Source of the DNA: Rhodococcus xishaensis | Lineage (GTDB): Bacteria > Actinomycetota > Actinomycetes > Mycobacteriales > Mycobacteriaceae | Length of the DNA stretch: 64,000 nucleotides | Direction: 5' to 3' | NCBI RefSeq assembly: GCF_004011825.1 | Contig: NZ_RKLO01000002.1 | Span: forward strand, 434,001 to 498,000 | Shown: positions 1 to 64,000 of the stretch, one piece after another | Position numbering within the stretch: the first letter of the stretch is position 1 | How the letters are laid out: every line of letters begins with the position of its first letter | The notes under the pieces: model-generated | The model's database searches: none | What the model was told of the DNA's origin: nothing | Seen by the model: only the letters and a program-made list of their open reading frames with translations | Position numbers and translations under genes: made by a program

Positions 1-455
1 ACCGCGCAGCTGAGCGAGTTTGGTACCTCGAGCAGGGCCCGGCGCCCGTCGAGCATGATCGGCGTTGCGTAGTCCTTTGACTTTTCCTGCTGTTCGGCGA
101 AGGTGATGTTTCCCGAGAGCAGACTCAGCGCGTACTGCCTTTGTGGAGTTCTGAACCCGCAGATCAGGAAGGTGTGATAGTCGGCGGCGACGACGTCTTC
201 GTCCTTGGACTTCGGGTCGTAGCCCGCCTCCACGAGCGCGTCATCGGGGATGTCGAGGCACGGATCGAACGTCACCAGCGGTCGATCCGACTGATCAACA
301 TGACGCGGCACCCGGACGGTCGGGGTCGGCGACACTGTGTCCGACTCTGCCGCATCCGATATCGCCACCGCCTCCGGAGTCTCCGTGCCCGCGCCGCAGG
401 CCGCCAGGATCGAGGTCGTCACAAGCAGTGCTGCAACGGCTGTGCGGTGCAGCAT
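1..455 (-). CDS. DUF3558-type lipoprotein, partial (3' end beyond window)
   Basis: Reading leftward from an ATG at 455 gives a protein that opens with a short basic/hydrophobic signal and a lipobox ending Leu-Ala-Ala-Cys, then a Ser/Thr/Pro-rich linker and the DUF3558 body (FDPCLDIPDDALVEAGYD). The frame runs off the window at base 1, so only about 151 residues are visible. By eye it is roughly three-quarters identical to the complete copy next door (475-1062), so this is a tandem duplicate lying 19 bp downstream of it. It is probably a lipoprotein anchored on the outer face of the membrane; the molecular role of DUF3558 is unknown. Confidence is high for family and location, and there is no functional evidence. 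Confidence 0.8.
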   Translation of the reverse strand, partial: MLHRTAVAALLVTTSILAACGAGTETPEAVAISDAAESDTVSPTPTVRVPRHVDQSDRPLVTFDPCLDIPDDALVEAGYDPKSKDEDVVAADYHTFLICGFRTPQRQYALSLLSGNITFAEQQEKSKDYATPIMLDGRRALLEVPNSLSCA

Positions 456-474
456 CACTGGCCAGCTTCCATGT

Positions 475-1062
475 CTACTGGCCCTCGGGCAGGTAGCGGG
501 CGATGATGCGAGCGGTGTCCTCGATCCCGACGCACTGCTCTTCTTCCACGTTCTGGTCCGACCGAGAGGGGAAGAAGCTCCGCGAGACGATCAGGATGCC
601 GTAGCCCGTTTCCATGCTCACCGCGCAATGACCCTCGGTTGGTATCTCGAGCAGTGCGCGGCGCCCGTCGAACTCGATCGGCGTGGAGTAGTCCTTCGCC
701 TTCTCCTGTTCTTCGGCGAAGGTGATGTTCGAGGAGTACACACCCAGCCCGTACTGGCGTTGCGGGGTGTCGAAATCGCACATCAGGAATGTGTGGTAGT
801 CGGCGGCGACCAGATCCTCGTCCTTGGACTGCGGGTCGTAGCCGGCCTCCACGAGTGCCTCATCGGGGATGTCGAGACAGGGATCGAACACCACCAGCGG
901 CCGATCCGACTGATCCACATGGCGCGGCACCCGGGTGGTCGGGGACGGTGACACTGTGTCCGATGCCGGCGCCGCCTCAGGTGCGGCGACGGGAGACCCG
1001 CAGGCGGTAAGGATCGATGCGAGCACCAGGAGAGTGCCGACCGACGCGCGATGCAGCTTCAC
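475..1062 (-). CDS. DUF3558 family lipoprotein
   Basis: A 195-residue protein with a lipoprotein signal (MKLHRASVGTLLVLASILTAC; lipobox Leu-Thr-Ala-Cys at about residues 18-21), a low-complexity acidic/Ser-Pro linker to about residue 45, and a DUF3558 domain containing three further cysteines (FDPCLD, LMCDFD and the EGHC/EEQC region). It is likely exported and lipid-anchored. The start overlaps the stop of the upstream small ESX-like gene by four bases (ATGA at 1059-1062), and the truncated paralogue follows. The three genes therefore look like one transcript. DUF3558 lipoproteins are typical of mycolate actinobacteria; their function is not established. Confidence 0.85.
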   Translation of the reverse strand: MKLHRASVGTLLVLASILTACGSPVAAPEAAPASDTVSPSPTTRVPRHVDQSDRPLVVFDPCLDIPDEALVEAGYDPQSKDEDLVAADYHTFLMCDFDTPQRQYGLGVYSSNITFAEEQEKAKDYSTPIEFDGRRALLEIPTEGHCAVSMETGYGILIVSRSFFPSRSDQNVEEEQCVGIEDTARIIARYLPEGQ

Positions 1063-1391
1063 TGATCCGCCCCCGAAACGAGACTGCCGAGTGCTTGGGC
1101 GACCTGACCATCGGTGTCGGCGAACGCCTCACCACCGGCCGCGAACGCCTCCCGCATGGCCAATATGACGGCTCGGTAGTCCTGGAGCCGCTGATCGACG
1201 GTCACCGCCTTGCCGGAGTACCCGGCGGCGAGTTGGTGCCCGATCTGGAACTCGCCGAAACCGCCGACGTGGTGAAGGCCCCTCGCTTCGTTGATTGCGT
1301 CGTCGAGCGAGTCGAGCACCTGGTCGCAGATGCGCACGCACTGCTCGATTGCTTCCGGTTCGAGGTGCAGCCCCATCAATCCCCCCGTCAT
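1059..1391 (-). CDS. Small helical protein, EspC/WXG100-like, upstream of DUF3558 lipoproteins
   Basis: A 110-residue, predominantly helical, acidic protein without a signal peptide (opening MTGGLMGLHLEPEAIEQCV). Size, helical character and a central Gly-Gly-Phe-Gly turn resemble ESX/type VII small substrates (WXG100 or EspC/DUF2580), but the literal WxG motif is missing, so the family assignment is tentative. Its stop overlaps the start of the lipoprotein gene (ATGA), so the two are translationally coupled. The chosen ATG at 1391 has a GAGGGAG about 8 bases upstream; an alternative ATG at 1376 also has a purine-rich leader. A coupled pair of a secreted small helical protein and a lipoprotein is suggestive of the cell envelope, which is inference. 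Confidence 0.6.
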   Translation of the reverse strand: MTGGLMGLHLEPEAIEQCVRICDQVLDSLDDAINEARGLHHVGGFGEFQIGHQLAAGYSGKAVTVDQRLQDYRAVILAMREAFAAGGEAFADTDGQVAQALGSLVSGADQ

Positions 1392-1483
1392 GAGCGTGGC
1401 TCCCTCGGCCGCCCACGGGAATAATACGTGGGCCTTGCATCCGCCTGAGCTGCGGGCTGAGTTTGCCCTAGCCCGAACGCGTC

Positions 1484-1633
1484 CTATTCCTCAACCGCGC
1501 TGACCGTTGGCGTTACCCCCATGCCCTCCGGATGCTCAACGACTGTGTAGCAGGCGATCTCGCGAGATGGAAGGTGCTGAGCATCCCTATCCAGCTGATC
1601 CTGGGTCTCGACCGGGCGATACCCGTCGGACAC
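1484..1633 (-). CDS. Possible 49-residue protein overlapping the end of the lycopene cyclase gene
   Basis: A GTG-initiated frame (VSDGYRPVETQDQLDRD...) begins inside the last 15 codons of the lycopene cyclase in another frame and continues to a TAG at 1484-1486. The translated text looks protein-like (acidic, balanced composition). Third-position GC is lower than in neighbouring genes and no clear ribosome binding site is seen. It could be a small coupled gene, or the true C terminus of the cyclase reached by a frameshift. Low confidence; listed because it nearly fills the gap to the ESX-like gene. Confidence 0.2.
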   Translation of the reverse strand: MSDGYRPVETQDQLDRDAQHLPSREIACYTVVEHPEGMGVTPTVSAVEE

Positions 1634-2735
1634 CGACGCGTACCAACGTTCGGCGGATGGGCGGGTCCGCGGTACGGAACAACTCCCACATCGTGCGCAT
1701 CGTCCCGGCCGCGTCGGCGCGACGCGACAGATACGCGCGCTGGCGTTCCACGGGCAAGGAGAAGAAGGCGTCGAAGAACTCGGCGGTGTGGGGGGGATCG
1801 AGATGGAGAAGTGCGGACAGCCCGACCTCTCGCAACGACTGGACGAGGCGAGCTTTCCGCGGCCACAACGCCTTTGCGGGATCCTGGCCGGAGGTGAGGG
1901 CACGGACGACGTCGTCGGCCGCTCCCAGGGAGGCCGCGACGCTGTACCCGGTGGCCGGGTGGATCAGGCCCGCCCGGGCCCCGAACGTGAACCCGTCGGA
2001 GCGGGAACGTGGGGCTTGTACCGGGAAGCGGACCCGCTCCTCACTGAGGTTCGGGGAGAGGTCGACCCCACGGTTGGCCAGGCGGGCCTCGAGCCTGCGA
2101 CGGAGTTCGTCGACGGGCAGACCGGGACGGCCGACGAGGCAGGTTTCCTCGACCAGGACCGTACCGTTGCCCAGCGGCACCGCATACAGGAACGACGGCG
2201 GATCACCAGGCGCGGTGCCGTTGTCGCGGCGCCAGTCCATGAACCAGCAGGAGGCGCCGCCCAGGGCCGGGTCCGCCACCGCGTCGGGCAACACGAGTCC
2301 GAAGGCGGTCTGCTCGGCCAGCGCCGGGTCCGGGCGCATTCCGCGGGCGTCGACCACCCGGGCCGCACGGATCTCGGTGCCGTCGCGCAACTCGACCGTG
2401 TCCGCACTGATCGCGGCGGCGACCCCGGGGACGACACGGACGTCGTCGAGGTCGAGCCGGCGTAGCAGCGCGGAGTTGTCGAGCACGCAGTAGGCGCGGT
2501 CGAGAACCCTTGTGCGGCCGGCCCAGACGTGGGGATCGGGCGTCGTCACCCGAAGCGCACCGGAGCCGAGCCACCCGGGCAGTTCGTCCACCCATGCCGC
2601 GTAGGTCGACGCCCACGGCCGGTCGGGGTTCGGATCGACACCGACGACCTTCAGTCCAGCGCGGGCGGAGCGATGCGCAAGAGCGCGGCCGGCGGGACCG
2701 AGCCCGACGACAGCGACATCCGCCCTTGCGCTCAG
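1587..2735 (-). CDS. crtL: Lycopene cyclase (FAD/NAD-dependent, CrtL/CrtY type)
   Basis: Predicted to cyclise the ends of lycopene to beta-ionone rings, giving the yellow-orange carotenoids of rhodococci. The N terminus has a dinucleotide-binding fold (VVGLGPAGRALAHRS) and the family hallmarks follow: a Trp-rich segment after the second strand (WASTYAAWVDELPGW), a conserved Gly-Ala-Ser-Cys-Trp-Phe-Met-Asp-Trp core, and GYSVAASLGAADDV near the C terminus. Counted from the codon chosen here it has 382 residues, matching the family. The start is uncertain: the homologous start is a CTG at 2735 that overlaps the SDR stop (CTGA); the nearest conventional codon is a GTG at 2792, which adds 19 unusual Arg/Gly-rich residues. 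It is coupled to the SDR gene. No other carotenoid gene is in the window. Confidence 0.82.
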   Translation of the reverse strand: MSARADVAVVGLGPAGRALAHRSARAGLKVVGVDPNPDRPWASTYAAWVDELPGWLGSGALRVTTPDPHVWAGRTRVLDRAYCVLDNSALLRRLDLDDVRVVPGVAAAISADTVELRDGTEIRAARVVDARGMRPDPALAEQTAFGLVLPDAVADPALGGASCWFMDWRRDNGTAPGDPPSFLYAVPLGNGTVLVEETCLVGRPGLPVDELRRRLEARLANRGVDLSPNLSEERVRFPVQAPRSRSDGFTFGARAGLIHPATGYSVAASLGAADDVVRALTSGQDPAKALWPRKARLVQSLREVGLSALLHLDPPHTAEFFDAFFSLPVERQRAYLSRRADAAGTMRTMWELFRTADPPIRRTLVRVGVRRVSPGRDPGSAG

Positions 2736-3502
2736 AACGAGCCCGTCGCGAGCAGCCCTCCGTCCACCCGGACCGTCTCGCCGGTGATCCACTCGGCGGC
2801 GTCGGAGACGAGGAACCCAACCAAGCCCGCGACGTCCTCGGGTGTGCCCAGTCGCTTCATCGGGTAGATCGACGACGCCTGATCCTCTCCGGCCGCGACC
2901 AGCGCCGCGGCGAACTTGGTCTTCACCACCCCCGGAGCAACCGCATTGACGCGGATCTTCGGGCCCAGCTGCCACGCGAGCTCCTCGGTGAGCCGGATGA
3001 GAGCGGCCTTCGATGCGCCGTAAGCGGCGATGACGCCGGTCGACCGGATGCCCGCGACACTAGCCAGGTTCACGATCGAGCCGCCGTGTTCACCCATCCA
3101 CGCCCGGTACGCCTCCTGCACGTATCCGAGTGCTGCGACCACGTTGACGTCGAAGATCTTGCGGACAGCGTCGAGGTCGGCCTCCATCAGCGTGCCGTAG
3201 ACCGGGTTGATGCCGGTGTTGTTGATCAGGATGTCGAGGGAGCCGAGCTCGGAAACCGTCCGTGCGACCGCGTCTTGCCGGGCGTCGGCGTCACCCGAGT
3301 TGCCGGCCATAGCAATCACCTGGCCGCCGTGCCCGAGGGCACGCAGTTCCTTCGCGGCCTCGTCGAGCGGATCGGGCTTGCGGGCGGTGACGACGACGTT
3401 CGCTCCGCGGGCGAGGAGTTCGGCTGCAATGCCCTTGCCGATGCCACGGCTGGCGCCGGTGACGAGAGCGTTGCGTCCCTGCAGGTCCTTCTCACGAGTC
3501 AT
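2732..3502 (-). CDS. SDR family oxidoreductase (FabG-like)
   Basis: A 256-residue classical short-chain dehydrogenase/reductase. It has the cofactor motif TGASRGIGKG near residues 14-23, the NNTG variant of the NNAG motif (ILINNTGINP), a catalytic serine in NLAS and the Tyr-x-x-x-Lys pair in YGASKAA, and the usual C-terminal VDGG. TARKPDP after the second strand suggests NADPH preference. The start is placed at the ATG at 3502 (MTREKDLQGRNALVTG) rather than the in-frame ATG at 3526. It overlaps the lycopene cyclase by four bases and probably shares its transcript. The substrate is unknown; related actinobacterial proteins act on 3-oxoacyl or hydroxysteroid-like substrates, and nothing here decides. 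Confidence 0.85.
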   Translation of the reverse strand: MTREKDLQGRNALVTGASRGIGKGIAAELLARGANVVVTARKPDPLDEAAKELRALGHGGQVIAMAGNSGDADARQDAVARTVSELGSLDILINNTGINPVYGTLMEADLDAVRKIFDVNVVAALGYVQEAYRAWMGEHGGSIVNLASVAGIRSTGVIAAYGASKAALIRLTEELAWQLGPKIRVNAVAPGVVKTKFAAALVAAGEDQASSIYPMKRLGTPEDVAGLVGFLVSDAAEWITGETVRVDGGLLATGSF

Positions 3503-3663
3503 GCCATCGAACGTTAGCGGAGTCACTCCGCAGGTGCTCGGCTGCGGGTCGGGACCAGGCTAGACTCGGGTCTTCGTGTGCTCGCCACCGGCACAGCGGT
3601 GCCCGTGGGTCGCGCCCCACGCGCCCGAGCCTTTCAACTGCTTGTTCGTTCGAGGAGTCCTTC

Positions 3664-5295
<1,632 letters not shown>

Positions 5296-5399
5296 ATCGT
5301 CCAAATCCCCTGGCAGGGAAGATTTCCGTGGTGTTGATGACCCGTCCGTGAGTGATCTAGCCTGGAGGGCGGGACTCGTTCAGCCGACCGGAGGACGCC

Positions 5400-5621
5400 A
5401 TGGCGGAGACCACGGGGATCTCGAGGGGGGCCCGAATCACCGGGGAATCGCGTGACAAGCTCCGCGAAGACTTGAAGGAACAATACGAAGCGGGCGCAAG
5501 TATCAGAACGCTCGCCGAGCAAACTGGCCGCTCGTACGGATTCATCCACAATGTCCTTGTCGAAGCCGACGTCACCCTGCGGCGACGGGGTGGGCCGAAC
5601 AGGCACAAGCGAACCGAGTGA
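5400..5621 (+). CDS. Small helix-turn-helix protein (Rv1473A-like)
   Basis: 73 residues, consisting mostly of one helix-turn-helix (LREDLKEQYEAGASIRTLAE followed by QTGRSYGFIHNVL), with a basic C-terminal tail (RRRGGPNRHKRTE). It corresponds to Rv1473A of M. tuberculosis in size and in its place between the ABC-F gene and the aconitase regulator. A GGAGG lies about 6 bases before the ATG. It is likely a DNA-binding protein; its target is unknown. The 104-bp gap after the ABC-F gene may hold its own promoter. It converges on acnR, whose stop is 21 bases away. Confidence 0.8.
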   Translation: MAETTGISRGARITGESRDKLREDLKEQYEAGASIRTLAEQTGRSYGFIHNVLVEADVTLRRRGGPNRHKRTE

Positions 5622-5642
5622 GGCCGGAGCACCGGCCCGACT

Positions 5643-6218
5643 TCAGTCGTTCCGGCGCACCGATTCCTCGACGAGATCGAGGACGGCCGCTAGATTCTCG
5701 GCGCCGTGTCCGGATGCGATGCGGGCGATGAGCCCATCGAGGACCAGGTCGAGGTAGTCCACCAGGACGTCGGTGGGCAGATCCTCGCGTAGCCGTCCGG
5801 CTGACTTCTGGTGCTCGAGCCGCCGAACCGTGGCCTCGGTGAGTTCGACGCTGCGCTGGGTCCAGTCCCGTGCGAACTCGGGGTCGGTGCGCAGGCGCCG
5901 GGCGATCTCGAGGCGGGTGCCGAGCCAATCGAACTGCTCGGGCGAGGCCAGCATGTCGCGCATCACCTGCACCAGACCGCCCTCGGCGACGACGTCGGCC
6001 ATCCGCTTCGCGTCCTCGTTGGCCAGTGCAAGGAACAGTCCGTCCTTGTCCTTGAAGTGGTGGAAGATCGCGCCACGCGACAGCCCGGTGGTCTCTTCGA
6101 GTCGCCGCACGGTGGCGCCGTCGTAGCCGTACTGCGCGAAGCACTGGCGGGCCCCGTCGAGAATCTGGCTCCGTCGCGCCGCGAGATGGTCCTCACTGAC
6201 CTTCGGCACAGCCGACAT
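5643..6218 (-). CDS. acnR: TetR-family repressor of aconitase, AcnR-like
   Basis: 191 residues. The N-terminal TetR helix-turn-helix is at about residues 10-56 (RRSQILDGARQCFAQYGYDG, then GLSRGAIFHHFKDKDGLF), followed by an all-helical ligand domain. It corresponds to Rv1474c and to AcnR of Corynebacterium glutamicum, which represses the aconitase gene. It lies directly downstream of acn on the same strand, as in those organisms. The ATG at 6218 is chosen because it matches the family start and has GAAAGG just before it; an upstream in-frame ATG at 6254 would translate through a 16-bp tandem repeat. A role in repressing acn is inferred from homology and position. Confidence 0.85.
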   Translation of the reverse strand: MSAVPKVSEDHLAARRSQILDGARQCFAQYGYDGATVRRLEETTGLSRGAIFHHFKDKDGLFLALANEDAKRMADVVAEGGLVQVMRDMLASPEQFDWLGTRLEIARRLRTDPEFARDWTQRSVELTEATVRRLEHQKSAGRLREDLPTDVLVDYLDLVLDGLIARIASGHGAENLAAVLDLVEESVRRND

Positions 6219-6220
6219 CC

Positions 6221-6252
6221 TTTCGTCCGATACCGCTTTCGTCCGATACCGC
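6221..6252 (-). repeat. Perfect 16-bp tandem duplication in the acnR leader
   Basis: Two head-to-tail copies of TTTCGTCCGATACCGC (plus-strand reading), 6221-6236 and 6237-6252, with no mismatch, end two bases before the acnR ATG. The copies include the purine run that would serve as ribosome binding site, so duplication places a second such run 16 bases farther upstream. It could be a recent slippage event or a control element. Confidence 0.85.
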
Positions 6253-6253
6253 A

Positions 6254-6289
6254 ACGGCGGGCTCGAGACCGACGTCCCGAGCCCGCCGT
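6254..6289 (-). terminator. 12-bp GC hairpin between acn and acnR
   Basis: A perfect inverted repeat, ACGGCGGGCTCG at 6254-6265 and its complement at 6278-6289, with a 12-base loop. It sits in the 109-bp gap after acn and before acnR on the same strand. There is no U-run. It could terminate or attenuate acn transcription so that acnR is expressed at a lower level, or stabilise the acn mRNA end. Confidence 0.5.
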
Positions 6290-6327
6290 CAGCGCAGTGG
6301 GTGATCGCTGATCACACGATCAGGTGA

Positions 6328-9129
6328 CTAGCCCCGGATCATGTTGCGCAGCACGTACTGCAGGATGCCGCCGTTGCGGTAGTAGTCCGCCTCACCGGGG
6401 GTGTCGATGCGGACGACCGCGTCGAACTCGACCTTACTGCCGTCGGCCTTGGTCGCGGTGACGCGCACCGTGCTCGGTGTGGTGCCCTCGTTCAGCTTCT
6501 CGATGCCCTCGATGTCGAAGACCTCGGTGCCGTCCAGTCCCAGCGACGCAGCAGACTCGCCGGCCGGGAACTGCAGCGGGATGACGCCCATGCCGATCAG
6601 GTTCGAGCGGTGGATGCGCTCGAACGACTCGGTGATGACGGCCTTGACGCCGAGGAGTCGGGTTCCCTTGGCGGCCCAGTCACGGGACGAGCCGGAGCCG
6701 TATTCCTTGCCGCCCAGGACGACCAGCGGGACGCCGGCCTTCTGGTAGTTCTGCGACGCATCGTAGATGAACGCCTGAGGCGCACCCTCCTGGGTGAAGT
6801 CGCGGGTGTAGCCACCCGAGACACCGTCCAGCAGCTGGTTCTGCAGGCGGATGTTCGCGAACGTGCCGCGGATCATCACCTCGTGGTTGCCGCGCCGCGA
6901 GCCCAGGGAGTTGTAGTCCTTGCGCTCGACGCCGTGAGAGTCGAGGTACTGCGCGGCCGGGGTACCGGGCTTGATCGGGCCGGCCGGGCTGATGTGGTCG
7001 GTGGTGACCGAGTCACCGAGCAGCGCCAGCACACGCGCGCCCTTGACGTCGGTGACCGGAGCGGGGTCCATGGTCATGCCATCGAAGTACGGCGCCTTGC
7101 GGACGTAGGTCGAGTTCTCGTCCCACGCGAAGGTGTCGCCCTCCGGGGTGTCCAGGTTCTGCCAGCGGTGGTCGCCCTTGAAGACGTCCGCGTAGGACCT
7201 GCGGAACATGTCCTCGCTGATCGCCGACTTGATGGTGTCGTCGATCTCCTGGGCCGAAGGCCAGATGTCCTTCAGGAAGACGTCGTTGCCGTCGTTGTCC
7301 TGGCCCAGGGCGTCGTTCTCGAAGTCGAAGTCCATCGTGCCGGCCAGCGCGTAGGCGATGACGAGCGGCGGGGACGCCAGGTAGTTCATCTTGACGTCGG
7401 GGGAGATACGACCCTCGAAGTTGCGGTTGCCCGAGAGGACCGCAGTGACCGACAGATCGTTGTCGTTCACGGCCTTGGAGATCTCTTCAGGCAGCGGGCC
7501 GGTGTTGCCGATGCAGGTGGTGCAACCGTAACCGCCCAGGTAGAAACCGAGCTTCTCGAGGTACGGCCACAGGCCGGCCTTCTCGTAGTAGTCGGAGACG
7601 ACCTGCGAACCCGGGGCCATGTTGGTCTTGACCCACGGCTTGGTCGCGAGGCCCTTCTCGACCGCGTTGCGGGCCAGCAGCGCGGCACCGAGCATCACTG
7701 ACGGGTTCGAGGTGTTGGTGCAGGACGTGATTCCCGCGACGACGACCGCGCCGTGGTCGAGCACGAAGTCACCGCGCTCCTCCGAACGGACCTGGACCGG
7801 GTTGGACGGACGGCCATCCGTTCCGTTCGCGGCGGACGGGATGTCAGCGTCGTCGTGCGCGGTCGAGTGCTCGACCGGATCGGACGCCGGGAACGACTCC
7901 TCGACAGCCTCGTCGAGCGCGGAGTGCGCAGCCTCGGCACCGTTGGTGACGTAGGTGATGATGTCGCGACGGAAGGCGTCCTTCGAGTCCGAGAGCAGGA
8001 TGCGGTCTTGGGGACGCTTCGGGCCGGCGATCGACGGCACGACGGTGCCCAGATCCAGCTCGAGGTACTCGGAGTACGCGGGCTCACGGTCCGCGTCGTG
8101 CCACATGCCCTGCTCTTTGGCGTATGCCTCGACGAGCGCGAGCTGCTCGTCGCTACGGCCGGTCAGACGCAGGTAGTTGATCGTCTCGCCGTCGATCGGG
8201 AAGATCGCGGCGGTCGAGCCGAACTCGGGGCTCATGTTGCCCAGCGTGGCGCGGTTGGCGAGCGGCACCTCGGCGACACCCTTGCCGTAGAACTCGACGA
8301 ACTTGCCGACCACGCCGTGCTTGCGCAGCATGTCGGTGACGGTGAGCACGACGTCGGTGGCGGTCACGCCCGGCTTGATCTCGCCGGTCAGCTTGAAGCC
8401 GACGACGCGAGGGATGAGCATGGAGACCGGCTGGCCGAGCATCGCGGCCTCAGCCTCGATGCCGCCGACGCCCCAGCCCAGTACACCCAGGCCGTTGACC
8501 ATCGTGGTGTGCGAGTCGGTGCCGACGCAGGTGTCGGGGTACGCCTGGCCGTTGCGGGTCATGACGGTCGGTGCCAGGTACTCGATGTTGACCTGGTGGA
8601 CGATGCCCATGCCCGGGGGGACGACCTTGAAGTCGTCGAACGCGCCCTGGCCCCAACGAAGGAACTGGTAGCGCTCGCCGTTGCGCTGGTACTCGAGGTC
8701 GACGTTGCGCTCGAGTGCGTCGGCGCGACCGAAGACGTCGAGGATGACCGAGTGGTCGATGACCATGTCGGCGGGGGAGAGGGGGTTGACCTTGTTCGGA
8801 TCGCCGCCGAGCGTGGTGACGGCTTCACGCATGGTGGCGAGGTCGACGACGCAGGGAACGCCGGTGAAGTCCTGCATGATCACGCGTGCGGGCGTGAACT
8901 GGATCTCGACACTCGGGTCGGCAGAAGGATCCCAGTTCGCGATGGCCCGGATGTGATCGGCGGTGATGTTGGCGCCGTCCTCGGTGCGCAGCAGGTTCTC
9001 GGCGAGAACCTTGAGCGCGTACGGCAGCTTCTCGGTGCCGGGCACGGCCGAGAGGCGGAAGATCTCGTACGAGTTGTCTCCGACCTCTAGCGTTCCCTTG
9101 GCGCCGAACGAATCAATACTGGTGGTCAC
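6328..9129 (-). CDS. acnA: Aconitate hydratase A (aconitase)
   Basis: Converts citrate to isocitrate through cis-aconitate in the TCA cycle, in the cytoplasm. 933 residues, close to the mycobacterial enzyme. The three ligands of the 4Fe-4S cluster are visible: Cys470 in [10 protein letters not shown] and Cys536 and Cys539 in [10 protein letters not shown]. The swivel domain carries [10 protein letters not shown] near the C terminus. Around residues 395-440 there is an acidic insertion ([20 protein letters not shown]) that is longer than in E. coli AcnA and typical of actinobacteria. The start is GTG at 9129. It is followed by the repressor gene acnR; the upstream region to 9488 is shared with a divergent membrane-protein gene and carries a candidate AcnR site. 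Confidence 0.96.
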
Positions 9130-9488
9130 GTCAGCTCCACTCGTCTTTGAGGTTCGCCGTCGACGGGGCTGTGACGACGGCTGAAGCGAGGCACGCGAAA
9201 CAGTGCCCGGTTCAGTCGGCGGACCGAACCCGACGGCTGCGCGGGCTTCTCGATGGCGAGTCTAACGGTACGCTTGTCCTGTGAGACTGCGGGGTCTGGC
9301 CATCGGAGTCGCCGACTGTCGGGTCGGCTCGCGCCGTCCCCAATCCTCACGCAGTCGGTGCACGCGCGCAACGGAGGGCGGCGCTGCGGTGACAAGTCGT
9401 CACGTAGTGTTATTCAGGCTGCACCCGCGCCTTTCCGACACCCACATGCACTGACACCCCGACACGCGACCCCGACACCGGATAAGAG
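9130..9488. promoter_or_regulatory. 359-bp divergent promoter region between acn and the Rv1476-type gene
   Basis: No convincing gene is seen here. The region must carry promoters for acn (leftward) and for the DUF6676 gene (rightward). The only motif recognised is a candidate AcnR operator at 9266-9281. No tRNA, riboswitch or strong terminator is apparent. Confidence 0.5.
9266..9281. promoter_or_regulatory. Candidate AcnR operator upstream of acn
   Basis: The 16-mer CGGTACGCTTGTCCTG keeps most positions of the C. glutamicum AcnR consensus as I recall it (CAGnACnnncGTACTG): nine of twelve fixed positions agree, and the two half-sites are related by dyad symmetry. It lies about 140 bp upstream of the acn start. 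Whether this repressor binds here is inferred. Confidence 0.35.
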
Positions 9489-10058
9489 ATGCTTGCTCAC
9501 ATCGCGCCCGCCCGCCTGCCGCTCGCTGCCACGATCCCCGACGACGTGTCCGTCGATGCGGTGCTCGCGGATCTCGCTGCCGACCGTGTCTCGGCACCTG
9601 CCGCCGACATCGCCGGCCTGCGTGACGTGGTCGTCCGTGCACAGGAGCACGGAATCGATCTGAGTGTCGTCGTGCTCGACCGGGACCCGGCCCGCCCCGA
9701 ACAGTTGCGCGACCTGGCGACGGAAGTCGGCATGGTCGAGGGCGGCACGGTCCTCGTTCTCAGTCCGTCGGCGCCGGGCACCTACAGCGACTCCATCAGC
9801 AGGGTCGTGCTCGAGGGCGCACAGGACCACACCTACACGGGCAATCCCGTGCAGTCGGCGAACAACTTCCTCGACGACATCACCGAGCCGCACCTTTCGT
9901 GGGGGCTGATCACCGCTCTGTTGGTGCTCGTTGTCGTACTCGTCGGCGGGGTGTCGTACGTGGCCAAGGTCCGTCGGGGGCCGTCCACCCCCAGCGTCGA
10001 CTCCGGGGACGGCGACCCGGGCGCCGGGTCCAGCGACGAACGCGCTTCCGTCGACTGA
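9489..10058 (+). CDS. Rv1476-family single-span membrane protein (DUF6676)
   Basis: 189 residues: a soluble N-terminal domain (about 1-135) without a signal peptide, one transmembrane helix (ITALLVLVVVLVGGVSYVA, about 140-160), then a short Ser/Asp/Gly-rich acidic tail. The N-terminal domain resembles TPM-like folds in outline, but this is not certain. It corresponds to M. tuberculosis Rv1476 by position between acn and ripA and by architecture. Function is unknown. It is divergent from acn and 290 bp upstream of the peptidoglycan hydrolase, which suggests a cell-envelope role (inference). Confidence 0.8.
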   Translation: MLAHIAPARLPLAATIPDDVSVDAVLADLAADRVSAPAADIAGLRDVVVRAQEHGIDLSVVVLDRDPARPEQLRDLATEVGMVEGGTVLVLSPSAPGTYSDSISRVVLEGAQDHTYTGNPVQSANNFLDDITEPHLSWGLITALLVLVVVLVGGVSYVAKVRRGPSTPSVDSGDGDPGAGSSDERASVD

Positions 10059-10181
10059 GCGCACCACACATCTCTCGAGGCCCTGACGGGCACGAACCGT
10101 TCCGGGTTGCGCCCGGTCGAATCACCTCGGTCTTTGTGGCAAGAGTCCAACAGAGGGAACAAAGTGTCGTAACGTTCCTCA

Positions 10182-10206
10182 TGACACTTCTGGGGAAGAA
10201 GTGTCA
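10182..10206. promoter_or_regulatory. Perfect 10-bp inverted repeat upstream of ripA
   Basis: TGACACTTCT at 10182-10191 and AGAAGTGTCA at 10197-10206 are exact complements with a 5-base spacer. It lies about 140 bp before the ripA start in a 290-bp intergenic region with other TGTCA/TGTGAC elements (GTGTCACAG, GATGTGAC). It looks like a dimeric-regulator site rather than a terminator, since no T-run follows. The regulator is not identified. Confidence 0.5.
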
Positions 10207-10348
10207 CAGGAGTTGCTATGAAACTGATGTGACGGCTGCGCTGTGATGTGAACCTGCACGCCATCGGTGGTGGCATCGCCGGTGACGTGGCTCCCCTCGC
10301 GGATCGGTCCGACGTTCGACGTCGGTCGCAGCCGTAGGGAGGGGTGCT

Positions 10349-11824
10349 GTGGGGCGAAGGAGTTCACGCGCAGGCGCGCGACGCCCGGGTTTCCCCCGCG
10401 TGCGCCAGAGCCTGACACGGGCCTTTGTCGGTGCCGGCCTCGCCTGCACGTTGGTGGCGGGCATGCCCGGCGCCGCCCCCGCGGTTCCGCCACCGCCTCC
10501 CAACCCGTCCGATGCCGAGCTCGACAGTGGATACGCCCGGGTGTCGACCGGCGTTGCGCAGGTCAGTGATCTGATCAACCAGGTGGCGAGTGCGAACCAG
10601 GAACTCGCTCGACTTGACGACGAGGTCGCGATCAAGCGCGAGGACGTCAACCGGGCACTGGTCGACCTTCAAACCGCGCGCGACGAGGCCGACGCCGCCG
10701 GAGCGCTCGTGAACCAGAGCCGGCAAGCGCTGCAGGACGCGGGCGCGCGGATCGAGCAGGCTCGAGACCGCCTCACCGACTACGCCGTCGAGAGCTACAC
10801 GAAGGGCCGCAACGTCGCCTCGCTGAACTCGTACCTCGGTGCCAAGGGCCCCGAGGACATCCTCGAGCGGGCACTGATCATGCGCCGCCTGGCTGCCGGC
10901 CAGAAGGCCGTCCTGGACAACCTGCAGCGGGCGCGAACCGAGCAGGCCAACCGGGAGTCGGCTGCGCGCGAGGCCAAGCGGCGTGCCGACGCCGCCGCGG
11001 ACGCGGCGAATGCGAAGAAGGTCGAAGCCGAGCGGGCGATTGCCAGTGTTCACGCCGCTCTGGAGGAACAGGGGTCGCGAAAGGCGCAGGTGGAGGCCGC
11101 TCGGGACGCCGCACTGGTGCAGCTCGAGGCGGCGCGCAACCGCGTCGCGGGGCTGCAGGGGCAGCGCGATGCCTACATAGCGTGGGACAACCAGCGCAGG
11201 GTGGAGGAAGCAGCCGACGCCGCTGCTGCCGCGGCGGCCGCCGAATCAGCGCGCCGGGCGGCGGAGGACGGGGCCGCACAGGAGCGTGCCGCCCAGCTGG
11301 CGGACGGTCAGCGACCACACACCCAACTCGACGACGATTCCGGCGGGTGGACGCCGCCCGCCCAACCGGCCCCGGGTCCCGCGTTGCCCTCCGTGTCGGG
11401 GAGCGAGGCGATCGAGATCGTGATCGACCGCGGCATGTCGCAGCTCGGCGTTCCGTACGCGTGGGGCGGCGGCAATGCCATCGGCCCGACGCTCGGCATC
11501 CGAGACGGCGGCGTCGCGGACAGTTTCGGCGATTTCGACAAGGTGGGGTTCGACTGCTCCGGACTGATGATTTACGCCTTCGCCGGCATCGGGATTTCGT
11601 TGCCGCACTACTCCGGCTACCAGTACACGGCGGGTACCCAGGTGCCGTCGTCGCAGATGCGCCGCGGCGACATGATCTTCTACGGACCCAACGCGAGCAA
11701 GCATGTCGCGCTGTACCTGGGCGGCGGTCAGATGCTCGAGGCGTTCCAGTCGGGCACGGTTGTCAGGGTTTCCGCGGTGCGATGGGACGGGATGACCCCC
11801 TACGCTGTTCGTATGGTGTCCTAG
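10349..11824 (+). CDS. ripA: NlpC/P60 peptidoglycan endopeptidase (RipA type)
   Basis: 491 residues. A basic N terminus and hydrophobic segment ending Pro-Gly-Ala-Ala-Pro-Ala form a Sec signal. A long coiled coil (about residues 60-320, rich in Glu/Ala/Arg) follows, then a Pro-rich linker and a C-terminal NlpC/P60 domain. The catalytic cysteine is Cys403 (FDCSGL), with a histidine in SKHVALYLGG. Such enzymes cut D-Glu-mesoDAP bonds in the septum and are needed for daughter-cell separation; the coiled coil keeps the proenzyme in check. The GTG at 10349 is preceded by a strong GGGAGGGG. It corresponds to Rv1477; the second copy ripB (Rv1478) of M. tuberculosis is absent and MoxR follows directly. 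Confidence 0.9.
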   Translation: MGRRSSRAGARRPGFPRVRQSLTRAFVGAGLACTLVAGMPGAAPAVPPPPPNPSDAELDSGYARVSTGVAQVSDLINQVASANQELARLDDEVAIKREDVNRALVDLQTARDEADAAGALVNQSRQALQDAGARIEQARDRLTDYAVESYTKGRNVASLNSYLGAKGPEDILERALIMRRLAAGQKAVLDNLQRARTEQANRESAAREAKRRADAAADAANAKKVEAERAIASVHAALEEQGSRKAQVEAARDAALVQLEAARNRVAGLQGQRDAYIAWDNQRRVEEAADAAAAAAAAESARRAAEDGAAQERAAQLADGQRPHTQLDDDSGGWTPPAQPAPGPALPSVSGSEAIEIVIDRGMSQLGVPYAWGGGNAIGPTLGIRDGGVADSFGDFDKVGFDCSGLMIYAFAGIGISLPHYSGYQYTAGTQVPSSQMRRGDMIFYGPNASKHVALYLGGGQMLEAFQSGTVVRVSAVRWDGMTPYAVRMVS

Positions 11825-11921
11825 CTCACGTCGTCCGCGTGCCGGGGTGTGCAGGTTCCTGGGATAGTTGGGCGGACAGGTAAATCGATCCGATCGATCT
11901 AGGTGGAAGCGGGGATTCTAG

Positions 11922-13046
11922 GTGACCTCAGGTGACGGTGCTGTAGCTGGATCCGGCTCGGAGGGGGCAGCGCACGGCAGTGCGGGGTCATCGGCGGCCG
12001 ATCTCGCACAGGACGTGCACACCCTCGAGCGGGCGATCTACGAGGTCAAGCGCGTGATCGTAGGCCAGGACCGTCTGGTCGAGCGCATGCTCGTCGGGGT
12101 GCTCTCAAAGGGACACGTCCTGCTCGAGGGCGTTCCGGGTGTTGCGAAGACGCTCGCAGTCGAGACGTTCGCGAAGGTCGTCGGCGGTTCGTTCTCCCGC
12201 GTGCAGTTCACTCCCGACCTCGTTCCGACCGACCTGGTCGGTACCCGCATCTACCGGCAAGGGCGTGAGGAGTTCGACACCGAGCTGGGGCCTGTCGTGG
12301 CGAACTTCCTGCTCGCCGACGAGATCAACCGTGCGCCCGCGAAGGTCCAGTCCGCACTGCTCGAGGTCATGGCCGAGCGGCACGTATCGATCGGCGGCAA
12401 GACGTATTCGATGCCCGAACCCTTCCTCGTGATGGCCACCCAGAACCCGATCGAGAGCGAGGGCGTGTACCCGCTGCCGGAAGCCCAACGCGACCGCTTC
12501 CTGTTCAAGGTGCTCGTGGACTACCCCTCGGTGGAGGAGGAGCGCGAGATCGTCTACCGGATGGGAATCGCCGCACCCGAACCGAACCAGATCCTCGACA
12601 CCCAGGAGCTCGTCCGGTTGCAATCGGTTGCGAGCAATGTGTTCGTCCATCATGCGCTCGTGGACTACGTGGTGCGGGTGATCACCGCGACGCGGACACC
12701 CCGAGAGTTCGGCATCGAGGACGTCGCGGGGTGGGTCGCATACGGTGCGTCGCCGCGTGCAACCCTCGGCATCATCTCCGCGGCGCGTGCGCTCGCGTTG
12801 CTCCGGGGCCGCGACTACGTAGTCCCACAGGACGTGCTCGAAATCATCCCCGACGTCCTGCGGCACCGCCTCGTGCTGTCCTACGACGCCCTCGCCGACG
12901 AGGTGTCACCCGAGGCTGTCATCAACCGGGTGCTGCAGACCGTCGCGGTGCCGCAGGTCGGTGCACAACCGGTTGTTGCGCCGATTCCGCCCTCGTTCGA
13001 TCCAGGCCCCTTGCCCGCCGCGACGTCGGGCTCCCCGCAACAGTGA
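11922..13046 (+). CDS. moxR: MoxR-family AAA+ ATPase (Rv1479-like)
   Basis: 374 residues. The AAA+ core has a Walker A variant typical of MoxR (GVPGVAKTLAVE), Walker B FLLADEINRAPAKVQ, and ATQNPIESEGVYPLPEAQRDRF, which contains sensor 1 and the arginine finger. MoxR proteins act as chaperones for partner proteins with MIDAS/von Willebrand A domains, and exactly such a partner follows here. The start is GTG at 11922. Its stop overlaps the start of the DUF58 gene (GTGA at 13043-13046), giving a tightly coupled three-gene operon as in M. tuberculosis Rv1479-Rv1481. An envelope-stress or septation role is likely given the upstream ripA. Confidence 0.92.
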   Translation: MTSGDGAVAGSGSEGAAHGSAGSSAADLAQDVHTLERAIYEVKRVIVGQDRLVERMLVGVLSKGHVLLEGVPGVAKTLAVETFAKVVGGSFSRVQFTPDLVPTDLVGTRIYRQGREEFDTELGPVVANFLLADEINRAPAKVQSALLEVMAERHVSIGGKTYSMPEPFLVMATQNPIESEGVYPLPEAQRDRFLFKVLVDYPSVEEEREIVYRMGIAAPEPNQILDTQELVRLQSVASNVFVHHALVDYVVRVITATRTPREFGIEDVAGWVAYGASPRATLGIISAARALALLRGRDYVVPQDVLEIIPDVLRHRLVLSYDALADEVSPEAVINRVLQTVAVPQVGAQPVVAPIPPSFDPGPLPAATSGSPQQ

Positions 13047-13999
13047 CGCGGCGCAAAGGCGCAGTGCCGTCGTTCCGTTCCGGATCGCTGCGCGACCCGG
13101 AGATGGCCGCAGCCTTGCGGACCCTCGAACTCACCGTGCGCCGTCGCCTCGACGGCGTCCTGCACGGCGATCACCTCGGCCTCATCCCAGGCCCAGGCTC
13201 CGAGCCCGGCGACGCTCGCGAGTACCAGCCCGGTGACGACGTCCGGCAGATGGACTGGTCGGTGACCGCGCGCACGACGCACCCACATGTTCGGCAGACC
13301 GTCGCCGATCGCGAACTCGAGACGTGGCTAGTGGTGGACCTGTCGTCCAGTCTGGACTTCGGCACAGTGGGCTGCGAGAAACGTGACCTCGCAATCGCGG
13401 CCGCGTCCGCGGTGACATACCTCGCCGGCAGCAGCGGGAATCGCATCGGTGCTGTCGTCGCCACCGGTGACCGCACCAGGCGGATCCCGGCCCGGCCCGG
13501 TCGGGTACACGCCCAGGCGATGCTGCGACGCATCGCGTCCACCCCGCATGCCGCCGACGGCGTCCGCGGCGACCTTCGCAGCGCGCTCGAATCCCTGCGC
13601 AGGCCGCAACGTCGGCGGGGCCTCGTCGTCGTCATCAGCGACTTCCTCGGTCCGATCGACTGGGAGCATTCCCTCAGGGCGCTGTCGGGGCGGCACGACC
13701 TTCTCGCCGTCGAGGTCCTCGACCCACGCGACCTGGAACTGCCCGACGTGGGCGACGTCGTTCTGTTCGATCCGGAATCCGGACGCACGCGGGAGTTCTC
13801 GACGACACCCAAGTTGCGTGCCGATTTCGCGCGCGCGGCGCAGGCCCATAGCGCCGACGTCGACGCCACACTGCGCCGGTGCGGTGCACCCCGGTTGAGT
13901 CTGCGCACCGATCGGGACTGGATCAGTGACGTCGTGCGGTTCGTTTCGGCTCGGCGGCACACTTTCGGCGCACCCGGCAGTCGGGTGGCGCGCGGATGA
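13043..13999 (+). CDS. DUF58 domain protein (Rv1480-like)
   Basis: 318 residues, GTG start at 13043 overlapping the moxR stop. It carries the DUF58 signature ([19 protein letters not shown]) and a degenerate von Willebrand A fold ([12 protein letters not shown]), with no transmembrane segment. It is the second member of the MoxR-DUF58-VWA operon; its own stop overlaps the next ATG (ATGA). In other bacteria this trio is linked to envelope stress tolerance. Confidence in the family is high, while the biochemical role is unproven. Confidence 0.9.
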
Positions 14000-14976
14000 G
14001 CCTGTCGCAGTTCACGTCCCCGTGGTGGCTGCTGTTCGTGCTGGTCGTCGCTGCGCTGGCGGTCGGATACGTAGTGATCCAGCGGCGCCGGCAGAAGAAT
14101 GTCCTGCGGTTCGCGAACCTGGACCTGCTCGAGAAGGTTGCGCCGAACCGCCCGAACTTCACCCGTCACATTCCGACGGCGCTGCTGCTCGTGGGCCTGC
14201 TGTTCCTCACCGTCGCACTCGCCGGGCCGACGGCGGACCAGCGGGTTCCGCGCAACCGGGCGACCGTTGTGCTCGCCATCGACGTCTCGCTGTCGATGAA
14301 AGCGACCGACGTCGAACCCAGCCGCCTGGCCGCCGCGCAGGAGGCGGCGAAGTCGTTCGCCGAGGGCCTGACCCCGGGTATCAATCTCGGCCTCGTCGCG
14401 TTCGCAGGCACCGCGTCGGTGCTGGTGTCGCCGACGCCGAACCGCGACGAAACGAAAGCTGCGATCGACAACCTTCAGCTCAGCGAGCGCACCGCGACCG
14501 GCGAGGCGATCTTCACGTCGCTCCAGTCGATCGACACCCTTGCTGCGGTGCTCGGTGGCGGCGAGCAGGCGCCGCCCGCACGGATCGTGCTGCTCTCGGA
14601 CGGCAAGCAGACCGTTCCCGAGTACTCGGACGACCCCCGCGGCGCCTTCACCGCGGCGCGGCAGGCCAAGGACGAAGGCGTCCCGATCTCCACGATCTCG
14701 TTCGGTACCAGCTACGGCAGCGTCGAGATCGAGGGCGACCGGATCCCGGTGCCGGTCGACGATCCGTCGTTGCGCGAGATCGCGAACCTGTCCGGGGGCA
14801 ACTTCTTCAGGGCGTCCAGCCTCGAGGAGCTGCGCGACGTCTACGACACTCTCGAGGAGCAGATCGGCTTCGAGAATGCGCGGGGCGACGCGAGTCGGCC
14901 GTGGCTGATCCTCGGCGTGCTGTTCACAACGACGGGCCTGGGAACGGCGCTCGTGCAGCGGCAACGCCTCCCGTGA
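13996..14976 (+). CDS. Membrane protein with von Willebrand factor A domain (Rv1481-like)
   Basis: 326 residues. An N-terminal transmembrane helix (about 8-28) and a second one (about 55-75) are followed by a VWA domain with an intact MIDAS motif ([12 protein letters not shown], then the Thr and Asp positions in RTATGEA and LLSDGKQT). A C-terminal hydrophobic helix ([17 protein letters not shown]) anchors the far end. This BatA-like topology places the VWA domain outside or at the membrane surface, presenting it to the MoxR ATPase. It is the third gene of the coupled operon, with its ATG within the previous stop. Confidence 0.9.
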
Positions 14977-15047
14977 ACACCCACGTGCCGGTCCTGAACG
15001 TCCCGAAGTTTTGCACCTGTGCCCGTAATCCACAGTCGAGCAGATAG

Positions 15048-15779
<732 letters not shown>

Positions 15780-15846
15780 CCCGGCTCGAGCCGTCACGCA
15801 CCCACCGAGCACACAGAGACTAATTTTCACAGGAGGACCACAACCG

Positions 15847-16644
15847 ATGAGCGGATTGCTCGAGGGCAAGACCATTCTCGTCACCGGCATCATCACCGAT
15901 GCATCCATTGCATTTCACGTCGCCAGGGTCGCCCAGGAGCAGGGCGCGACCGTGCTCATCACCGGGTTCGACCGGCTACGTCTGATCGACCGGATCGCGC
16001 AGCGTCTTCCGGAGCCGGTACCGCCGGCGATCGAGCTGGATGTGCAGAACCCCGAGCACCTCGAGACGCTCGCCGACCGGGTGCGGGAGTTGGCCCCCAA
16101 CGGCATTGACGGGGTGGTGCACTCGATCGCCTTCTCTCCGAGGTCGGGCCTGGGTAGCCCCTTCCTGGACGCGCCGTGGGCGGACATCTCGACCGCACTC
16201 GAGGTCTCGGCTTACTCCTACGCGTCGCTCGCGAAGGCACTCCTGCCGGTCCTCAACGACAACGGTTCGATCGTGGGCATGGACTTCGATCCCTCGCGTG
16301 CGATGCCGTTCTACAACTGGATGGGTGTGTCCAAAGCCACGCTCGAGGCCGTCAACCGCTATGTCGCGAAGGAAGTCGGCGGGCGCGGCATCCGCTCCAA
16401 CCTCGTTGCGGCAGGCCCGGTCAAGACTCTCGCCGCGAAGGCGATCGCAGGCGATGCCACCGGTCCGGGTGCGGAATTGAACAAGTTGAACACCTCGTGG
16501 GACGAGGTCGCCCCGATCGGGTGGGATGTCGACGACCCGACGGCCGTCGCCAAGAGCGTCTGCACACTGTTGTCGGACTGGCTGCCGGGTACCACCGCGT
16601 CGATCGTCTATGTCGACGGCGGCTTCCATGCGATGGCCGGCTGA
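15847..16644 (+). CDS. inhA: Enoyl-[ACP] reductase InhA (NADH)
   Basis: 265 residues. Last step of FAS-II elongation, reducing 2-trans-enoyl-ACP with NADH. It has the family nucleotide loop [13 protein letters not shown] and the catalytic Tyr156 and Lys163 in FYNWMGVSK (equivalent to Tyr158 and Lys165 of M. tuberculosis). HSIAFSP holds Ser92, equivalent to Ser94, the position linked to isoniazid resistance, which is unmutated here. The ATG at 15847 is preceded by AGGAGG about 10 bases upstream, and this start gives a length close to the 269 residues of the M. tuberculosis enzyme. It lies in an operon with fabG1 and probably hemH. Confidence 0.95.
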
Positions 16645-16686
16645 CCCGTTTGTCGTTGCCATCCGGGGACTGGCCAGAATGAGGGC

Positions 16687-17754
16687 ATGAGCGGTCAGCA
16701 GGAAACGGAATTCGACGCACTCCTCGTGCTGTCCTTCGGCGGCCCCGAAACGCCGGAGGATGTGCGGCCGTTCCTCGAGAACGTCACCCGCGGACGTGGC
16801 GTCCCGCCGGAGCGGCTCGACGCCGTCGTGGAGCACTACATGCACTTCGGTGGTCGGTCCCCGATCAATGCGCTCAACCGGGACATCATCGCGCGCGTCG
16901 AGAACGAATTGCGTTCGGCCGGAACCGATCTACCTGTGTACTTCGGTAACCGGAACTGGCACCCCATGGTCGAGGACACCGTCGCTCGCATGCGCGACGA
17001 CGGTGTCCGCAATGCGCTGGTGTTCCCGACGTCAGCGTGGGGTGGCTACTCGGGCTGCCGTCAGTACCACGAGGACATCGCCAGGGCCCGTGCCGCGGTC
17101 GATGCGGCTCCGGCCATGTCGAAGCTGCGGCAGTACTACGACCACCCGCTGCTGATCGGGGCGTTCGCGGATGCGATCCACACTGCGCGGGAACAGCTCT
17201 CGCCCAGCGTGCGCGACCGCGCGAGGCTGGTGTTCACGGCGCATTCGGTGCCGGTGGCGGCCGACGCAGCCGCCGGTCCGGCGGGCGACGGCGGGCACCT
17301 CTACAGCCGACAGGTCGCCGACGCCGCACGGCTATGTGCGGAGACGGTCGGCGTCGACGAGTTCGACCTGGTGTGGCAGTCACGGTCCGGTCCGCCCCAG
17401 GTGCCGTGGCTCGACCCCGACATCTGCGACCACCTCGAGAGCGTCGCCGCGGCGGGTGCCTCGGCAGTGATCGTGTGCCCGGTCGGATTCGTCTCCGATC
17501 ACCTCGAGGTGGTGTGGGACCTCGACACCGAAGCCCGGGACAAGGCTGCCGAGCTGGGGATCGAGTTCGCCCGAGCCGCAACGCCGGGCACTGACCCGCG
17601 GTTCGCCCGCCTGGTGGTCGAGCTCGTCGAGGAGCGTCGCTCCGGCACGATGCCCGCACGTCTCGGCCGAGAACCGTTGCTCGGTGCCACCGCAGACGGC
17701 AGGCCGTGCGCGGTCAATTGCTGTGTCCCGGTCCGACGCCCCGACCAGAACTGA
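16687..17754 (+). CDS. hemH: Coproporphyrin/protoporphyrin ferrochelatase
   Basis: 355 residues. Inserts ferrous iron into the porphyrin; in actinobacteria the substrate is usually coproporphyrin III (the CpfC route). Family motifs seen include [15 protein letters not shown] at the N terminus, the active-site histidine in [15 protein letters not shown] with the second conserved His, and [17 protein letters not shown] near the C terminus. It corresponds to Rv1485 and lies 42 bases after inhA on the same strand, so co-transcription is likely. The C-terminal Cys pair (AVNCCVP) resembles the cluster-binding cysteines of actinobacterial ferrochelatases. Confidence 0.93.
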
Positions 17755-17924
17755 CCGGTTCATCGCTCTTACCCGTTCGGGCGCCACGGACGACGCTTCG
17801 ATGCCTGTTGCCGAGTAGCGCCTCGAGCGCCTGTGCTTGTTTCGACGAGGCTGTGGCTTGCAGATGCCATTTTCGACGGGGCCGACCTCGGTAGGGCGGG
17901 TCGTTCGTGTCGAATGTCTTTCCT

Positions 17925-18488
17925 TCAGCTTGCGCGATGGCCGTCGAGGAAAGTCGCGACAAGTGTGTTGGGGTCGAACTCTGCAACGATCGATTCGGCT
18001 CCACTGCGTGCCAACATGCCGAACAGCATCAGCGGTGCGAGGAGGATCAGAAGCTTCTGTACGGGGTCACCTGGTGCGAGTTGTCCTCGATCTTGGTGTG
18101 TTGCGATCACGTGCACCGCATTGAGTAGATTCGGCATGAACGTATCCGTCGCGGCGCGTAGCTCCGGGTGGCGTTGCATCTCGACCAGCAGTGTCCCGAC
18201 AGCGCCGCCGTGCATGCGGTTGGTCTCGGCAAAGGCCGTAGCTAGGGCGACAAGATCTGCGGTGACGTCGTCGGTCGTGGTCACGTGGGCGAACGGAGCT
18301 TTGGCCAGAACCTGTGTCAGAGCCGTGCTGATCAGGGTGGCCTTGTCGCCGTAACGGCGAAACAGCGTCGCCTCGTTGACGCCGGCTCGACTGGCGATCT
18401 CCTGCGTTGTAGTGGCTCGGTATCCGCGTTCGGCGAAGACCGCGACTGTGGTGTCGAATAACCCACCAACGTCTATATACCTGGGCAT
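17925..18488 (-). CDS. TetR-family regulator divergent from a nitroreductase
   Basis: 187 residues from the ATG at 18488. N-terminal TetR helix-turn-helix (FAERGYRATTTQEIASRAGV, then NEATLFRRYGDKATL) and a helical C-terminal domain with a hydrophobic LLILLAPLMLFGML helix. The 96-bp gap to the divergent nitroreductase gene contains a perfect 34-bp palindrome, so this protein very probably controls both genes. The ligand is unknown; redox-active or nitroaromatic compounds are plausible because of the target gene. The surrounding DNA has somewhat more A+T than neighbouring genes. Confidence 0.85.
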   Translation of the reverse strand: MPRYIDVGGLFDTTVAVFAERGYRATTTQEIASRAGVNEATLFRRYGDKATLISTALTQVLAKAPFAHVTTTDDVTADLVALATAFAETNRMHGGAVGTLLVEMQRHPELRAATDTFMPNLLNAVHVIATHQDRGQLAPGDPVQKLLILLAPLMLFGMLARSGAESIVAEFDPNTLVATFLDGHRAS

Positions 18489-18531
18489 ATGCCTCCGAAC
18501 TTCGCACACGGTTCCGATTCGAACCAGACGT

Positions 18532-18565
18532 CCACCTAATGCAAGTATATACTTGCATTAGGTGG
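18532..18565. promoter_or_regulatory. Perfect 34-bp palindromic operator between tetR and nitroreductase genes
   Basis: The left half CCACCTAATGCAAGTAT (18532-18548) is followed immediately by its exact reverse complement (18549-18565) with no spacer and no mismatch. It lies 44 bases upstream of the TetR start and 20 bases before the nitroreductase start, so binding would block both promoters. Its AT-rich centre (GTATATAC) is distinct from the GC-rich surroundings. Confidence 0.85.
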
Positions 18566-18584
18566 GTACCGGGACAGGAGGTCG

Positions 18585-19760
18585 GTGATGACCAAGCCGG
18601 AACAGCTCCCTCGCGACCATGACAGTTACCCGACCGCGAGATCGCGGCGTTCGAGGTTGTGGCGGTTGAAGATACGGCTGCAGTTCACGGGCTGGCTTCA
18701 ATACCTCATCGCCGTCAACGTCGCGATCGTGTTCCTCGTCGTCTCGGCTGTCGGATGGCTGATCGGAATCTGGCAGCCGCTGTTGTTCTGGTTGCCCCTG
18801 GCGATCGGCCTGCTGTTACTCGCTGCCGCGATTTTCGATGTCATCACCCTGAAATGGGGCCTGCGCCCGACCGAGTCGATGCCAGAGCGCAAGGATGACC
18901 TCGACACCTTCGACCTGATGCGCTCGAGACGCTCCTGTCACTCCTTTCAGCGCCGCGATCTCACCGAGGCCGACCGAGCCGAGCTGATGCGAGCAGTCGA
19001 GGAATACACCAGACGGGACCGCCTGATCGGCACCGGCCCGATCCGACTCGAGTACGTCGCAGCTCCATTGACCATCTGGCCGGGAGTGGGTGCGCACGAG
19101 TTCCTCGTCGCGATCGCTCCATACAGCTACGACCGCCTGGTGCTTGTCGATGTCGGCCGCAGTCTGCAGAAGGTGGTGTTGCAGGCCACTCGCATGGGAG
19201 TGAGCACCTGCTGGATCGGCCCGGGTGCCGACCAGAGCAGCGTCGTCGAACACCTGGGTAGCCGTTTCGATCCCGAGAAGGATCACGTGGTCTGCGTCTG
19301 CGCGGTCGGATACCGATCACGCCTCGAGCCCTTGTTCGTCCGGGCGATGGAGCGGATTTCGCGTCGCCGCCTGCCGCTGGAGTCGCTGTTCTTCTCCGAT
19401 CCGCACTGTGAGGTGCCGCTGGCAGTCGACAAACCGCCCTTCTCGTCGTTCGGCCGCTGCTTTGAGGTGTGTCAGTGGTCGCCGTCGTCGTACAACGCGC
19501 AGACCACCCGATGCGCGGCGGTGACAGAACTGGTAGGGGGCGAACAGAAGGTGGTGCGCTTCGACTTCTATGCCACCACCGCATCGCGGTTCTATGCGCC
19601 TGTGGCGGTGGGAATCTGGTGTGCGAACTGGGAAACCGGCTGCGACGCGCTGGCCATCCCGGGCCATTTCGCCGTCCTGCCGGAAGATGCGCGCAGCACT
19701 GGCGACGTCCCCGAACTGCCCCGGTACGACGTGAGCTGGATCGCCGACCCGAAGAAATAG
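18585..19760 (+). CDS. Membrane-anchored nitroreductase-family protein
   Basis: 391 residues. A basic N-terminal stretch is followed by two transmembrane helices (about residues 36-60 and 65-86), then a nitroreductase-like FMN fold of double length. RSRRSCHSFQRRDLTEAD opens the first half like classical nitroreductases (R-R-S-x-R/H), and QWSPSSYNAQTTRC near residue 300 supplies the conserved SxxNxQ segment. This matches the putative TM-nitroreductase family. It is likely a flavin-dependent reductase on the cytoplasmic membrane face. It is controlled with the divergent TetR gene through the palindrome just before it. Confidence 0.75.
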   Translation: MMTKPEQLPRDHDSYPTARSRRSRLWRLKIRLQFTGWLQYLIAVNVAIVFLVVSAVGWLIGIWQPLLFWLPLAIGLLLLAAAIFDVITLKWGLRPTESMPERKDDLDTFDLMRSRRSCHSFQRRDLTEADRAELMRAVEEYTRRDRLIGTGPIRLEYVAAPLTIWPGVGAHEFLVAIAPYSYDRLVLVDVGRSLQKVVLQATRMGVSTCWIGPGADQSSVVEHLGSRFDPEKDHVVCVCAVGYRSRLEPLFVRAMERISRRRLPLESLFFSDPHCEVPLAVDKPPFSSFGRCFEVCQWSPSSYNAQTTRCAAVTELVGGEQKVVRFDFYATTASRFYAPVAVGIWCANWETGCDALAIPGHFAVLPEDARSTGDVPELPRYDVSWIADPKK

Positions 19761-19885
19761 CGTTCGCACGTCGTGGCCAATTCAGGCCGCCCGGTATGCT
19801 GCCGCCTGGTAGTACCAAACAATGACTCTCACCTGCTGTGGATCAACTCATGGGGTCCGGTCACGTGCGATGTAGGAGGTACCCG

Positions 19886-20098
19886 GTGAAGCGCTATGTC
19901 AGTGAGACTTGGCGTGCAGTCCCGCGGAGCGGCCTGAACGGTGCAGCCCCGATCGTCTTCGTCACGACGGGTATCACGTGGGGCGCCCAGGGCTTCGGCA
20001 CGGCCGTGGGTGTCTTCGTGGCGGGCGTGGCCGGTGCGGCGGTGGTTCTGCTACCTGCGGCCCGCGCATCGGTGAACTCGGCGGCGCGCGGTTCCTGA
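19886..20098 (+). CDS. Small membrane protein, unknown function
   Basis: 70 residues starting at a GTG (19886) with an excellent AGGAGGT five bases upstream; a longer frame upstream from 19838 lacks such a site. It has one long or two short hydrophobic segments (APIVFVTTGITWGAQGFGT and AVGVFVAGVAGAAVVLLP), Gly/Ala-rich, with a basic N terminus. I do not recognise the family. It lies 125 bases after the nitroreductase gene on the same strand and ends 11 bases before the convergent Rv1486c-like gene. Confidence 0.6.
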   Translation: MKRYVSETWRAVPRSGLNGAAPIVFVTTGITWGAQGFGTAVGVFVAGVAGAAVVLLPAARASVNSAARGS

Positions 20099-20109
20099 CG
20101 CCGACGGGT

Positions 20110-20922
20110 TCAGGCGCGGTGCGCGGACCGAGCGCAGGCCGTAACGGCCGCAACACGGGCGGTTCGCACCGCCGTCCACAGAGGACGCAGGAGGCGCTCG
20201 TGGGCTGCGGCGCTCGATGCGGAAGTGCCCTCCGTAGGTGAATCCTGTTCGGCAACAGTAAGAATGGCAGCCACCCGGTCAGCGGAGTCGAGGATGCGAA
20301 GCGCGCGGGTCGGCACGGAATCGGGGTACCGGTGGCGGGCGCGGTCCTCGAGTGCCTTGGAGATCCGGCGATGCGGGTCCGTGCCCGGCCGCCCGGTGTG
20401 TACCGACGACAGCTGCAGAAGGGCGTCGGCGGCGTCTCGGATTGCCTCGCGCATCGCGCGCTCGGCCTCGCCCAGTCCGCTGTGTTCGGTGATCATGGGC
20501 AGGGTCGCGACCGGAAGAACCGTCCACCGCAACACATCCGGGCCCTCGACCGTAGGAACGATTCCGATACCCGGACGACCGGGCTCACCGACGAGCACAC
20601 CCTCGCCGACGTCTAGCGCCGATCGGGCGAAACCGGTCCCTACCGGAAGCCCACGGACATCACCAGGCACAGGCAATACCAACCGCACCTCGGCCATAGG
20701 GGACTCGGTGGCCTGCCGCACCAGCTGGAGCAGGATGGGCGCCGCTCCGTCCTGCACCCCCGGCCAGTCCAGGTCGGTGGACAGCGCGGTCTCTGCATCG
20801 GACGCCCCGACAATATGCATGGGCGCCCACTGGTGGAGAGCGTCGATCACGTCGTCGGGTGCGCTGTCGCCGGCGAGCCAGGAACCGGCCCAGACGGTCA
20901 GCGTCTCGCTGGGGGAACTCAC
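20110..20922 (-). CDS. Conserved hypothetical protein (Rv1486c-like)
   Basis: 270 residues from a GTG at 20922 (VSSPSETLTVWAGSWLAGDS); a longer in-frame extension to 21018 would cover the divergent promoter and is unlikely. No signal peptide or membrane helix is seen. It contains a Pro/Gly-rich central part (VLPVPGDVRGLPVGTGFA) and a helical, Arg/Ala-rich C terminus. It matches Rv1486c of M. tuberculosis by position, orientation and size. Function is unknown. It is divergent from the DUF3097 gene with a 67-bp shared promoter region. Confidence 0.75.
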   Translation of the reverse strand: MSSPSETLTVWAGSWLAGDSAPDDVIDALHQWAPMHIVGASDAETALSTDLDWPGVQDGAAPILLQLVRQATESPMAEVRLVLPVPGDVRGLPVGTGFARSALDVGEGVLVGEPGRPGIGIVPTVEGPDVLRWTVLPVATLPMITEHSGLGEAERAMREAIRDAADALLQLSSVHTGRPGTDPHRRISKALEDRARHRYPDSVPTRALRILDSADRVAAILTVAEQDSPTEGTSASSAAAHERLLRPLWTAVRTARVAAVTACARSAHRA

Positions 20923-20989
20923 GGTTAACGAGCATAGGACGGCGTGGCGGGATCCGCGCTCACCTCGTACTCGCCTAGCGTGAGGTGCC

Positions 20990-21811
20990 GTGAACGCGAG
21001 CAACGTGTACGGCGACATCTTTGCCGGTCACCCGCGGACCCGGAAGCCCCGGGCGCCGCAGGTGGCCGCCGATCGAGACTTGGTGGTGGAGGACGCGGCG
21101 ACCGGATTCTGCGGGGCCGTGGTCGGGATCGAGCGCACCTACGACGGGGACTTCGTACGCCTCGAGGACGCCGCTCGCCGCACCCGGTTGTTCGCGATGC
21201 GTGAGGCGGCGTTCCTCATCGACGGTCGTCCGGTCACCTTGGTGCGCCCGAGCCCGCAGGCGCAGAAGGCTCCGCAGCGGACCGCGTCGGGGTCGACACG
21301 CGTCGAGGGGTTGCGTGCCCGCACCGCCCTGCCCAGTCGGATCTGGGTCGAGGGCGTGCACGATGCGGCGCTCGTCGAGCGTGTGTGGGGCCATGACCTG
21401 CGGGTGGAGGGGATCGTTGTCGAACACCTCGAAGGCCTCGACAACCTCGCCGACCGCCTGGCCGAGTTCCGGCCCGGCCCAGGCCGAAAGGTCGGGGTTC
21501 TCGTCGATCACCTCGTTGCCGGTTCCAAGGAGGAGCGGCTGACGCAGGGTCTGGGCCCGCACGTGATGGTTACTGGCCACCCGTACATCGATGTGTGGGA
21601 GGCGGTACGGCCCAGGGCCGTCGGCATCGAGGCGTGGCCGGACGTTCCGCGTGGTCGGGACTGGAAGGAGGGCGTGTGTGCCGCGCTCGGATGGGGAACT
21701 GCGCAGGAGGGATGGCGCCGCGTTTACGGCGCTGTGGGCAGCTTCCGTGACCTCGAGGCGCCGTTGATCGGTGCGGTCGAGCGCCTGGTCGACTTCGTGA
21801 CGGTCGACTGA
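20990..21811 (+). CDS. DUF3097 family protein
   Basis: 273 residues, GTG start. A compact N-terminal beta domain (GFCGAVVGIERTYDGDFVRLED) is followed by a region with Toprim-like character (IWVEGVHDAALVERVWGHDLRVEG, then KVGVLVDHLVAGSKEERL). The acidic Glu and the Asp-x-Asp-like pair sit where Toprim catalytic residues would be. The family is confined to actinobacteria. Function is unknown; nucleic-acid handling is a reasonable guess from the Toprim resemblance. It is transcribed with the NfeD-SPFH pair downstream or independently of it (83-bp gap). Confidence 0.82.
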   Translation: MNASNVYGDIFAGHPRTRKPRAPQVAADRDLVVEDAATGFCGAVVGIERTYDGDFVRLEDAARRTRLFAMREAAFLIDGRPVTLVRPSPQAQKAPQRTASGSTRVEGLRARTALPSRIWVEGVHDAALVERVWGHDLRVEGIVVEHLEGLDNLADRLAEFRPGPGRKVGVLVDHLVAGSKEERLTQGLGPHVMVTGHPYIDVWEAVRPRAVGIEAWPDVPRGRDWKEGVCAALGWGTAQEGWRRVYGAVGSFRDLEAPLIGAVERLVDFVTVD

Positions 21812-21894
21812 CCGGAACTCTTCTGCGGATCCTCGCCTTTCCGGGCCCGGTCGCATGCCAGTTCGCCCAGCTGCGTTTCTGGTTAGATGGTTGT

Positions 21895-22326
21895 GTGGCG
21901 GCTTTGATTTGGCTGATAGCGGGGGTGTTGTTGGCGTCTGCCGAGGCATTGGTCGGGGAGTTCTTCCTGCTGATGCTCGCCGGCGGGGCGTTGGCGACAG
22001 CCGGCTTCAGCGCGGTGACCGACTTCCCCGTGTGGATCGACGCGGTCGTCTTCGGTATCGCATCGTTGTTGCTGGTGCTTGGAGTACGTCCGGTGCTGTT
22101 GCGGCGTTTCGGCACCCAACCGCTCGAACTGACCAACGTTGCTGCCCTGACCGGTAAGACGGCCCTGGTCCTCGAGGAGGTCGCCGAGCACAGCGGTCAG
22201 GTCAAGCTCGAAGGCGACATCTGGACGGCGCGTCCGCTCGATGTCACCGAGGTGTATTCGCCGGGGACGACAGTCACGGTGATGGAGATAGACGGCGCCA
22301 CTGCCGTCGTGTGGAGGGGACCGTAG
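21895..22326 (+). CDS. NfeD-like membrane protein (Rv1487-like)
   Basis: 143 residues. Two or three N-terminal transmembrane helices (about 1-70; AALIWLIAGVLLASAEALVG, then WIDAVVFGIASLLLVLGV) are followed by a C-terminal OB-fold domain (LTGKTALVLEEVAEHSGQVK ... DGATAVVW). NfeD proteins partner with SPFH/flotillin-like proteins in membrane microdomains, and such a gene follows after five bases. It starts at GTG 21895. It corresponds to Rv1487. Confidence 0.88.
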   Translation: MAALIWLIAGVLLASAEALVGEFFLLMLAGGALATAGFSAVTDFPVWIDAVVFGIASLLLVLGVRPVLLRRFGTQPLELTNVAALTGKTALVLEEVAEHSGQVKLEGDIWTARPLDVTEVYSPGTTVTVMEIDGATAVVWRGP

Positions 22327-22331
22327 AAGAG

Positions 22332-23501
22332 ATGGAAGCACTCATTGTTCTGGCGGTACTGGTCGTACTCGTCGTGATAGTGGTCGCGAAGTCGGTGGCG
22401 TTGGTGCCGCAGGCTGACGCGGCTGTCATCGAGCGCCTGGGCCGCTACATCAAGACCGTGTCCGGTCAGTTGACGTTCCTGGTGCCGTTCGTGGACCGCA
22501 TCCGGGCCAAGGTGGACCTGAGGGAGCGGGTCGTCTCGTTCGCGCCTCAACCGGTGATCACGCAGGACAACCTGACCCTGTCGATCGACACGGTTGTGTA
22601 CTTCCAGGTCACCAACCCACAGGCAGCGGTCTACGAGATCAGCAACTACATCGCCGCCGTCGAACAGCTCACCATCACCACGCTCCGCAATGTCGTCGGC
22701 GGCATGACCCTCGAGGAGACCCTCACCTCGCGCGACTCGATCAACGGTCAGCTGCGCGGCGTGCTCGACGAGGCCACCGGCCGCTGGGGTCTGCGCGTCG
22801 CCCGGGTCGAACTCAAGAGCATCGACCCGCCGCCGTCGATCCAGGAGTCGATGGAGAAGCAGATGAAGGCCGACCGCGAGAAGCGGGCGATGATCCTCAA
22901 CGCCGAAGGACATCGCGAATCGGCGATCAAGACGGCCGAAGGTGACAAGCAGAGCCAGATCCTCGCAGCCGAGGGTGCCAAGCAGGCGGCGATTCTCTCG
23001 GCCGAGGCTGAACGCCAGTCCCGGATCCTGCGCGCGCAGGGTGAACGCGCCTCCAAGTACTTGCAGGCACAAGGTCAGGCGAAGGCCATCGAGAAGGTGT
23101 TCGCCGCCATCAAGTCGGGCAAGCCCACCCCGGAACTGCTTGCGTACCAGTATCTTCAGACGCTTCCGCAGATGGCGCAGGGTGACGCCAACAAAGTGTG
23201 GCTCGTGCCCAGCGACTTCGGTGACGCGCTCAAGGGGTTTGCGAAGACTCTCGGCGCGCCTAGTGAGGACGGTGTGTTCCGGTACGAGCCGAGCCGCACT
23301 GAGCCCGAGGACCTCCCGCGACCTGAGGACGACTCCGAAGAGGTCGCCAGCTGGTTCGAGACCAAGACCGACCCGGAGGTCGAGCGGGCCGTGCGCGCCG
23401 CGGAGGCGGTCGCCCGCAAACCGGTCGAGAGCCCGCTGACCCAGGAGCATCTGCTCGGTGCCAGTGACCAACGCGAGGAGTTGCCACCCGGGCAGGCTTA
23501 G
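22332..23501 (+). CDS. SPFH/band-7 domain membrane protein (Rv1488-like)
   Basis: 389 residues from ATG 22332. One N-terminal transmembrane helix (LIVLAVLVVLVVIVVAKSV) precedes a SPFH domain (ADAAVIERLGRYIKTVSGQL through about residue 180). A long coiled coil with repeated AEGxKQ units follows (residues about 180-270), then a disordered acidic tail after about residue 310. It forms an operon with NfeD, the usual pairing, and likely oligomerises at the membrane to scaffold proteases or lipids. It corresponds to Rv1488. An alternative ATG at 22311 overlaps nfeD by 16 bases and lacks a good ribosome site. Confidence 0.9.
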   Translation: MEALIVLAVLVVLVVIVVAKSVALVPQADAAVIERLGRYIKTVSGQLTFLVPFVDRIRAKVDLRERVVSFAPQPVITQDNLTLSIDTVVYFQVTNPQAAVYEISNYIAAVEQLTITTLRNVVGGMTLEETLTSRDSINGQLRGVLDEATGRWGLRVARVELKSIDPPPSIQESMEKQMKADREKRAMILNAEGHRESAIKTAEGDKQSQILAAEGAKQAAILSAEAERQSRILRAQGERASKYLQAQGQAKAIEKVFAAIKSGKPTPELLAYQYLQTLPQMAQGDANKVWLVPSDFGDALKGFAKTLGAPSEDGVFRYEPSRTEPEDLPRPEDDSEEVASWFETKTDPEVERAVRAAEAVARKPVESPLTQEHLLGASDQREELPPGQA

Positions 23502-23515
23502 CCAGGGCGCCGCCG

Positions 23516-23535
23516 GGGACGGCCGGTGCCGTCCC
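23516..23535. terminator. Hairpin between convergent SPFH and membrane-protein genes
   Basis: GGGACGGC (23516-23523) and GCCGTCCC (23528-23535) flank a CGGT tetraloop, in the 67-bp gap between two converging genes. There is no T-run on either side, as is common for GC-rich actinobacteria; it may act in both directions. Confidence 0.45.
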
Positions 23536-23568
23536 GGGCCGAGGGACGAACCGGGCGTACGGGTCCGC

Positions 23569-24099
23569 TTACGTGACCAGCGCCTGACCGACGCCGGCCA
23601 CAGCGATCGCCCACAGCACACTCGTGAAGGTGCCGATGATGAATTGCTCGGACGCGTGGGGTTCGCGGAGTTCGGGGTAGCGGGCGAGACCCTTGACGGC
23701 GAGTACGACGGCGATGCCTTCCGGCCATCCGGCGAGGACCGCGACTGCCACGGCGGTCCGCTCCAGGAGGCCGATCACCCGGCCGCCCCTGAGCGGGCCG
23801 TCATCCGGTTCCTGTCCGGCGTCGGGTTGCCGGCGCGCGAACCGGAAGGCCGCCAGCACCATTGGGGCTCCTCCGGTGGCTGCAGCGGCCACCGTCAACA
23901 CGTAGACCGCGGCGAGGGCGAATCCCTCCACGGGTGGCGCCGAACTCGCCGCGATCGCCGATCCGGCGAGCCCTACCGCGGCGACGATCGGGGCGGTCCG
24001 GACGATGATCCCACGCCTGCCGGGGCCGATCCCCAGCCGCCCGGCGGCTGTCCCGACCAGCGCGGCGATCGCGACGAGTATCAGACTGAGCGCGGTCAT
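23569..24099 (-). CDS. Multi-pass membrane protein coupled to a SatD-like regulator
   Basis: 176 residues from ATG 24099. Four or five hydrophobic helices are seen (TALSLILVAIAALVGTAAG; AAVGLAGSAIAASS; ALAAVYVLTVAAAA; AVAVAVLAGWPEGIAVVLAV; FTSVLWAIAVAGVGQAL) with a polar Arg/Asp/Gly loop at about residues 95-115. The ATG overlaps the stop of the upstream gene by four bases (24096-24099), so the two are a coupled pair. I do not recognise a named family. The fixed pairing suggests that the upstream protein regulates or senses through this one. Confidence 0.72.
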   Translation of the reverse strand: MTALSLILVAIAALVGTAAGRLGIGPGRRGIIVRTAPIVAAVGLAGSAIAASSAPPVEGFALAAVYVLTVAAAATGGAPMVLAAFRFARRQPDAGQEPDDGPLRGGRVIGLLERTAVAVAVLAGWPEGIAVVLAVKGLARYPELREPHASEQFIIGTFTSVLWAIAVAGVGQALVT

Positions 24100-24677
24100 C
24101 GATCGGCCCTTTCGAGTAGTCGTGTGGCCAGGCGCCTGCCTGGGCCGTCGGCGTGCCACCCCGCGGCCGCGAGGCGTTGCGAGACTGCCTGCTTGCTTAT
24201 GCCGAGTTCGGTGGCTGCCTCGGACTGGGTGAGTCCGCGCTCCATCAGATCCACCGCAGCCTGTCCCTGCGGGGACCGTCGGGCGATCACGAGCGCGATG
24301 AGCGTCAGGGCGGTATCGGCGTCCAGTGCCGTGTCCGCGTTCGGCGCCTCGACGGCCACCGCGCCGGGCGCCTTCTTCGCGCGGTCCACGGCTGCTCGCG
24401 CGGCTTCGAACGCGGGACCTCGGCCGGCGCGCGTCTGATCGGGCAGTGGCTGCTCGACCTCCCCGATGCCGATGCCGATGCTCCAGTGGCCGCGACGGAC
24501 CAGGTCGAGAGCGACGTCGACGACGGCCGCCGGATCATCGGCGACGGCTTGTACCTCGTCTCCCGCGGTTCGTTCGAACGGACGTAGAAGTGCTCGGTCC
24601 GCGAGGTCGGCAAGGAGGGGTGCAACTCGGTCGACGTCGTTTCGGCTGTCGCGCTGGTCCACAGTCAGGACGAACAT
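24096..24677 (-). CDS. SatD-like protein with C-terminal sigma-70-type helix-turn-helix
   Basis: 193 residues. The N-terminal part (MFVLTVDQRDSRNDVDRV..., then LLRPFERTAGDEVQAVADD) resembles the SatD family. The C terminus (about 140-190) is a helix-turn-helix of the region-4/LuxR kind (GLTQSEAATELGISKQAVSQRL). A DNA-binding role is likely. The 66-bp upstream gap holds an imperfect AT-rich inverted repeat beginning nine bases before the start codon, consistent with autoregulation. It is co-translated with the membrane protein that follows. Confidence 0.7.
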   Translation of the reverse strand: MFVLTVDQRDSRNDVDRVAPLLADLADRALLRPFERTAGDEVQAVADDPAAVVDVALDLVRRGHWSIGIGIGEVEQPLPDQTRAGRGPAFEAARAAVDRAKKAPGAVAVEAPNADTALDADTALTLIALVIARRSPQGQAAVDLMERGLTQSEAATELGISKQAVSQRLAAAGWHADGPGRRLATRLLERADR

Positions 24678-24686
24678 GGAGAAAGG

Positions 24687-24719
24687 CTAAGGCCTTGACT
24701 TGTAAATATCAAGCCTTAG
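24687..24719. promoter_or_regulatory. Imperfect inverted repeat at the satD-like promoter
   Basis: CTAAGGCCTTGA (24687-24698) and TCAAGCCTTAG (24709-24719) form a dyad with one extra base in the left arm and a 10-base AT-rich centre (CTTGTAAATA). It lies 10-42 bases upstream of the start codon. It would overlap the promoter or leader and is a likely operator for the encoded helix-turn-helix protein. Confidence 0.55.
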
Positions 24720-24743
24720 AGCTTTACTACGTCGGGTTCGGTT

Positions 24744-25388
24744 TCAGCCCTTGACCGGTGTACGGGCGTCGAAGACGAGGCCCAGGAGACCGATCGAGAT
24801 GCAAATTGCCGAGATGACGAGGAGTGCTGGATCGGTCTGACCGGTCAGTGCATCTGCGAGGAGGACGACACCGATCGTGCCGGGAAGGATGCCGACGACC
24901 GTGGCCAGCGTGTAGGGCAGTGTGCGGACAGACGACACACCAGAGCAGTAGTTGACGACCGCGAACGGGATCGGGGCGATCAGCCTGAGGGATCCGACCG
25001 CGAGCCAGCCGCGGCGCGCGAGTCGATCGTCCACCGCCCGGGCGGTGGGGTGGGTCAGGCGGGCAGCGAACGCATCACGTCCGATCGCACGAACCAGTAA
25101 CAGGGCGAGCACCGCGCTGATCGTCGTCGCGGCGACGGAGACGGTGATACCGGTGGCGGCACCGAACAGCACGCCCGCGCTGACGGTGAAGATCGTGCGG
25201 GGGATCGGCGCCACCGTCAGCACCACGTGCACGACGAGGAACACGAGAGGGAAGGCCGGGCCCACCGCGTCGGCCCACGTTCGAATCTCTTCGATCGACG
25301 GACGCGGCACCATCGCCGCCGCCACGAACAACGCGCCCAGCCCGATGAGAGCTCCGAGAACTCGGGGATCCCTCAGTCGCGCAATCAC
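24744..25388 (-). CDS. TVP38/TMEM64 (DedA-superfamily) membrane protein
   Basis: 214 residues with about five or six membrane helices. The VTT-domain features are present: VHVVLTVAPIPRTIFTVSAGVLFG with the re-entrant Pro/Gly region, RAIGRDAF, and GSLRLIAPIPFAVVNYCSGVSSV. Such proteins are lipid scramblase-like or transporter-like; the substrate is unknown here. It corresponds to the Rv1491c position in M. tuberculosis. Confidence 0.85.
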   Translation of the reverse strand: MIARLRDPRVLGALIGLGALFVAAAMVPRPSIEEIRTWADAVGPAFPLVFLVVHVVLTVAPIPRTIFTVSAGVLFGAATGITVSVAATTISAVLALLLVRAIGRDAFAARLTHPTARAVDDRLARRGWLAVGSLRLIAPIPFAVVNYCSGVSSVRTLPYTLATVVGILPGTIGVVLLADALTGQTDPALLVISAICISIGLLGLVFDARTPVKG

Positions 25389-25443
25389 AAGCGATCACGA
25401 TACGCCGGAAGCGAATGGCGCGGCCAGCCGAGACGGGTCAGTC

Positions 25444-26280
25444 TCAGTCGGGCGTTTCGACCGGCAAGCTCGGCCGTCGGCACGTCACCGTGGCGTATGC
25501 GCAGACCCGGCCGTCCGCCCCGGTGCTCGTGACGCGCGCGACCGCCATGGACCGGCCCGAATGAACGATCTCGGCGGTGAACTCGACGTCCCCGTCGATG
25601 GGTGTGGGCCGGAAATAGTTGATGCGCATCGAGGCGGTACGCATCGGAGCATCCGGTGAGCTGACGGCAGCGTTGCCGGCCAGGTCGATAGCGCACGCCT
25701 GGATACCGCCGTGCATCACCCCTAGCTTGTTCGCCAGCGCAGGATTCCGAGGCACGACGAGCCGAGTGCCGTCCCCCTCCGTGAACAGTCCGCCGATCCG
25801 CGCGAGCGGCGAGACCGACGCCTGGGGGATCGAACCAGCGGGCGCAATCGGGCGCACGGCGCCGGCGCCCCGGTCGGGACCGGTGTCGACGAAGTTGCCC
25901 CACGCGGTTCCGGTGGCGATGAGATTGCCGGTGCTGTCGTGAATTGCAGTGCTGCTGACGCCGCCGTCCCGCGCGACGGAGACGACGCGACCCTCGGCGT
26001 GCAACTCCGGGCCGATCCACCCGGCTGACGTGACGAAGTCGAGCGACAGGTCGGTCGTGACCAGGCCGGCTCGTTCGCCACGGCGGTCCCACAGTGTGAA
26101 ACCGAGGATGTCGTCGGCGAGGACGCCCAACGAGGCGGACTGAGCTGAGGCGTGCGGATCGAGTCCGTCGATATCCATGGTGAGGCGGTTGAAGCCGTCG
26201 AGTCGCTCAGGTGGGCGCATTCGGAACAGCCGTTGAGGGGTGATCGGCTCACCTTCTTCCAGCACGTTCGCAATGCTCAT
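25444..26280 (-). CDS. Double hotdog thioesterase-like protein (PaaI/YbgC-type fold)
   Basis: 278 residues made of two hotdog halves. The first (about 35-130) contains LSLDFVTSAGWIGPELHAEG; the second (about 150-270) contains the active-site-like loop NKLGVMHGGIQACAID and RTASMRINYFRPTPIDGDVEF. This matches acyl-CoA thioesterases with HGG motifs. The start is ATG 26280. It is divergent from mutA with a 157-bp shared region. Linkage to methylmalonyl-CoA metabolism is suggestive only; the substrate is unknown. Confidence 0.8.
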   Translation of the reverse strand: MSIANVLEEGEPITPQRLFRMRPPERLDGFNRLTMDIDGLDPHASAQSASLGVLADDILGFTLWDRRGERAGLVTTDLSLDFVTSAGWIGPELHAEGRVVSVARDGGVSSTAIHDSTGNLIATGTAWGNFVDTGPDRGAGAVRPIAPAGSIPQASVSPLARIGGLFTEGDGTRLVVPRNPALANKLGVMHGGIQACAIDLAGNAAVSSPDAPMRTASMRINYFRPTPIDGDVEFTAEIVHSGRSMAVARVTSTGADGRVCAYATVTCRRPSLPVETPD

Positions 26281-26437
26281 GAATGGAGGCTAGCGAACCG
26301 GGGGGTGGCCTGACGCCCGCGTTGCGGGGGATGCGGTTAGCATCACAGATCATAGGATCGCAATCGTCCCATTTGTTTACCCGATTGGAAGTCCGTTCGC
26401 GATGGTGAACGCCAGGAGAGTGAGAGGGAGCCGCCCA

Positions 26438-28342
26438 GTGTCACCAGCTTCAGAGGCCGAGGACGCCGCGCGCGCCTACACGGAATGGCAGCAGGCTGTG
26501 GCCGGCGTGCTCGCCAAGTCCCGCCGCGTGGACGCTGCCGAGCTGGGCCCGGAACCGCAGAAGCTTCTCGAGACGACCACGTACGACCGCGTCACCGTCT
26601 CGCCGCTGTACACCAGGCGGGACGAGCTTCCCGAGGCCCCACTGCCGGGCCAGTTCCCCTTCGTCCGTGGGGCAGACGGCGCCCGTGACGTCAACTCCGG
26701 TTGGCTCGTCAGCGCGCGTTTCGGCCAGGAGGGACAGGACGCCAACGAAGTCAATCGCGCGATCCTCGACGGACTCGAGAACGGCGTGAGCGCCGTGTCG
26801 CTGTCGATCGGCGGCAAGCACCTACCCGTCGCCTCACTCGATGCCCTGCTCGACGGCGTGTTGCTGGATCTGGCGCCGCTGACCCTCGAGGCCGGTGCGG
26901 AGACCGTCGCCGCGACCCAGCAACTCTACGCACTCCTCGACAAGCGTGCCGCGAGCGGCGGGGGCACCGACCGGACCCGGATCCGGGTCGGGCTCGGAGC
27001 GTCCCCGCTCACCGATGCGTTCTCAGGTGCGGCCGGTGTCGAGTTCGACGAGGCCCCCGCTCTCGCGGACACCGCCGCATCCCGCGCGGAAGCCGTGCGT
27101 GCGATCACGGTGGACGGCACCACATTCCACAATGCCGGTGCCAGCGACGCCGAGGAACTCGGCGCGTCGATCGCGGCCGGTGTCGACTACCTCCGGGCGC
27201 TCACCGGGCAGGGCTTGGCGATTTCGGCAGCGCTGGGCCAGATCGAGTTCCGGTTCGCCGCTACCGACGACCAGTTCCAGACCATCGCGAAGTTCCGTGC
27301 CGGACGCCAGGTCTGGGCGCGTGTGGCGCAAGTGTGCGGCGCCGCCGAGTTCGGCGGTGGCGTCCAGCACGCAGTCACCTCGGCCGCGATGATGTCGCAG
27401 CGTGATCCGTGGGTGAACATGCTCCGCACGACCCTCGCCGCATTCGGTGCCGGCGTCGGCGGCGCCGACTCGGTGACAGTCCTGCCGTTCGATGTCGCGC
27501 TGCCCGCGGGTGCTGCCGGCGTCTCGAAGTCGTTCTCCGAGAGGATCGCCCGCAACACCCAGCTGCTGCTGCTCGAGGAGGCGCACCTCGGTCGCGTCCT
27601 CGATCCGGGTGCTGGTTCGTGGTACGTCGAGCAGTTGACAGCGCAGGTCGCCGAGAAGGCGTGGGAGTTCTTCCAGCAGATCGAGGCTGTCGGCGGCTAT
27701 CGTGCCGCGCTCGCGGCCGGCGTCGTCGCCGACCGGATCGCCGCGACGAAGGCCACCCGCGACTCTGACATCGCGCACCGCCGAACGGCTGTCACAGGTG
27801 TCAACGAGTTCCCGAACCTCGGTGAGGACCCACTGCCCGCCGACGCCGCGGAGACCGGTGCCACCGTCGCCCGCTACGCCGCCGCGTTCGAGGCACTGCG
27901 CGATCGCTCGGATGCCTTCCTCGCCGCGAACGGCGCTCGGCCGCAGGTACTCCTGGCGCCGCTCGGGCCGGTCGCCGAGCACAACGTGCGGTCGACCTTT
28001 GCGGCCAACCTGCTCGCCTCCGGCGGCATCGAAGCGGTCAACCCGGGTCCGCTCGATCCGACCGCAGGCAGCATCGCCAAGGCCGTCGAGGAGTCGGACG
28101 CGAGGATCGCGGTGCTGTGCGGCACCGACAAGCGCTACGGCGAGCAGGGTGCCGTGGCCGTCGCCGCGCTCCGTGACGCCGGTATCGATCGGGTGCTGCT
28201 GGCCGGCCCCGAGAAGACCTTCAAAGATATCGAGGGCGGCCCCGCCGACGGGCGTCCCGACGCATTCCTGACCGCCCGCATCGATGCAGTCGCAGCGCTG
28301 ACCGAACTGTTCGATGCAATCGAAGCTGGGAGCATCAAGTGA
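26438..28342 (+). CDS. mutA: Methylmalonyl-CoA mutase small (beta) subunit
   Basis: 634 residues from the GTG at 26438, which has GAGAGGGAG eight bases upstream; an in-frame ATG at 26402 would add 12 residues. It has the TIM-barrel of the mutase family ([64 protein letters not shown]). The C-terminal cobalamin-like domain lacks the DxHxxG motif (it reads [12 protein letters not shown]), so this subunit does not bind B12. It pairs with MutB to interconvert methylmalonyl-CoA and succinyl-CoA, feeding propionate into the TCA cycle or supplying branched lipids. It corresponds to Rv1492. Its stop overlaps mutB (GTGA). Confidence 0.93.
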
Positions 28343-30588
28343 CAACGAACGAGGTCGAGCACCTCATCGGCAGCTTTGCCGACGTCGCGTTGACGGACCC
28401 GGAGTTCCCTCAGCCGGCTGCCCCCACCGCGGAGCAGACCGATGCGCTCGTCGAGAACGTCGCCACGGCGAACAACTACACCACCGATCAGGTGGTGTGG
28501 TCGACGCCCGAGGGCATCGACGTGCGCCCGGTGTACACCAAGGCCAACCGGGATGCGGTCGAGGCTGATGGGTACCCGCTCGGCAGCTTCCCTGGGATCG
28601 AGCCGTTCCTGCGCGGCCCGTACCCGACGATGTACGTCAACCAGCCGTGGACCATCCGTCAGTACGCGGGCTTCTCGACCGCCGCGGAGTCGAACGCTTT
28701 CTACCGCCGCAACCTCGCAGCTGGTCAGAAGGGTCTGTCGGTCGCGTTCGACCTCGCGACGCACCGAGGCTACGACTCCGACCATCCCCGGGTGCAGGGT
28801 GACGTCGGCATGGCCGGTGTCGCGATCGACTCGATCCTGGACATGCGACAGCTGTTCGACGGGATCGACCTGTCGCAGGTGTCGGTGTCGATGACGATGA
28901 ATGGCGCTGTGCTTCCGATCCTCGCGCTGTACGTCGTGGCGGCCGAGGAACAGGGTGTGGCCCCCGAGCAGCTGGCCGGAACCATTCAGAACGACATTCT
29001 GAAAGAGTTCATGGTCCGCAACACGTACATCTACCCGCCGAAGCCGTCGATGCGGATCATCTCCGACATCTTCGGCTACACGAGCGCGAAGATGCCGCGG
29101 TTCAACTCGATCTCGATCTCCGGCTACCACATCCAGGAAGCCGGCGCGACAGCCGATCTGGAGCTGGCGTACACCCTCGCCGACGGCATCGAGTACATCC
29201 GTGCGGGTCTCGACGCGGGCATGGACATCGACAAGTTCGCGCCACGGCTGTCGTTCTTCTGGGCGATCGGCATGAACTTCTACATGGAGGTGGCCAAGCT
29301 GCGGGCCGGCCGGCTGCTGTGGGCCGAACTCGTCGACAAGTTCTCCCCGAAGTTGGCCAAGTCCAAGTCGCTGCGCACCCACTCACAGACGTCGGGTTGG
29401 TCGTTGACCGCCCAGGACGTGTTCAACAACGTGGCGCGGACCTGTATCGAGGCTATGGCCGCGACGCAGGGCCACACCCAGTCGCTGCACACCAACGCGC
29501 TCGACGAGGCGCTGGCGCTGCCGACCGACTTCTCCGCCCGCATCGCCCGCAACACGCAGCTGCTGATCCAGCAGGAGTCGAACACGGTCCGGCCGATCGA
29601 CCCGTGGGGCGGGTCGTACTACGTCGAGTGGCTCACCCACGAGCTCGCGAATCGGGCCCGCAAGCACATCGCCGAGGTTGAGGAGGCCGGCGGCATGGCG
29701 CAGGCGATCGGCGAAGGGATCCCGAAACTCCGCATCGAGGAGGCCGCGGCCCGCACGCAGGCACGTATCGACTCGGGTCGTCAGCCTGTCATCGGCGTCA
29801 ACAAGTATCAGATCGACGAGGACCACGAGATCGAGGTCCTCAAGGTCGAGAACTCGAAGGTGCGCGCCGAGCAGATCGCCAAGCTCGAGCAGTTGCGCGC
29901 CGAGCGCGACGAGTCCGCCACGCAGGCCGCGCTCGCCGAGCTCACCCGGGCAGCCGCGTCGAACGAAGGCGGCATGGAGAACAACCTGTTGGCCCTCGCG
30001 ATCGACGCCGCCCGCGCCAAGGCGACCGTCGGTGAGATCTCCGATGCGCTCGAAAAGGTCTACGGGCGCCACCAGGCCGAGATCCGGACCATCAGCGGTG
30101 TGTACCGGGACGAGGCCGGAAAGGTGAGCAACATTTCCAGAGCAACCGAACTCGTCGAGAGGTTCGCCGAACTGGAGGGCCGCCGTCCTCGTATCCTCGT
30201 CGCGAAGATGGGCCAGGACGGTCACGACCGAGGACAGAAGGTGATCTCCACGGCCTTCGCCGACCTCGGCTTCGACGTCGACGTGGGACCGCTGTTCCAG
30301 ACCCCCGAAGAGGTCGCCGCGCAGGCGGCAGACAACGATGTCCACGTCGTGGGCGTGTCGTCGTTGGCGGCGGGTCACCTCACCCTGGTGCCCGCGCTGC
30401 GGGAGGCACTGGCCGCGGTCGGTCGCCCGGACATCATGATCGTCGTCGGCGGCGTCATCCCACCGGGGGACTTCGACGAGCTGTACGAGGCCGGCGCAGC
30501 GGCGATCTTCCCGCCAGGCACGGTCATCGCGGACGCAGCCGCAGGGCTGCTCGAGAAGCTGGCCGGCCAACTGGGTCACGACCTCTAA
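28339..30588 (+). CDS. mutB: Methylmalonyl-CoA mutase large (alpha) subunit, B12-binding
   Basis: 749 residues. The catalytic barrel shows [21 protein letters not shown], the Tyr-Arg substrate contacts and [12 protein letters not shown]. The C-terminal cobalamin domain has the base-off ligand His629 in GQDGHDRG, followed by [14 protein letters not shown] and [14 protein letters not shown]. It needs adenosylcobalamin, which must be imported or made from genes outside this window. It is coupled to mutA by a GTGA overlap and followed after four bases by meaB. It corresponds to Rv1493. Confidence 0.97.
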
Positions 30589-30592
30589 CGGC

Positions 30593-31585
30593 ATGGGGAG
30601 GCCACCTGTCGACGTCAAGACTCTGGCTGCGGCGGTGCGCAACAACGAGCGCGCCGGGTTGGCGAGGGCGATCACCCTGGTCGAGTCGACCCGTGCCGAT
30701 CACCGAGAGCAGGCCCAGCAGCTGCTGCTGAACCTGCTCCCGGACGCCGGGGGAGCGCTCCGGGTCGGGATCACCGGGGTCCCGGGCGTCGGAAAGTCGA
30801 CCTTCATCGACGCGCTCGGCATGTATCTGATCGGGAAGGGACACCGCGTCGCGGTCCTCGCGGTCGACCCGTCGTCCACCCGCACCGGCGGGTCGATCCT
30901 CGGCGACAAGACGCGCATGGCGAGGCTTGCGGTCGAGAAGAGCGCCTACATCCGGCCGTCCCCGACGGCGGGCACTCTCGGGGGCGTCGCGAAGGCGACG
31001 CGAGAGACGATCGTGCTGCTGGAGGCCGCCGGGTTCGACGTGATCCTGGTCGAGACGGTCGGCGTGGGGCAGTCCGAGGTGACCGTCGCGAACATGGTCG
31101 ACTGCTTCTGCTTCTTGACGATCGCCCGCACCGGTGATCAGTTGCAGGGCATCAAGAAGGGCGTGCTCGAGCTCGCCGACGTGGTTGCGGTCAACAAGGC
31201 CGACGGAAAGCATCAGGTGGAGGCGAAGGCCGCGGCCCGCGAGCTCGCGGGTGCGATGCGGCTGATCCATCCACACGATGCGATCTGGAAGCCGCCGGTG
31301 ATCACCATGAGCGGTCTCGAGGGCACCGGGCTCGACGAGTTCTGGCGCACCGTCCTGAGGCATCGCGACACCCTCACCGAGGCAGGGCAGTTCGAGGAGA
31401 ACCGGCGGCGCCAGCAGGTCGACTGGACGTGGACGATGGTGCGCGACCAGCTGCTGCGACGACTCGAATCGAACGAACGGGTCAGAAGGATCCGGGGCGA
31501 GATCGAGGCCCAGGTGCGCGAGGGCTCGCTCACCGCTGCGCTCGCAGCGCATCGTATCCTCGACGCGTTCGACAGGACCGAATAG
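30593..31585 (+). CDS. meaB: MeaB/ArgK-type G3E GTPase, methylmalonyl-CoA mutase chaperone
   Basis: 330 residues. The P-loop GVPGVGKS (residues 62-69), switch region VDPSSTRTGGSILGDKTRM, ETVGVGQSE and the specificity motif NKAD are all present. MeaB gates cofactor loading of methylmalonyl-CoA mutase and protects it from inactivation, using GTP hydrolysis. The gene starts four bases after mutB, so the three genes form one operon. In M. tuberculosis a toxin-antitoxin pair and another gene lie between mutB and this gene (Rv1496); here they are absent. Confidence 0.95.
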   Translation: MGRPPVDVKTLAAAVRNNERAGLARAITLVESTRADHREQAQQLLLNLLPDAGGALRVGITGVPGVGKSTFIDALGMYLIGKGHRVAVLAVDPSSTRTGGSILGDKTRMARLAVEKSAYIRPSPTAGTLGGVAKATRETIVLLEAAGFDVILVETVGVGQSEVTVANMVDCFCFLTIARTGDQLQGIKKGVLELADVVAVNKADGKHQVEAKAAARELAGAMRLIHPHDAIWKPPVITMSGLEGTGLDEFWRTVLRHRDTLTEAGQFEENRRRQQVDWTWTMVRDQLLRRLESNERVRRIRGEIEAQVREGSLTAALAAHRILDAFDRTE

Positions 31586-31621
31586 CAGTTTGCCGCAAGG
31601 AGGCTCGAGGAAGGGGATCGT

Positions 31622-32686
31622 CTACGCCTCGGGGCCGGATCCCTTCACCGCTCGGTCCACGGTCCGCGCGAAGGTCGCCACCCGGTCGACGAGGTCGTCG
31701 AGAAACGCATCGGGATCGGTGTCCAACGCCACCCGCGCGTTCGGCGGTCTGCCCCACAGCCCGAACCAGTCCGCGACGGTTTGGCCGCGCGTGATCCGCC
31801 CTTCCGTTTCGACGTCAACAGTGGCGCTGCGGTACTGGGCGACGTCGGGATCGAGCGCGACCGCGGCCACGAACGGGTCGTGCATGTGGGCGATGAACCC
31901 CTGCCCGTGGTCGCGGTGGAACTCGAAGTAGAAGCGCACAGCGTCGGACAGATGGCGCACAACGGGATTCGACGTCGCGGATCGCGTCGACGGGGCGTCT
32001 TCGGTGCGGATGGTCTCAACGGGTGTGCTGCCGGAGAGTTCGGCAATCCGTCGTAGGTGTTCGGGGCGCAAGACGATCCGCTCGGTCACGTCGAGTCCGC
32101 ACACGATTGGGGTGCGGTCCGCGGGAACCTCGGAGAACGCCGCGAAAACCTCGGCGGCCGCCTCGGGATCGACCGAGATGTTCCATTCCGCAACGGGAGT
32201 CGTGTTGCCGGGATGATGAAAGGCGCCACCCATGATGACAAGGCGCCGGAGTCGTGCGGGGAGGGCGGGGTCGGCGCGGACTGCAAGCGCGAGGTTGGTG
32301 AGGGGGCCGGTGACCAGCCCCACCAACTCCCCGGGACGTTCCCTGGTGAGGTCGATCCATGCCTGTGTCGCGGTCCGGTCGGACGGGCGATGCGTCGGCG
32401 CCGGGAGGATCGCGTACCCGATGCCCTGCGGTCCGTGCGTGTCCTCGGTGGTGCGCAGTGGCGTGGACAGCGGCCCGGCGGCGCCCACCGCCACCTCGAT
32501 GTCGGTTCGACCGCACAGTTCGAGCCATGCCAGGTTGTTCTGCGCGACCTGGGAGGTCGGGACGTTGCCGGCCGTCGACAGGACCGCCACGATCTCGGCG
32601 TCGTCTCGGGCGAGGAGGTAGAGCAGGGCGAGCGAATCGTCGATGCCGGTGTCGACGTCGACGATCAGCGATGTCCGCGCGCTCAC
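31622..32686 (-). CDS. Inosine-uridine-type nucleoside hydrolase
   Basis: 354 residues from GTG 32686. The calcium-binding N terminus IVDVDTGIDDSLALLYLL is the hallmark of the family. VTGPLTNLALA, MGGAFHHPGNTTPVAEWNISVDPEAA and HDPFVAAVALDPD supply the remaining conserved residues, including the C-terminal catalytic His-Asp pair. It hydrolyses the N-glycosidic bond of ribonucleosides for base salvage; substrate preference is not determined. It converges on meaB with a 36-bp gap and is followed upstream by a CoA-transferase gene in the same orientation. Confidence 0.9.
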   Translation of the reverse strand: MSARTSLIVDVDTGIDDSLALLYLLARDDAEIVAVLSTAGNVPTSQVAQNNLAWLELCGRTDIEVAVGAAGPLSTPLRTTEDTHGPQGIGYAILPAPTHRPSDRTATQAWIDLTRERPGELVGLVTGPLTNLALAVRADPALPARLRRLVIMGGAFHHPGNTTPVAEWNISVDPEAAAEVFAAFSEVPADRTPIVCGLDVTERIVLRPEHLRRIAELSGSTPVETIRTEDAPSTRSATSNPVVRHLSDAVRFYFEFHRDHGQGFIAHMHDPFVAAVALDPDVAQYRSATVDVETEGRITRGQTVADWFGLWGRPPNARVALDTDPDAFLDDLVDRVATFARTVDRAVKGSGPEA

Positions 32687-32822
32687 CGGGGACCGCGGCC
32701 CATCCAGGCGTGTGTGCGGTGGGGTTCAGGGTGATTTCCCGAGCGTGCGATCTGGCACTTGTCATGGGCGGTGGGGTGTTCGGACACGATTCCATGATGG
32801 AGGATGCGGCGCGATCGTGCGA

Positions 32823-34082
32823 TCACCACCGCGGCGGGTCGGAACCCCAGGCGCGGGCGGGGAACGGATAGTCGTCGAACTCCGCGAGGGCTGGTCGGGC
32901 CGTGGTGATCCCGCCGTGGGTGACAGCGGTATCCGCCCCCGGGAGGCGCGCCGGCCGAGCGGACCTCCGGCGGTTCGGGCGCCCGAGTAGCCACGCCGCG
33001 GTCCGTGCCAGGGAGACACTGACGTCGCGGCCCGCCCCGTCACCACGGGCATCGATGAGAGCATCGATCACACCGGACGCCAGTAGGTAACCCGAGGCAT
33101 GGTCGAGCGCCTGAGCCGGCAGCGCGCCCGGCTTCCCGTCAGCGCCCTCGATCATCGCGATGCCTGACGCGGCCTGGACGATGCTGTCGAACCCACGCCG
33201 GCCGGCCCAGGGCCCCGACTCGCCCCACGCGCTGACCCGCCCGTGGATCAGGCCAGGTTTGACCGATCCGGGTGCCCCGACCAGGGATTCGAGCGCGCCA
33301 GGCCGGTACCCCGTCACAAGGATGTCGGCATCGCCGAGCAGGGTCCGGAACTGCGTGAGCCCCACGGCGGCCCGCAGATCGATCCGAGCGGACCTCTTAC
33401 CCTGCCCGCTTTCGCGGTGCTGCCATTCGATCTCCGGCATCTGCGGCGGATCGATTCGCAGGACGTCGGCGCCCAACAGGGCCAGCGAACGCGACGCGAC
33501 CGGACCGGCCACGACCCGGGTCAGGTCCAGCACCCGCACACCCGCGAGCAGGGCGTCGCCGGTGGGCATCCGCAGCCGTCCGTGATCGGACCGGACCTGC
33601 ACGCTGACAAGGTCGCCGGATGCGGCGGCAACGCCGGGCACCGAGGCGGCCCAGTCACTCTCGGTGCGGACGCGGGTCGCGATCGCGCCCACACTTACCG
33701 CACGGTCCTCGACGTCCGAGGCCGACATCCGCGCGAGTTGCGCGGCGAACCGTTCGCGATCGGTGTCCTGGGGCAGCCCGACAGCGCCCAGGATCCGACG
33801 TCGGTGATGCTGGTAGTTGGCGTGGATGCGCACCCAGCCATCAGCAGTCGAGAAAAACCCGGACAACTCGGCAAACGCGTCGACCTGGGCGCCGTTCCAG
33901 CGGAACATCCTCTCGCCGCTGAACGCGGCCGCGATCCGCTCCGGCCGGATCGGCCGGCCGGCGGATGGGAGCCCGGCGGCACGGCGCAATCGGTCCACCG
34001 CTGCCCGGAACGTTCTCACCGCGGTCCACGCCAGCTCGTCGGTCGGCAGACACGACGACAGGTAGCCCTCGAAGTCGATCAC
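32823..34082 (-). CDS. CaiB/BaiF family III CoA-transferase
   Basis: 419 residues, GTG start at 34082. Family III features seen are LAGVRVLDLTRVVAGPVASRSLALLGADVLRIDPP, HRESGQGKRSARIDLR, and the likely catalytic aspartate in LPAQALDHASGYL followed by GVIDALI. An N-terminal domain of about 180 residues precedes the usual start of the fold (TADGWVRIHANYQHHRR), as in longer members. It transfers CoA between organic acids; the acid is not predictable. The same-strand neighbours on both sides are metabolic enzymes with short gaps. Confidence 0.85.
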   Translation of the reverse strand: MIDFEGYLSSCLPTDELAWTAVRTFRAAVDRLRRAAGLPSAGRPIRPERIAAAFSGERMFRWNGAQVDAFAELSGFFSTADGWVRIHANYQHHRRRILGAVGLPQDTDRERFAAQLARMSASDVEDRAVSVGAIATRVRTESDWAASVPGVAAASGDLVSVQVRSDHGRLRMPTGDALLAGVRVLDLTRVVAGPVASRSLALLGADVLRIDPPQMPEIEWQHRESGQGKRSARIDLRAAVGLTQFRTLLGDADILVTGYRPGALESLVGAPGSVKPGLIHGRVSAWGESGPWAGRRGFDSIVQAASGIAMIEGADGKPGALPAQALDHASGYLLASGVIDALIDARGDGAGRDVSVSLARTAAWLLGRPNRRRSARPARLPGADTAVTHGGITTARPALAEFDDYPFPARAWGSDPPRW

Positions 34083-34128
34083 AGCGACAGCGAGGCAGTT
34101 CGCGTGTCAGGAGCCGAGCCGGCCCGGC

Positions 34129-35376
34129 TCACATACGTCGCACCTCGATGGTGAATCCAGCGGCCCGGAGGCGGTCGACGAGCACGTCACCCAGCGCGGT
34201 CGCCGGGGTCAAGACGCCACCGGGCGACTCCGGAAGATCGTCGTGCTGCAACGCCAGCGAAAGTGCGGACTCGCCGAGCATCACCGCGGTCGCGGCATAG
34301 CCGGGATCGCCCTGGGCGGAGACCCGGGACATGTAGCGCGCCCCGGACGTCGTGCGGGTGTACGCATCGGTGGTGAAGTACCCCTGCTGGCGGCTCTTCT
34401 CGCTCGGCCCCTCGCCCGGCTTGGGCAGCACACGGTCGAGCAGCCACCGTGTGGGCGGGAACGACAACCCAGCCATGAGACCCCCGAGGACGGCCCCGAC
34501 CCCGACGGAGATCGCGGGAGACGCGAACGATGATCCGACGCTCATCACCTCCCGATACCGGAACTCGCGCCCGTACCCCCACCCGCTGAGCGCGTTGCTG
34601 CGGCGGACGACACGGGTGTTGAACGGAGCCATCACGAACGGGGCCTTCCACCCGCGCAGTTCCGGCGCGATGTCCGAGCCGCGGACCATCATCGACACGT
34701 CGGGCTGCCTGCCGAGGTCGGGCTCGGCTGAACGATCGGGGCTCAGCGAGTACGGCGATGCCGCTAGGCGCCGCAACTTCGCGTCGTGCTTGACCACGTC
34801 CAGTTGCGTGCGCATCGAGTCGATCGTGCCTCCGCTGACTCCGCCACGCATCTTGACGACCAGCGTCGTGTCGGTCAGACTGCCCTCTCCGTCGGCCTGG
34901 ACCTGCCGATTCAGCACGTGGACACCGAGATCGGACGGAATGGAATCGAACCCGCACGAATGCACGATGCGCGCGCCGGTGGACCGGGCAGTGTCGTGGA
35001 AGCGGTCGATGCTCTCCCTGGCGAAGAGCACCTCGCCGGTGAGATCGACGTAGTCGGTTCCGGCTTCGGCGCATGCGCGCACGAGGGGGAGTCCGTACTT
35101 CGCATACGGCCCGACGGTGGTCGCGATGACATGAGCGGCGGCCGCGAGGTCCCGAAGCGAGGACTCGTCCGTCGCATCGGCGCGCAGCAGCGGCCAGTCC
35201 GCAGCTTCCGGCCCGAGTTCGGCGCGGACCTGTTCGAGGCGCTCGACGGATCGTCCGGCGAGACCGATACGAGTACCCTCCGGCGCGTGCTGCGCAAGGT
35301 ACTCGGCTGTGAGGCGGCCGACGAAACCAGTGGCTCCGTAGACGACAACGTCAAGATCGCGTGAGCGTGAGTTCAT
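34129..35376 (-). CDS. Saccharopine dehydrogenase-like / trans-acting enoyl reductase family protein
   Basis: 415 residues. The N-terminal NAD(P)-binding domain is evident (VVVYGATGFVGRLTAEYLAQ, ATTVGPYAKYGLPLVRACAEAGTDYVDLTGE), followed by an HSCGFDSIPSDLG motif. This combination is characteristic of mycobacterial Rv2449c/Rv2953-type proteins, some of which act as trans-acting enoyl reductases in lipid synthesis. A hydrophobic stretch (about 285-305, SFASPAISVGVGAVLGGLMAG) may associate with the membrane. The specific substrate is unknown; a lipid role is favoured over lysine metabolism. Confidence 0.82.
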   Translation of the reverse strand: MNSRSRDLDVVVYGATGFVGRLTAEYLAQHAPEGTRIGLAGRSVERLEQVRAELGPEAADWPLLRADATDESSLRDLAAAAHVIATTVGPYAKYGLPLVRACAEAGTDYVDLTGEVLFARESIDRFHDTARSTGARIVHSCGFDSIPSDLGVHVLNRQVQADGEGSLTDTTLVVKMRGGVSGGTIDSMRTQLDVVKHDAKLRRLAASPYSLSPDRSAEPDLGRQPDVSMMVRGSDIAPELRGWKAPFVMAPFNTRVVRRSNALSGWGYGREFRYREVMSVGSSFASPAISVGVGAVLGGLMAGLSFPPTRWLLDRVLPKPGEGPSEKSRQQGYFTTDAYTRTTSGARYMSRVSAQGDPGYAATAVMLGESALSLALQHDDLPESPGGVLTPATALGDVLVDRLRAAGFTIEVRRM

Positions 35377-35442
35377 GGCTCAACGTTACTCGAGAGTAGG
35401 CCCCCGAGCGACATGGGGGAACGGCGACATCGGGAAGGGAGG

Positions 35443-35817
35443 TCAAACCGCGGCGTGGCGCCGACGGCGAAGCCACGGACGGACAAACCCGGCCCACGAC
35501 ACGAGCACGGCCACCGCCACGAGCGTGCGCACGAGATCGACCGCATTCTCGGGATACACCACGCCGGTCAGGTAGTGGTCGATGAAACCGCTCGACGGCA
35601 GCAGCGCCTCTCCGCCCCGATCCCGGGCCCAGTTCTCGAGGTGGGTAAGGGGGCAGTCGAAGCCGAACAGGACGGTACTGAAGCCCCAGGTGACGGCGAT
35701 GACGTGCAGCCAGATGGTGCGCCTCCAGCGCCACGCGAGGAACCCTCCCACCACGACATAGCCGAGGAAGGCCAAGTGGACGATCACTGTTGCGTCCGCC
35801 AACATCCGATACAGCAC
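35443..35817 (-). CDS. DUF2784 membrane protein
   Basis: 124 residues from GTG 35817 (VLYRMLADATVIVHLAFLGY), the usual start form of the family; a farther upstream ATG at 35832 is possible. Four membrane helices (about 5-25, 32-52, 85-105, 100-118) are separated by short loops, with the conserved FGFDCPLTHLENWARD segment including a Cys. Function is unknown. It lies between the saccharopine-dehydrogenase-like gene and a universal stress protein. Confidence 0.8.
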   Translation of the reverse strand: MLYRMLADATVIVHLAFLGYVVVGGFLAWRWRRTIWLHVIAVTWGFSTVLFGFDCPLTHLENWARDRGGEALLPSSGFIDHYLTGVVYPENAVDLVRTLVAVAVLVSWAGFVRPWLRRRRHAAV

Positions 35818-35862
35818 CCCGACACCTCCCACCGCGGGGATGTGACCTCATCCAATACCAGG

Positions 35863-36258
35863 TTACTGCGGTTGTTTGACCACCAGTACCGGCACGTCGA
35901 CCTCGAGCAGCAGACGTTGGAGAGACCGCTCGAGGAGGAACTTGCCGATCGGCGTCATCCGACGGCCGCCCGCGACGAACAAGCCGGCGCCGCTGTCGGC
36001 AATCAGATCGACGAGTGCCCCGACCGGGTCACCACTGTGCTCGGAGGTCCGCAGTTCCCACGGGGATTCGCCCACCCCGCCCTCGTTGAGTACGCACTGC
36101 ACAGTGGTTCGCGCCGCGTCGACCTGCGAGGGCGTTGATGCGTCGTCGACGATGTGCAGCACGAGGAGTTGCTCGCGCCGACGCATCGCCTCCCGGGCGG
36201 CGTGCACCACCGCCCAACGGCCCTCGGGCGTGTCGCTGAACGCAACGGCGATGGCCAT
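35863..36258 (-). CDS. Universal stress protein (UspA fold)
   Basis: 131 residues with the Rossmann-like USP fold: AIAVAFSDTPEGRWAVVHAA at the N terminus, LLVLHIVDD, and the C-terminal nucleotide-binding segment. In place of the classical GSxG...GS loop it has VAGGRRMTPIGKFLLERSLQRLL. The ATP-binding glycines are therefore partly altered, and ATP binding is uncertain. It is a single-domain form, whereas many actinobacterial USPs are tandem. No adjacent regulator is seen. Confidence 0.82.
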   Translation of the reverse strand: MAIAVAFSDTPEGRWAVVHAAREAMRRREQLLVLHIVDDASTPSQVDAARTTVQCVLNEGGVGESPWELRTSEHSGDPVGALVDLIADSGAGLFVAGGRRMTPIGKFLLERSLQRLLLEVDVPVLVVKQPQ

Positions 36259-36378
36259 GGAACCTCCCGGGAGAAATTGGTGTCGGGTGGGTGCGTCCAG
36301 TATTCCCGGTCCGGAGCTGAATCCGGGTGTGCCACGCGTCTCTCTTCGCTGCGTAGATCGTCACCAGGGGGCAGATCG

Positions 36379-37833
36379 TCACCAGGGAGAGGGCTCGTAG
36401 TCCTTCAGGAAGCATCCGTACAGGTCGACGCCCCGCTCGCCCTGCACGATCGGGTCGTACACGCGAGCGGCGCCGTCGACGAGGTCGAGTGGGGCGTGGA
36501 AGCCCTCCTCAGCCAGTCGCAGCTTTGTGTAGTGCGGGCGCTCGTCGGTGATCCAGCCCGTGTCCACTGCGGTCATGAGGATCCGGTCGGCCAGCATGTC
36601 CTTGGCGCTGGTGCGAGTGAGCATGTTCAGCGCGGCCTTCGCCATGTTGGTGTGCGGATGGCCGGGGCCCTTGTAGGCGCGGCCGAACTGGCCCTCCATC
36701 GCCGAGACGTTGACCACATACTTCCGCCGGGCCGCGGCTGCAGCCATGGACGCCCGCAGGCGGGAGACGAGGATGAACGGGGCCACCGAGTTGCAGAGCT
36801 GCACCTCGAGCAACTCGATCGGATCGACCTCTTCGACGGTCTGCACCCAGCTGTTGGTGTGCTCGAGATCGGGCAGCAGACCGCCCGCGTCGATCGCGAC
36901 ACCCCGCTCGATGCGTGCCGGCGTCGCCGACCCCGCCACGAGCGCGAGCGAGCTGACCTCGTCGGCCGACAGGCTCGCCGATGCCGCCAGTGAAGCGGTC
37001 GAGAGCGAGCCGGCCAGGGCCGCCGGATGTGCCTCGCTGGTCTTGCCGAACGTCACGACCTCGGGCAGCGCACCGGCGGGCAGGGGGCCGGACTCGGCGT
37101 CGACCAGGGCGCTGTATGCCCCGGCTGAGCGGCGGACGGTCTGCGCTGCGTTGTTGATCAGAATGTCGAGCGGTCCCTGCGCGGCAACGGAATCGGCCAG
37201 AGCCACCACTTGCGCGGGATCACGGAGGTCGATGCCGACGACACGGAGCCGGTCGATCCAGTCGGCGCTGTCCTCCATGGCCTTGAACCGTCTGACGGCA
37301 TCGTTGGGGAAGCGCGTGGTGATCGTCAGGTGCGTGCCGTCGCGCAGCAGGCGCAACGCGATGTACATGCCGATCTTGGCGCGCCCGCCCGTCAGCAACG
37401 CCCGACGCCCGGTCAGATCCGTGCGTTGATCCCGTTTGGCGTGGCTGCGCGCGGCGCAATCCGGGCACAGCTGGTGGTAGAACGCGTCGACCTGGGTGTA
37501 GCGCTGTTTGCAGATGTAGCACGGGCGTGGACGGATGAGGGTGCCCGCGGTCGCGCCGGCGGCGGTGGACTTCAGCGGGATTCCGGCGGTCTCGTCGTCG
37601 ATCCGGTCGGGCGAGCCGGTCGCGGTGGCGGCGACGACGGCGCGGTCTGCCACAGAGATCGCGTCGCGGGCCTCCTTGCGCCGCAGCTGCTTGAGTTTCT
37701 TGAACATGTTGCCGACCGCGCGTTGCACGACAACGGAATCCGGGTGATCGGCGTCAAGTCGGGATGCCTCCGCCAGCACCCGTAGGCAGGTCTCCAGGTC
37801 GGTGGGGTCGATACCCGTCATCGGTTGTGCCAT
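36379..37833 (-). CDS. SDR-fold protein with N-terminal zinc ribbon and non-canonical active site
   Basis: 484 residues. A helical N-terminal region (1-110) leads into a zinc-ribbon with two CxxC pairs (PCYICKQRYTQ and LCPDCAARS, about residues 104-127). A Rossmann SDR domain follows (RRALLTGGRAKIGMYIALRL, ILINNAAQTVRRS). The catalytic serine position is kept (VNVSAMEG), but the usual Tyr-x-x-x-Lys reads Thr-Asn-Met-Ala-Lys, so the catalytic tyrosine is missing. There is also an insertion of about 80 Ala/Ser-rich residues in the middle. Related long SDRs occur in actinobacteria; function is unknown. The stop lies in an 18-bp tandem duplication. Confidence 0.75.
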   Translation of the reverse strand: MAQPMTGIDPTDLETCLRVLAEASRLDADHPDSVVVQRAVGNMFKKLKQLRRKEARDAISVADRAVVAATATGSPDRIDDETAGIPLKSTAAGATAGTLIRPRPCYICKQRYTQVDAFYHQLCPDCAARSHAKRDQRTDLTGRRALLTGGRAKIGMYIALRLLRDGTHLTITTRFPNDAVRRFKAMEDSADWIDRLRVVGIDLRDPAQVVALADSVAAQGPLDILINNAAQTVRRSAGAYSALVDAESGPLPAGALPEVVTFGKTSEAHPAALAGSLSTASLAASASLSADEVSSLALVAGSATPARIERGVAIDAGGLLPDLEHTNSWVQTVEEVDPIELLEVQLCNSVAPFILVSRLRASMAAAAARRKYVVNVSAMEGQFGRAYKGPGHPHTNMAKAALNMLTRTSAKDMLADRILMTAVDTGWITDERPHYTKLRLAEEGFHAPLDLVDGAARVYDPIVQGERGVDLYGCFLKDYEPSPW

Positions 37834-37976
37834 CGGTGGGTAACTCAGTCCTGATCTCGTGCGGGTACCTGACCCGGAGCGGGCCGACGCCTGAGTCTAC
37901 CGACTGAGTGAACCGGGACTTCGGGGCGCTGCACGGGTGACACGGCGCCGACGCGGGAGGACCATTTGAAGTATCA

Positions 37977-38005
37977 GGGGGATTGCCCCCCGAGGGCAGT
38001 CCCCC
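37977..38005 (+). promoter_or_regulatory. Strong hairpin in the leader of the subtilase gene
   Basis: GGGGGATTGCCC (37977-37988) and GGGCAGTCCCCC (37994-38005) pair over 12 bases with a single G-U and a 5-base loop. The hairpin ends about 34 bases before the ATG of the serine protease. It could be a translational control element, an RNA-stability stem, or the terminator of an upstream transcript. No T-run follows. Confidence 0.5.
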
Positions 38006-38039
38006 GCTCGAGCGACAACCCTCGAGGAGGGTGATGACA

Positions 38040-39263
38040 ATGAACGAGTCGAAGGGGTCGTCCGGCCAATCCGGGGTGGACGATGCAGGCGGAGGCCCAA
38101 CAGGGAGTGCCGTCGGAACTTTCGAAATGTTGCATGCGGAAACGGTGGTGCCGGTCGAACCTCCCTTGCAGAAGGAGGGACCCTTCCTTCCCGAACTGAC
38201 CGAGGTCGATCTGCTCGTGCGGGCGCCGGAGGCACGGCGTGACTTCAACGTCTCGGGATCAGGGGTGACGGTGGCGGTGCTCGACACCGGACTGCGGACC
38301 ACCCACGTCGACTTCGCGGGCCGGATAATGCCGGGCCGCAACTTCACCGCCGACTACGGCGGCGATCCCGAGGAGGTCGCCGACGGTCATGGACACGGGA
38401 CCAGCGTGGCGGGGATCGCCGTCGCGGGAAGGATCCACACCGGCGTCGCCCCCAGTGCGAGGATCGTCCCGGTGAAGGTGCTCGCCAACGACGGCACCGG
38501 TCGCTTCGCCGACATCCGCGATGCGCTGGATTGGGTGCTCGATCGGCGGGCAACGCTGGGGATCTCGGCTCTGTGCCTGGCGACGGGCGCTGCCGACAAC
38601 CGCACGACGGATACCGACATGCCCGGCGACATGATCGGAGCGCTGCTGCAAGAACTCACCGACGAGGGCGTGTGCTGTTGTGTCGCCGCGGGCAACGATT
38701 ACTACGCGCACGGGGGCATGCAGGGCATGTGCTATCCGGCGGTCTTCCGGCAGACGGTCAGTGTCGGTGCCGTGTACGACGCAGACGAGGGCAGTTTCCG
38801 GTATCGCTACGGCGCGAAGGCATTCGAATCGAACTCGGATCGGCTGACGCCGTTCACGCAACGGTTGCACCGGACCGTGGGTGGTCCGAGCGCAACCGAC
38901 ACGTTCGCCCCCGGCGCCCCGATCACGTCGTCCGGAATCCTCAACGACACCGCGGAGTCGATCCAGTACGGCGCCAGCCAGGCGACGCCGGTGGTGCTCG
39001 GAGTCGTCGCGTTGCTGCAGTCGTTCTACCTGCGGACGAAGGGCCAGTTGCCGACGGTCACCGATGTGAAGCGTTGGCTACAGCGCGGTTCGACCGTTGT
39101 CTTCGACGGCGCCGACGACCACGACAACGTCAACCACACCGAACTCACCTTTCCCCGGGTGAGCGCCATCGGATCACTGCTCGCATGTGCGAAGGATCTT
39201 GCGGTGCGGGAACTTTCGAAGGCGGACCGCGCCGGGCTGGGGACGGAGGCGATGCAGGACTGA
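38040..39263 (+). CDS. Leaderless S8 family serine protease (subtilase)
   Basis: 407 residues from ATG 38040, nine bases after GAGGAGG; an ATG at 38034 sits too close to that site. The catalytic triad is complete: Asp82 (VAVLDTGLR), His119 (GHGHGTSVAG) and Ser313 (YGASQATPVV, a variant of GTSxATP), with the oxyanion Asn in VAAGND. No signal peptide or membrane helix is predicted; residues 1-50 are Gly/Ser/acidic. Three consecutive cysteines (GVCCCVAAGND) precede the oxyanion Asn, a feature reminiscent of the PatA/PatG-type proteases of peptide maturation. The target is unknown, and no precursor-peptide gene was recognised nearby. Confidence 0.82.
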   Translation: MNESKGSSGQSGVDDAGGGPTGSAVGTFEMLHAETVVPVEPPLQKEGPFLPELTEVDLLVRAPEARRDFNVSGSGVTVAVLDTGLRTTHVDFAGRIMPGRNFTADYGGDPEEVADGHGHGTSVAGIAVAGRIHTGVAPSARIVPVKVLANDGTGRFADIRDALDWVLDRRATLGISALCLATGAADNRTTDTDMPGDMIGALLQELTDEGVCCCVAAGNDYYAHGGMQGMCYPAVFRQTVSVGAVYDADEGSFRYRYGAKAFESNSDRLTPFTQRLHRTVGGPSATDTFAPGAPITSSGILNDTAESIQYGASQATPVVLGVVALLQSFYLRTKGQLPTVTDVKRWLQRGSTVVFDGADDHDNVNHTELTFPRVSAIGSLLACAKDLAVRELSKADRAGLGTEAMQD

Positions 39264-39283
39264 ACGCGCGGCCCGAAATGCAA

Positions 39284-39326
39284 GACGACAGATCCCCCGG
39301 CTCGTGGAGCCGGGGGATCTGTCGTC
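39284..39326. terminator. 20-bp perfect-stem terminator between subtilase and tRNA-Leu
   Basis: An exact 20-bp inverted repeat (39284-39303 with 39307-39326) has a three-base loop. It lies 20 bases after the protease stop on the plus strand and 15 bases beyond the 3' end of the tRNA on the minus strand. It is likely a bidirectional terminator for both transcripts. Confidence 0.85.
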
Positions 39327-39341
39327 TGTCTCAACTCAGAG

Positions 39342-39427
39342 TGTCCGAGGGGGGACTTGAACCCCCACGTCCGTTAATAGGACACTAGCACCTCAAGCTA
39401 GCGCGTCTGCCATTCCGCCACTCGGAC
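39342..39427 (-). tRNA. tRNA-Leu (anticodon GAG)
   Basis: On the minus strand the acceptor stem GTCCGAG pairs exactly with CTCGGAC at the 3' side, followed by an A discriminator; CCA is not encoded. The anticodon stem CTAGC/GCTAG encloses TTGAGGT, anticodon GAG reading CUC. A long variable arm (TGTCCTATTAACGGACG) identifies a type II tRNA, and the T arm is GGGGGTTCAAGTCCCCC. The gene is single and about 200 bp from the M20 peptidase start. Confidence 0.96.
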
Positions 39428-39626
39428 TCGTTCGTTGCTCGCGTCTTCGCGAGATATTCGGTTGTCTGTAGTTTCGCCCGCTCTCCGCGGTGCCAGGAAA
39501 GATTATCCGATATTGACCCGTGTCCCTAATCGCCTGGTCAGATGATATTTCTGTGCGATGTGTATGCGGATGTATATGGGAATGTCGCATCACAAGCGCA
39601 GCGCGTGACGGTGGTAGGAAAGTGAT

Positions 39627-40979
39627 GTGGCACCAATCGAAGATTCTGTGGCAGTTGGTCGCGCCGAATCCGAGGTCGTCGACCTCGTCAGCGCACTCAT
39701 CCGGTTCGACACCTCGAACACCGGTGAACTCGAGACCACAAAGGGGGAGCGGGAGTGCGCCCTCTGGGTGAAGGACAAGCTCGACGAGGTCGGGTACGAG
39801 ACCGAGTACGTAGAGTCCGGGGCGCCCGGCCGGGGCAACGTCTTTGCGCGGCTTCGAGGTGCGGACCCGGCACGCGGGACGCTGATGGTGCACGGACATC
39901 TCGACGTCGTTCCGGCCGAACCCTCCGACTGGAGCGTGCATCCCTTCTCCGGTGCGGTCGAGGAAGGCTACGTGTGGGGACGTGGCGCCGTGGACATGAA
40001 GGACATGTGCGGGATGATGCTGGCGCTCGCGCGCCAGTTCAAGATCGAGGGCACAGTACCGCCACGTGACATCTTGTTCGCCTTCGTCGCGGACGAGGAG
40101 GCCGGGGGCAAGTACGGCTGTCAGTGGCTGGTCGACCACCGTCCGGACCTGTTCGACGGCGTCACCGACGCCGTCGGGGAAGTCGGTGGGTTCTCCCTGA
40201 CCATCTCGCGAGCGGATGGCACCGAAAAACGTCTCTACCTCGTCGAGACGGCGGAGAAGAGTCTCGGCTGGATGCGGCTGACCGCGAAGGCCGCCGCGGG
40301 CCACGGCTCGTTCCTGCACGACGAGAACGCCGTTACCATGCTCGCCGACGCGGTCTCGCGCCTCGGAAACCACACGTTCCCGCTGGTGTTATCGGACTCC
40401 GTGGCCGAGTTCCTGACGGTGCTTGCACAGGAGGCCGGGGTCGAGTTCGATCCGGACTCTCCGGACATCGACGGCGCGCTCGCCAAGCTGGGCTCGATTG
40501 CACGAATCGTCGGTGCGACCCTCCGGGACACCGCGAATCCGACGATGTTGCGCGCCGGCTACAAGGCGAACGTCGTCCCGCAGAGCGCCGAGGCGGTCGT
40601 CGACTGCCGGGTGCTGCCGGGCCGTCAGGCAGCCTTCGAACGCGAAGTGGACGAGTTGATCGGCCCGCACGTGACCCGTGAATGGATCACCAAGCTCGAC
40701 TCCTACGAGACGACGTTCGACGGTGCTCTGGTGGACGCGATGAACGCGGCCGTTCTCGCGCACGATCCGAACGGGCGCACAGCGCCATACATGCTCTCCG
40801 GGGGAACGGATGCAAAAGCTTTCGCACGGTTGGGGATTCGCTGCTTCGGGTTCGCCCCGCTGCAGTTGCCCCCAGAGCTGGACTTCGCCGCACTGTTCCA
40901 CGGCGTCGACGAACGGGTGCCGGTGGACTCATTGCACTTCGGAACCCGTGTGATGGAACACTTCTTGCTGCACAGCTGA
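39627..40979 (+). CDS. M20 family metallopeptidase (Rv2141c-like)
   Basis: 450 residues, GTG start. Zinc ligands of the M20/ArgE-DapE-CPG2 fold are visible: MVHGHLDVVP, GRGAVDMKD, VADEEAGG, a Glu in VGEVGGF and the C-terminal His in LDFAALFHGVDERV. A dimerisation domain lies in the middle (about 190-330). It hydrolyses peptide or N-acyl amide bonds of small substrates, the identity of which is unknown. It is followed after 18 bases by a PEBP gene, as in M. tuberculosis Rv2141c-Rv2140c. The preceding 199 bp hold the tRNA promoter and this gene's own. Confidence 0.9.
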   Translation: MAPIEDSVAVGRAESEVVDLVSALIRFDTSNTGELETTKGERECALWVKDKLDEVGYETEYVESGAPGRGNVFARLRGADPARGTLMVHGHLDVVPAEPSDWSVHPFSGAVEEGYVWGRGAVDMKDMCGMMLALARQFKIEGTVPPRDILFAFVADEEAGGKYGCQWLVDHRPDLFDGVTDAVGEVGGFSLTISRADGTEKRLYLVETAEKSLGWMRLTAKAAAGHGSFLHDENAVTMLADAVSRLGNHTFPLVLSDSVAEFLTVLAQEAGVEFDPDSPDIDGALAKLGSIARIVGATLRDTANPTMLRAGYKANVVPQSAEAVVDCRVLPGRQAAFEREVDELIGPHVTREWITKLDSYETTFDGALVDAMNAAVLAHDPNGRTAPYMLSGGTDAKAFARLGIRCFGFAPLQLPPELDFAALFHGVDERVPVDSLHFGTRVMEHFLLHS

Positions 40980-40997
40980 TCGCGAGGAAGGAATCTC

Positions 40998-41528
40998 ATG
41001 GCTCACGACCCGTACGACGGACTGCCCGCCCTGCCGTCCTTCACGCTGACGTCCGACGACGTCACCGACGGTGCACCACTGAACAACGATCAGGTCAGTG
41101 GGATCTTCGGTGCCGGCGGTCACGACATCTCACCACAACTGTCGTGGTCCGGCTTTCCAGCCGAGACGAAGAGCTTCGCCGTGACCGTGTTCGATCCGGA
41201 CGCACCGACCGCGTCCGGTTTCTGGCACTGGGCGGTCGCCAACATCCCGGTCACCACGACATCACTCCCCGCAGGTGCCGGCGACGACACCGGTTCGGGG
41301 CTGCCCGCGGGCGCGGTGACACTGAAGAACGACGGCGGTCTCGCACGCTTTCTCGGCGCCGCGCCCCCGAAGGGCCACGGTCCGCACCGCTACATGATCG
41401 CGGTCCACGCGGTCGACGTCGAGAGGATCGACGTCACGCCTGAGTCGAAGCCGGCGTTCCTCGGATTCAATCTGTACTCCCACGCGATCGCCCGCGCCGT
41501 GATCACCGGAACCTACGAGCAGCGTTAG
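40998..41528 (+). CDS. YbhB/YbcL-type PEBP family protein (Rv2140c-like)
   Basis: 176 residues. The phosphatidylethanolamine-binding protein motifs are present: [39 protein letters not shown] and the ligand-site segment [13 protein letters not shown]. No signal peptide is seen, so it is cytoplasmic. Bacterial members bind anionic ligands; a regulatory target is not known. It ends 89 bp before the convergent pyrD. Confidence 0.9.
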
Positions 41529-41616
41529 GCCCAGCAGCAGCCCGGGTGGACGGGAAGTCGGTGTCGATACCTCAGGGGGGCGATAGCTCAGGCCGGTGGA
41601 GTTCAGGGCCGGTGGG

Positions 41617-42687
41617 TCAGGTGTGTGCGCCCGCACCCACTGCGTCGCTGATCGAGCGGAAGCCGCCCTCACGAACCTTGCGGGCCAGCCCCTTGTGGAG
41701 CCTGCGGGCGTAGAACGGGCCGCCATAGATGAATCCGGTGTAGCCCTGAACCAGCGACGCGCCCGCGAGGATTCGTTCCCACGCCTGGTCGGCGGTCTCG
41801 ATGCCGCCGACTGAGATCAGCACCAGCTTGTCGCCGACGCGAGCGTGCAGACGCCGTAACACCTCGAGCGAGCGCGCGGCGACCGGCGCGCCCGAGAGCC
41901 CGCCCGCGCCGATCTCGTCGATGCGGGATTGCGGGGTGCGCAGACCGGAACGTCCGATCGTGGTGTTGGTCGCCACGATTCCGGCAAGCCCGAGTTCGAC
42001 CGCGAGATCGGCGACGGCGTCGACGTCCTCGTCCGACAGGTCGGGGGCGATCTTCACGAGCACCGGAACACGGACGGTGTCGAGAACGGCCTGCAGCAGC
42101 GGCCGCAACGACTCGACCGCCTGTAGGTCACGCAATCCCGGTGTGTTCGGGGAACTCACGTTGACGACGAGGAAGTCGGCGAGCGGCCCGAGCAGGCGCG
42201 CGCTCTCGGTGTAGTCCGCGGCGGCAGCCTCGGCAGGGACGATCTTGGTCTTGCCGATGTTGGCGCCGATCGGCACGTCCGCGCGCCGGTGCCGCAAGTA
42301 GTTGGCCGCGTTCCCGGCGCCGTGGTTGTTGAAGCCCATTCGGTTGATCAGCGCCCGATCGTGGGGGAGCCGGAACAGACGCGGCACCGGATTGCCCGGT
42401 TGCGGCTGCGCGGTGACGGTACCCACCTCGGCGAATCCGAACCCCATGGGCCCCCACGTGTCGACGCCAGTGGCGTCCTTGTCGAATCCGGCGGCCAGTC
42501 CGACCGGCGCGGGGAAGTCCACATCGAACGCCCGCACGCGCAGCACAGGATCGTCGATCACGAGCACCTTGGCGACCAGCGCGCGGATCGGTGCGAAGCG
42601 TGTGACAAGGCGCATCGCGGCAAACGCCAAGTGGTGGATGCGTTCCGGTGGCACCCGGAACATCAGACGCAGCAGCAGGTAGTACAC
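41617..42687 (-). CDS. pyrD: Dihydroorotate dehydrogenase (quinone), class 2
   Basis: 356 residues, GTG start at 42687. Oxidises dihydroorotate to orotate in pyrimidine synthesis, passing electrons to quinone at the membrane. A short hydrophobic/basic N-terminal helix ([19 protein letters not shown]) forms the membrane-association site of class 2 enzymes. The catalytic base is a serine in [16 protein letters not shown], and FMN contacts include [10 protein letters not shown] and [12 protein letters not shown]. It is the last gene of a tight minus-strand operon with the DUF5703 and LppL-like genes (gaps of 8 and 6 bases). It corresponds to Rv2139. Confidence 0.95.
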
Positions 42688-42695
42688 GAGTCTCC

Positions 42696-42935
42696 CTAGA
42701 TTCCAGGTGCCGGAATGTGGTGGGCGGTCTTGCGCCGACGGAGCAGGATCCGGCGGCTGCCGTCGGTGTAGAGCCGCACACGGGACAGCTCCCAGCCACC
42801 GAACTCGGCCTGCAGCGCCAAACGCAAAGAGGCGCTGACACGGGTCACCTCACGTGGTAGTCGCAGCGGCAGGTACTCGAACTCGTCCGAGTCCGTCTCC
42901 CACTCGAGCGGGATTCCACGGAAGCGACGCGACAC
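42696..42935 (-). CDS. Small conserved protein, probably DUF5703
   Basis: 79 residues, acidic N terminus and basic C terminus ([20 protein letters not shown] ... [19 protein letters not shown]), no signal or membrane segment. It contains the conserved [20 protein letters not shown] and [16 protein letters not shown]. The assignment to the DUF5703 family is from memory of the sequence style and size. It lies between lppL and pyrD with single-digit gaps, so it is surely co-transcribed. Function unknown. Confidence 0.7.
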
Positions 42936-42941
42936 AGCGGA

Positions 42942-43940
42942 TCACCGGGCCGGCAGCGGGATCCGCTGCAGACCATCTCCGGTCGCGGAACCGACGAGCA
43001 GCGTACCGCCGACGGTGTCGACCGCCACGGAGTTGGGTTGGCGGACGGTATTGAACCGCGCCTCCTCGACGGGAATACCGGTCGAGATGTCGAAGCCGAG
43101 GACCATGTTTACCTCGGTCAGCGTGACCCACACGAGATCGGTCCGCACGTCGTACGCGATTCCGTAAGGGGCACCCGAGACCGGGTAGCGCTGTCGCATG
43201 ATCAAGGGGTCGGTGGTGAAGACCAGTAGCTCGTCGCCGGTGGTGTCCGTGACGAGTATCCGACCGAACGGGTCGGTCGCGAGTTGGGTAGCGCCCTCAC
43301 CGGCCCGTAGCGCCATGCCGAGCGAGGAGTCTTCGAGATCGATTTCGGTCACCGATGTCTGCCGTCGGTCCAGAGCGCTCAGGTCGCCGTCGGTCACCGC
43401 CAGCGCATCCACCGAGGCGAGACCGGAGACCGTCTGTGTGACGCCGCCGGAGGGATCGAGCACCTGAATCTCCCCGTTGGCCAACCCGACCGCCAGCGAG
43501 CCGTCTGGGAGGAAGACCGCAGAGCGAGCGTCACCGTCGACCGCGATCGAGGTCTTCTCGCCGGATGCCGTGTCGACGATCTGCACACGATCATTCATCG
43601 GGAGCAGCACCCGCCCGTCCGGCGCCGAGGTGATCTCTGCCGCAGCCCCGTCGAGGACGACCTCCCGCGGTTGCGCCGAACCCTCGGAAAGCAGCAGCAG
43701 GCGCGTTCCGTCGTCGGTGAGGATCGCGGTGGTGCTCGAGGTGAGGTCGAACGTGAGTGCGTCGATCGTCTGACCGAGGTTGTCCACCGTCCCGTCCGGC
43801 ATCGCGCCGGCCGGGGACACGGCCGGGGTCGCGGGTTCGATCGTGGCGAGATTGTCACCGCCCGTCACGGACGCGCACCCGCCCAGCAGCAACGCGGTGC
43901 CGATAGCGGTGGCGATGATGCGCGGTGCGGGTATTCGCAT
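42942..43940 (-). CDS. lppL: LppL-like lipoprotein with beta-propeller repeats
   Basis: 332 residues from ATG 43940. The signal peptide (RIIATAIGTALLLGGC) ends in a lipobox at about residues 19-22. The rest is built of repeated blades (DGRVLLPMNDRVQIVDTASG, DGSLAVGLANGEIQVLDPSG, PFGRILVTDTTGDELLVFTT and so on), an NHL/YVTN-type beta-propeller. It is likely exported, lipid-anchored and ligand- or protein-binding. It corresponds to Rv2138 (LppL). It is the first gene of the operon with DUF5703 and pyrD. Confidence 0.85.
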   Translation of the reverse strand: MRIPAPRIIATAIGTALLLGGCASVTGGDNLATIEPATPAVSPAGAMPDGTVDNLGQTIDALTFDLTSSTTAILTDDGTRLLLLSEGSAQPREVVLDGAAAEITSAPDGRVLLPMNDRVQIVDTASGEKTSIAVDGDARSAVFLPDGSLAVGLANGEIQVLDPSGGVTQTVSGLASVDALAVTDGDLSALDRRQTSVTEIDLEDSSLGMALRAGEGATQLATDPFGRILVTDTTGDELLVFTTDPLIMRQRYPVSGAPYGIAYDVRTDLVWVTLTEVNMVLGFDISTGIPVEEARFNTVRQPNSVAVDTVGGTLLVGSATGDGLQRIPLPAR

Positions 43941-44054
43941 GGGTGTGCTCCTGGAAGCTGGTGCGGGGTGGTGCGTGTTCGCTCGCCCTCTAGCATCCAT
44001 GATCGACCGGACCGGCCGGAATTCGACTCACCTCTTCGCGCGACACGCGACAAC

Positions 44055-44921
44055 TCAGGGAGAGGTACCGGGCGGATCGTCGCGGCGCGGCAACACCAGC
44101 ATCGCGCCCGACCGGGGGTGCGTGAATACCTCGATCGGATGCCCGTACACGTCGCTCAGCAAGCCCTCGGTGAGGACGTCGGCTGGTGGCCCGTCGGCCG
44201 CCGACCTACCGTCATCGAGCACACAAATGCGGTCGGCGTACGCGGCCGCGAGACCGAGGTCGTGCACCACCACCACCACAGCAGCACCCTCGCCCGCGCG
44301 CTCACGAACGATTTGCATGACGGCCTCCTGATGGCCGAGGTCGAGCGCCGCGGTCGGCTCGTCGAGCAACACCGTCTCGGTGGACTGGGCGAGCACTCGA
44401 GCGAGGGCGACCCTGGCGCGTTCGCCGCCCGAGAGGACGCTGAACGGGCGATCGGCAAGGTGCCGGACATCGCACATGTTCAGGCATTCGTCGATCCGCC
44501 GTTCGTCGTCGGTCGCTCGGATGGTTCGGTGCCACGGGGATCGCCCCATTCGGACGACCTGTCGGGCGGTGAACGAGAAGCCGACGGTGTGCTGTTGCGG
44601 CAGCACCGCCCGTCGCCGGGCCATCTCACCAGGCGACCAGTGCGCGAGCGGCCTGCCGTCGAGTTCGACCGCACCCGATGCCACCGGCTGATCACCGGAC
44701 AGGGCGGCCAGCAGAGTCGACTTGCCGGCGCCGTTGGGGCCGACCAGCGCGAGGACCTCGCCGGCGTGGACTGTGAGGCTCACCCCGTCGAGGACGGCGC
44801 GGCCGCCACGCTCGACCCTGATGTCCGCGGCGCGCATGGTGACGGTGCCGCGCTCGTTCGGGGTGGGAAGGTCGGACCGTCGTCTGAACAGGCGGCGGGA
44901 GCGGTCGAGCAAAAAGGTCAT
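44055..44921 (-). CDS. hmuV: Heme ABC transporter ATPase HmuV
   Basis: 288 residues. Its ATG at 44921 shares one base with the stop of hmuU (TGATG); an ATG at 44930 is possible. It has Walker A GPNGAGKST, Q-loop LPQQHTVGFSFTARQVV, signature LSGGERARVALAR and Walker B VLLDEPTAALDLGHQ. It energises import of heme through HmuU with the binding protein HmuT. It is the last gene of the operon. The order oxygenase-binding protein-permease-ATPase is seen directly from overlaps. Confidence 0.92.
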   Translation of the reverse strand: MTFLLDRSRRLFRRRSDLPTPNERGTVTMRAADIRVERGGRAVLDGVSLTVHAGEVLALVGPNGAGKSTLLAALSGDQPVASGAVELDGRPLAHWSPGEMARRRAVLPQQHTVGFSFTARQVVRMGRSPWHRTIRATDDERRIDECLNMCDVRHLADRPFSVLSGGERARVALARVLAQSTETVLLDEPTAALDLGHQEAVMQIVRERAGEGAAVVVVVHDLGLAAAYADRICVLDDGRSAADGPPADVLTEGLLSDVYGHPIEVFTHPRSGAMLVLPRRDDPPGTSP

Positions 44922-46000
44922 CACGCCCATCCGCCTTGGCTCGAGCGGGTACGGCGCAGCAGCCAGAAGAAGAACGGTCCGCCGACGAGCGAGGTGAGCA
45001 TGCCGAGCGGTAGATCGGCGTTGGGCACCAGTGTGCGGGCACCGAGGTCGGCCGCGAGCAAGACCACAGCGCCGCCGAGCACGCTGGCAGGCAGCAGCAG
45101 TCGGTGCCCGGGACCGACCAGCATCCGCATGACGTGCGGAACCACGAGGCCGACGAACAGGATGATGCCGGTGAACGCCACGCTCGACGACACCAGCACA
45201 GCCACGATCACGATCGCGATCAGCCGCAACCGTTCGACGTCCACACCCAGATGCCGGGCTGCGCTTTCGCCGAGCGCCAGCAGGTCCAGCCTGGCCGCGA
45301 TGAGCATCGACGCCGCGATACCCGCGATCGCCATCGGAGCGACGATCGCGACCGCGTTCCAGGTCGCGCCGTTGAGGCTGCCCAACTGCCAGAACACGAT
45401 CTGGTCGCGGGCAGCAGGGCTCGCGACGAAGGTGAAGAAGGCAATGAGGCCGCCCGCGAACGCGTTGACCGCGACGCCGGTCAGCACCAAGGTGACAACC
45501 TCGGTGCGCCCCTCTGCGCGCGCCAGCAGGTAGACGAGGGTTGTCGTGATCAACCCGGCGATGAACGCCGACGTGGCGACCGCCGGACCGGCGGTGAAGG
45601 CGCCACCGAGGACGATGACCGCGCTGGCGCCGACGGCGGCGCCGGCGGAGACGCCGATGACGCCCGGTTCGGCGAGCGGGTTGGAGAATACCCCTTGCAG
45701 GAGCGCGCCGGCGCAGCCGAGAGCGGCGCCTACCAGCATGGCAAGAATTACTCGGGGGAACCGCACCTGCCACAGGGTCACTTCACCGCTCGGGTGTGAC
45801 GGCATCGGACCGATGTCCAGACCGATGCGGTGTGTCAGGCTGCCGAGCACCTCGGCCGGGCTGGTCGGGACCTGGCCGATGGTGGCGGAGGCGAGCGCGA
45901 GGAGCGCCAGCAGGATCACCAAGCCCGCGATGACAGTTCCCGCGCGCACCCGGGGACGAGATGCAACTTCTGGGCTCGGTTGCCGCTCGTTGATGCTCAT
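44921..46000 (-). CDS. hmuU: Heme ABC transporter permease HmuU (FecCD family)
   Basis: 359 residues with about nine membrane helices. FecCD signatures are PRVILAMLVGAALGCAGALLQGVFSNPLAEPGVIGVSAGA and the coupling region GAVNAFAGG/LGESAARHLGVDVERLR, with GIILFVGLVVPHVMRMLVGPGHR near the end. It forms a homodimeric channel for heme (or siderophore, but the oxygenase neighbour argues for heme). The start overlaps the hmuT stop by four bases (ATGA at 45997-46000). Confidence 0.92.
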   Translation of the reverse strand: MSINERQPSPEVASRPRVRAGTVIAGLVILLALLALASATIGQVPTSPAEVLGSLTHRIGLDIGPMPSHPSGEVTLWQVRFPRVILAMLVGAALGCAGALLQGVFSNPLAEPGVIGVSAGAAVGASAVIVLGGAFTAGPAVATSAFIAGLITTTLVYLLARAEGRTEVVTLVLTGVAVNAFAGGLIAFFTFVASPAARDQIVFWQLGSLNGATWNAVAIVAPMAIAGIAASMLIAARLDLLALGESAARHLGVDVERLRLIAIVIVAVLVSSSVAFTGIILFVGLVVPHVMRMLVGPGHRLLLPASVLGGAVVLLAADLGARTLVPNADLPLGMLTSLVGGPFFFWLLRRTRSSQGGWA

Positions 46001-47013
46001 CCCGCGGCGGGACGGTAGATCGCATCGGACAGGGCCGCGAGGATCTGGCCGGTGTTGGGTCCGAAGCTGAGCAACACGCTGTCGGACATGTCGACGACCC
46101 GCTTGTTCTGCCCCGCCGGGGTCTGCGCGATGCCCGGGATGTTCTCGAGCCCGTCGAGTCCGCCGATGGATTCGAGTCCGCCAGTCATCATCAACAGGAC
46201 GTCGGGTGCTGCGGCGATCATGGCTTCGCTGGTAACCGGCTGGAATTGCTGGGTCAGACCGGAGGCGGTGCCCGCGTCCGTCGCACCGAGGGCCTCGATG
46301 AGCGCGTCCGCGCCCGATCCGGGGCCGCCGAGGATCATGATGGCGGAGCCGCGAAGGTAGAGGAATGCGATCTCGAGCTTGTCGCGATCCTGCGGGACCG
46401 ATGCCTTGGCGTCGGCGATCTCCTTCTCGGTGCGCTCTACCAGCTCCGCCCCCTGCGCCGGTACCCCGAGGGCCTGTGCGACGGCGGTGATCTGCCCGGG
46501 CACGCCTTCGAGCGTACGAGCGGGATCGAAGAACACGACAGGGATGCCTGCGGTGCGGAGTTGGTCCTGGACGGCCTTCGGGCCGATGCTGGTGTCGGTG
46601 AGAACGACGGTCGGGGCGAGGTTCAAGATCGCCTCGGCGCTGAGCGATTGTCCGCCGGGTGTGATGTCGGGGATGTCCAGGGCGGAAGGGAACGCCGACG
46701 CGGTGTCCCGGCCGACGACGTTGTCGCCGAGGCCGAGGGCGAACACTGTCTGTGTCAGGGTTCCGTAGCGGTCGGCGGTCACGATCCGGCTGGCGTCGGT
46801 GACGGTCACCTCGACGCCGTCGAAGCCTCGCACTGTCGCGGGCAGTTGCGGCGTCGGATTGTCCGCGATCGGGCGGGGATCGGTGTTCGCCACAACCGCG
46901 GTGGTGCGGCCGTGCTGGTCGGTGTCGCCGGTCGTGACGGACGTGCAGGCGGCCAGGGTGATGACCGACGCGATCGCGGCCGATGCGGCGAGAAGTCGGG
47001 GGAAGTATCTCAT
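45997..47013 (-). CDS. hmuT: Heme-binding lipoprotein HmuT
   Basis: 338 residues. The lipobox Leu-Ala-Ala-Cys at about residues 20-23 follows a signal peptide. The periplasmic-binding-protein class III fold shows GLGDNVVGRDTASAFPSALD, ILNLAPTVVLTD, and a long connecting helix region. It captures heme outside the membrane and delivers it to HmuU. The stop overlaps hmuU and the start overlaps hmuO (both ATGA), so all four genes are translationally coupled. Confidence 0.9.
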   Translation of the reverse strand: MRYFPRLLAASAAIASVITLAACTSVTTGDTDQHGRTTAVVANTDPRPIADNPTPQLPATVRGFDGVEVTVTDASRIVTADRYGTLTQTVFALGLGDNVVGRDTASAFPSALDIPDITPGGQSLSAEAILNLAPTVVLTDTSIGPKAVQDQLRTAGIPVVFFDPARTLEGVPGQITAVAQALGVPAQGAELVERTEKEIADAKASVPQDRDKLEIAFLYLRGSAIMILGGPGSGADALIEALGATDAGTASGLTQQFQPVTSEAMIAAAPDVLLMMTGGLESIGGLDGLENIPGIAQTPAGQNKRVVDMSDSVLLSFGPNTGQILAALSDAIYRPAAG

Positions 47014-47693
47014 TTCACGAGGTAGCGATCGATGTCGGCTTCGAGGTCTGCGAACAGCGCACCGTTGAGTCCGTAGGCCAGGTTGACCTCGGCGATGAAC
47101 CGAGTCTGCGCCTCGGCTGTCAGGGGCGCCCTGTCGAGCTTGGCGCGGTACTCATCCTTGAACACCTTCGGCTTGGTGATCTGGTCGAAGATGTAGAAGC
47201 GTACGCCGTCGACCTCGTAGCCGTAGGCACGCTCGAGCATTCGACGGATGATCTGGCCGCCCGAAAGATCGCCCAAGTAGCGTAGGTAGTGGTGAGCGAC
47301 GAAGTCGGCCGGGGACGTGAACGCGACCTCCTCGAGGCGCCTGATGTAGCGCTCGGTCGCGGGTTTGGCCACGACCTGCTCCCGCCATCGGGATCCGAGC
47401 AGAAACTCGAGGTCGGCGGCCAGGGACGGCAGGCGGATGAGTTCGGGTGCGATGAACGGCGCCGCGAGGGCGTCGTCCGCATGGCTCTCACCGGCGCGTT
47501 CGAGCGCCTCGTACACGAGGTACGTCTGCGCTAGGAGCGCGGTATAGCCTTCCTCGAGGAGTTTGCCGGCCAAGAGATCGCCCACGAACCGGGACTGCTC
47601 GGTCGCGCGGTGTGCCGCATCGGTCTCGGTCTTGATCCGCGCGGCGAAGCCTGCGGAGTCGTCGACCGAGGCCTGCCGATCGAGCATGTCCAT
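47010..47693 (-). CDS. hmuO: Heme oxygenase (HO-1 type)
   Basis: 227 residues from ATG 47693, with AAGGAG seven bases upstream; a second ATG is at 47687. The proximal heme ligand is the histidine in TDAAHRATEQSRFV, and the distal-helix motif is LGDLSGGQIIRRML. It cleaves heme to biliverdin, CO and free iron. It is the first gene of the heme operon and lies behind an IdeR-type iron box. Combined with HmuTUV it forms a complete heme-iron acquisition route; an outer heme receptor is not visible here. Confidence 0.93.
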   Translation of the reverse strand: MDMLDRQASVDDSAGFAARIKTETDAAHRATEQSRFVGDLLAGKLLEEGYTALLAQTYLVYEALERAGESHADDALAAPFIAPELIRLPSLAADLEFLLGSRWREQVVAKPATERYIRRLEEVAFTSPADFVAHHYLRYLGDLSGGQIIRRMLERAYGYEVDGVRFYIFDQITKPKVFKDEYRAKLDRAPLTAEAQTRFIAEVNLAYGLNGALFADLEADIDRYLVK

Positions 47694-47733
47694 GTGGTCT
47701 CCTTCAACAGAGGTAACGGGCGACACAGCGGTA

Positions 47734-47752
47734 GAAGGTTAGCCTACCCTTT
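47734..47752. promoter_or_regulatory. IdeR/DtxR iron box upstream of the heme operon
   Basis: The 19-mer GAAGGTTAGCCTACCCTTT agrees with the inverted-repeat consensus (TTAGGTTAGSCTAACCTAA) at most positions, with the AGGTTAG half exact. It lies 41 bases upstream of hmuO, so iron-loaded IdeR would repress the operon. Direct sequence match; binding inferred. Confidence 0.8.
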
Positions 47753-47815
47753 CGTTGTTGCCGTGCGGGGCCCTCGGAACCGGAAGGTTCGTCCAGCAAG
47801 CGCCCCGTTCGGCGG

Positions 47816-48751
47816 TCAGGCACTCACGTCGTCCAGCGCGGCTGCGATCGCCGTTGGCAGTTCGAGTTCCTCGGCCGCCAGCACGCCTGTGAGCTGTGCG
47901 ATGTCTCGTGCACCCACCACTGCACTCGAGACTCCGGGCCGATCCCGGGCCCACGCGAGGGCGACCGCCAACGGTGACGTGCCCAGTCCGTCAGCCGCGG
48001 TGAGGACCGCGTCGACGACCCGCACCGACGTCTCGGTGAGGTAGCTCCTGACCTCCGTCGCACGGTCGTCGTCCGCCCCACGCGAGTCGGCCGGGATCCC
48101 GTCCCGGTACTTGCCGGTCAGGATGCCGCCCGCGAGAGGGACGGCGGCGAACACGCCGATCCCGTGGTGTGCGGCCGCGGGGAGTAATTCCTCTTCGACA
48201 CCGCGGGCCAGCAGGGAGTACTCGGCCTGCGTTGCGACGAGCCGACCGGGACCCTGCCTGTCCGCTGCCGTTGCGAGTTGCCAACCTAGGTATCCGCGAA
48301 CTCCGGTGTAGCGGACGCGGCCGCTGCTCACGGCGTAGTCGAGAGTCGACGCAATTTCGTCCACAGGAGTCAGCGTGTCCCACGTCGCGACCTGCCACAG
48401 GTCGAGGTGATCGGTGCCGAGCTCACGCAGTGTCGCGTCGAGCTGTGTCAACAGACCGCGACGGGAGCAGTCCACCCGTTGCGCGCCCGAAGCGAAGGGA
48501 TTGATCCCGGCGCTGCCGCCCAGGATGAGGTGCTCGCGCGGCACGACGTCATCGAGCAACTCCGCGAGAATTCGCTGCGCCTTACCGTCGCCGTAGGCGG
48601 GCGAGGTGTCGACGAGCGTGCCGCCCGCATCGACGAACGCCGACAATTGTGCCGCGGCCTCGTCGCCATCGGTGTCCCTTCCCCAGTACAGCGTGCCCAG
48701 ACCGAGTCTCGACACCCGCAATCCGCTTGTCCCCACCGCTCTGTTTTCCAT
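47816..48751 (-). CDS. Aldo/keto reductase-fold protein with altered active site
   Basis: 311 residues from ATG 48751. The (beta/alpha)8 fold of the AKR superfamily is clear (TSGLRVSRLGLGTLYWGRDT, LVDTSPAYGDGKAQRIL, LRELGTDHLDLWQV, LAVALAWARDRPGVSSAVVGAR). The catalytic Asp and Tyr remain, but the Lys position reads LILGGSAG and the His position reads QVATWD. Thus two of four catalytic residues are replaced. It may be a non-catalytic or specialised protein. It is divergent from uppP with 219 bp between, and lies upstream of the heme operon on the same strand. Confidence 0.8.
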   Translation of the reverse strand: MENRAVGTSGLRVSRLGLGTLYWGRDTDGDEAAAQLSAFVDAGGTLVDTSPAYGDGKAQRILAELLDDVVPREHLILGGSAGINPFASGAQRVDCSRRGLLTQLDATLRELGTDHLDLWQVATWDTLTPVDEIASTLDYAVSSGRVRYTGVRGYLGWQLATAADRQGPGRLVATQAEYSLLARGVEEELLPAAAHHGIGVFAAVPLAGGILTGKYRDGIPADSRGADDDRATEVRSYLTETSVRVVDAVLTAADGLGTSPLAVALAWARDRPGVSSAVVGARDIAQLTGVLAAEELELPTAIAAALDDVSA

Positions 48752-48970
48752 AACCGCCCACGTCTCGACACTGAGAATTCTGGTCGGCGGAACACGTCCA
48801 CCGATCGAGAACACTAGTGCTGCCCACGGTGCGCCTGGTACAGCCACGCCGAGTACCGTCTCCCCGGTGAAACTTGGACCGCACGTGTGTAATCCGAATG
48901 CTCCGCATCTCGCCCGTCGGCTTGCTCCTGCACCGAGTGACTCGAGGTTGCGTTCGTGATCGGGGAGTCC

Positions 48971-49804
48971 ATGACCTGGCTCCAGGCAATCGTCCTGGGT
49001 GCGGTGCAGGGTCTGACGGAGTTCCTTCCCATCTCGTCCTCTGGCCACTTGAGGATCGTTTCGGAGATTTTCTTCGGTACGGACGCCGGTGCGTCGTTCA
49101 CCGCCGTGACCCAGCTCGGCACCGAGGCGGCGGTTCTGGTCTATTTCGCTCGCGACATCGGCCGCATCGCGACGGCATGGTTCCGCGGTCTGGTCCACGC
49201 CGAGCACCGCGGGGGTCTCGACTACCGCATGGGCTGGTACGTCATTCTCGGCACCATTCCGATAGGTGTGCTCGGGTTCTTCTTCAAAGACCAAGTCCGC
49301 ACCAGCGCGAGGAATCTGTGGCTGATCGCGTCGGTGCTCATCATCTTCGCGTTGGTGATCGCGGCCGCGGAACACTACGGCCGCAAGAGGCGTCCCATCG
49401 AGGATCTGCGGTTGCGGGACGGCATCGTCATGGGTTCGGCACAGGCGCTTGCGCTGATCCCGGGAGTCTCGCGCTCCGGAGCCACCATCAGCGCGGGCCT
49501 GTTCCTCGGGCTCACCCGTGAGGCGGCCGCGCGTTACTCGTTCCTGCTTGCCATCCCCGCGGTGGTCGCGTCGGGTCTGTTCAGTCTCCCGGACGCGTTC
49601 GAACCCGTCGGCGAGGGCCTCAATGCGTCTGGACCGCAGCTGTTCCTGGCAACACTCATCGCTTTCGTGATCGGATACGCGTCGATCGCCTGGTTGCTCA
49701 GGTTCGTCGTGAACCACTCGATGTACTGGTTCGTCGGCTACCGGATCATCCTCGGAACCGTCGTTCTCGTGCTCCTCGCAACGGGAACGGTCTCGGCGAC
49801 GTGA
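48971..49804 (+). CDS. uppP: Undecaprenyl-diphosphatase (UppP/BacA)
   Basis: 277 residues, multi-pass membrane enzyme. Recycles undecaprenyl diphosphate to the monophosphate lipid carrier for peptidoglycan; also gives bacitracin resistance. Both signature motifs are intact: [10 protein letters not shown] near residue 22 and [11 protein letters not shown] near residue 170. The ATG at 48971 fits the family length and start ([18 protein letters not shown]); a GTG at 48956 would add five residues. It corresponds to Rv2136c. It is followed by a histidine phosphatase. Confidence 0.93.
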
Positions 49805-49841
49805 CCGGTAACGGGCGCGCTCCGCAACTAGGCTGGGGCGC

Positions 49842-50531
49842 ATGACAGTCATCCTGTTGCGCCACGGCCGGTCGACGGCGAACACGTCGGGGATCCTCGC
49901 CGGCCGTTTGCCCGGTGTCGCGCTCGACGAAGTCGGCATCGAGCAGGCGAAGAGCCTGATCGACCGTCTGGCCGGGGTCGCGATCGAGGAGATCGTGCAG
50001 TCGCCCCTGCTGCGCTGCGAACAGACTGTCGCGCCGCTCGCCGTCGACCGTGGTCTGACGCCACGCGTCGAGGAGCGGTTGGTCGAGGTCGACTACGGGC
50101 AGTGGACCGGGCGTTCGCTGAAGGAATTGCTCACCGAGCCGCTGTGGAAGATCGTCCAGCACCAAGCATCTGCAGCAGTTTTCCCGGATGGAGAAGGCCT
50201 GGCGGAGGTGCAGGCCCGGGCGGTGGCCGCCGTCCGCGAACACGACCGGCGGCTCGCCGACGCGCATGGGCGGGACGTCGTGTGGGTCGCCTGCAGTCAC
50301 GGTGACGTCATCAAGTCCGTGCTTGCCGATGCGGTGGGCTGCCACCTCGACGGGTTCCAGCGCATCGTGGCCGAACCGGCGTCGATCAGCGTGGTCCGGT
50401 ATACCGACTTGCGGCCGTTCGTCCTACGGATGAACGACACCGGGAGCGACCTCAGCGGCCTCGACAGTGGCGGGCGGGAAGCGGGCAGTGGGCAATCGGT
50501 TCCCGGGGGTGAGGTCGGTCCTGTTCGGTAG
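49842..50531 (+). CDS. Histidine phosphatase (phosphoglycerate mutase-like, Rv2135c-like)
   Basis: 229 residues. The catalytic motif LRHGRSTAN is at the N terminus (the RHG of the branch). A second arginine lies in SPLLRCEQTV, with a Glu in VEVDYGQWTG and a catalytic His in ACSHGDVIK. A substrate-specific role cannot be assigned; Rv2135c is the positional counterpart. The C-terminal 25 residues are Gly/Ser-rich. It lies 37 bp after uppP and 39 bp before the DUF3090 gene, so an operon is likely. Confidence 0.9.
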   Translation: MTVILLRHGRSTANTSGILAGRLPGVALDEVGIEQAKSLIDRLAGVAIEEIVQSPLLRCEQTVAPLAVDRGLTPRVEERLVEVDYGQWTGRSLKELLTEPLWKIVQHQASAAVFPDGEGLAEVQARAVAAVREHDRRLADAHGRDVVWVACSHGDVIKSVLADAVGCHLDGFQRIVAEPASISVVRYTDLRPFVLRMNDTGSDLSGLDSGGREAGSGQSVPGGEVGPVR

Positions 50532-50570
50532 GCGGATAATGAAGCGGAATGGATAGAACGAGGAGGTGCA

Positions 50571-51164
50571 ATGCCACGCGCAATACACGTTTTTCGCACC
50601 CCTGATCGATTCGTTGCGGGGACGGTCGGCGAGCCCGGCGACCGGTCGTTCTATCTCCAGGCTGTGCACGATGCCCGGGTGGTGAGCGTGCTGCTCGAAA
50701 AGCAGCAGGTGCAGGTGCTCGCCGACCGGATGGGGCTGTTGCTCGACGAGGTTCATCGTCGGTTCGGTACCGCCGTGCCGCCGGAGGGCGGCGAACTCGG
50801 CGACCTCAGCCCCCTCGTCACGCCGCTGGATGTCGAGTTCAGGGTCGGAACGATGGGCCTGGGATGGGATGCGGAGGCCGAGGCGGTCGTGGTCGAGTTG
50901 CTCGCGGTGAGCGAGACGGAATTCGACGAGTCGGTGGTGCTCGACGATGCCGAGGAGGGCCCGGATGCGGTGCGAGTGTTCCTGACGCCGGTGCAGGCCC
51001 GTGAGTTCGCGTTGCGCTCCGAACGCGTGGTAGCTGCCGGACGGGCTCCATGTCCGCTGTGCGGGGAACCGCTCGCGGCCGACGGGCATGTCTGCATCCG
51101 CACCAACGGCTATCGGCGTACCGCAGGGTTCGATTCGTCGGTCGAGTTCGGGGAAGAGCTTTGA
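50571..51164 (+). CDS. DUF3090 family protein (Rv2134c-like)
   Basis: 197 residues. An N-terminal domain with SFYLQAVHDARVVSVLLEKQQV and a C-terminal short metal-like knuckle (PCPLCGEPLAADGHVC, about residues 159-174) that could bind zinc. DUF3090 proteins are confined to actinobacteria and are typically paired with an SCO1664-family protein, as here: the stop overlaps the next start by four bases (TTGA). Function is unknown; a conserved coupled pair beside MshC suggests a core actinobacterial process. Confidence 0.85.
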   Translation: MPRAIHVFRTPDRFVAGTVGEPGDRSFYLQAVHDARVVSVLLEKQQVQVLADRMGLLLDEVHRRFGTAVPPEGGELGDLSPLVTPLDVEFRVGTMGLGWDAEAEAVVVELLAVSETEFDESVVLDDAEEGPDAVRVFLTPVQAREFALRSERVVAAGRAPCPLCGEPLAADGHVCIRTNGYRRTAGFDSSVEFGEEL

Positions 51165-51988
51165 AGTTGGTGCCTTTCGACCCGCTGGACCCGACGGCTC
51201 GCGAGTTGCTCTCCGAGGGAGAGTTGACGCTGGTCGGCCGAATCGTTCACGCCAGCAACGCAACGCTGGTAGCCGAGGCGTCGTCCGATGGACGGTCGGT
51301 TCGATGCGTGTACAAGCCAGTGAGGGGGGAACGCCCGCTGTGGGACTTTCCTCACGGAACCCTCGCCGGACGTGAGGTCGCCTCGTACCTGATCTCGGAG
51401 GAACTCGGCTGGGGGGTGATTCCCCGCACCATCCTTCGGGATGGCCCTCTCGGTCCTGGCATGGTCCAGCAGTGGATCGACACACCGGATCGGCACCCGG
51501 AATCGGATGGACAACTGGATCTGGTCGACATCTGCCCGCCCGACGAGGTGCCTCCCGGATGGCTCGAGGTACTGCGTGCCCTGGACGTTCACGGCGCCGA
51601 AGTCGCGTTGATCCACGCCGACGACCCGCGGCTGCAGCGGCTGGCCGTGCTCGACGTGCTGCTCAACAACGCCGACCGAAAGGGCGGTCATGCGCTCGAA
51701 GGAATCGACGGGTCCGTGTACGGGGTCGACCACGGTATTTGCCTGCACGAGGAATACAAGCTTCGCACCGTTCTGTGGGGATGGTCCGGGCAGCCGATCG
51801 GCGACGACTTGATGGTGGACATCGAGTCGTTCGTCAAGCGACTCGGAGACGAGATTGCTCCGGTACTTGCCGAATACATCACCGTGCGTGAGGTCGACGC
51901 TCTGCGAGGTCGTGCGACCGCGCTTCTCCACGCACCGGTGATGCCGCATCCTTCCGGGTCACGCCCGATTCCCTGGCCGGCGTTCTAG
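51161..51988 (+). CDS. SCO1664-family protein (phosphatidylinositol-kinase-like fold, Rv2133c-like)
   Basis: 275 residues, TTG start inside the DUF3090 stop; a GTG at 51170 is an alternative. The fold resembles PI3/PI4-kinase-like or HipA-type kinases: the nucleotide lysine in [34 protein letters not shown], the catalytic loop [15 protein letters not shown] and the metal loop YGVDHGICL. Such conservation argues for a real kinase activity, whose substrate is not known. It is translationally coupled to DUF3090 and 91 bp upstream of mshC on the same strand. Confidence 0.82.
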
Positions 51989-52079
51989 CCCGGCACGTGT
52001 CAGGCACCGGAACCCGGTCCCCATCCCACACCTCGTCCGACCGCGAGAGCGGTTCGGACTCTCCACTAGGCTCATGGTC

Positions 52080-53321
52080 ATGCAGTCTTGGTCCGAAATA
52101 GCTGTCCCGTCCGTGCCCGGTCAGGGCCCCGCCCTCCGGCTCTACGACACAGCGGACCGACAGGTCCGGCCAGTCACTCCTGGCCAGACCGCGAGGATGT
52201 ACGTGTGCGGCATCACGCCGTACGACGCGACGCACCTCGGGCATGCCGCAACGTATCTGACGTTCGACCTGGTGAACCGCATCTGGCTGGATGCCGGGCA
52301 CGACGTCCACTACGTGCAGAACGTCACAGACATCGACGATCCGCTGTTCGAGCGCGCCGAGCGAGACGGTGAGGACTGGGTCGTCCTGGGGATGCGCGAG
52401 ACGGCGCTGTTCCGTGAGGACATGGAGGCGCTGCGGGTCCTGCCGCCTCGGGACTACATCGGTGCCGTCGAATCGGTCAAAGAGGTTGTCGAACTGGTCG
52501 AAAAGTTCGTCGCGTCCGGCGCTGCCTACATCGTCGATGACCCGGAGTACCCGGATGTGTACTTCCGCGCCGACGCGACCACCCAGTTCGGGTACGAATC
52601 CGGTTACGACCGCGCGACGATGGACCACTTGTTCGCCCTCCGCGGTGGTGATCCGGACCGTCCGGGCAAGAAGGATCCGCTCGACGCCCTGGTGTGGCGC
52701 GCGGAGCGGGCGGGAGAACCGTCGTGGCCGTCGCCGTTCGGGCCGGGCCGGCCCGGCTGGCATGTCGAGTGCGCCGCCATTGCGCTCAACCGCATCGGTT
52801 CGGGTTTCGATATCCAGGGTGGCGGTAGTGACCTGATCTTCCCGCACCACGAGTACTCGGCTGCGCATGCTGAATCGGCCACCGGCACACGACGTTTCGC
52901 ACGTCATTACGTTCACGCCGGGATGATCGGCCTGGACGGTGAGAAGATGTCCAAGAGTCGCGGCAACCTCGTGTTCGTCTCCAAGCTACGTGGCGAGGGG
53001 GTGGACCCGGCCGCGATCCGGCTCGGGCTCCTCGCCGGGCACTACCGGACTGACCGCCCGTGGACCGACGAGCTGCTGGCCACCGCGCAGGAACGACTGA
53101 GCCTGTGGCGCAAGGCTGCCGGTCTCGGATCGGGGCCGTCCGCGGACGACACGATCGCTCGGCTCCGTCAGCATCTCGCCGACGACCTGGACACGCCCAA
53201 GGCGCTCGATGCGGTCGACGGCTGGGTGCGCCGGGCTCTGGACCACGGCGGGCCGGACGCCTCCGCGCCGAGCGCCCTCGCTACCGCGGTTGACGCACTA
53301 CTGGGCATCGACCTGCGCTGA
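52080..53321 (+). CDS. mshC: Cysteine:glucosaminyl-inositol ligase MshC (mycothiol synthesis)
   Basis: 413 residues from ATG 52080 ([15 protein letters not shown]), the family start; the ATG at 52074 is less likely. It joins cysteine to GlcN-Ins with ATP, the third step to mycothiol, the thiol of actinobacteria. It is a class I cysteinyl-tRNA synthetase relative: zinc Cys in [16 protein letters not shown]-like THLGHAATY, a Cys/His pair in GWHVECAAI, and [10 protein letters not shown]. It lacks the anticodon-binding domain, as expected of MshC. It corresponds to Rv2130c. Confidence 0.95.
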
Positions 53322-53346
53322 TCGCGAGCTACGCCGATGGCGGTGT

Positions 53347-54624
53347 TCACAACCGTGTGAACAGGTTTCGGTCCTCCTCGAACTCGCTGAGGATCTCCGA
53401 CGTCAGTGTCGGCCGGGTGTCGCCGATCGCGGCGAGATAGTCGTCTGTGGCTGCCGGCCGGCCCGAACGGTCTGGGACCTCCCGTTCGAAGGCGGCCTGC
53501 GATCCCTTGCGAGCAGCGAACTCGATGTCGGCGGGAGTGAAGAGCTCACTGGCGTCGACCAGGCGGTCGAGATCGACGTCTTCCGCCGCATTGCCGAGGT
53601 ACCGCTTCCACACCGCGCGCCGGGCGGGCGCGTCAGGTGGCCCCACCGGGATGGTGTAGTCGAACCGACCCGGGCGCAGGAACGCCGAGTCCAACGAGTG
53701 CACCGAGTTCGTCGCGCACACCAGAAGGCGGTGCTCGCTCTCACGGAACGTCGGTATCAGTTTGAGCAGTTCATTGGTGACGCCGTGCGCCGGATTCGTC
53801 GCGAGTCCGGTTCGGGTGCTTGCGATCTCTTCGACCTCGTCGATGAACAGCACGACCTCTTCGAGCTCGGCGAGGTCCGCGAACACCCCGCGAAGGGCCG
53901 CGGCAAGGCCACCGGGTTCCGATGCCGCGAGGCGAGACGGGAACAGTTCCACGAACGGCCATTCGAGTCGGGATGCGATGGCCTTCGCGAAGCTGGTCTT
54001 GCCCGTTCCCGGTGGCCCGAACAAGATCACGGCTTTCGGTGGTTTGACCCCGTACCGGTCGGCGACGTTCGGGTGCTCGAGCGGCAACACGATGCGGCGC
54101 TCGATGACGTCCTTCACCGATTCCATCCCGGCCATCTTGTTCCAGAGTCCGATCGGCATAAGGCGTCCGCCGAGTTCGCTGAGCAGTGTCTGGTCGGGGC
54201 CGGGCGGTTCGAGCAGTTCGTAGTAGACCAGTCCGTCGCGGCGCACATATCCGGAGTGCTCGAACGCGGCCGATCCGGTGGCGCCGTCGGGGAGAACAGC
54301 TGAGATCCGACGGACACCGGATGCGCTCAGCCGGCGCTGCAGATGGGCGAGCAGGTCGCTGCCGATGCCCCGGTTGCGCCACCGGCCCCCCAGCGCCACC
54401 AGCAGGATCCATGCCCGTTCACCATGAACCTGGGCCACCGCCATGCCCACGAGTTCGTCGCCCGCGACCGCGACGACAGAGGGTGCGCCCGACCGGGCGG
54501 CCGCGACCACCTCGGCAAGAGTGAACACGGGTTCGGGGGAGCCTGGTGGTCGGCTCTGATCCCAGATCTCGATCGCTTGGTCCAGATCGTCGTTCTGGAA
54601 GTCGCGCAATCGCCACACCGGCAT
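53347..54624 (-). CDS. GNAT acetyltransferase fused to an AAA+ ATPase
   Basis: 425 residues from ATG 54624 (MPVWRLRDFQNDDLDQAIE). Residues 1-150 form a GNAT fold, with the acetyl-CoA loop LGGRWRNRGIGSDLLAHLQRR. Residues 165-425 are an AAA+ module of the FtsH/Cdc48 group: Walker A GPPGTGKTS with Lys209, Walker B VLFIDEVEEIAS, sensor 1 and arginine-finger region (VCATNSVHSLDSAFLRPGRFDYTIPVG). There is no protease domain or membrane helix. Such a fusion suggests acetylation coupled to remodelling of a target. It lies convergent to mshC and on the same strand as the GH19 and SMC genes. Confidence 0.82.
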   Translation of the reverse strand: MPVWRLRDFQNDDLDQAIEIWDQSRPPGSPEPVFTLAEVVAAARSGAPSVVAVAGDELVGMAVAQVHGERAWILLVALGGRWRNRGIGSDLLAHLQRRLSASGVRRISAVLPDGATGSAAFEHSGYVRRDGLVYYELLEPPGPDQTLLSELGGRLMPIGLWNKMAGMESVKDVIERRIVLPLEHPNVADRYGVKPPKAVILFGPPGTGKTSFAKAIASRLEWPFVELFPSRLAASEPGGLAAALRGVFADLAELEEVVLFIDEVEEIASTRTGLATNPAHGVTNELLKLIPTFRESEHRLLVCATNSVHSLDSAFLRPGRFDYTIPVGPPDAPARRAVWKRYLGNAAEDVDLDRLVDASELFTPADIEFAARKGSQAAFEREVPDRSGRPAATDDYLAAIGDTRPTLTSEILSEFEEDRNLFTRL

Positions 54625-54734
54625 CTGCCCACCTCGATCCGATCGTCGGACCCTTCCAGTAGACACCGCGATCACCGTGCTGTCAGTCCGTGCGACCGCC
54701 AGGCCACGTGCTCGAACGCTGTGGAGGCGAACCG

Positions 54735-55583
54735 TCAGCCAAGAACGGAGAGAGCCCGCTTGAAGCTGGCGACTCGTTTCGACATCCCGTGTGTGCCACC
54801 GTTGACGATCCGCGACACCTTCTCGATGCTTCCGGTGTCCGAGACGGCGTTGAGGTTGCGGGACTGCCAGTACCAGGCCGCGGTGTCGAACGCGTTCTCC
54901 GGCTTGGACATCAGTTCGGGATTGGCGACGAAGTCGATCCCGAGGTGCTTGCTGACGTTCTGATAGTTGTGTCGGCCGGTGACCTGAATCGCTCCGCGTC
55001 CCTTGTATCGAACTCCGTCGCCTGGGGAGACGTTGCCCAGATCGGCACGTCCCTCGTACGCACGACCGGATGCGTACTCCTCGAATGTGCGGAATGAGTC
55101 CGACTCGACTACGAGCTGTGCGATGAAGGCAGCCTTGCGGACGGGAGTGTCGATTGTCGCCATCGCGAGCGCTTCGTTGAGCGGCTCGACGTACTGCTCC
55201 AGTTTCGTGGACGCTACGTGCGGGATGATGCGGACGAGTTCGTCCAGCGTCACCGACGCCGGATTCGGCGGGGGTGGCGGCGGTGGCGGTGGCGGGGGCG
55301 GCGGCGCGACAGGGACCTGCGTGGCGGGAGTCGCTCCGGGCGTGGAGTCGGCCATGTCGAGGGCCTTCGCCAGGCTCTTCCCGTCGAGGAACTGGACGGG
55401 TGCCGCCTGCGCGGCGGGCAGGGACTCGGCGTGGCTGGACGCGAATGGCCCGAGCACGACGTTCCCCATCCAGAGTCCGGCGGCGGCGATGGACGCGACG
55501 CCTGTGAAGCGAGCTCGTGAATTGAACCGAGATCGTGAGGTCGACGTTTGGTTATGGAACGAGGTTGTACGCGACTCGTGCAT
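54735..55583 (-). CDS. Secreted GH19-like chitinase/muralytic enzyme
   Basis: 282 residues from ATG 55583 (a farther upstream in-frame ATG at 55637 is less likely). An Arg/Ser/Thr-rich N terminus precedes a hydrophobic segment (GVASIAAAGLWMGNVVLGPF), which serves as signal or anchor. A run of about 13 prolines (residues 100-115) links to a catalytic domain with AAFIAQLVVESDSFRTFEEYASGRAYEGR and RYKGRGAIQVTGRHNY, which are GH19/endolysin motifs including the catalytic glutamates. It probably cleaves peptidoglycan or chitin outside the cell. Confidence 0.8.
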   Translation of the reverse strand: MHESRTTSFHNQTSTSRSRFNSRARFTGVASIAAAGLWMGNVVLGPFASSHAESLPAAQAAPVQFLDGKSLAKALDMADSTPGATPATQVPVAPPPPPPPPPPPPPNPASVTLDELVRIIPHVASTKLEQYVEPLNEALAMATIDTPVRKAAFIAQLVVESDSFRTFEEYASGRAYEGRADLGNVSPGDGVRYKGRGAIQVTGRHNYQNVSKHLGIDFVANPELMSKPENAFDTAAWYWQSRNLNAVSDTGSIEKVSRIVNGGTHGMSKRVASFKRALSVLG

Positions 55584-55890
55584 GGTTCGTGCTCCAGCTA
55601 TTCGGCTGCAGACGCGGCAGCCTCCGAACGTGAGCACCGGTAGAGTCGGGAGACGACGTTGTTCCGGACCGTTGCATCACCCGGTGGTCACGGCAAGGTC
55701 ACAACCAGATAACAGGGTGATCGTTGGAAGATTCAAGGAAAACCGACGAGGATCACATTCGACCCACATCGTGGTCCGTGTCACCATTCGGGGTGATGGC
55801 GTGGCGCGGTACCCACGGCAGACTGTGAATCGACCAGCTGAATCGAGCACCTGACTCGAGCGGCGAGCGAAGCCGAGCTATCCGAACCGG
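55584..55890. promoter_or_regulatory. 307-bp gap between jetC and the GH19 gene
   Basis: No gene is supported here. In particular, no reading frame with DUF2399/JetD character follows jetC. It must contain the GH19 promoter. Two direct GGTCAC copies at 55686-55691 and 55697-55702 (11 bases apart) lie about 100-120 bp upstream of the GH19 start and could be a response-regulator site. Confidence 0.45.
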
Positions 55891-58800
55891 TCAGTAGTTC
55901 CCGCCGCCGGTCGCATGAACCTCGGCGAATTCGAACTCACCCTCGGACTGTGCGGGCACCCGCCGTCGCATCGGTGAGCCGAGGGCTCGGGACAGGTTGC
56001 CCCCGTTGTGTTCTGCGAGAAGTTCTCCGCCGGACCACACGAGCAGTGCCGCGCTGACAGTGTGTTCCGCCGTCGAGTGCGCGAGGTCGTAGTGCGCGCA
56101 TCCCGGCACACCGGCGTACGTGATCCACAGGTCGTACCCGGTCATGAACAGGTCCAAGTCGAACTGGACGCTCAGCCCCAGGAGTTCACTGCGTCCGTTG
56201 TCGTCGACGCCGGCGAATGCCTCGTCAAGCCCGAGCAGTCGCGGTGAGTGCGGATCCGCCGACGAGAGCATCACGTGTGCGGCCGCGAAGAGCGGCAGGT
56301 GCAGAGACACCGACTGCTCGCCGCCCGAGAGGGCGCTGTGCCGAGCCACGGTCAGTCGGTCCTCGCTGCCGTCGCCGCCGACCAGAGTGAACGAGAACAC
56401 CCGCCAGCGCCGGTAGTCGAGCGCGGCCGCGAGGATCTCCGGGTAGGATCGTTCGGGATGGGCCGCACGGGCCAGACGCACCTGGGACGCGAAATGTGCT
56501 CGGATAGTGGTCAATTCGTCGGCACTCAGCGCCGACGGCACCCGCTCCAGCAGCTTCGAGACTACGCGAGAACTGTCGTCGAGGTTGTCGGCGAGGACCC
56601 AGTGGACGCCGATCGTGCTGCCCGATGACATGCGCCGCTCGCGCATCTCGGCGCCCATCTGTCCGATCAACTCTCGCGCGTCGGCGGTGCGCTCGTGGAT
56701 CTGCTGGGCGAGACCGGTCAGGAGCGCGTCCTCGAGGATTCGTCGTTCCGAATCCGTCAGCAACACTTCCTGATCCAGACGTGCAGTCCGGATCCGTGAG
56801 GCGAACTCACCGATCGACGAGTAACCGTGATCGTCCTGGACCGACACGACGGTGAGCCCGTCCGGTGCGTCCCACTGCAGTCGGTAGCCCTGGCCGGACG
56901 CAGCCAGCTCGGCGTCGAAGTCCTGCAACGCAGCCGTGAGTGCCGACCGTGTCGACTTCCGGGCGCTCTCACTTGTTTTCACCGATGCCGTGGCGGCGTT
57001 GATTGCACCGTAGAGTGTGTCCACTTCGGGTGGCAGGATCGGGGAGTGACGATCTCCCTCGGTCGTGATGCGGTACACGAGTTGCTCGGGACTCATCCAG
57101 GCCGCGGCGCTCTGCGGCCACGAATGCTCGGTCGCGACGCCGAGTAGGTGTAGCAGATCACGCTGTGCATACGGTGCGAGTCGGTCTGCGTCCGTCCGTG
57201 TCTCGGTCAGCGCGGTGAGGAGCGCCTCGACGGCCCCCGTATACGCTCCCTCCGCCTTGCCGATCAGTTCGACGGCAGCATCGTAGGTCTTGCGTGCCGC
57301 GCGCTGTTCGGCCTTGCACGTCTCGATCCGGGTCCGGGCCCGCTCGAGATCCGCGTCGATCTGCTCGGCGCTCGCTCCCAGCGCTTCCCGGAGGGTCTCG
57401 AGGCGGCAGAGCTGCTGCCCGTAGTTCTCCTCCGCGATAGCAGCTTCCTCGACGAACTCCTCAGTGTTGCCACGGGCTTCGTCGAGTCGGCTTTCCGCCT
57501 CGCGGTGGTATTCGAGTTCCTTGTCGTGCTCACGCCGGCATCGCAGCAGCTGCTCTCCCAGGCTCTCGAAGTGCCGGATCGCGGCGGCAAGCGTGTCGAT
57601 CTCACGGGACCGGCGGGATGTGCGATGTTCGGCAGCCACGACGCGAAGCTGCTTTTCCTTTGCCGTGTGGTCCGCAATCGCCTGATCGAGCTCCTCGCCG
57701 GCACTCCTGGACGACTCCGATCGGGTGCGAAGGGCGCCCGCCGCCTCGGAGAGCCGCTTGATCGCGGCGAGTACGCCCGACGTGCGCGGTAATGCCCTGG
57801 AGGCGTTCGCCAACCGGTCGACGACTCGAGCGGCCTGGGCCTCGGAGTCACGGGCTGCGGCGAGAGCATGCTCGACAGCGGCGATCTCCCGGTCGAGTTC
57901 CTCCAAGCGTTGGGCACGACGACGTTCGCGGGCAGTCGAGCCGATGTATTCGGCGTCCGCCTTGACGTGGCGGCCGTGCTGGATGCCCTGCCAGAACCGG
58001 CCGTCCACACCTACGCCGACGGTGTCGGGGACGTCGGGGCTGCCGGCGCCGTCGCGAACGAGCGCCACCGACGCGAGAATCGCCGAGACCACGGAATCCG
58101 GGACGTCAGTATCTGGTTCGACCTCGAGGACGTCCGCCAACGTCGGTCCCTGCGGCCGCCGGTCCTCGGGCAAGGGCACGAGGAACTGCTCTGAGGTCAT
58201 GCGCGGCGCCGGCCCGTCGCCACCGAAGACCCAGGCGTCGAGAAGGTTTGCAGCTGCCAGAGCCGATTCGATGCCGGCGGCGACGGAGGGCTCCACGCCG
58301 TCGGCGAACCGCACCAGTCGCCACAGCGGGGCCCCGGGAAGACCACTGCGGTCGCTCGAACGGAATGCGAAACCTGCCGGAGCATCGTCGTGTTGGTCCG
58401 AGACCCGCTTTCGGTTGGACTGCAGCGCGGCGATCTGTTCCATGCTCGAGGACTGGTCGGCCTGCGCGCTGCGGCGAAGGGCCCGTTGCTCGTCGAGCGC
58501 CGACTGCGTGTGCTCGTGCAGCACGGTCGTCAAGCTGGGCGAGTCGGCCTCGCCGACCTGTGCGAGGGCCGCGTCGAGCGCGGTGAACAGGGCCGCGGTC
58601 ACCCCGGCCGATCGGTATTCGGCGGAATGCTCGCTCCACCAACTCCGTAGGTCGGCCGCGCAGTCCGCACGGGCCAGCTCGACGGACGCCTCGGCCTCCG
58701 CGACGATGGCTTGGCCCGCGTCGAGCAGATCGCGGCCCCTGTCGGCGGCGCGCCCGGCGCGATCACGCTCCGTAGCGGCCTTCTCGACCGCTGCGAGTGC

Positions 58801-60096
58801 GGCGCGCACGGCCCGCACGTCGCCATCACGTTCCTCGGCGTGACCCCGGACGGCAGTCGTGATCTGATCCGATCGTGCGGTCTCGTGCAGCGGCGTCCAC
58901 ACGATTCCCGCCTGCTCGGCTGCTTCGGCCAGTTCCTCCTCGGCTCGCACCAGCGCCGCATGCGCACGGCCGACCGAGTCCGCCGCGCGGGAAGCCTCGT
59001 CCATTCGCTGCCCCAGCGTCGACTGGGCCTTGCGTGCCTTGTCGGCCTGCTGTGTGGTCGAGAGTTTCAGCTGCTCGACGGCGGCCGCGAGATCGTCGAG
59101 TTGTTGCTTGCCCTCGTAGGCGCCCGATCGCTGGAGGGTGTCGAGGTCGACACGGGCTTGCTCGAGAGCGCGCTCGGCCTCGGTGAACCGCTCTTCGGCG
59201 AGGACGCGCTCCTCCTGCCGTGACGTCTGCAGCGACCGCGCCTCATCCAGGGTCGCCGTCGCACGGCCGACTGAGTCGAGCCGACGAGCGACCTGCTCGA
59301 TATCTGTGCGCGCCTGCTGAGCCAAGTACCTCGAGTACACCGTCACGAAACTCTGTGCCGCATGGTCGGCGGCCGTCAGTCCCTCGAGCGCCCGGCCCAC
59401 CTCCTCGAGGTCGCTGAAGGAGCGGGCCGCCTCGAGGACGAGCTGGTCGTCGAGCGGCCGCAGGCCATCGGTGAGCGCCTGTGACAGGCCTTTCGGGTCC
59501 AGATTCTTGGCCAGCTGTGGGCGTCGCAGGGTCAGGATCAAGTTGATCAACTGGTCGTAGCGCTGCGATCCGAGCCCGAACAGGCGGGCGTCGATCGCTC
59601 CGCGGTAGTCGACCGGGCGGTCGGTGATGGTGTCGCTGCCGATTTGCTCTGCGAGCTGCTTTTTGGTGAGCGGTCGGTCGTCATTGCCGAGGAGCGAGAA
59701 GTCGATACCCACGCGACCGTCGGCGACGAAGTACCAGCGGGTGACCTTGTCGTTGTGGCGGGTGGCGCGCATCCCTATACCGACAGTGACGGCTTCGGGG
59801 TCGTTCGCCGGTCCGCGACTGAACTCCATCCACACGTACGAATGCGCCGAATCCTGGCCGCGGTAGAGCAGATTCGACTTCATCGTCCGTTCCTCGCCCG
59901 CGAACGGGTTGAGGCGGCGAGGCTCGATTCGACCGTCGAGAACGAACGGGAACAGCACCTCGAGGGCTTTGGTTTTCCCTGAGCCGTTGGGGCCGCGCAG
60001 TACGAGACGACCGTCTGCGAACGAGAACTCCTGGTCTCGGTAGTCCCAGAGGTTGATGATCCCGGCGCGGGTCGGTTTGAAACGCGCGTGTGGCAT
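55891..60096 (-). CDS. jetC: JetC: SMC/MukB-like ATPase of a Wadjet-type system (TIGR02680 family)
   Basis: 1401 residues, the ATPase motor of a condensin-like complex that in Wadjet systems loads on DNA, extrudes loops and marks small circular plasmids. The start is the ATG at 60096 (MPHARFKPTRAGIINLWDYR); an upstream extension to 60393 overlaps jetB and is a read-through. Walker A GPNGSGKT is at residues 35-42; the C-terminal ABC signature LSGGEQS is at 1256-1262 and Walker B LGLDEAF has Asp1291-Glu1292. Between about 290 and 1150 lies long coiled coil with a central hinge-like globular part. It begins 19 bases after jetB. The C terminus is complete and no jetD follows. Confidence 0.93.
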   Translation of the reverse strand: MPHARFKPTRAGIINLWDYRDQEFSFADGRLVLRGPNGSGKTKALEVLFPFVLDGRIEPRRLNPFAGEERTMKSNLLYRGQDSAHSYVWMEFSRGPANDPEAVTVGIGMRATRHNDKVTRWYFVADGRVGIDFSLLGNDDRPLTKKQLAEQIGSDTITDRPVDYRGAIDARLFGLGSQRYDQLINLILTLRRPQLAKNLDPKGLSQALTDGLRPLDDQLVLEAARSFSDLEEVGRALEGLTAADHAAQSFVTVYSRYLAQQARTDIEQVARRLDSVGRATATLDEARSLQTSRQEERVLAEERFTEAERALEQARVDLDTLQRSGAYEGKQQLDDLAAAVEQLKLSTTQQADKARKAQSTLGQRMDEASRAADSVGRAHAALVRAEEELAEAAEQAGIVWTPLHETARSDQITTAVRGHAEERDGDVRAVRAALAAVEKAATERDRAGRAADRGRDLLDAGQAIVAEAEASVELARADCAADLRSWWSEHSAEYRSAGVTAALFTALDAALAQVGEADSPSLTTVLHEHTQSALDEQRALRRSAQADQSSSMEQIAALQSNRKRVSDQHDDAPAGFAFRSSDRSGLPGAPLWRLVRFADGVEPSVAAGIESALAAANLLDAWVFGGDGPAPRMTSEQFLVPLPEDRRPQGPTLADVLEVEPDTDVPDSVVSAILASVALVRDGAGSPDVPDTVGVGVDGRFWQGIQHGRHVKADAEYIGSTARERRRAQRLEELDREIAAVEHALAAARDSEAQAARVVDRLANASRALPRTSGVLAAIKRLSEAAGALRTRSESSRSAGEELDQAIADHTAKEKQLRVVAAEHRTSRRSREIDTLAAAIRHFESLGEQLLRCRREHDKELEYHREAESRLDEARGNTEEFVEEAAIAEENYGQQLCRLETLREALGASAEQIDADLERARTRIETCKAEQRAARKTYDAAVELIGKAEGAYTGAVEALLTALTETRTDADRLAPYAQRDLLHLLGVATEHSWPQSAAAWMSPEQLVYRITTEGDRHSPILPPEVDTLYGAINAATASVKTSESARKSTRSALTAALQDFDAELAASGQGYRLQWDAPDGLTVVSVQDDHGYSSIGEFASRIRTARLDQEVLLTDSERRILEDALLTGLAQQIHERTADARELIGQMGAEMRERRMSSGSTIGVHWVLADNLDDSSRVVSKLLERVPSALSADELTTIRAHFASQVRLARAAHPERSYPEILAAALDYRRWRVFSFTLVGGDGSEDRLTVARHSALSGGEQSVSLHLPLFAAAHVMLSSADPHSPRLLGLDEAFAGVDDNGRSELLGLSVQFDLDLFMTGYDLWITYAGVPGCAHYDLAHSTAEHTVSAALLVWSGGELLAEHNGGNLSRALGSPMRRRVPAQSEGEFEFAEVHATGGGNY

Positions 60097-60115
60097 GAGA
60101 ACGGAGTCCCTACTT

Positions 60116-61525
60116 CTAGACCGGTCGAGTGTCGTCGGTTCGGCCGGTAACCGGTTCGTGGAACAGATCGGACTGTGCGCTGCGGTGCCGGATGTTGACC
60201 ACGACGCCGCGGAATCGGGCGATGGCCGGCAGCACCAGGACACCGTCGTCGACTTTCCTGACCAGGTCGAGTCGATCGAGCAGTGCGATGGCGTTTCGTC
60301 GCAACCCGGCGTGGTCGGCCTGCCACTGTGCGGCGAACGTCCGTCCGAACTGCCGGACGAGCTTGCCCACCGCCTCGGCCAGCCAGGCGTCACCGAGCTG
60401 CGGGTAGCGGGCGGGCTCGGAAGCGTTCTCGACGGGGGTCGTTGGCTCAGAGGGTGCGGCCGCCGGATCCTCAGCTAGTTGCTCGAATATCCCAGCGCGG
60501 GGGATCGCGGCATCGAGTTGCGTGGTGAGTTCGAACCGGCTGCGGTCGGGGAGTGGTCGGTGCTGCAACTGCGGTGCATCCAGGTCGAGGACTCGGTCGG
60601 CCATTTCGCCGGCCAGGAGCAGTGCGACCTGTGAGACCGTCCCAGTGCTGGGGAACCGTACGTCGGACATCCGGCCGGAAGGGTCGATCATTGCGATGCC
60701 CTCGGCTCGCCGCTCGGCCACCAGACCGGTTAGATCCTCCACGGCGGCCGCCGTGCGGGGCAACGCGAGCTGGAGCCGTTCGTCGTCGGCCAGTTCGTCC
60801 GCGTACACGACGGGACGTTCGACGAGTGCGCGCCGGATGCGACGCGCGGTCTCTCGCGGGTCGGCCGGGCGAGGCCCGACCGCTGCCTCCTGGAGCCGAT
60901 CCTTCTCGCCCTCGAGTAGGGACCGCACCGAGGTCACGTGCTGCAGGACGCGCGGCGGGCGGAACAGTGCGATCACCACCGAGCGGTCGATGTCGTAGAG
61001 TGCCTCGCCCGTATCGGGATTCGACGCCCACCCGCCGGCGTCGCCGTCGGCGAGCACGATTGCACCACGGGCGGCAAGCCAGGCGACCGCGTCGACGAAC
61101 GCGTCTCGGTCCGCCGCCCGCTCGGTGGATAGCGTCACTCCGGGGACCTGCGCGGCTTCTGTGGCGACGTGGTCAGCCAACTCGGACAACGTGATCTGGT
61201 TCCCGGACCGCCCGAGCGCTGCGAGCGCCAACGCGAGGTAGGCGTAGCGGTGCCGGTCGAAAACCCGGTCACTCGGAGTTCGTGCGGGGGTGTCTGGGAC
61301 GAGCCGGTCGGGCACCGTGAACAAACGCGCTGTCGTCTCGGTGACCTCGAATCGGTACCCGAACAGCTCGAGTAGGTCCTCACGCAGTTCGGTGGCCCAT
61401 CTGCGCAGGAGCGGAAGCGCGAGGCGGTCTGGATAAGTCTGCGTCACAAGATGATTCGACAAGATCATGCGGGCAGCCCGCTGGTACATGTCGATCTCGA
61501 GCGGTGAGATGGTGCGGGCCCTCAT
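60116..61525 (-). CDS. jetB: JetB: TIGR02678/DUF2398 subunit of a Wadjet-type system
   Basis: 469 residues from ATG 61525, whose A-T-G overlaps the jetA stop (ATGA). Winged-helix-like N-terminal part (ARMILSNHLVTQTYPDRLAL) and helical C-terminal domains. DUF2398 proteins occur in the conserved four-gene TIGR02677-02680 neighbourhood and play the kite-like (MukE-type) role that bridges the kleisin and the SMC heads. That assignment is by family and gene order; I see no catalytic motif. It is coupled to jetA and followed 19 bases later by jetC. Confidence 0.9.
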   Translation of the reverse strand: MRARTISPLEIDMYQRAARMILSNHLVTQTYPDRLALPLLRRWATELREDLLELFGYRFEVTETTARLFTVPDRLVPDTPARTPSDRVFDRHRYAYLALALAALGRSGNQITLSELADHVATEAAQVPGVTLSTERAADRDAFVDAVAWLAARGAIVLADGDAGGWASNPDTGEALYDIDRSVVIALFRPPRVLQHVTSVRSLLEGEKDRLQEAAVGPRPADPRETARRIRRALVERPVVYADELADDERLQLALPRTAAAVEDLTGLVAERRAEGIAMIDPSGRMSDVRFPSTGTVSQVALLLAGEMADRVLDLDAPQLQHRPLPDRSRFELTTQLDAAIPRAGIFEQLAEDPAAAPSEPTTPVENASEPARYPQLGDAWLAEAVGKLVRQFGRTFAAQWQADHAGLRRNAIALLDRLDLVRKVDDGVLVLPAIARFRGVVVNIRHRSAQSDLFHEPVTGRTDDTRPV

Positions 61526-63033
61526 TGCACCGTCACCTGCAGTCCGTCGAGATGAAGCCGGCCACGGGTGGTCTGGACGACCGTTGATTCCGCATGCGGA
61601 CGCAGCGTCAGCCGGACACCGTTCTCCGAGCCCGTCGAACTCGGGACGGTTCCGCTGACCGGCACCCGTGCGGTGAGTGCGGCGCTGAGCAGGCTGAGTA
61701 GCACGTCGGTCTCTCGAGTGTCGAGCACCCGGTCGTAAGCGCCCCCGGCAGCGAGCGAGGCCGCGGCCGTGGCCCGCGCCTGCTGCGCTGCGAGCTGTTC
61801 CTGGCGAAGCCGCCGGACGCCGGCCTCGTCGCGCTGGACACGGGCGGGGATGCCTGGCAACGCCGGCCGTCCGGTCTCCGCGAGAGTTCGGGAGACCTCG
61901 ACAGGTGCCGCCACCCACCACGACCGCGAATCGGGGATGATGTCGTTGTCCGGGTGGACCATCGACAGGTGCCGTGGGCGGCCGAGGTCGAAGACGAGTT
62001 GGTACAGCGCGTGCGCCGAGTCTTCCGTGGGGGCCGCGGCGAACCAGCCTGCGAGGTGCCGCAGCTGACTCTCGCGGCTCACGCCGCCCCGCCGGGCCTC
62101 GGTTACCCGGCGTAGGAGAGAGAGTACGGCCGCGACGGCGCTCATCGTGCCCTCCCGCAGTCGATCAGACTCGCTCGGAGCGGACGCAGCGACGAACCAC
62201 TGTGTCAGTCCCGACCAGCGTGTGCGCCAGTCGGACTCGCGATGCTCGCGAGGGAGGAAGACGCGTTCGTCACTTGCAGCGGCACGAGCGATCAGCGAGT
62301 CGACTCCGGTTGCCTCCACGACCTCGATCGCGGTCGCAAGTCTCGGGGCGTACCGCGCGAGATCGGAACTGAACTCCCGCATGTGGCTGAGCAACGCGTC
62401 CTTGTGGGTGAGGAACCCCTCAGGCGTGATCTCCGTGGTGCGGACCAAATCGCCGAGCATCAGGTAGAACTGCGCAGCGCGTGCGGCCATATCGGTGAGC
62501 GTGGAATCGAGTCGTGCGAGCTTGCGGTAGATGAGATCGCCGTCCGCCCGCCGGTTCGCCTCAGCGAGTTCCTCGAGGTCTGCGAGCAAGTCCGGCAACG
62601 CGAGCCGGGACAAGGTCGCGTCTTCGAGGCGGGCGCCCAGAAGGTCCTCGACCGCTCGGAACGCCAGGTAGCCGGCCTGACTGAACTGGTATACGAAGTG
62701 ACGGTTCCGGTACTCGGCAAGCGTTGCGACACGGCTGCCGTCGTAGCTGCGCTCGAGAAGGCCCCATGAATGCAGTTGTTCGAGGAGGGGGGTGATCTCG
62801 GCCGACGTCATGGCTGCGGCGGGATTGTCGCCCGCGATCCTGGTGAGGATATCCGCCGCATCGCCCGCGTGCAGGAGCACGACGTAGTTCGCTCGGGCGT
62901 TGTCGAACGCCCTCAGCACCCACAGGTACTCGGCACGCTTCTCCGCGGTTGTGAAGGAGAACAGCCGCAACCGGTCCTCGTGCATGGCGAGATCGGCGTC
63001 CGCTGACAGCCGCGTGTCACCTGAATCGCTCAC
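61522..63033 (-). CDS. jetA: JetA: TIGR02677/DUF2397 kleisin-like subunit of a Wadjet-type system
   Basis: 503 residues, predominantly helical (MSDSGDTRLSADADLAMHED). DUF2397 proteins are the MukF-like kleisin of the system. Typical family stretches include RLRLFSFTTAEKRAEYLWVL at the N terminus and LGDLVRTTEITPEGFLTHKDALLSHMREF in the middle. It starts the coupled operon jetA-jetB-jetC, with a 49-bp gap behind the AbiEi-like gene in the same orientation, so that gene may be part of the operon. Known relatives restrict plasmid maintenance; the EptABC system of M. smegmatis is a functional precedent. Confidence 0.9.
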   Translation of the reverse strand: MSDSGDTRLSADADLAMHEDRLRLFSFTTAEKRAEYLWVLRAFDNARANYVVLLHAGDAADILTRIAGDNPAAAMTSAEITPLLEQLHSWGLLERSYDGSRVATLAEYRNRHFVYQFSQAGYLAFRAVEDLLGARLEDATLSRLALPDLLADLEELAEANRRADGDLIYRKLARLDSTLTDMAARAAQFYLMLGDLVRTTEITPEGFLTHKDALLSHMREFSSDLARYAPRLATAIEVVEATGVDSLIARAAASDERVFLPREHRESDWRTRWSGLTQWFVAASAPSESDRLREGTMSAVAAVLSLLRRVTEARRGGVSRESQLRHLAGWFAAAPTEDSAHALYQLVFDLGRPRHLSMVHPDNDIIPDSRSWWVAAPVEVSRTLAETGRPALPGIPARVQRDEAGVRRLRQEQLAAQQARATAAASLAAGGAYDRVLDTRETDVLLSLLSAALTARVPVSGTVPSSTGSENGVRLTLRPHAESTVVQTTRGRLHLDGLQVTVQ

Positions 63034-63082
63034 CGTGCCAGCGTAGGACGTCAGTGGGCGGACGAGCCAACACGTGGAGTGG

Positions 63083-64000
63083 TCACCGCGTACGCCGGAC
63101 GGGACGGCGCCACGCCGGCTCGTCTGTGGTCAACGTCGTGAGTAGGTACTCGGCAGCGTCCGGGTGCCGAAACGGCCCTGCGGCGAGATCTGCGTACGCA
63201 TGTGCCGGCGCGACGCAGCGCAACCCGTTGCGATACTGCATTCGCTCGAAAACCACCGCTGACCACGGGGTTGCAACCATCACGTCGGCTCCGCCGTCGA
63301 TCGGCCGAAGGTCCATCGCGGCCGCGAATGCGTCGACGTCGTCGGCGTACACCTCGAGCACCGCGGGCGTGGCGTAGTCCGTTGCGCCGATTCCGGTGAC
63401 TGCATATCCCGGATCGCCGTCGGTCGCTGCGAGTCGAGCCAGCAGGTCGTCGAGGCCGCCAGGTGCGGCGAAGCCTCTGGTCGGGCACGGTTTTCGATCT
63501 GCGGCCCAAGCGCGCAGCATATGGGGCCACCGCACATCGGTGATAGGGCCGCGCGGCAGCCGCGTCAGCAATTCGCGTTCGTAGAGCACCTCGACCACTC
63601 GGTACGCGGCACCGGTCGACGTTCCCGAGAGCTTGATGAGTTCTGGGACCGACATCTCGCCGACATAGTCCGCGAGCGCGCGCACGACACGTTCGGACGG
63701 CTCACCGGTGAGCACCCCCGACGGTCGCCCGGGGCCTCGCCAGGGGTCCGCGTCGGCGCCGCGGTTGCGCACCCAGATCGTGGGCCGCGTCGCGAGAAGA
63801 CTCACGTTGCCGGTGGCATCCCCATACGAGATGCCGTGGCCGTCCAGTTGTCGTCGTACCGGATCCGAGAGGTAGTGAGCACAGACGAATCCGCGGTCGC
63901 TGTCGGACAATTCGGAGGCGATGCGTGCGACGTCCCCGCTGAGCACGCCCTTGCGGGCGATGATCGCGTAGGAGACCGATTCGCCGTCCGGCGCGGTGAT
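63083..64000 (-). CDS. AbiEi-like winged-helix protein, partial (5' end beyond window)
   Basis: The frame is open to base 64000; a GTG at 63946 is internal, because coding-looking sequence (ITAPDGESVSYAIIARKG) continues upstream to the edge. The visible 305 residues include GISYGDATGNVSLLATRPTIW, the signature of the AbiEi_2 (type IV antitoxin-like) fold, a central winged helix (LADYVGEMSVPELIKLSGTSTGAAYRVVEVL), and a C-terminal domain. No AbiEii nucleotidyltransferase toxin follows; instead jetA begins 49 bp downstream on the same strand. It may regulate the Wadjet operon or be an independent gene. Confidence 0.65.
   Translation of the reverse strand: MTAPDGESVSYAIIARKGVLSGDVARIASELSDSDRGFVCAHYLSDPVRRQLDGHGISYGDATGNVSLLATRPTIWVRNRGADADPWRGPGRPSGVLTGEPSERVVRALADYVGEMSVPELIKLSGTSTGAAYRVVEVLYERELLTRLPRGPITDVRWPHMLRAWAADRKPCPTRGFAAPGGLDDLLARLAATDGDPGYAVTGIGATDYATPAVLEVYADDVDAFAAAMDLRPIDGGADVMVATPWSAVVFERMQYRNGLRCVAPAHAYADLAAGPFRHPDAAEYLLTTLTTDEPAWRRPVRRTR

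Follow-up and report, generated by a model that had tools for sequence, protein, structure and literature searches.

Conserved jetABC operons without a jetD nuclease gene in Rhodococcus xishaensis and many of its relatives

Is an SMC complex that restricts plasmids of any use to a cell once its nuclease is gone? According to the passages of PMC10586767 on reconstituted Wadjet systems, mostly of type I, JetABC is believed to size circular DNA through loop extrusion, and the cut is made by JetD. We examined a locus in Rhodococcus xishaensis that puts the question in testable form; the direction of evolution between chromosome folding and defence is also at stake. The DNA analysed, called the window below, is a stretch of 64,000 nucleotides (positions 434001-498000 of a 682,655-bp contig), and its right edge lies inside the contig.

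The genes jetA, jetB and jetC follow one another head to tail on the minus strand as a coupled operon (Table 1). The start of jetB (61525) overlaps the jetA stop in an ATGA, and the jetC ATG (60096) lies 19 bp past jetB; the longest open frames begin upstream of these two likely starts. An earlier note, made from the sequence alone, had matched the three coupled genes to TIGR02677, TIGR02678 and TIGR02680, and our searches bore this out with NCBIfam scores of 232.3, 143.4 and 741 bits, respectively, all above the curated cut-offs. The jetC product carries a Walker A motif (GPNGSGKT), an ABC signature (LSGGEQ) and a Walker B motif (LDEAF). Among PADLOC models, the best matches were the type II models JetC2 (1419.6 bits), JetB2 (684.7 bits) and JetA2 (600.8 bits), and the type I JetC1 models reached at most 36.9 bits. 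The operon is the core of a Wadjet type II system: JetA, JetB and JetC with its three ATPase motifs are present, and what the locus holds is a kleisin-KITE-SMC operon of three genes without a nuclease gene. A canonical SMC protein is also encoded in this genome (1003 bits).

Table 1. Features of the jetABC locus and its neighbours (window positions)
Feature	Coordinates	Strand	Basis
jetA, kleisin subunit (DUF2397/TIGR02677)	61522..63033	-	profile matches
jetB, KITE subunit (DUF2398/TIGR02678)	60116..61525	-	profile matches
jetC, SMC ATPase (TIGR02680)	55891..60096	-	profile matches and motifs
Stretch after jetC where JetD-bearing relatives have jetD	55638..55890	.	jetD absent
X4, winged-helix gene upstream of jetA ("AbiEi-like" in the earlier note)	63083..64000, on to about 64162	-	sub-threshold wHTH match
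GH19-like protein (chitinase class I) containing a proline run; follows jetC	54735-55637	-	
Single frame with GNAT acetyltransferase and AAA ATPase domains	53347-54675	-	

We searched for JetD beside the operon, beyond position 64000 and in the rest of the 3.7-Mb genome with TIGR02679, PF09664, PF11796, PF09983 (the type I JetD profile) and a clade-specific profile, and found none. The four database profiles gave zero matches in this genome. TIGR02679, PF09664 and PF11796 were also silent in all 14 control genomes, so these zeros prove little on their own; PF09983 did match in Corynebacterium glutamicum. The positive control for TIGR02679 is a survey of the family, where it matched 27 of 251 genomes, and PF09664 and PF11796 are without one. 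The clade-specific profile, built from 15 JetD rows (one genome twice), recovered the same 27 genomes and again nothing in R. xishaensis. Past position 64000 the contig continues with the remainder of X4, an MFS transporter, PAC2, metH, a HAD hydrolase, a pseudouridine synthase and a TrmI-like methyltransferase. The earlier note had reported a jetABC operon without an adjacent JetD, and profile searches of the locus and flank confirm this. Two of the explanations it offered, a JetD upstream beyond 64000 or elsewhere in the genome, are ruled out at the sensitivity of these searches. The AbiEi-like gene shows no DUF2399 domain, the only match there being the sub-threshold wHTH. What stands of its list is the option that the complex works with another effector or has lost restriction; a replacement effector shared in cis was not found.

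X4 was considered as such an effector. It carries a DATGN motif that is invariant, matches no Pfam family with confidence, and is also present in another locus (L026:4947-6008). It is not supported as a replacement: the family occurs in 63 of 251 genomes, some of them lacking JetA (G112, G115, G134, G150, G206, G225, G238 and G240), and it coexists with JetD in G110 and G145. In G123, X4 lies about 208 kb from jetA. X4 is probably a neighbour and not part of the complex. Among the gene families at the loci compared, none besides jetABC was common to all JetD-less neighbourhoods. In 24 loci, all without jetD, the gene upstream of jetA appears by eye to encode an XRE-type regulator, with weak Pfam matches only. 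The family of the GH19-like gene that follows jetC recurs in 8 of 81 loci, none of them with jetD, and that of the GNAT-ATPase frame in 6 of 81.

We compared the locus with its counterparts in named genomes, taking the best 80 of 368 JetC relatives, which come from Rhodococcus, Prescottella, Rhodococcoides, Antrihabitans and Nocardia, and searching the locus only. By JetD profile, jetD is present in 17 of these 80 best-matching loci, in each case as the gene that immediately follows jetC, its called start lying -20 to +37 bp from the end of jetC. The profile finds no jetD in the other 63, two of which (L057 and L061) are uninformative, with less than 0.5 kb of sequence after jetC. All 30 Nocardia loci, the uninformative L057 included, fall among the 63, and these 30 group together on the JetC tree. 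In L009, L022, L024 and L028, mshC begins 45-63 bp past jetC, and in the 15 loci that have both jetD and mshC the distance is 1230-1291 bp. A palindrome that looks terminator-like by eye separates jetC from mshC in L009 and L022. Two kyotonense loci, L024 and L036, agree as far as the jetC stop codon and resume matching at the end of mshC; L024 is missing the intervening stretch, which contains jetD. No relic of jetD was detected at E<=0.05 in the 64 JetD-less loci, the window included.

The surroundings of the operon are shared as well. PAC2/metH and/or mshC lie within the examined DNA of 63 of 81 loci (the 80 plus the window). JetC distances track those of PAC2 (r 0.77, 49 loci), MetH (0.86, 45 loci) and MshC (0.85, 39 loci), with 0 of 999 permutations as high in Mantel tests. 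Of the 25 plasmid records that carry a JetC relative, none came from Rhodococcus or Nocardia; the seven best are Streptomyces sequences 0.4-2.4 Mb long, and those examined, five in number, are linear. By these comparisons the locus is common to Rhodococcus and Nocardia and is largely vertically inherited.

The same pattern holds at the level of genomes. Within the family sample of 251, JetA was found in 106 genomes and JetD in 27, all of them among the 106, which leaves 79 JetA genomes without JetD anywhere (TIGR02679; the clade profile agrees). In the genus of R. xishaensis itself, JetA is present in 14 of 14 genomes and JetD in 0 of 14 (one, G183, is 79% complete). A phylum-wide draw of 346 genomes gave 29 with JetA, 26 of them outside the family, and JetD accompanied JetA in 22 of these 26; the JetD match of G491 is weak, and in some of the 22 the two genes are on different contigs. 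The four outside-family genomes with JetA and no JetD (G423, G439, G566 and G575) are assembled into 170-290 contigs. Eight more genomes outside the family gave a JetD match but no JetA, the match being weak (E above 1e-20) in six. The difference between the family and the outside group has a Fisher p of 4e-8, which describes a family-level pattern because the genomes are not independent.

Several further arrangements appeared in the family sample. One genus (g13) has JetA in four genomes and JetD in none; the three loci read there (L143, L144 and L145) have canonical-scoring JetA (537-549 bits) and no JetD in the 20 kb examined or in the family search. Genomes of genus g27 have a second JetABC copy of three genes, diverged and located at a different site (L152, L153 and L154), with no JetD in the stretch examined. 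Five genomes with two JetA genes (G065, G121, G133, G144 and G164; loci L150 and L151) have one beside JetD and the other not. There is no JetD at the core-type site, which was read in G065 and G121.

We considered whether jetD was lost or gained. The earlier note had suggested Nocardia and Streptomyces as points of comparison; beside the JetD-less Nocardia loci described above, JetD follows jetC in 5 of 5 Streptomyces outgroup loci (annotated in two, by profile in five), a pattern that speaks for repeated loss. Over 17 loci the distances among JetD proteins correlate with those among JetC proteins (r=0.98), although the deeper branching of the two small trees is not the same. On a quick JetC tree of 86 rows, rooted with Streptomyces and with the disrupted L081 and duplicates left out, the jetD label changes at least 6 times, or is lost 13 times if it is never regained; without the outgroup the counts are 5 and 13. 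On the tree alone, with gain and loss weighted equally, jetD may have been regained in places. Taken together, the outgroup and the tree point to repeated loss of JetD rather than gain.

Frames for JetB and JetC were found at 81 of 81 loci and for JetA at 79 of 81 (the L051 and L073 loci begin too late); L081 and, within jetA, L019 carry disruptions, and a contig end truncates L061. The Walker A motif is identical in 79 of 79 aligned JetC proteins, and the signature and Walker B blocks are conserved. In hand-picked pairs of loci, some rows being used twice, mean dN/dS was 0.095 for jetA, 0.126 for jetB and 0.102 for jetC in 13 JetD-less pairs, and 0.056, 0.117 and 0.064 in 6 JetD-bearing pairs. 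The unscaled values for jetA and jetC are thus 1.6-1.7 times higher without JetD (p 0.125 and 0.072), and the gap is not significant for any of the three genes. Neighbouring metH and mshC also have higher dN/dS in the JetD-less pairs, and PAC2 does not. When scaled to mshC, jetC gave 1.65 without JetD and 1.67 with it (7 and 6 pairs). Protein divergence in 17 JetD-less loci exceeded that in 9 JetD-bearing loci by factors of 1.21, 1.11 and 1.15 for JetA, JetB and JetC, the two sets being chosen by hand and unmatched for depth (the duplicates L148 = L015 and L149 = L043 were left out). The higher unscaled dN/dS and divergence may reflect a mild loosening. No segment of JetABC stood out as degenerating without JetD, and both groups retain the JetB N-terminus. 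These estimates indicate that jetABC is under purifying selection (dN/dS near 0.1), no looser than in JetD-bearing relatives after scaling to a neighbour gene.

Selection that persists on a motor repeatedly deprived of its cutter most likely means that the motor is useful in itself, and JetABC probably has a use that needs no cutting. The form of this use that we favour, with middling confidence, is a nuclease-free SMC loop extruder with a standing cellular role. The operon encodes the SMC motor core of Wadjet type II, and the lineage appears to have lost the nuclease. JetABC would still load on DNA and extrude loops with ATP, and would do so without cutting. By analogy with MksBEF of Pseudomonas aeruginosa, the nearest precedent found, its role could be in folding or segregation of the chromosome or of large replicons, alongside the canonical SMC.

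Defence without cutting would explain the conserved motor and its purifying selection in the absence of JetD. Smc5/6 is reported to restrain episomal DNA, and JetABC could similarly entrap or compact incoming circular DNA and so hinder its expression, copying or partition. The operon does belong to an anti-plasmid family, and the review excerpted above (PMC10586767) discusses SMC complexes in the role of immunity factors that counter extrachromosomal DNA. The same text, however, states that suppression of plasmid transformation in Bacillus subtilis needs all four subunits, and a shared locus of largely vertical descent, found in all 14 of the genomes sampled from the genus, resembles a standing function more closely than it does a mobile defence. 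We regard this kind of defence as unlikely. That JetABC employs a nuclease encoded elsewhere and unrecognizable as JetD would account, with the known mechanism, for the retention of the motor in so many JetD-less genomes, but the JetD-less neighbourhoods share no further gene family, X4 is not tied to JetABC and the type I JetD profile is silent in this genome; such a partner seems to us distinctly improbable.

The loss of JetD could instead mark a former defence system in decay, and the somewhat higher unscaled dN/dS of jetA and jetC would fit this. Decay sits poorly with frames that are open in nearly all loci, an invariant Walker A motif, the lack of extra looseness after mshC scaling and the grouping of the 30 JetD-less Nocardia loci on the JetC tree, and we consider it very unlikely. 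The comparative data favour a complex kept for use without JetD over one that was lost and is decaying. Returning to the nuclease-free extruder, we propose, somewhat tentatively, that in the Rhodococcus-Nocardia lineage a plasmid-cutting JetABCD became a housekeeping SMC complex through many independent losses of JetD (up to 13), with the motor kept each time for a selected function, and that many "Wadjet" calls in this lineage would then not denote plasmid-cutting systems.

The news here is the wider pattern: a conserved jetABC without JetD in many relatives. Rhodococcus offers a natural experiment in which related strains have clean presence (L036) or absence (L024) of jetD at one site. Our results suggest that JetD should be checked for whenever a Wadjet is called automatically in these genera. 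A passage of PMC10482375 gives 73% of Rhodococcus genomes as carrying Wadjet together with RM and Eleos or PD-T4-3, and a genome paper lists a three-protein Wadjet_II that goes uncommented in that passage (PMC12915292). In the open-licence literature, we found no paper that describes type II JetABC lacking JetD as a conserved arrangement, or that reports an activity for it.

We compared jetABC to the known systems it most resembles. It has the core families of Wadjet type II (JetABCD; TIGR02677, TIGR02678, TIGR02680 and TIGR02679) in the same A-B-C order. In close relatives and the Streptomyces outgroup, type II systems have jetD directly after jetC, whereas the R. xishaensis operon has no JetD at the locus, with none found in the genome, and occupies a shared chromosomal site with largely vertical descent. 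Like P. aeruginosa MksBEF, which the excerpted text of PMC7485682 describes as acting in chromosome segregation beside SMC, JetABC is a three-subunit MukBEF-like complex that accompanies a canonical SMC, and MksG is nowhere named in that paper. MksBEF belongs to another MukBEF-like family, however. MksBEFG of C. glutamicum, a Wadjet type I system, is likewise an actinobacterial Wadjet core beside SMC-ScpAB; unlike jetABC, it includes the nuclease MksG, and the relevant passages describe it as acting on plasmids with no effect on chromosome organization (PMC10123090, PMC7083940). A passage in PMC7083940 draws the corresponding contrast between P. aeruginosa MksBEF and the MksG-bearing plasmid system of C. 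glutamicum.
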